Origin: a virus
DNA length: 21,748 bases
Virus record (IMG/VR): IMGVR_UViG_3300049489_000148
Location: 1-21,748 of that record
Reading direction: 5' to 3' (one strand)
Position 1 is the first letter of the stretch. Each line of letters begins with the position of its first letter. Under the pieces are notes generated by a model. That model was not told the origin of the DNA, ran no database searches, and saw only the letters and a program-made list of their open reading frames with translations. A program made the position numbers and the translations under genes. Shown here in pieces: positions 1 through 21,748 of the stretch.

Positions 1-110
1 GCCAACGTGAGCGCACACAGCCCCATCCAAGCCAGGCCAAGCCAAGCCAGGTGAGCCAGGCCAGGCCCCACTAAGCTAGAGGGTGAGCGGCTTTCATGCC
101 CCCCCTGTTT

Positions 111-415
111 TGGCCAGAACCAAGGCAGGGCTTAGCTTTCAGCCCCCCAAGGGGAGGGTTTAGGTCCCTTCCGCCACATCCCCCCCCTCTCCTTCCCTTT
201 CATTTCCACTTGCACTTTCTCTCATTCTCTCTCTCTACAACACTAAAAAAATATAGAGAGAGTGAGGACAGAAAGAGAGAGTTAGAAAGTAGTAGGAAAG
301 GATTTTCCACAAACCAAGGGAAGGGAGCCCCCTAGTTAGCGGAAGGGACCTAAGGGCTCCCCTCCCCCATAGGGGCGGAATGGCCAGGATCAAGGCAGGG
401 AGCGGGTTTCAGCCC
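111..415. repeat. Imperfect direct repeat pair, about 35 bp
   Basis: The copy at 111-145 and the copy at 381-415 share TGGCCAG, then CAAGGCAGGG, then TTTCAGCCC, in the same order and spacing with a few substitutions. Both are followed by C-rich DNA. They flank the pyrimidine/purine tracts, which suggests local duplication in a non-coding control region. Confidence 0.6.
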
Positions 416-452
416 TTCCTCCCCCCTCTCACCATAGGGGAGCCCTGCCCGC

Positions 453-481
453 TTGCATTCTTTCCTATCCCATGCTAGAAT
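453..481 (+). promoter_or_regulatory. Sigma70-type promoter with extended -10
   Basis: TTGCAT at 453-458 is the -35 box and TAGAAT at 476-481 the -10 box, with a 17-base spacer and TG at the extended -10 position. The spacer and -10 are nearly identical to the promoter at 9563-9591, with 16 of 18 bases shared from CCTATCC through the -10. It would start transcription near 488, ahead of the first plus-strand genes. Confidence 0.7.
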
Positions 482-499
482 GGGAATGGTGCGCCGCCC

Positions 500-515
500 C
501 TCAGCCCTAGCTGAG
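500..515 (+). promoter_or_regulatory. 5'UTR hairpin before the first gene
   Basis: CTCAGC (500-505) and GCTGAG (510-515) form a perfect 6-bp stem with the 4-base loop CCTA. It lies about 12 bases after the predicted transcription start and 20 bases before the ribosome binding site of the first gene. No T-run follows, so it is not a terminator. It may stabilise the mRNA 5' end or affect translation. Confidence 0.4.
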
Positions 516-550
516 TACGGGCCATGGCCACACTAAGGAAGGACAAGGAC

Positions 551-778
551 ATGAAAACCATCACCGGGACTAACTTTGCCTACAGGGCCACGGCTATCAC
601 GGACGTGGGGAAGCTGTTTGTCCCCGCTTGGAAGGCAGCCACTAGCAACAGTGAGCAGGAGCAGGTCAAAGGCCAGGCCGTCGCCATGCTGGTGGGACTG
701 TACCAACTGACCCCCCAAGAGGCTGTCTGTGCCATCAACGGTCTGGAGACGGGCCTGGTCTTGTATCGGTTTAGCTAA
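551..778 (+). CDS. Hypothetical protein, 75 aa
   Basis: This is the first gene after the leader promoter. I do not recognise the product. The start at ATG 551 is chosen because AAGGAAGG (535-542) lies 8 bases upstream. An in-frame ATG at 524 would add nine residues but has no ribosome binding site. The protein is small and soluble, with an alanine-rich middle and no Cys pairs or membrane segment. The C-terminal part (LTPQEAVCAINGLE) could be a small helical unit. The stop overlaps the ribosome binding site of the next gene, so the two are probably cotranscribed and perhaps translationally coupled. Confidence 0.6.
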   Translation: MKTITGTNFAYRATAITDVGKLFVPAWKAATSNSEQEQVKGQAVAMLVGLYQLTPQEAVCAINGLETGLVLYRFS

Positions 779-791
779 GAAGGACAGCCCA

Positions 792-1235
792 ATGACTAGC
801 CAAGTGCAAACCCACGTGGAAGCCTACTGGACCCATGCGGTCTGGGAAAAGAAACCAGGCGGGCTTAAGGTGTGCCGCAGTGAGTGCGGGCACAAACACC
901 CAGACAGAAACGACGCCGCTCTGTGTCTGTTGGATCACTTCGAGGTCCATCCTGAGGACATTGGGGAGCGGTACCTCGGAAGGGTAGAACGGAAGATCAC
1001 CGTCCTTCCCAAGGACCAAGCGGAAAACCTGTTCATCGATGCAAGTCTGGTCCGGGTACAAACGTGGGACGCAAGCGGGATGCTAGGGGAACAGGTCATG
1101 GCATGGGAGGACGGGAAACGAAAGGCCCAGCGATTCAATGACCGGGCACGGGCCATGGGACTTGTCCACCGGATCAAGCTGGTCCCGTTCCAGACAAACG
1201 TGGAAGCGGCCTTGGCCAACCTCCCCCTCACGTAG
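792..1235 (+). CDS. Hypothetical protein with Cys/His cluster, 147 aa
   Basis: I do not recognise the family. AAGAAGGAC (777-785) sits 6 bases before ATG 792, which settles the start. An upstream in-frame ATG at 729 lies inside the previous gene and lacks a site. Near residues 28-50 there is a Cys/His set (CRSECGHKH, then CLLDHFEVH) that could bind zinc. The rest is charged and soluble, ending in a basic segment followed by a short hydrophobic tail. It follows the first gene by 13 bases and belongs to the same transcription unit. Confidence 0.65.
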   Translation: MTSQVQTHVEAYWTHAVWEKKPGGLKVCRSECGHKHPDRNDAALCLLDHFEVHPEDIGERYLGRVERKITVLPKDQAENLFIDASLVRVQTWDASGMLGEQVMAWEDGKRKAQRFNDRARAMGLVHRIKLVPFQTNVEAALANLPLT

Positions 1236-1289
1236 GGAGTCCGGGCCATAAACCCATCCCCACCATAAGCAGTAGAAAGGACACTCGGC

Positions 1290-1580
1290 ATGAATACTCA
1301 GGACTTGTTCGATCACTCCCCTCGGTTCACGGTGGCACTGGCCTTGGCGGATCGCTTGGGAGAGGAGTGGTTTGCCTTCTCAGACCTCGATGGGTTTGAA
1401 GGCGTGGGAAACTTTGATCACTGGTTCACGGTGATGGAAGTGCATCACGGAAAGGGCGTGAACTGGATGTTGAACTACGCCAGCCGTCCCGATGCTCCCG
1501 ATGATGGGGAGTATGAACGGGCTAAGGCCCTGCTCACGGACATCCAAGCTGAGGCCTTGTTGGCCAAGAAAGGACTGTAA
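1290..1580 (+). CDS. Hypothetical acidic protein, 96 aa
   Basis: The start ATG 1290 has AAAGGAC (1276-1282) 7 bases upstream, the most typical ribosome binding site in this window. The product is acidic and rich in aromatic residues in its first half (EEWFAFSDLDGFEGVGNFDHWFTVMEVHH), with a helical Ala/Leu/Lys C-terminus. No known motif is recognised. It is one of a run of small early-type phage genes and is directly followed by a 29-codon ORF. Confidence 0.65.
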   Translation: MNTQDLFDHSPRFTVALALADRLGEEWFAFSDLDGFEGVGNFDHWFTVMEVHHGKGVNWMLNYASRPDAPDDGEYERAKALLTDIQAEALLAKKGL

Positions 1581-1581
1581 A

Positions 1582-1671
1582 ATGTGCGACAACGAGGATT
1601 GTGAAGTGTTGGGTCTGTGTACCTGCTATGGCTCCCCCTCAGATGCCCGTCCACCTAGCGACGAGGACTAG
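1582..1671 (+). CDS. Tiny Cys-rich ORF, 29 aa
   Basis: ATG 1582 is one base after the previous stop and has AAAGGAC (1569-1575) 6 bases upstream. The product has four Cys near its N-terminus (C2, C7, C13, C15) followed by an acidic tail. The Cys spacing could bind a metal, but this is inference. It ends just before a terminator, so it would be the last gene of the first transcription unit. The strong ribosome binding site is the main argument that it is real. Confidence 0.5.
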   Translation: MCDNEDCEVLGLCTCYGSPSDARPPSDED

Positions 1672-1683
1672 CCAACCCCACCC

Positions 1684-1706
1684 AGCCCCAGCGATGGGGC
1701 TCTTTT
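1684..1706 (+). terminator. Rho-independent terminator
   Basis: AGCCCC (1684-1689) and GGGGCT (1696-1701) form a 6-bp GC stem around loop AGCGAT, followed by CTTTT. It sits between the ORF ending at 1671 and the gene at 1754, so it probably ends or attenuates transcription from the leader promoter. Confidence 0.65.
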
Positions 1707-1708
1707 GG

Positions 1709-1731
1709 GTATAACCGTTCAATAAGAACGG
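1709..1731 (+). promoter_or_regulatory. GTATA-N2-CGTTC dyad element, copy 1
   Basis: GTATA (1709-1713), two bases, CGTTC (1716-1720), AATAA, then GAACG (1726-1730). The stem extends to 6 bp, CCGTTC/GAACGG. It lies just after the terminator and before the ribosome binding site of the gene at 1754. The same arrangement recurs before the genes at 7293 and 18094 (minus strand). It may be an operator, a promoter for a phage polymerase or an mRNA hairpin. Confidence 0.6.
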
Positions 1732-1753
1732 ATCAACATGAAGGGAGAAACCC

Positions 1754-2095
1754 ATGAACGTAGAAGATCTGGTGGACGCCATCCTGAACCCCAACGTCCC
1801 CATTGACGAAGCCGTTGAAAAGATCAACGCCGCCCTAAAGGTGGTTGATGACATCCACAAACGCGAGACCCTCAAGGAAAAGAAGACCCATCGGGAACTG
1901 ACAGAGAACCTAGTGGGCAAGAAGGTTTCCCACGTTAAAACCCGTGTCCGGGACGGGCAAATCCAGGCCCGTCTGGTCTTTGAAGACGGAATGGTCTTCG
2001 AGGCACACAAGTGGGGAGCCTTTCAAATCGACGGACAAGGAAACACCACCTGCCCATGTTCCAACTGCAAGCGGGAACGCACTGATGGCGTTTAG
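1754..2095 (+). CDS. Hypothetical protein with C-terminal CxCxxC, 113 aa
   Basis: AAGGGAG (1741-1747) is 6 bases before ATG 1754. The first 55 residues look helical and charged (VDAILNPNVPIDEAVEKINAALK onward). The middle has strand-like segments. The C-terminus carries CPCSNCKRER at about residues 100-109, a Cys cluster that may be half of a metal site. This is the first gene after the terminator and the dyad element at 1709-1731, so its expression may be controlled separately from the genes upstream. The family is not recognised. Confidence 0.65.
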   Translation: MNVEDLVDAILNPNVPIDEAVEKINAALKVVDDIHKRETLKEKKTHRELTENLVGKKVSHVKTRVRDGQIQARLVFEDGMVFEAHKWGAFQIDGQGNTTCPCSNCKRERTDGV

Positions 2096-2474
2096 GACAG
2101 TCCAACTCCATCTAGTGGGAGGTGTCTACCAAACAAAGGACTTGTTTGTAGATGATCTCCACAGTTACAACTGGACTCCAAAACCGTATTTCCTGGACGA
2201 TGTGCTGGCAGCACAAACCTTGCTCTATCAAAAGTTTCTGAGAAAGGACAAACCAATGGCTGAGACTAAGAAGGACGAAAATGCACCCCACGTTGTTAAG
2301 AAGTCCAACTTTCACCCTGTATCTCTGGGCACTCTTAACGGCGGACTCGGTAAGACAATGGCTAAGCGCCGGTTCTGGAACACCCAAGAGCACAAGGCCC
2401 ACGTCCAGAAGGTCTGCGAGCAGTTCAACAAACCGCCCAGGACCCCGCGAGGCAAGCGCCGCAAAGCTACGTAG
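2085..2474 (+). CDS. Hypothetical basic protein, 129 aa (or 72 aa from 2256)
   Basis: Two starts are possible. ATG 2085 overlaps the previous gene by 11 bases and has only a weak site. ATG 2256 (72 aa) has AAAGGAC 5-6 bases upstream and looks like the standard site here. The stretch 2085-2255 stays open and includes PKPYFLD, encoded by exactly the same 21 bases as in the ATPase gene at 9730-9750, in the same reading register. The C-terminal half is strongly basic (MAKRRFW, PRTPRGKRRKAT), suggesting nucleic-acid binding. The function is unknown. Confidence 0.55.
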   Translation: MAFRTVQLHLVGGVYQTKDLFVDDLHSYNWTPKPYFLDDVLAAQTLLYQKFLRKDKPMAETKKDENAPHVVKKSNFHPVSLGTLNGGLGKTMAKRRFWNTQEHKAHVQKVCEQFNKPPRTPRGKRRKAT

Positions 2475-2616
2475 GACATTCCCCCGCTACCACCTCACCA
2501 CCATAGCCTTAGTGAGTGAGAAAAGTTTGCAGGCACCGGGACTGGCACTCAACGAGTTCCGGTGTGCTGCACTCAAGGCCAGAATAGAACTACCATTTGT
2601 GAACTAGGAGGACAAG
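2475..2616. other. Short intergenic gap
   Basis: No gene with a credible ribosome binding site is visible. A 31-codon frame from GTG 2512 to 2607 has no Shine-Dalgarno sequence. The gap ends in TAGGAGGAC, the site of the next gene. No terminator or promoter stands out. Confidence 0.4.
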
Positions 2617-2823
2617 ATGGAAGATGTTGTAGCCGTTTCAGAGGACGAATACCTCGAAGCCGATGACGAAAACACAGGATGGTGTGTTTACTGCAAGGAG
2701 TTCACAGGCCAATTCGCTGAGCCAGGCGCAGTCCGGTACAAGTGTGACGCTTGCGGACACAAGACCCTATTTGGTGCTGCCGAGGCCCTTCTCTGTGGCT
2801 TCATTACTTTTGGGGAGGATTAG
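2617..2823 (+). CDS. Small zinc-ribbon protein, 68 aa
   Basis: AGGAGGAC lies directly upstream of ATG 2617, a strong site. The product has an acidic N-terminus, then two Cys pairs, CVYC (residues 23-26) and CDAC (43-46), typical of a single zinc ribbon, and a hydrophobic tail. Such mini zinc ribbons are common phage early proteins that may bind nucleic acid or host proteins. The specific role is unknown. Its stop is 4 bases before the next start. Confidence 0.7.
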   Translation: MEDVVAVSEDEYLEADDENTGWCVYCKEFTGQFAEPGAVRYKCDACGHKTLFGAAEALLCGFITFGED

Positions 2824-2827
2824 ACAG

Positions 2828-2983
2828 ATGACCAACAACACCCAGTGGAAGCAAACCCACGCCTACCGTGCCGTGCGTCGGCTCACCATTTCCCTTTACA
2901 AAGGACTAGTTGCCCTTGCCTTTACCTTGGCAGGTGCTTGGTTCTTCGCCAGTGCCATAGTGGAGAAGGGAGTGGTGAGGTGA
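2828..2983 (+). CDS. Small single-pass membrane protein, 51 aa
   Basis: GGGGAGG (2812-2818) precedes ATG 2828 by 9 bases. A basic N-terminus (KQTHAYRAVRR) leads into one hydrophobic helix, about residues 23-44 (LYKGLVALAFTLAGAWFFAS). By the positive-inside rule the N-terminus would be cytoplasmic. The stop overlaps the GTG start of the next gene, indicating coupling. The role is unknown; it could be a small inner-membrane effector. Confidence 0.6.
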   Translation: MTNNTQWKQTHAYRAVRRLTISLYKGLVALAFTLAGAWFFASAIVEKGVVR

Positions 2984-3315
2984 AGGAGAAGTACAAGGAA
3001 GAACTGGACGAGGATCGGGATAGCCTGTGGGACGGAAGCGTACTCCATAAGCCGGTGAAAACCATGGAAGACGTAAATGCCCTGCCTGAGTATGGCTGTG
3101 CTATGGTTTCAGTTAAGGTACTCAAGCAACTGGTTGCCACGTCTGAGGAATACAGGGAAGAAAAGGACAAGTTACTCCGGCGGGTGGCGGAGTTGGAGGC
3201 GTGGCAGCGTGATGCATCCTGGCCAAGCATGGAGGTGGAAAGTGATCGACATTCACATCAACATGAACACGACCGATGTTCTGTGGTTAATCGTGACGGT
3301 AACTGCCGTGACTAG
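2980..3315 (+). CDS. Hypothetical coiled-coil protein, 111 aa
   Basis: GTG 2980 overlaps the preceding stop (GTGA) and has GAAGGGAG about 8-12 bases upstream. The product is highly charged. Residues about 48-80 (LKQLVATSEEYREEKDKLLRRVAELEAW) have a heptad-like leucine pattern suggesting a coiled coil. The tail is rich in His and Asp. Its last 74 bases overlap the start region of the next small membrane protein. The function is not recognised. Confidence 0.6.
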   Translation: MKEKYKEELDEDRDSLWDGSVLHKPVKTMEDVNALPEYGCAMVSVKVLKQLVATSEEYREEKDKLLRRVAELEAWQRDASWPSMEVESDRHSHQHEHDRCSVVNRDGNCRD

Positions 3316-3430
3316 CATAGGCTATTTTGCACATGGCGCTGCACTTGGCTTTATCGCCAACGAGTTGCTTAACTGGATCAGCAAAGTAAAGAAGGCAGTT
3401 CTACGAGGAGGCTCCAGTGCCACACCTTAA
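3242..3430 (+). CDS. Small membrane protein, 62 aa
   Basis: GTG 3242 is preferred because GGAGG (3231-3235) lies 6 bases upstream. ATG 3263 would give 55 aa with less overlap. A hydrophobic segment (VLWLIVTVTAVTSIGYFAHGAALGFI in pieces, about residues 13-40) predicts one long or two short membrane helices. A basic tail (SKVKKAVLRGG) follows. It overlaps the genes on both sides, which is typical of compact phage early regions. Confidence 0.5.
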   Translation: MIDIHINMNTTDVLWLIVTVTAVTSIGYFAHGAALGFIANELLNWISKVKKAVLRGGSSATP

Positions 3431-3626
3431 GCTCCACCTCATCGACAAGCCGTGTGCTTGGTGCGGTAAGCCACTACCCCGCATCCGTTCCCACTCCCTA
3501 CTCTACCACAAGGTTGGTTGTCGAGACGCAGCGGAGAAGTTCCGGCGCAAGGCAGACCCCGTACAACGAGAAGCTCGCCGTGTCTACGATAAACAGTGGC
3601 GGGACAACAAGAAATGGAACAGTTGA
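3417..3626 (+). CDS. Small Cys-pair (zinc-finger-like) basic protein, 69 aa
   Basis: GAGGAGG sits 6-7 bases before GTG 3417. The product has PCAWCGKP near residues 12-19, then H and C around residues 31-35 (HKVGC), followed by a strongly basic helical C-terminus. The CAWC-then-C layout resembles the C-terminal half of the protein at 12625-12888, so the two may share a mini zinc-finger fold. DNA or RNA binding is likely but unproven. It lies just before thyX. Confidence 0.6.
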   Translation: MPHLKLHLIDKPCAWCGKPLPRIRSHSLLYHKVGCRDAAEKFRRKADPVQREARRVYDKQWRDNKKWNS

Positions 3627-3637
3627 AAGGACCAACA

Positions 3638-4537
3638 GTGAATAGAGACACTCTACTAGCCAAGTACAACACGCCCACCCCCCTCCTAGGACACGGCTTC
3701 GTGCGCCTAGTGGACGTGATGGGAGACGACCACCGGATTGCTGAGGCAGCCCGAGTTTCCTACTCAGGTTCCGTGGGACAGGACAGTGACCAGAAGGAAA
3801 AGGATCGTAGCCTTATTCGGTACCTCATGCGCCATGCCCACACCTCCCCCTTTGAACAGTGTGAAATTGTCCTTGGTCTGAAAATGCCCATCTTCGTGGC
3901 ACGCCAATGGCTCAGGCACAGGACAGCCAATGTGAACGAAATGTCTGGTCGCTACCGGGAACTCCCCGCTGAGTTCTACACGCCAGAGGGAAGTGAATGG
4001 CGGACCCAAAGCACGTCCAACAACCAAGGTAGCGGCGGGAACCTGGACACCCATGAAGGTAACAAGCTCTCGATTATGTATCGGGCAGACAACATTATGG
4101 TGACCAGCACATACCAGACGGCCCTAGCCGTAGGTGCCACCAAGGAACAGGCCAGGATCGGTCTTCCGTTGTCCACCTTCACGGAACTCTACTGGAAGAT
4201 CGACCTCCACAACCTTCTCCACTTCCTGTCCCTTCGCCTGGACACGCACGCCCAAGAAGAAATCCGGGTCTATGCTCAGGAAATCTCACGGATCGTGGCG
4301 GACTGGGTCCCCCTCACCTGGCTGGCCTTCCGGGACTACCACCCCCGCATGGACGGTAAGACCTTCTCCACCTGGGAACAGATGTGGCTGGCCGGGTTAC
4401 TGTCTAAGAACCAAGTCGAGGGTGCCAACATGATCCTTGAAGCCCGGAGCATGATGTCCCCAAGGGAAATCTCAGAGTTCGCGGACTACATCGAAGCCCT
4501 TACGGAAGGAGAAATCAGTGAGCCCCCGACCTTCTAA
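3638..4537 (+). CDS. thyX: Flavin-dependent thymidylate synthase
   Basis: ThyX makes dTMP from dUMP using methylene-tetrahydrofolate, FAD and NADPH. The signature RHRTANVNEMSGRY is present at residues 93-106, matching RHR-x7-S with S103. Downstream, the RIGLPLSTFTELYW and LSLR..AQEEIR blocks are the conserved substrate-binding region. The length of 299 aa is usual to slightly long. GTG 3638 is chosen because AAAGGACC lies 6 bases upstream. The in-frame GTG 3596 and ATG 3614 would overlap the previous gene. It is followed immediately by dCMP deaminase, so deamination and methylation of dUMP are encoded side by side. Confidence 0.95.
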   Translation: MNRDTLLAKYNTPTPLLGHGFVRLVDVMGDDHRIAEAARVSYSGSVGQDSDQKEKDRSLIRYLMRHAHTSPFEQCEIVLGLKMPIFVARQWLRHRTANVNEMSGRYRELPAEFYTPEGSEWRTQSTSNNQGSGGNLDTHEGNKLSIMYRADNIMVTSTYQTALAVGATKEQARIGLPLSTFTELYWKIDLHNLLHFLSLRLDTHAQEEIRVYAQEISRIVADWVPLTWLAFRDYHPRMDGKTFSTWEQMWLAGLLSKNQVEGANMILEARSMMSPREISEFADYIEALTEGEISEPPTF

Positions 4538-4946
4538 GGCCACCTACTTCTTGGACATAGCGGAAGCCGTGTCCAAACGGGCAACATGCCCCAGGCTTTC
4601 CGTGGGTGCGGTGTTCGTCGGACAAAGCGGGAACATCCTGACCACTGGATACAACGGTGCCCCCCGGAACATGGGTCACTGTCTGGACGTTGGGTGTGAA
4701 ATAGTCCACAACCACTGCAAGCGTGCCCTACACGCAGAAAGGAACGGGATTATCTGGGCAGCACGGGAAGGGATCAGCCTAGTAGGCAGCATCCTTTACC
4801 TGACCCATGAACCTTGTGCGGACTGCGTGCTGCACATTCACCAAGCCGGGGTCCAAAGTGTGCTGTATCGCCACGAGTACTACAACGAGTTAGCCACTAG
4901 GTTCGCCATGGAAGCGGGCCTTATGGTATGGAAGGAAAACCAATGA
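4518..4946 (+). CDS. dCMP deaminase
   Basis: Zinc-dependent deoxycytidylate deaminase converting dCMP to dUMP, the ThyX substrate. The catalytic HAE is H72-A73-E74 and the zinc-binding PCADC is residues 99-103. The N-terminal CPRLSVGAV and TGYNGAPRNMGHC blocks are typical of phage dCMP deaminases. At 142 aa it has a normal length. GTG 4518 has GGAAGGAG about 7 bases upstream and overlaps the end of thyX by 20 bases. The stop overlaps the next start (ATGA). A role in allosteric dCTP/dTTP control is known for the family but cannot be judged here. Confidence 0.93.
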   Translation: MSPRPSKATYFLDIAEAVSKRATCPRLSVGAVFVGQSGNILTTGYNGAPRNMGHCLDVGCEIVHNHCKRALHAERNGIIWAAREGISLVGSILYLTHEPCADCVLHIHQAGVQSVLYRHEYYNELATRFAMEAGLMVWKENQ

Positions 4947-5407
4947 CCAACATGCAAGACAGCGGTGAGCGCCTGACCTTTTCCACTGGTGCCCAGCGGG
5001 AACCTGGCAAGGAACTCCGTCGCTTTGACCTCATTCCCCACAAGCCTCTCCTGGACTTGGCCTACTGGTACGGCATGGGAGCAAAGAAGTACAGTGACCG
5101 CAACTGGCAGAAGGGTCTGCCTCTGTCCTCTTTCCTGAACAGCGCCATGGCCCACCTCACCAAGCTCAACGAAGGGTGGAAAGACGAGGACCACGCCAGC
5201 GCCGTAAGTTGGAACATGTTCGGCTTTGTCTGGACGGCTAACGAGGTTGCCGAGGGACGGTTGCCTAGTAGCCTGGATGACGTGGGATGGCTGTGCGTCA
5301 TAGACAAACCCATGTCCCCCGAGGTGCTGGACACCTACCAAAACCCTGACAAGCTACCTTCCTCAGCACTAGCCAACTGCCGGTGCAAGTTGTGCGTGGA
5401 CGACTAA
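4943..5407 (+). CDS. dATP/dGTP diphosphohydrolase-like (DUF5664, MazG-type)
   Basis: RRFDLIPHKPLLDLA (about residues 26-40), GAKKYSDRNWQKG (46-58), H71 and the acidic DEDHASAVSWN block (81-91) match the phage DUF5664 family, which is annotated as a dATP/dGTP diphosphohydrolase of MazG type. It would release pyrophosphate from dNTPs and shape the pool. ATG 4943 is preferred over 4928 because GGAAGG precedes it and it forms an ATGA overlap with the deaminase. The C-terminus ends in Cys-rich CRCKLC. The substrate is inferred from the family name, not proven. Confidence 0.8.
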   Translation: MTNMQDSGERLTFSTGAQREPGKELRRFDLIPHKPLLDLAYWYGMGAKKYSDRNWQKGLPLSSFLNSAMAHLTKLNEGWKDEDHASAVSWNMFGFVWTANEVAEGRLPSSLDDVGWLCVIDKPMSPEVLDTYQNPDKLPSSALANCRCKLCVDD

Positions 5408-5408
5408 G

Positions 5409-6005
5409 ATGCTGACGATCATTGAAGTGAAGCCGGTTGGGGTGGTGATGTGCCCCGCCGTGCTCACCCCGGACGAACTCTTACGTATGCTGGCCCTTCC
5501 GCACATCACCCACGTACAGGTCTCTGGTGGTGGGCAGCGTTGGATACGGGAAATCGCCAAGCGAAGTGGTGTCCTGTACTCCACCAAGAACATCGCAGAG
5601 AAACTTATCCTGTTGCGCCGAGTGACAAGTCCACGGCCTACCATGTCCCTTGAGCAAATCGACCAGCACATCGCCTTTCACGCCGACATGGTGTCTACCT
5701 TGGTAAAGGAACGCCCCCTGTTGCTGGAACACGACAAGAGGACGCTGGACGTCATGGCTAAGTCCAAGCGCAAAGCTGTGGAACACTTCCAGCGGGGGGA
5801 CGACGGACGGTTCATGGCCGACGAGGTGAGTGAACTTCCCACCGGAACACCTCCCAAGGCACCGCCCAACCCACTGTCCCATGACCGTCTTGGTGGGGGA
5901 ACCTACGAGTCCGAGGAGGATGAACTGGAAGCCTTACGGTTAGCCTTGGAAGAAACAGGTACGGATCTACCAGACAGGCAGAGTGCCTTAGAGGAGGACG
6001 AATGA
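5409..6005 (+). CDS. Hypothetical protein, 198 aa
   Basis: I do not recognise the product. It starts 1 base after the previous stop with only a weak GTGGAC site, so translational coupling is likely. The N-terminal 60 residues alternate strands and helices (VMCPAVLTPDELLRMLALPHITHVQV). The middle is helical and basic. The last 60 residues are Pro/Gly-rich and then very acidic (EEDELEALRLALEETG), probably disordered. It lies between two nucleotide-metabolism genes, but that does not establish its function. The stop overlaps the next ATG. Confidence 0.65.
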   Translation: MLTIIEVKPVGVVMCPAVLTPDELLRMLALPHITHVQVSGGGQRWIREIAKRSGVLYSTKNIAEKLILLRRVTSPRPTMSLEQIDQHIAFHADMVSTLVKERPLLLEHDKRTLDVMAKSKRKAVEHFQRGDDGRFMADEVSELPTGTPPKAPPNPLSHDRLGGGTYESEEDELEALRLALEETGTDLPDRQSALEEDE

Positions 6006-6478
6006 GCAAGATTATCTACGTGTGTTCCCCGCTTGCGGCCAGGACCCACGACATGGTCCGCTATTCCTTGGATGATAACCTGAACCTGGCCAAGCGTCTT
6101 TGTCGTGCAGTAGCCACGATGCACTTGGTCTACGATCCAGTGGCATTGACACCAGAGGATGTAGAAGGAAAGACCTTCATCAAGCTACCCAAGTACGTAG
6201 AGGGGCCATTCACCAAAGTGATCCCGCACATTCCTCTTGCATCCCACGTCTACTTCACAGCCTTCCTGGACGATACGGTACCTAAGGAACATGAAATCGG
6301 TATGCAAGCTGGTCTTGATGCCATCAAGTACGCAGACGAGCTTTGGGTCTACAGCAAGAGGGGGGTGTCAACAGGAATGAAACGGGAGATTGAGTTGGCT
6401 AGTCGGTTGGAACAGCGGCATACAGACAGTCGAGGTATTCCAGTGACCTTTGACCCTAAGTGCTGGGAGGGACTATAA
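6002..6478 (+). CDS. Nucleoside 2-deoxyribosyltransferase-like (DUF4406/DUF7768)
   Basis: The N-terminus MSKIIYVCSPLA, the central D45PVALTPEDV segment and C-terminal ADELWVYSKRGVSTGMKREIELA (residues about 111-133) fit the phage DUF4406/DUF7768 group related to nucleoside 2-deoxyribosyltransferases. These carry a Rossmann-like fold that binds nucleosides or nucleotides. At 158 aa it is a single domain. GAGGAGG lies 5 bases before ATG 6002, which overlaps the previous stop. It closes the nucleotide-pool block. Transfer or hydrolysis of the glycosidic bond is the family activity; the true substrate is unknown. Confidence 0.7.
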   Translation: MSKIIYVCSPLAARTHDMVRYSLDDNLNLAKRLCRAVATMHLVYDPVALTPEDVEGKTFIKLPKYVEGPFTKVIPHIPLASHVYFTAFLDDTVPKEHEIGMQAGLDAIKYADELWVYSKRGVSTGMKREIELASRLEQRHTDSRGIPVTFDPKCWEGL

Positions 6479-6479
6479 C

Positions 6480-7004
6480 ATGAGCGCCTACGATACCATC
6501 GACCTACCGGGGGAACTGCACGACCCAACCCCCAACATCGGGGACTGTGAGAAGTGCCAACAGACCTTCACAGACGAGGACCTGTGTGAGTTCTTTGGTC
6601 AACTCCTGTGCTACGAGTGCTACGAGCAAACCATGTGCGAGGTCCAGGACTGGTCCGTTGACCCGAACAACCCTGACCCGGACGTGGTCCAGCGCATCCA
6701 GGACCGTGGCGTGATCGAGCGTACCTTGACTATGCGCTTCAAGTCCAACTTCACCCGCGCCCTGGACAAGATTGACAAGACCGTGATCCCCTACCCCATC
6801 GGCCTGCCTGTCTGTGATTGGGAAAAGATCTGTCGAGAGTTCTGCCAGGACCACGGACCCACGGCCCTTGCCAACATCTGGGTCTGTCTCCCGCCCTACT
6901 ACAAGACCGATCACCCTGACCTTCCCACCCGCACCAACACCCACAAGATAGGAGGTTCCCATGCACACGTATACTCCGTGGCCAAAGCTGACACAAATCC
7001 TTGA
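6480..7004 (+). CDS. Hypothetical zinc-binding protein, 174 aa
   Basis: GGGAGGGAC (6465-6473 region) precedes ATG 6480. The N-terminal third carries CEKC (about residues 21-24), then LCYECYEQTMC (41-51), a LIM-like or zinc-ribbon Cys arrangement. The middle (residues 55-105) is acidic then basic. The C-terminal part has further Cys (CDWEKICREFC). No family is recognised. The last 44 bases overlap the next gene in another frame, and both have good ribosome binding sites. Confidence 0.65.
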   Translation: MSAYDTIDLPGELHDPTPNIGDCEKCQQTFTDEDLCEFFGQLLCYECYEQTMCEVQDWSVDPNNPDPDVVQRIQDRGVIERTLTMRFKSNFTRALDKIDKTVIPYPIGLPVCDWEKICREFCQDHGPTALANIWVCLPPYYKTDHPDLPTRTNTHKIGGSHAHVYSVAKADTNP

Positions 7005-7296
7005 GGCCCACTTCGCCGATCAACACGAGCGGGCCAACATCCTGCTCCAGTCCCTTAAGGCGGACTTGTTGTATGCCTATGTTCCCACAAAGGAGGAACC
7101 CAAAGAGCATCCACTTGATATCTGGCAGCGTGTGGAACTAGCTGCCAGTCTGAAGATTGGTGAACACAGCGCCGAGGAAATCCTTGGGTACATTGAGAAG
7201 GCCATGGCACTAGCACGTGCCTATGAGCTTCCCGGTATCCCCAAGAAGTATATCCGTTCCGAAAGAACGCTTCGACAGAAAGAGGTTCAAGAGTGA
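6961..7296 (+). CDS. Hypothetical helical protein, 111 aa
   Basis: TAGGAGG (6950-6956) stands before ATG 6961. The product is mostly alpha-helical by composition, with a Tyr/Pro patch (LLYAYVPTKEEPKEHP) in the middle and a basic end. No motif is recognised. It ends by overlapping the GTG start of the nuclease gene. The dyad element copy at 7248-7269 lies inside its 3' coding end. Confidence 0.6.
   Translation: MHTYTPWPKLTQILEAHFADQHERANILLQSLKADLLYAYVPTKEEPKEHPLDIWQRVELAASLKIGEHSAEEILGYIEKAMALARAYELPGIPKKYIRSERTLRQKEVQE
7248..7269 (+). promoter_or_regulatory. GTATA-N2-CGTTC dyad element, copy 2
   Basis: GTATA (7248-7252), TC, CGTTC (7255-7259), CGAAA, GAACG (7265-7269). It is embedded in the end of the preceding gene and lies 23 bases before the GTG of the nuclease, the same 23-base distance as copy 1 to its start codon when measured from GAACG. 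The identical layout argues that it acts on the downstream gene. Confidence 0.5.
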
Positions 7297-8234
7297 AGTT
7301 CTCTACTAACATGACCCTTGATGCAACCACGCTCAAGGATTACATGTCCTGCCCCAGGAAGTACTACTGGCGACACGAGCGGGGGATTATCCCGGACACT
7401 ATCGGCATCGCTTTGTCCTTTGGCTTGGCTGTCCATGAGGGTCTGGAGCACGCATACAAGTGGCTCAAGGACAACCCAGGGGAGGAGTGGACCCCCTCCA
7501 TCGTCCGGGAAAGTCTGGCTGCGGCGGAACGTACCTTCGCGGAACATGCCATGCCGGATCTGTTGGTCACAGAAAGCCTGCGGACCCCAGGTAAGCTACT
7601 CAACCTAATGGCGGATTACTTCGCCCATTACCCAGGAGAAGCCTTTGAGGTGGTGGACGTGGAGCGTGCCTTTGCCTTGGGAGTTTCCCGGACTGGCTTC
7701 ACCGGTGCCGCCTATTCCCACAAGGTCCCCGATGACGGACGCATGTTCTCCTGGGTCGGTAAGATGGACGTGGTTGTCCGCTGGCCCTACGGTCTCACGG
7801 TTATCGACCACAAGACCACGAAGCAACTGGGATACTCGTTCGCAGACAAGTGGAACCCAGACACCCAGATGACCGGCTACGTGGCTGCGCTTCGTGCCCT
7901 TTACCCGGACGAGAAGATCCACGGTGCCATGATTAACGCCATCCAGGTGGCCAAGACCAAGAGCGAAGTGGTCCGAGTTCCCACCACCCGCACCGAGGGA
8001 CAGCTCACCCAGTTCCACACCAGTATCGTAGCCTGGGCGGATAGGATCATGGAGGACAAAGTTTTCCCCATGAACACGCAGGCATGTGATATGTACGGAG
8101 CTTGCCCATATCGGGACCTTTGTATCAGGTATCCTAACCCAGTGGACAACGAGGACATTCCCGCTGCACCGGACGGATACAGGGTCGAGGTCTGGGACCC
8201 TCATAAGCGGTTGATGGAAGGGGAGGAGTCGTGA
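7293..8234 (+). CDS. PD-(D/E)XK nuclease, Cas4/RecB-like with Fe-S cysteines
   Basis: Likely an exonuclease with an iron-sulfur cluster, acting in phage recombination or replication. The N-terminal SCPRKYYW gives C20. H48 sits in GLAVHEGLE, D159 in GKMD, and the core IDHK (D172, K174) is followed by Q192 in QMTGY. C265, C271 and C277 (CDMYGACPYRDLC) with C20 form the four-Cys cluster set seen in Cas4, AddB and phage homologues. At 313 aa it is normal for phage versions. GTG 7293 has AAAGAGG upstream and overlaps the previous stop; ATG 7311 is an alternative. The dyad element sits just upstream. Confidence 0.88.
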   Translation: MKFSTNMTLDATTLKDYMSCPRKYYWRHERGIIPDTIGIALSFGLAVHEGLEHAYKWLKDNPGEEWTPSIVRESLAAAERTFAEHAMPDLLVTESLRTPGKLLNLMADYFAHYPGEAFEVVDVERAFALGVSRTGFTGAAYSHKVPDDGRMFSWVGKMDVVVRWPYGLTVIDHKTTKQLGYSFADKWNPDTQMTGYVAALRALYPDEKIHGAMINAIQVAKTKSEVVRVPTTRTEGQLTQFHTSIVAWADRIMEDKVFPMNTQACDMYGACPYRDLCIRYPNPVDNEDIPAAPDGYRVEVWDPHKRLMEGEES

Positions 8235-8497
8235 GCAGAAACCCCCAGCACCCTATCTCCGGGCACCTATTCCCAAAGAAACGGTACCTAGCAGAGTTCC
8301 AGAGGTGCGCCTTCGAGGACACAGCGCGGAATGTCTGCTTGGGAACTGCGACACTGGTGGAGTTGCAGAAACAGCACAAGATGTTGGTTGAGGCAGAAGA
8401 AAGTCTTAACGCTTTCTATGCACCTGGACCAGACGGAAAGTTACAAAGAGTGGAGGTACAAGTGAAAGAGGGGACCAATAGTGGCAACATGTCGTGA
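8231..8497 (+). CDS. Hypothetical protein, 88 aa
   Basis: GGGGAGGAG lies 3-6 bases before GTG 8231, which overlaps the nuclease stop, so translation is coupled. The product is unrecognised: a basic N-terminus (FPKKRYLAEFQR) and a helical middle containing LVELQKQHKMLVEAEESLNAF. It overlaps the start of the exonuclease gene by 17 bases. Its position between nuclease and exonuclease hints at a DNA-processing accessory role, by context only. Confidence 0.6.
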   Translation: MSRNPQHPISGHLFPKKRYLAEFQRCAFEDTARNVCLGTATLVELQKQHKMLVEAEESLNAFYAPGPDGKLQRVEVQVKEGTNSGNMS

Positions 8498-9161
8498 CTG
8501 TGGAAAAACAATCGTCTGGCACAGCACAGCAGACGGTAAGAAACGTCCAGTGAACCCAGGGGACCTAGCCCCTAATGCTGTGTTCGATCCAGCCCAACAC
8601 AAAGCCCACTGGGAAACGTGCGGCTCTAGGAAAAAGAGTGCCGTGATTATCCTGGACACAGAAACCACTGGCCTTGACCCGACGTTCAATGAGATCGTAC
8701 AGCTAGCAGCCATCGCTGTGGAACCTGGGACCATGCGGATCTTGGACAAGTTCGAGGTCAACATCAAGCCCAGGTACCCAGAGAGGTACACTAGCAGGGC
8801 ACTACAGGTCACCGGCTTGACGCTGGACTACTTGAACACCACTGGAGTCATGGACCTTCACGCCGCCGAGACCTTTAAGGAGTGGCAGCAGAAGTTCTAC
8901 CGCCCAGTGATGTGTGCCTATAACCTCAAGTTCGACGAAGGATTTATCAAGACCTTTTGTCCTGGACTTGAGTGGGCAAATCACCAGATGGACGTGATGC
9001 ACGTGGCCATGGGACTTCTGTGGCTACCAGGACGCATCAAGAGCTACAAGCTGGAGGTCGTTGCCGGGCATCTTGGCTACGAGTTCCAAGCGCACAACGC
9101 CATGGCAGACGTCTTGGCAACCTTTGAAATCTTACGTCGACTGATTGGGAGGATTGGGTAA
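8481..9161 (+). CDS. DnaQ-like 3'-5' exonuclease with N-terminal Cys motif
   Basis: RNase H-fold DEDD exonuclease, related to the DNA polymerase III epsilon subunit. ExoI is DTETTGL (D59, E61), ExoII is CAYNLKFDEGF (N148, D152), D171 follows, and ExoIII is AHNAMAD (H205, D210), the DEDDh arrangement. The N-terminal 50 residues carry C4, C7 and C47, a small zinc-ribbon-like module absent from plain DnaQ domains. GTG 8481 follows GAGGGGAC. The DNA polymerase in this window has its own exonuclease motifs, so this enzyme may serve repair or end processing rather than basic proofreading. Confidence 0.88.
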   Translation: MATCRDCGKTIVWHSTADGKKRPVNPGDLAPNAVFDPAQHKAHWETCGSRKKSAVIILDTETTGLDPTFNEIVQLAAIAVEPGTMRILDKFEVNIKPRYPERYTSRALQVTGLTLDYLNTTGVMDLHAAETFKEWQQKFYRPVMCAYNLKFDEGFIKTFCPGLEWANHQMDVMHVAMGLLWLPGRIKSYKLEVVAGHLGYEFQAHNAMADVLATFEILRRLIGRIG

Positions 9162-9556
9162 TGAAAGACAATGTTGAAGGATTGTCCATAAAGGACGCCA
9201 TAAAAAATGCGGATATAACGGACGTGTTTCACAAGACCGAGTACCCAGACGTTCCTGAGCGGACTAGCTACCACACCCCTGAGGACTGGCCCCAGTCCAT
9301 TCTCCTCCCCTGCGGAGACACCATACTTGAGCTTCGTCCCGTAGCCCTCCGTAAGTTTCCGAGCTACGACGTCCCAGACAAGGGAAGGAAACACCTGTGG
9401 GAATTGGTGATCCGCCCTACCCACGACGGACGTGCTACAGTTCTCACCCCCAGTGAACTCCTGCGCCTTAGTGACGCCTTGCAGACCGCAGGGTACTTTT
9501 TAGTGGGCTATGCACAGTCCCAAGACCTCAGAAAAAATCTTCCAAGGGTGTTGTAA
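9161..9556 (+). CDS. Hypothetical protein, 131 aa
   Basis: GGGAGG precedes ATG 9161, which overlaps the last base of the previous stop. The product is soluble with mixed strands and helices. No catalytic motif is recognised. LTPSELLRLSDALQTAGYF near the C-terminus resembles a short helical hairpin. It is the last gene before the strong promoter at 9563-9591, so it closes the first block. Confidence 0.6.
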   Translation: MKDNVEGLSIKDAIKNADITDVFHKTEYPDVPERTSYHTPEDWPQSILLPCGDTILELRPVALRKFPSYDVPDKGRKHLWELVIRPTHDGRATVLTPSELLRLSDALQTAGYFLVGYAQSQDLRKNLPRVL

Positions 9557-9562
9557 AATCCC

Positions 9563-9591
9563 TTGACAGCCAGCCTATCCTATGCTATAAT
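9563..9591 (+). promoter_or_regulatory. Consensus sigma70/sigmaA promoter
   Basis: TTGACA (9563-9568), a 17-base spacer and TATAAT (9586-9591) match the bacterial consensus exactly, with TG at the extended -10 position. Transcription would start near 9598 and read the ATPase, ssDNA-binding-like, methyltransferase and polymerase genes. It shares 16 of 18 bases around the -10 with the promoter at 453-481. Confidence 0.88.
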
Positions 9592-9630
9592 AGGAGAGAA
9601 GTGCCACAGACCTACCAAGGAGGTTAAAAG

Positions 9631-10407
9631 ATGGCCAACGCTCAGGACATTGTCCTAGCAGAACAGAAGTTGAAGATCCTGTGCTACGGGGACTTTGGGA
9701 CAGGCAAGAGCACCTTTGCTGCTAGCTTCCCAAAACCGTATTTCCTGGACTTCGACAAAGGCGTGCTATCAGTCGGCGGGCGGGACGTGAACTACGAAAC
9801 GTTCATGAAGAACGGAAAAGAGTTCAAACGTTTCAACAGCCACATGGCACAGCACGTCATTCCCAAGATCAAGAGTGGTGAAATCCAGACCCTCGTCCTG
9901 GACAGTCTCACTACCTACTCCGAGGTGGTCCTCATGGCCATCCTGGACGAAGCCAAGGTAGAGTTTCCCCGCATCCAGGATTGGGGTATGCAAATCAACG
10001 GCATGGTCACTACCATCAACATGCTTAGTGACTTGCCTTGCCACGTGATCTTCCTTGCCCATGAGCAGACCCAGGTGAACGAGGACAACGTCATCATCAA
10101 GGGTATGCCACTCGTGACTGGAAAACTTGCCCCCAAGATTGGGCTGTACTTCGACGAGGTCTACCGGACTAAGGTCCGCTCAGGCCAGTTCGTTCTACAG
10201 ACCAAGAACCAGGGTGGCTTCCTAGCCAAGAGCCGACTTGACGGCTTCCTCAAGAACGTAGGTAAGCAGGGCATTCCCAACGACTTGCCCCAGACCTACG
10301 CCGCCCTACTCGACTGTTTCAACAAGGAGGCAGAAGTCAAAGAGACCAACAAACCCAACCAACCACAAACCGTGTCTAAGACCCCAACTGTTTTGGGACG
10401 TAAGTAA
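9631..10407 (+). CDS. Sak4-like AAA/RecA-type ATPase
   Basis: P-loop ATPase of the phage nucleotide-binding (AAA_24, Sak4-like) group, thought to act in DNA annealing or recombination beside an ssDNA-binding protein. Walker A is GDFGTGKST (residues 20-28) and Walker B is TLVLDS (87-92). HE at 144-145 lies after strand VIFLA. At 258 aa the length is normal, with a Lys/Asn/Pro-rich tail. AAGGAGG precedes ATG 9631 and the consensus promoter lies 40 bases upstream. Residues 34-40 (PKPYFLD) are encoded by a 21-base stretch repeated at 2178-2198. A dyad copy lies at 9800-9814. Confidence 0.87.
   Translation: MANAQDIVLAEQKLKILCYGDFGTGKSTFAASFPKPYFLDFDKGVLSVGGRDVNYETFMKNGKEFKRFNSHMAQHVIPKIKSGEIQTLVLDSLTTYSEVVLMAILDEAKVEFPRIQDWGMQINGMVTTINMLSDLPCHVIFLAHEQTQVNEDNVIIKGMPLVTGKLAPKIGLYFDEVYRTKVRSGQFVLQTKNQGGFLAKSRLDGFLKNVGKQGIPNDLPQTYAALLDCFNKEAEVKETNKPNQPQTVSKTPTVLGRK
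9800..9814. repeat. CGTTC-N5-GAACG dyad inside the ATPase gene
   Basis: CGTTC, ATGAA, GAACG. It lacks the upstream GTATA of the other group and encodes part of TFMKNG. It may be a chance effect of codon choice or a true binding site. Confidence 0.35.
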
Positions 10408-10419
10408 GGAGAATAACAA

Positions 10420-10899
10420 ATGGCTACCAAATCCAAAGCACAAGCCCCTGACCAAGACGAAGAAGAAGCGCCCCCTACCACCTTCTCCATCAACCTCAGT
10501 GATGTACCCCCTCAGATCATCCTGGAAGAAGATGACTACTTGGTCCGTGTCGCTGACGTGAAGTTCACGGCACCCCCTCGCAAGGAAGGCGTCAACCCCA
10601 AGACCAAGAAGCCTTACAAGAAGTACCACTACTTCAATGTTCGGCTTGAGGTTGTGGACTTCCCCACCGCCGACAGCGTGTTCTACCGGGTCGGCTGGCC
10701 CACGGACGAAGACGACGAAAAGAGCCGTCTGAACAAGGACCGGGAACTCAAGAAGTTCCTCACGGCCTGTGGCCACGCTCTTGACGGTGAACTGGATCTT
10801 GGTGACCTGGTCGGTGCCGAGTTCATGGTCCACCTCGTGCAGCGGGAATACGACGGTAAGGTCTCCAACGACGTCAAGAACGTCATCCTGGAAGACTAG
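10420..10899 (+). CDS. Single-stranded DNA-binding-like protein (DUF669 type)
   Basis: After a 25-residue acidic/Ala-rich leader the protein shows a beta-rich pattern (YLVRVADVKF, YHYFNVRLEVVD, SVFYRVGW), then LKKFLTACGHAL, DLVGAEFMVHLVQREYDGK. This fits phage ssDNA-binding or DUF669-like OB-fold proteins that sit next to Sak4 ATPases. AAGGAG lies before ATG 10420, 12 bases after the ATPase stop. The acidic segment is at the N-terminus rather than the usual SSB C-terminal tail. The assignment relies on context plus pattern. Confidence 0.6.
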   Translation: MATKSKAQAPDQDEEEAPPTTFSINLSDVPPQIILEEDDYLVRVADVKFTAPPRKEGVNPKTKKPYKKYHYFNVRLEVVDFPTADSVFYRVGWPTDEDDEKSRLNKDRELKKFLTACGHALDGELDLGDLVGAEFMVHLVQREYDGKVSNDVKNVILED

Positions 10900-10915
10900 C
10901 GGTTAGCCCAGGATT

Positions 10916-10963
10916 AGGGGTTGATCGGTTCCAAAAGAACCCTTTGACCCCTTTTCCTTTTGG
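10916..10963 (+). promoter_or_regulatory. Complex hairpin region, possible terminator or attenuator
   Basis: AGGGGT (10916-10921) can pair with ACCCCT (10947-10952). Inside, GGTTC (10927-10931) pairs with GAACC (10937-10941) around an A-rich loop, and TTTT follows. CCAAAAG (10931-10937) is also complementary to CTTTTGG (10957-10963), which touches the ribosome binding site TGGAGG (10961-10966). The inner stem is a GGTTC/GAACC variant of the dyad element seen elsewhere. A partial terminator or translational switch is possible. Confidence 0.5.
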
Positions 10964-10975
10964 AGGACAAACAAA

Positions 10976-11272
10976 GTGGCAAGCAAGAAAGAGTTTGAAA
11001 CTCTGGACGACTACACCCAAGAGGAACTGGACGAGTTCATTAGGGAGACCAGAGTAGCCCGTGCCCAGAAGGTGGGCAAAGCACCTCCCAAGGAGCGGAA
11101 GAAGAAAGAGACCAAGCCCAAGACCAAGACCACGGAAGACCCAGTGAAGTTGGCAAAGCTCCTGGACATTTCCGTGGAAGAAGCAAAAGAACTGATTGCC
11201 CTAAAGAACGATAGCAGTGACGAGGAGGACTCCCCCAATGGCGAAGACGGTAGTGAAGGACTTGCCGATTGA
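10976..11272 (+). CDS. Hypothetical highly charged protein, 98 aa
   Basis: GTG 10976 has TGGAGG (10961-10966) 9 bases upstream. The product alternates acidic and basic runs. Residues 38-55 are Lys-rich (PPKERKKKETKPKTK), then a small helical unit (DPVKLAKLLDISVEEAKELIALK) and an acidic tail. It looks largely disordered with one UBA- or HTH-like helical patch. Translation may be controlled by the hairpin upstream. It overlaps the methyltransferase start by 35 bases. The function is unknown. Confidence 0.6.
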   Translation: MASKKEFETLDDYTQEELDEFIRETRVARAQKVGKAPPKERKKKETKPKTKTTEDPVKLAKLLDISVEEAKELIALKNDSSDEEDSPNGEDGSEGLAD

Positions 11273-12632
11273 AGACGTGGTCGAAGGGACCAGGTTTCGT
11301 GAGGACTTGGGTGACATCAATGAACTTATGGAGAGTATTAAGACATACGGTATCTTGCAGCCTTTGGTGGTGGACAGTGACAACCGCCTTATTGCTGGCG
11401 GCCGTCGTCTCACTGCTGCTAGGAGTGCAGGACTTTCCCATGTCCCCTGTGTCGTTCATCGTGGGTCTATTGACGACGGTGACCTTCGTGAACTGGAGTT
11501 GGTGGAGAATATCCATCGAAAGCAGTTCGCTTGGCACGAGGAGGTGTTACTGGTGCGGGAAATCCATCGTCTCAAGACGGGCGAGGCGCTGAAGCGTGGT
11601 GAGAAGTGGAGCCTGGAAAAGACCAAGGATTTGTTTGACAAGAGCCGGAGCGCAGTATCCAAAGACATCCTCCTGGCCGACGCCCTTTCCACATTCCCTG
11701 AAATCAAGTCCTGCAAGGACCGGAACGAAGCCCAGATCAAAGTCCGGGACATCTCCATCGCCGTTGCTGCCAAGGTCCGGAATGAGAAGGCCGAAGAAGC
11801 GGGACTTAAGGAAGCCAAGGAAAACCTGAAGAAACAGGTCGAGCGTTCCCTTGCCGTAGACGAAGCTCGGGCTGTGCTTGCACCACTACAAAAGCCCATG
11901 GCCGCCCTGATCCAGTGGCCTATCTCCCAGGTCCAAGATTGGACTAAGCACCGCATGATTAACGGTGACTTCTTTGCTGAGGTTGCCAAGATCGTGGACG
12001 GGACCTTTGAGTTCATCAACTGCGATCCGCCCTACGGTATCGACGTGGGCACCCAGAAGAAGAACGTCAAGAGCCAGAACATTGACTTTGACGATAGCGC
12101 CAAGTGGTACATGGAGAACCTCCCCAAGATCGTCTCAGAGACCTACCGGGTAGCCAAGGACGGAACGTGGATGGTCTTCTGGTTTGCCATGAAGCACTAC
12201 GGCACTACCAAGCTGGCCCTGGAGAAAGCCGGGTGGTCTGTGAACCCCACGCCTGCCATCTGGGTCAAGCCCAACGGTGGAAGCCAAGCACCGGCTACGA
12301 ACTTGGGAAGTTTCTACGAGACTTTCTTCTACTGCCAGAAGGGCAAGCCTGTGCTTGGAAAGAGCGGCGCTCCCAACGTGTTCCACTTTGGCCAGCCAAA
12401 GTCCAAGTTCCACCAAACGCAGAAGCCTGTCGCCTTGATGACTTCCATCTTGGAGACCTTTACTATGGGGCCTGTTCGTGTCCTCGATGCCTTCATGGGG
12501 TCCGGCTCCACTGCCATCGCAGCTTGCTTACGCAAGTGTCGTTACACTGGCTTTGAACTGAACGAGGACATGCTCAACCTGGCCAGGGTATTCGCTGAGG
12601 ACTACATCATTCGAGGTGTCACCGATGAGTAA
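11238..12632 (+). CDS. ParB-like domain fused to DNA methyltransferase
   Basis: The N-terminal 100 residues form a ParB/Srx-type domain: GGRRLTAARSAGL (54-66) and ENIHRKQFAWHEE (90-102). A helical middle follows, with an HTH-like SRSAVSKDILLADAL at 136-150. The C-terminal half is a beta-class amino-methyltransferase, with DPPYG (263-267) before the SAM-binding DAFMGSGST (417-425). It probably methylates adenine N6 or cytosine N4 at a target perhaps chosen by the ParB part. At 464 aa this matches phage ParB-methylase fusions. ATG 11238 is chosen for GAGGAGG 10 bases upstream; GTG 11217 is unlikely. No restriction enzyme is seen nearby, suggesting protection or regulation. Confidence 0.88.
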   Translation: MAKTVVKDLPIEDVVEGTRFREDLGDINELMESIKTYGILQPLVVDSDNRLIAGGRRLTAARSAGLSHVPCVVHRGSIDDGDLRELELVENIHRKQFAWHEEVLLVREIHRLKTGEALKRGEKWSLEKTKDLFDKSRSAVSKDILLADALSTFPEIKSCKDRNEAQIKVRDISIAVAAKVRNEKAEEAGLKEAKENLKKQVERSLAVDEARAVLAPLQKPMAALIQWPISQVQDWTKHRMINGDFFAEVAKIVDGTFEFINCDPPYGIDVGTQKKNVKSQNIDFDDSAKWYMENLPKIVSETYRVAKDGTWMVFWFAMKHYGTTKLALEKAGWSVNPTPAIWVKPNGGSQAPATNLGSFYETFFYCQKGKPVLGKSGAPNVFHFGQPKSKFHQTQKPVALMTSILETFTMGPVRVLDAFMGSGSTAIAACLRKCRYTGFELNEDMLNLARVFAEDYIIRGVTDE

Positions 12633-12888
12633 CAAAGAAGAAATGGCCAAGACCCACAAGCAACACGAAGTCGAAGCCATCCAGAAGGCCCACCAAGTCG
12701 GGCTATCCTACGAGGAAATCCGCAAAGCCTTTGACAACGTTCCATACGGAGTCATAGCTAGTATCCTGGAGAATCGCACACGCCCGTGTGCCTTCTGCCA
12801 ACACCCATTCTACCCAGCCAAGGAAACCACCCGCTTCGGCTCTCGTGACTGTCTTTCCGCCGCCATGCGTGAGCTAGGATCGAGCTAA
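12625..12888 (+). CDS. Small HTH plus Cys-motif protein, 87 aa
   Basis: ATG 12625 has GAGGTG 6 bases upstream and lies inside the end of the methyltransferase gene; GTG 12616 is an alternative. The N-terminal half has a helix-turn-helix-like stretch (VGLSYEEIRKAFDNVPYGVIASIL). The C-terminal half has PCAFC, then C about 18 residues on (SRDC), recalling the protein at 3417-3626. A DNA-binding role is likely. It stands 33 bases before the polymerase gene. Confidence 0.65.
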   Translation: MSNKEEMAKTHKQHEVEAIQKAHQVGLSYEEIRKAFDNVPYGVIASILENRTRPCAFCQHPFYPAKETTRFGSRDCLSAAMRELGSS

Positions 12889-12921
12889 GTCCAACCCCTT
12901 CACTCTTATAGGAGCAAAGAC

Positions 12922-15429
12922 ATGACGTCGGAAACCTTCAAGATCAACCTTGGGACGGTGTCCCTTGACGAACTGGACAAGATCCCAGACCACGGAAACC
13001 CAGCATCGCCCATCTGGGTGGTGTTTCCCACAGCAGACCAAAAGGCATTGGAATACAAGAGCATCTTCAAGTCCAGTTATGAGTCCTGGGTTGCAAGTGC
13101 CCTAGACGAAGCTGGGCTGCACAAGGGGGACTATTATGTCTGCTCCGCGGTGGAAGAACCAGTTGCCAACTACATCCACTACAATCGCTTCCGCTTGTCC
13201 AACAAGCAAGCCGAGGACTTCGCCAAGCGTGTCCGTGCGCATAAGCCGCACCTGGTTATCCTCGTGGGGGAAGCTAGTCTCCAAGCCTTCACTGGTCAAA
13301 GTGGTATTGACAAGTGGCGTGGATCTTTTCTTTATAGCCAACTGCTTGATACAGAAGTTCTCCCAATCTATAACGGCTTTCGTATCAGCGGTGAGCAGGA
13401 GTTCCGGTTTCTGACACAGATGGACCTGAACAAAATCAAGATCCGTGGCGTCCGCTATCAGGAACCTAAGCGGCGTTACATCATAGACCCTTCCTTCCGG
13501 GAGTGCGTTGATTACCTTGAGTGGCTGGGGGACACCGAGGGGGAGCGTGGTCAGGAGCAGAAGATCTTCACCACAGACATTGAAACCACTGGCCTACATA
13601 AGACGGCCCAGTTGTCCTGTATCGGCTTTTCGGATGCACCTTATAGTGCCTTCGTGATCCCCTTTCTGGACAACGCCAAGCAGGACCGTCACCGTTGGTC
13701 CCACGCTCAGGACGTGCACCTCTACAAGCTCCTGAACCGTGCCATGTCCAACGAGAAAACAATCAAGGTCTACCAGAACGCCATGTTCGACATGACCTTC
13801 TTGTATGATCGCTGCAAGATCATGTGCCGTGGACGCACCTGGGACACCATGGTCATGCACCACTTGCTCTACCCAGACTTCAAGAAAAACCTAGGCTTGC
13901 TTACGTCCCTCTATACCCTTGACCCGTACTACAAGGACGAAGGCAAAATCTGGTCCAACGCTTCCATTAGTGACGAACAGTTCTGGACGTACAATGCCAA
14001 GGACGCAGACGTCACCCTTCGGATCTACAACGAACTGATCCGTCGCCTAAAGGCCCACGGTGCCTACAACAAAGCCTTCCATCTGTCCACCCTCCACACC
14101 GTCATCTTTGAAGCAAGTCTCCGTGGCCTTCCAGTTGACGTGGAACTACGGAACCGCTTGGCTAAGGAAATGCGTATCGAGCAAGAGGGCGTCCGGGAAC
14201 AGATCAAGACCGTGGTCGGTTGGGACATTAACCCCGGCTCCTCCACCCAAGTCAAGCGTTTCCTCTACGACGAAATGGAAGTGCCTGAGAAGCTGGATCG
14301 CAAGACCAAGAGCGTCACGGCCAATGAAGTGGCCCTCCGTGATATCAAGAAAGAGACCCAAGGCAAGGCGGCAACCGAGCGTAACAAAACTATCATCACC
14401 TTCATCGACAAACTCCTCGATTATCGTGACATTGACAAGCTGTGTGGAACCTACTATGAGTGCGAAATCTCCGAGGACGGTCGTTACCGTACCACTATTA
14501 CCCTTGCTGGTCCGGACACTGGTCGTTTTGCTTCAAGTAAGTTTTTTGACGGCACAGGTAATAACGCTCAGAACCTGCCTAAGCGTGCTAAGAAGTTTAT
14601 CATACCTGGTGCAAGTGACGAGGTTCTTGTCAACGCTGACTTGTCCCAAGCTGAGGCACGAGTCGTCGCCTACGAAAGCCAAGACCAAGGACTAATCAAC
14701 CTATTCCTTTCCGGTCTGGACTACCACAGCGCCAACGCCATGAACATCTGGGGGTATAAGAGTGTCTACGACGTACCGGATGATAAACGCTACCTTGCCA
14801 AGCGGGGAGGTCATGCGTGTAATTACGTCATTAGCGACTACGGACTTGCCATTTCTCTTGGCATACCCCTCCAGGTGGCCAAAGAGTTTCGCCGTCAGTA
14901 CTTCGCGACGTACCCCGGCCTGGTTGCGTGGCAAAGGTCCATCGAAGCGAAAGTCCGTGCGGACCGGACGCTCACTACTCCTATGGGACGAAAGCGAGTC
15001 TACCTTGGACGAGTTGATGATACCCTTGTCCGAAGTGCCACAGCCTTTATCCCCCAATCTACCGTTGCCGACAGGCTCAATGAAAGCCTACTTAGCTTCC
15101 TAAAAGTTTGGCCTAGTGCTAAGCTCCTACTCCAATGCCACGACTCCCTTCTGTTCACAGTACCAAAACATACCGTTGACTCCTTCATCCTGACCCTGAA
15201 GCACCACATGGAACAGCCCATCGTATCCAAAGGACGAAGCTACACCATCCCCGCTGACTTTGAAGTAGGCTACAACTACGGAGCCCTTATCCGCTACCTT
15301 ACACCTGAGCAGGAGAATGAAGTCAAAGCGTTCATTAAGAACGGATCTACTACCCCTGAAATCTCCATGGCCCTTCGTCTAAACAAGGATGCTGTGGAAC
15401 ATGTCCGCAAGGGCGAGACGTGGCGTTAA
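12922..15429 (+). CDS. Family A DNA polymerase with UDG-like N-terminus and HTH-like tail
   Basis: Replicative DNA polymerase. Residues 25-175 resemble a family 4-type uracil-DNA glycosylase fold (PHLVILVGEASLQAFTG, KWRGS), but the usual GExPG and HPS motifs are replaced (VFPTAD, YNGF), so catalysis is doubtful. The 3'-5' exonuclease has D219/E221, N286/D290 and Y357/D361. The polymerase has TGRF (533-536), motif A NADLSQAEAR (571-580, D573), motif B around K627-Y640 and motif C CHDS (739-742, H740/D741). Residues 790-835 form an extra tail with an HTH-like pattern. AGGAG (12910-12914) precedes ATG 12922. The dyad element lies within the tail codons. Confidence 0.93.
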   Translation: MTSETFKINLGTVSLDELDKIPDHGNPASPIWVVFPTADQKALEYKSIFKSSYESWVASALDEAGLHKGDYYVCSAVEEPVANYIHYNRFRLSNKQAEDFAKRVRAHKPHLVILVGEASLQAFTGQSGIDKWRGSFLYSQLLDTEVLPIYNGFRISGEQEFRFLTQMDLNKIKIRGVRYQEPKRRYIIDPSFRECVDYLEWLGDTEGERGQEQKIFTTDIETTGLHKTAQLSCIGFSDAPYSAFVIPFLDNAKQDRHRWSHAQDVHLYKLLNRAMSNEKTIKVYQNAMFDMTFLYDRCKIMCRGRTWDTMVMHHLLYPDFKKNLGLLTSLYTLDPYYKDEGKIWSNASISDEQFWTYNAKDADVTLRIYNELIRRLKAHGAYNKAFHLSTLHTVIFEASLRGLPVDVELRNRLAKEMRIEQEGVREQIKTVVGWDINPGSSTQVKRFLYDEMEVPEKLDRKTKSVTANEVALRDIKKETQGKAATERNKTIITFIDKLLDYRDIDKLCGTYYECEISEDGRYRTTITLAGPDTGRFASSKFFDGTGNNAQNLPKRAKKFIIPGASDEVLVNADLSQAEARVVAYESQDQGLINLFLSGLDYHSANAMNIWGYKSVYDVPDDKRYLAKRGGHACNYVISDYGLAISLGIPLQVAKEFRRQYFATYPGLVAWQRSIEAKVRADRTLTTPMGRKRVYLGRVDDTLVRSATAFIPQSTVADRLNESLLSFLKVWPSAKLLLQCHDSLLFTVPKHTVDSFILTLKHHMEQPIVSKGRSYTIPADFEVGYNYGALIRYLTPEQENEVKAFIKNGSTTPEISMALRLNKDAVEHVRKGETWR
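15329..15343. repeat. CGTTC-N5-GAACG dyad inside the polymerase gene
   Basis: CGTTC, ATTAA, GAACG. Including the following GATC it matches the copy at 1716-1734 at 18 of 19 bases, although one copy is coding and the other intergenic. GTCAA replaces the upstream GTATA. Confidence 0.45.
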
Positions 15430-15452
15430 AGCTGTAGCAGAAAGCGGGACGT

Positions 15453-16724
15453 GTGTCAAACGAAGACGAAGAAGAAGCCAGTGCTACAGAGGCTCCACCT
15501 AGGGAACCTGAGACTAAGAAGGTCCTCAAGGCTCCCAAGAAAAGGGTATGTAAGAACTGGCTGACAACCTATAGGCAGTACACAGACAACACAGAAAGCC
15601 CGGACAGTTTCCACACCTTCACTGGACTATGGACCCTGGCCGGTGCTATGCAACGGAAGTGCTGGTTTAACTACGGCATGGCAAAGGTTTTTCCCAACCT
15701 TTACATCGTCCTAGTTGCTCCCCCCGGAGTGGCACGTAAGACAAGCGCCATGAGAATTGGTGCCCAGATGCTTAAGGACCTAGACATGCCGATGGTTTCC
15801 AGCACCATCACACGGGAAGCCCTTATCCAACGGGCAGCAAACAGTCCCCAGGACAAACTCTATGACGGACACAAGCTAATCCGTCACCACTCCTTGAACC
15901 TGGCCAGCGACGAGTTTGCCGTGTTCCTCGGAGAAAACAACTTCCCCATGATCGGGATGCTTACGGACTGGTACGATTGTGCTAATCCGTGGAGTTATGA
16001 GACCAAGGGGAGCGGCACGCAAACCATCAACGGCATCTGGTTCAACATGATTGCCTGCTCCACGAGCCAGTGGCTAGGACAAGCCCTTCCCAGTAATGCG
16101 GGAACAGGCGGCTTCACAAGTCGGATCATCTTTGTCGTAGAGAACCGGAAAAGAAAGGACGTGGCAATTCCCTACCTCACAGACCTACAGCGGGACCAAC
16201 GTAAGATGCTTATGCTGGACCTTCTATGGATCAATGAGAACATCTGGGGAGAGTTTAACTTCACTCCCGATGGACGTAAGTACTTCGAGGAGATTTACAA
16301 GAAGATCAGTTCCCAGCCCCGTTTCTCTAATAGCCCACATATGGCCGGCTATTGGGAGCGGAAGCCGGGACACATCATCAAGCTCTCCATGCCTATCCAC
16401 ATTTCCACCAAGTCCACCAAGCAGATCGACGAGGAGGACTTAGAACTGGCTACCCTGTTGCTAGAGGAACGAGAGTATCGCATGGAGGACGCCTACTCTA
16501 CCCTCGGAGCCAATCGCCTAGCACCTCTCCAGCATCAGGTAATGGAAGTCCTACGACAACTTGGTCAGGTAGACTTTGGACAGCTCAACGAGTTCTTCTG
16601 GAGGGATATGTCTGAGAGCGAACTTACGGCTGTTATGTCCAGCTTGGTCACGATGGGCTTCTGTCGTGAGAGCCACACCTCCAAAGGCATCACATACATA
16701 ATGACGAAAGGAAAGAAGAAGTGA
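15453..16724 (+). CDS. DUF3987-like helicase/primase-type ATPase
   Basis: The SPDSFHTFTGLWTLAGAM block (49-66), PNLYIVLVAP (81-90) and APPGVARKTS (89-98) match phage DUF3987-like ATPases found next to polymerases and thought to be replicative helicases. The P-loop is atypical: an Arg precedes the Lys and the second Gly is missing (PPGVARKT instead of PPGxGKT). Acidic NLASDEF (149-155) gives a Walker B-like D153/E154. The C-terminus has a winged-helix-like stretch (LRQLGQVDFGQLNEFF). The N-terminal 30 residues are charged and disordered. GTG 15453 has only a weak upstream GGGAC. The stop overlaps the next GTG. Confidence 0.75.
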   Translation: MSNEDEEEASATEAPPREPETKKVLKAPKKRVCKNWLTTYRQYTDNTESPDSFHTFTGLWTLAGAMQRKCWFNYGMAKVFPNLYIVLVAPPGVARKTSAMRIGAQMLKDLDMPMVSSTITREALIQRAANSPQDKLYDGHKLIRHHSLNLASDEFAVFLGENNFPMIGMLTDWYDCANPWSYETKGSGTQTINGIWFNMIACSTSQWLGQALPSNAGTGGFTSRIIFVVENRKRKDVAIPYLTDLQRDQRKMLMLDLLWINENIWGEFNFTPDGRKYFEEIYKKISSQPRFSNSPHMAGYWERKPGHIIKLSMPIHISTKSTKQIDEEDLELATLLLEEREYRMEDAYSTLGANRLAPLQHQVMEVLRQLGQVDFGQLNEFFWRDMSESELTAVMSSLVTMGFCRESHTSKGITYIMTKGKKK

Positions 16725-16936
16725 CACATGGCGCTGCTAATAATAGCACTGATCCTAACGACAAGCCTGGGTCTAGCCCTTCTGGCCCAGCACCTCAACA
16801 AGCCACGGCTGGACAAAGTTTCTGTACGACCCACAACAAAGGCTACGCTAACTGGTGCCCAGACTGCAAGTGGCCAGGATTCACTACAGGGGAACTCAAA
16901 GAAAGGGGAGCGGTGAAGAGTGAACGGACAGCCTAA
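16721..16936 (+). CDS. Small zinc-finger-like protein, 71 aa
   Basis: GTG 16721 overlaps the ATPase stop (GTGA) and has AAAGGAAAG 3-10 bases upstream. The first half is Asn/Pro/Ser/Gly-rich and probably disordered. Residues 35-49 carry CTTHNKGYANWCPDC, a CxxH...CxxC arrangement typical of a compact zinc site. Codon use resembles the neighbours. A second frame starting at 16728 covers the same DNA. Confidence 0.65.
   Translation: MTHGAANNSTDPNDKPGSSPSGPAPQQATAGQSFCTTHNKGYANWCPDCKWPGFTTGELKERGAVKSERTA
16728..16916 (+). CDS. Possible overlapping membrane peptide, 62 aa
   Basis: This frame lies almost entirely inside the zinc-finger-like gene. Its first 22 residues are strongly hydrophobic (MALLIIALILTTSLGLALLA), followed by a polar basic tail, like a small single-pass membrane or lysis peptide. 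The only ribosome binding site (AAAGGAAAG) is shared with the other start and slightly far. Codon choice at the beginning is plausible but includes two ATA codons. It may be a chance frame. Confidence 0.3.
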   Translation: MALLIIALILTTSLGLALLAQHLNKPRLDKVSVRPTTKATLTGAQTASGQDSLQGNSKKGER

Positions 16937-17411
16937 TAACCCACACCAAACTATCGGACGCTGCCCCGTCTGTAGCAACCAGATCACCTGGATGTCGGAG
17001 GCAGTATCCGGTGTCGTTATTGCCGTGGAGACGGTCACTATCCAAGAGGAGGACGAGCATGTAGACACAGACAAGCACATCATCCACAAGTGCGGCTCGG
17101 TTGAGGCCGTCACAGCACAAGCCGTTTCTAACAGGACGGCACTCAAAGGAACCATGCGGGCATTTGAGGACATTATCCGTAAGTGCGGGGGAGTTTACAA
17201 GGTCCCCCTCTCCGTGTTCCAGGAACAGGGTCCGCTGTACCAAGAGGTACGCATTTACGTGGACCGAGGTATGTTAGTATTTTTAGGAGTGAACCATGAC
17301 CGAGGAAACGAAGAAGCCCAACGAGTCCAAAGCGGAGCAAGCGCCGAAGAAGTCCGAGGCAACCGTCCCCACACCCAGCCCCTCAACCAGTCGGACCTTG
17401 GAGAACAGTGA
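16920..17411 (+). CDS. Hypothetical zinc-ribbon protein, 163 aa
   Basis: GGGGAGCGG precedes GTG 16920, overlapping the previous gene by 17 bases. The N-terminus has CPVC (residues 15-18) and a further HKC near residue 57, possibly one zinc site split by a beta-rich segment. The middle (residues 60-122) is an unrecognised fold. The last 39 codons run through the start of the next gene in another frame, an unusually long overlap (116 bases), and this tail has low-complexity composition. Confidence 0.55.
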   Translation: MNGQPNNPHQTIGRCPVCSNQITWMSEAVSGVVIAVETVTIQEEDEHVDTDKHIIHKCGSVEAVTAQAVSNRTALKGTMRAFEDIIRKCGGVYKVPLSVFQEQGPLYQEVRIYVDRGMLVFLGVNHDRGNEEAQRVQSGASAEEVRGNRPHTQPLNQSDLGEQ

Positions 17412-17823
17412 CGAAAGTCCAGTTGAAACCAACGTCGCGGACTTGGCTGTGTTCGGAGATCCTCACAGCTTCAAGCTCCTGTTCAAAGCAAGCAGTAAGG
17501 CTCAAGGCTGGATGAAGTCCACCAAGGCTATGGAAATCCCTGGCACAGGTTGTGTCGTCCAGACAACCACCTACGAGAAAGGCGAGGTAGTTGACGCTCT
17601 TACGTTCGTCCCTGGCGTGACCATCGTGGAAAGCTGTGACGCAGAGGGTGAAGTGACTGGCCGTAAGCTGGAAACCTACCGCGAGCCTCACACCAAGTCC
17701 GAGCGGTCCTACCTTATCAAGGCCCTGTCCAGCGTGATCCGGACCTTGGAAGGAGTGGAACTAAACCAGCGAACCCCCGTCATCCAGTCCGCTCTGCTGA
17801 TTGCCCACAACGGCTTGAAGTAG
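17296..17823 (+). CDS. Hypothetical protein, 175 aa
   Basis: AGGAG (17285-17289) lies 6 bases before ATG 17296. The first 45 residues are charged, Ser/Pro/Thr-rich and probably disordered. The rest is a compact strand-rich domain (FKLLFKASSKAQGWMKSTKAMEIPG..CVVQTTTYEKGEVVDALTFVPGVTIVE) ending in a helical segment. I do not recognise the family. It is the last plus-strand gene before the bidirectional terminator, at the end of the replication block. Confidence 0.68.
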   Translation: MTEETKKPNESKAEQAPKKSEATVPTPSPSTSRTLENSDESPVETNVADLAVFGDPHSFKLLFKASSKAQGWMKSTKAMEIPGTGCVVQTTTYEKGEVVDALTFVPGVTIVESCDAEGEVTGRKLETYREPHTKSERSYLIKALSSVIRTLEGVELNQRTPVIQSALLIAHNGLK

Positions 17824-17833
17824 AAACGAGAAA

Positions 17834-17860
17834 GCCCCACACTCTATCCGGGTGTGGGGC
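17834..17860. terminator. Bidirectional Rho-independent terminator
   Basis: GCCCCACAC (17834-17842) and GTGTGGGGC (17852-17860) form a perfect 9-bp stem with a 9-base loop. CTTTGTTTGT follows on the plus strand, and on the minus strand the stem is followed by TTTCTCGTTT. It lies between convergent genes ending at 17823 (plus) and 17879 (minus). Confidence 0.88.
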
Positions 17861-17878
17861 CTTTGTTTGTCTTGGGGT

Positions 17879-18094
17879 CTACATACACCCCTTCATCTTC
17901 TTACCTTTATGCTCCTTCATGTGCTCCCTCATTTCCATCTTAGGACTCTCTTTGTCCCCTCTCTTTTTCTTCTTACTCTTTCCGGCTGCGCTCAGAGCAA
18001 TAGCCACAGCCTGTTTCTGGGGCTTTCCGTGGGACATTTCCTTCTCGATGTTCTTCTTGATGGTGGCCTTGGAGCTACCTTTATATAGAGGCAT
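17879..18094 (-). CDS. DUF6496-like small basic phage protein, 71 aa
   Basis: The N-terminal [20 protein letters not shown] and the block [18 protein letters not shown] (residues 23-40) are typical of the short, very basic DUF6496-type proteins common in phage genomes. The Lys-rich remainder carries His and Met. The function is unknown. AAGGAG lies 6 bases before the ATG (minus strand, 18101-18106). The gene follows the giant polyvalent protein by 41 bases and is preceded by a dyad element copy. Transcription ends at the shared terminator. Confidence 0.8.
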
Positions 18095-18113
18095 CGGGCT
18101 CTCCTTGTCTATC

Positions 18114-18135
18114 CGTTCCTTTTGAACGCTTATAC
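18114..18135 (-). promoter_or_regulatory. GTATA-N2-CGTTC dyad element, copy 3 (minus strand)
   Basis: Read on the minus strand: GTATA (18135-18131), AG, CGTTC (18128-18124), AAAAG, GAACG (18118-18114), then GAT. It fills the gap between the large minus gene and the small one, 19 bases before the ATG at 18094. The sequence is very close to copy 1 through GAACGGAT. Confidence 0.6.
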
Positions 18136-21100
18136 TTAGAACTCTTCCTTTTGCTCACCCTTAGTATGAGCATCCACCCAGAAGCTCTGGTAGATAAGCC
18201 ACCGAAGCCTAGCCAACTCTGGGTCCTTGGACTTGGCGATCTGCTTAAGCACCTTTTCCTCGCTGGGAACCTCCAATCCCAAGAGTTTGTTCTGTACTAA
18301 TCGAGCCATGGTGGGCGTGCTTTGTAGGTGCCGAATGTCCGTGAAGTCCAGCACCTCGTTGGTGGAAATCTTTCTGGCGATAGTCAAAGCCCGTTCGCTG
18401 AGACGTTCCCTGTAAGCCTTGGTCATGTTGGTGTCCACGACGTGCCTGCGCCAAGCCTCGTCCTTGATCCCGTGCATACCAGCCAGGGCCGTGCGAATGG
18501 AAACCAAGGGACTATCCACTTTGCTGATAAGCTGCCCGCCTTGGTCGTAGATCTTACCCTTGTTCAGATTAAGCTCCACCGCTTCTGCGATGTGCTTGAC
18601 TGTGCTAGGAGACACAGCCTCAACGGTCTTAAGTGCCGTGAACAAGGGCTGGCTAAGATGCGGACTGGTTTCCGTCAGAGCCTTGTAAGTTCCGCTAACC
18701 ATCTGTGCCCCAATGGAGAACGCTGGGAGGGTGAAGAACTCCAAGATGTCTTTGGTGTTCCCGGGATACATCAAGTTACCAAACTCGTTCATGTCAATAC
18801 CGAGGCCGTTACCAACCAGACCGCCGTCAAGGCTATTGGCTGCGAAGCTACCCCAGGCATTAGGCATGGACTTCTTGATGGCCCCCCTCAGCCTGAGAAG
18901 CACATCGTCCCCTGTGACCCCATTATACCAGGAAATCCCAAGTCCGATAAACGGGATACCGGACACGCCCCCGAACAAGCTAGTAGCACCCAGCATCAAG
19001 ATAAGGGGCGCGGTGTCCTTATGGTACAGAGACTTAGTCTTAGGCAAGTCTGAGCCTGGAGTCCAGTCCTCATTGGGGATTTCAATAACTGCACCCTTAA
19101 ACAACCTGCTATTTTGGATCACCTTATCCAAGGCGTTCCACATGAAGTTCTTAAAGGTGAAGAATTGGTTTCCAAGTTCCCCACTAATCTCAGGCAGGGC
19201 GGGGCGATTGCTAGACTTAAGATCCAGCGTGGTCCTAGCATGTTCTCCAGCAAAGGCAATAGCCGCTGCGTCGTCAAGCTGAGGCATACTAGTTTTCACG
19301 GTCTTGTAGAAGGACAGGAACGTGACCATCTGCCGCCAGTCGTCCGAACGCTGGCCAATGAAGTCCAGCTTAGACTGCAAGGCGTTGAAGAAAGCGTGCC
19401 TACGTGTAGCACCTCCCTCGTTAGTGGCAAAGAAGTCTTTAGTCTGTCCCCAGATAGCCTGCTTACCCTTACCTTCTGAGAACCTGAGGGGCTTAACGTA
19501 GCCCAGTTCTTGAGCAACGACAAGAGCCTTGAAGGCGTCGCTATCCCTGTCCGTCCCCATGATAATGTCCAGACTTTCCTTAATCGCCTCAGCGGTGAAC
19601 TTGGTAGCCAACTTAGCACTAGAGAGACCGGACTTCTGAACCAAGGACCCGGCATGGGTAGCAAGCTCAGGAAAGGTAACAGTCCAGAAGTGGTTAGCGT
19701 CTAGTGTAACCTTCTTGAAGCTGCTATACCCCAACTTGAGGCCGGTGGTAATGTTCCGCATCTGGGCACCGAACACCCGCAGGTTGGGCATGTTAGGGGC
19801 GATGTGGTGGAACAAGTTATCTAGACCTTCTTCCCACTTACTGGCCACATTCAGCGTGTTGTTGTAAACCGCACCAATTTCTTGCTTCTGCTCAAGGGTC
19901 CACTCCCCATTGTCACGAAGATCCTGGACCTTGTTCTTGAACTCAATGCCGTGAGTAAAGTTGCTAACCATCTGCTGGAACTTAAGGACCTCGTCCAGGT
20001 AGCTTTGATCTTCCCACCCAGAGACGTTCTTCCGCTCAGCAAAGTACTTCTGAATCCCAGACTTCCCGCGAAGTTGGTCCAGCAAGCCCATCACCTCGTC
20101 CTCGTTCAACTCCGGCGCACCCTCACTGGCCTGCATGAGGTGAAGCAAGTCCTTCAAATCACTGGCCTTAAGGTCAAGGTTACTAGCGTACGAGAAAGCA
20201 GGAGGTTCAGCCTTCCAGACCACGTTCGCCTCAGGGTACTTCTCCTGCAAGGCAGCCACCTTTTCCTCGGCTTCCTTGACAGAAAAGGCACCAATGGTTT
20301 CCATGGACTTCTTCGTCTCTGGGTTCATGGCATGGACACGATACCCACCCAAGCGAACGTGCGGATAGTACCCAGGCTTATATTGGGCACTAATAGCGGC
20401 CAGCATCTTCTTGGTTTCTACGCTGCCTTCGTCCATACCCAGAAGTTCCTCCGTGGTGTAACCTTGTCCCCGATACTTAGACAGGTCACTATCCCCGCGG
20501 ATCACGTCCTCTGTCTTGGCCAGCTTCAATGCGACGGAGTTGGTCTGCACAACCCGAGCCACGTTCAAGTACGTTTTGGCTACCTTAGCGTCCACACCCT
20601 TTGCCTCTAGTTCCGCCTCGGTGTAGTACTTAAACTCTTTCTCACCTGCGATAAGAAGTTCCTTGACGGACTTGTTATACTCAGGATTGATAGAGTCAAA
20701 CTTACCTTTCCAGAACTGAACAGTATCCTTCCAGAACTTGGGAAGTGCTTCTTGGGTCCCCTGGTCATGTATAAGACCTTCCGGCCCGCTAATATCCCGA
20801 TACTTGTCAGCAAGGATCTTGTCGTGCATTTCATCGGCAGCGGCCTTAGTAAGGTTCATGTGGGGCTCAGCAGCACGACTCTGGAACACTCCCCCCTCGT
20901 CTACGAAACCCACACGAGCCGTGGCCCGACTGTTGATACCCGCGAACTTACGGAAGGCGTAGTTGTGGAAGAAGCTAGCCGTGCCGTTCACGCTAGTCTT
21001 GGCCATGTTCCAGACCTTGTCCCGCATGTCCCGCTTGGCGCTATAGATCACGTCGGCAGCGTCAAACCACAGATTAGGCTCACTCTGGTCAAAGTGTTGG

Positions 21101-21748
21101 ATGGGGAAACTATCCGCCCACTTTAGTCCAGGCACCCGAGCCATGGTCCTAGTCTTGACAGCTGCATCAAAGATGTTGGTAAGCTCCAGCCAGGCAACAC
21201 CCCGCATGGGGACTTTGTATTGGCCGTCGGACAACAGATAGTTAAAGGCGAACTTCTGCGCACCTTTGTATTGATTGCTAGACGCACGGGACAACAGCAG
21301 CGTATTATCCCGGATGGCCTTAGCGTTCAACAGGTGATTAGGGCTCTCCAAGTTAGTCCCCACAGGCTTCTTGAGAAAGCCGTAGTTCTTGTAGCTCGGG
21401 TGCTGACGAACAACATCGCCGGCCTTCTGGACATACTGGACCAGGCCGAACATGTTCTTGTAGTTCTCAGGCAGACCTGCAATCGCTTCGTCTGCGATGC
21501 TATAAATAGTGGGAGCAAGTTCCTTCAAGCCCTGTGGATTACGCCAATAGGCTTGGAAAGCACGGACAGCGTTCTCACCAACGTCCTGTGCGTAGGCGTT
21601 TTGCGGATCGTAGTGACCAAGCCAGTACGCCAAGCCGGTCTGCTCAGCAGCACTAACGTCACTAATGATCCGCTCAAGGACGTTGTTGAACACTTCGTCC
21701 CCAAGGGTCATGGCGTGGAGAACTTCATGGGCAAGAGTGTCTAGCGTC
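18136..21748 (-). CDS. Giant polyvalent protein with HExxH metallopeptidase motif (5' end outside window)
   Basis: The frame stays open to the right edge, so the first Met at 21711 is internal: no ribosome binding site precedes it and 12 more in-frame codons are visible. 1203 residues are seen. The first visible ones contain AHEVLHAMT (HExxH at 21715-21729), then about 50 residues on [17 protein letters not shown] with E58 as the likely third zinc ligand, then [17 protein letters not shown], the pattern of zincin-type peptidases in phage polyvalent proteins. A long helical middle follows. Near visible residues 910-940 there is a hydrophobic segment ([25 protein letters not shown]). The C-terminus resembles the LPD38 polyvalent region. 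Such proteins are often virion-injected. It may cleave host or phage proteins. Confidence 0.8.

What the first reader, a model, noticed from the sequence alone, without database searches (positions are those of the whole stretch)
21712..21748. HExxH motif in codons upstream of the first Met at the window edge
The minus frame remains open past Met 21711. The extra codons encode TLAHEVLHA, giving a zincin active site followed by an E-containing [11 protein letters not shown] and the [10 protein letters not shown] block. A start placed at 21711 would remove the catalytic motif and mis-describe the protein as a plain structural one.
Basis: partly seen in the sequence, partly recalled or inferred. 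Interest (0 to 1): 0.65.

Follow-up and report, generated by a model that had tools for sequence, protein, structure and literature searches.

The report
Cut-off phage ejection protein, zincin motif
The right end of this phage contig cuts through the gene of a giant protein of a known kind that phages probably carry in the particle and inject with their DNA, and the first codons left at the edge hold a metal-protease motif (HEVLH) that many relatives have at the matching place, so a gene start drawn at the first Met would wrongly leave it out.

Summary
Observation confirmed. The minus frame is open from 18136 to the contig end (21748; the held record is exactly the window). Residues 1-14 are [14 protein letters not shown], with HEVLH at 21729-21715. 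Met13 (21711) has no real Shine-Dalgarno sequence. The C-terminal part belongs to the phage PLxRFG giant-protein family (NCBIfam NF032893, E 1.3e-12 but below its curated cut-off; own family HMM E 3.4e-12). In distant relatives found through polymerase and primase, giant proteins carry HExxH in 15 of 23 and 10 of 12 cases (0.6 and 0.5 expected), upstream of the PLxRFG site wherever that site could be placed. The helix resembles a widespread phage zincin clade (TLxHExxHAxT). Profiles of that clade hit three internal virion or ejection proteins of solved phages and, weakly, lethal factor and N4 virion RNA polymerase. So this is a 5'-truncated, probably injected 'polyvalent' protein with a zincin-like domain, a theme published in 2017. 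Not shown: a complete zinc site. New member of a known kind.

The parts
18136..21748 (-). partial gene (5' end missing) of a giant PLxRFG-type phage protein; 1203 codons present
   Evidence: open frame to the contig end; family match
21706..21747 (-). residues 1-14 [14 protein letters not shown]: zincin active-site helix; HEVLH = 21715-21729
   Evidence: clade match
21709..21711 (-). Met13, first Met in the frame; not the likely start
   Evidence: no Shine-Dalgarno; relatives have about 290-1800 residues before HExxH
21574..21576 (-).
   Evidence: one of three MAFFT modes
21487..21489 (-). E87 (DEAIAG), alternative third-ligand candidate, unproven
   Evidence: alignment A3
20335..20370 (-). 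[12 protein letters not shown], equivalent of the PLxRFG motif
18364..20406 (-). PLxRFG family region, residues 448-1128
   Evidence: NF032893 E 1.3e-12, own HMM E 3.4e-12, hhalign 96-97%
11217..16724 (+). convergent replication genes: ParB-methyltransferase, DNA polymerase A, DUF3987 primase; same order beside the giant gene in relatives

Best explanation
The open frame is the 3' part of a gene for a giant phage protein of the PLxRFG / polyvalent kind. It is most likely made late, packed inside the head and ejected into the host with the DNA. It holds a zincin domain of the lethal-factor-like type, whose active-site helix (HEVLH) lies at the contig edge. The zincin most likely cuts proteins: the giant protein itself during assembly or after ejection, or host proteins. 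Shown: open frame, motif, family membership of the C-terminal part, and the same place and order of HExxH and PLxRFG region in relatives. Inferred: packaging and ejection (from solved relatives of the domain), proteolysis (from the motif and published predictions), and a complete zinc site.
For: Open frame. PLxRFG family match over about 670 residues. HExxH in 15/23 and 10/12 giants of relatives against 0.6 and 0.5 expected, always before the PLxRFG site. Clade signature A and T after HExxH, conserved in 91% and 96%. Clade profile hits internal virion protein 9sfn_G (1.2e-13), ejection protein gp48 8vb2 (3.3e-6) and gp10 23sg (2.7e-5). Relative L144 matches Pseudomonas phage internal virion / ejectosome proteins. 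Giant gene closes the structural operon in complete relatives. Published precedent: PMC5512222, PMC12633501.
Against: The EFxAE motif of the clade is missing and the third ligand is not placed consistently. hmmsearch alone gives no significant match of the window helix to the clade (4.9 bits). NF032893 is below its curated cut-off. The closest relative by primase, L096, has a giant without HExxH. The PLxRFG C-terminal profile finds no solved virion protein, so ejection is inferred through the zincin domain and gene position. Structure models were uninformative.
Confidence: 0.72

Rival explanations
1. Zincin remnant: the domain is kept as part of the virion protein but its zinc site is degenerate (third ligand lost), so it is not a peptidase in this phage.
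For: EFxAE is absent; two of three MAFFT modes put Asn50/Gln54 where the clade has Glu. Some relatives lack HExxH altogether.
Against: The HExxH helix, including A12 and T14, is intact, and E58 or E87 could serve.
Confidence: 0.2
2. The domain is a peptidoglycan-cutting enzyme of the ejectosome rather than a protease; this is how the corresponding domain in solved relatives has been labelled.
For: The PhiM1 paper calls gp48 residues 268-528 endolysin/exotransglycosidase-like from BLASTP and DALI (PMC11440229); matching proteins of phikF77 and vB_PaeP_130_113 are annotated 'internal virion protein with endolysin domain' (that label may refer to another part of those proteins).
Against: The same PhiM1 stretch (379-495) matches the zincin profile with HExxH and EF in register, and the further, weak hits are lethal factor and N4 virion RNA polymerase.
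Confidence: 0.12
3. Chance HExxH in an unrelated giant protein; the true gene starts near 21711.
For: HExxH alone occurs in 3.5% of shuffles.
Against: Strict pattern 0.075%, HExxHAxT 0.02%; matching place in relatives; no ribosome site at 21711.
Confidence: 0.05

Closest known systems
PLxRFG domain-containing phage proteins (NCBIfam NF032893), e.g. Microcystis phage Mel-JY34 XAI96480
   Same: C-terminal region homologous; HExxH about 405 residues before PLxRFG in Mel-JY34, 455 in the window; gene convergent to polymerase and primase
   Different: window sequence very diverged (47 bits against a cut-off of 100; motif YYPHVRLGG instead of PLxRFG); N-terminal part missing
Zincin-like MPTase domains of phage polyvalent proteins (Iyer et al. 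2017, PMC5512222)
   Same: HExxH helix in a giant phage protein next to large-polyvalent-type domains
   Different: second-helix Glu not identifiable with confidence; the strands before the helix lie outside the contig
Internal virion / ejection proteins: 9sfn chain G, PhiM1 gp48 (8vb2), gp10 (23sg)
   Same: the zincin clade that the window helix resembles matches these chains, with HExxH and the first Glu kept
   Different: no direct sequence match between the window protein and these chains; C-terminal part not matched
N4 virion RNA polymerase, C1 domain (PMC12633501)
   Same: HExxH domain in a giant injected virion protein
   Different: no RNA polymerase domain detected in the part of the window protein that is present; profile match only E 0.18

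Membership tests
PLxRFG family (NF032893) | profile match above the curated cut-off (100 bits) | tested here: not met
   47 bits, E 1.3e-12: homologous, but not a member by the curators' rule
PLxRFG family (NF032893) | homology over the C-terminal region with family giants of relatives | tested here: met
   residues 448-1128, E 3.4e-12, hhalign 96-97%
PLxRFG family (NF032893) | PLxRFG motif | tested here: inconclusive
   equivalent site reads YYPHVRLGG; several relatives also deviate from the consensus
Zincin-like MPTase of polyvalent proteins | HExxH in a helix with hydrophobic context | tested here: met
   [10 protein letters not shown]
Zincin-like MPTase of polyvalent proteins | third-ligand Glu in the second helix | tested here: inconclusive
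   E58, E87 or none, depending on alignment
Zincin-like MPTase of polyvalent proteins | three-stranded sheet and helix before HExxH | not testable with these tools
   outside the contig
Phage ejection / internal virion protein | present in the virion and transferred with DNA | not testable with these tools
   inferred from solved relatives of the domain and gene position in relatives

The most novel reading that the evidence does not exclude
A lethal-factor-like zincin is a common built-in part of phage ejection proteins, including the domain of PhiM1 gp48 that its paper calls endolysin-like and its counterparts in phiKMV-like phages, so that podophage ejectosomes carry a protease into the host envelope or cytoplasm; the window protein is a diverged example.
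Probability: 0.4. Interest if true: 0.6.

Novelty: new member of a known kind. Interest (0 to 1): 0.33.

Why it matters
It corrects an edge-of-contig annotation error (start at 21711) and places an otherwise orphan gene in the class of giant, probably injected phage proteins. The related evidence also suggests that a domain called endolysin-like in a solved ejection protein is a zincin, which can be checked in deposited structures. What the zincins of injected phage proteins cut is an open question.

Tried and rejected
Direct searches with the window protein found nothing in Pfam, PDB, phage records or IMG/VR. SusD-like_3 (E 0.067) and PEP_NF038132 (E 0.013) are noise. The MW202674.1 hit (E 6) has no HExxH and was rejected. 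AlphaFold on a relative's zincin region (A2) and on window residues 1-700 (A3) gave mean pLDDT 42 and 39, so no fold search was run. The PLxRFG C-terminal profile against PDB gave noise, as did A3. The closest relative by primase (L096) was hoped to give the missing N-terminus but its giant has no HExxH. No tRNA genes in the window.

Full report
Observation. The minus frame that ends at 18136 stays open to the last base of the window. Residues 1-14 are [14 protein letters not shown]; Met13 is the ATG at 21711. That ATG has only a 3-base match to the anti-Shine-Dalgarno sequence, while 10 of 16 other starts checked have 4-8 bases. HExxH occurs in 3.5% of shuffles of the protein, the strict zincin pattern in 0.075%, HExxHAxT in 0.02%.

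What the protein is. Pfam, PDB and phage tblastn find nothing with the window sequence itself. NCBIfam NF032893 (PLxRFG domain-containing protein) matches residues 459-1128 with E 1.3e-12, but with 47 bits against a cut-off of 100. I collected relatives of the phage by its DNA polymerase and primase. An HMM built from their giant proteins matches window residues 448-1128 (envelope 434-1128; E 3.4e-12 at Z = 10000; hhalign probability 96-97%).

Place of the motif. In relatives the giant gene lies convergent to polymerase and primase and, in complete genomes, closes the structural operon. Of giants of at least 1200 residues, 15 of 23 in the first set carry HExxH (0.6 expected from shuffles) and 10 of 12 in the second (0.5 expected); a few contigs are in both sets. 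The motif precedes the PLxRFG-equivalent site by 321-1080 residues wherever that site could be placed, and by 455 in the window. So the window motif is at the expected place, and several hundred N-terminal residues are probably missing. L096, the closest relative by primase (38%), has a giant without HExxH, so the motif is common but not universal.

The zincin clades. One clade reads HEFGH ... E[FY]xAE, the other HELVHAAT ... YGLTNxxEFVAE; their profiles match each other (94%). The window helix has that clade's Ala and Thr after HExxH (91% and 96% conserved). By hhalign residues 2-34 match that clade with 65% probability (E 6e-5 for a single comparison); by hmmsearch the match is not significant (4.9 bits). 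The clade assignment of the window is therefore suggestive, not proven.

The zinc site. Both Glu of EFxAE occur in 57 of 57 clade members (the second was required by the extraction pattern, the first was not). In three solved virion proteins only the first is kept, which points to the first as the ligand. The window has no EFxAE. MAFFT E-INS-i puts E58 on the ligand column, L-INS-i and G-INS-i put Asn50 there, and the alignment with the other clade puts E87 there. AlphaFold models are too poor to decide. A complete zinc site is possible but not shown.

Function. Profiles of the second clade match an internal virion protein (9sfn_G, 1.2e-13), the PhiM1 tetrameric ejection protein gp48 (8vb2, 3.3e-6) and gp10 of 23sg (2.7e-5), then weakly lethal factor and N4 virion RNA polymerase. 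The giant of relative L144 matches, in its zincin region, internal virion or ejectosome proteins of Pseudomonas phages. Iyer et al. 2017 (PMC5512222) predicted that such peptidases process the polyvalent protein itself before or after packaging or after injection, or cut host proteins; the N4 paper names HExxH in domain C1 (PMC12633501). The best reading is an injected virion protein with a zincin domain; its substrate is unknown.

Side finding. The PhiM1 paper calls residues 268-528 of the tetrameric ejection protein endolysin/exotransglycosidase-like (PMC11440229). Residues 379-495 of the same chain match the zincin profile with HExxH and the EF motif in register. I could not establish with the library held whether this has been noted elsewhere.

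Noticed in passing
PDB 8vb2 chain A, residues 379-495: Zincin-profile match (HExxH and EF motif) inside a domain that its paper calls endolysin/exotransglycosidase-like.
   Followed up: partly
window 4928-5404: dATP/dGTP diphosphohydrolase N-terminal domain (PF18909, E 1e-14) beside ThyX and a dCMP deaminase; such enzymes can occur in phages with altered DNA bases (own knowledge), but this was not tested.
   Followed up: no
window 12922-15429: Family A DNA polymerase with a weak uracil-DNA-glycosylase-like match at its N-terminus (residues 59-150, E 0.046, below cut-off).
   Followed up: no
window 11217-12632: ParB N-terminal domain fused to an N6/N4 DNA methyltransferase; the same gene type sits beside the polymerase in relatives.
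   Followed up: no
L096 9532-15843: Closest relative by primase (38%) has a 2104-aa giant protein without HExxH, so the zincin has been lost or replaced in some relatives.
   Followed up: no
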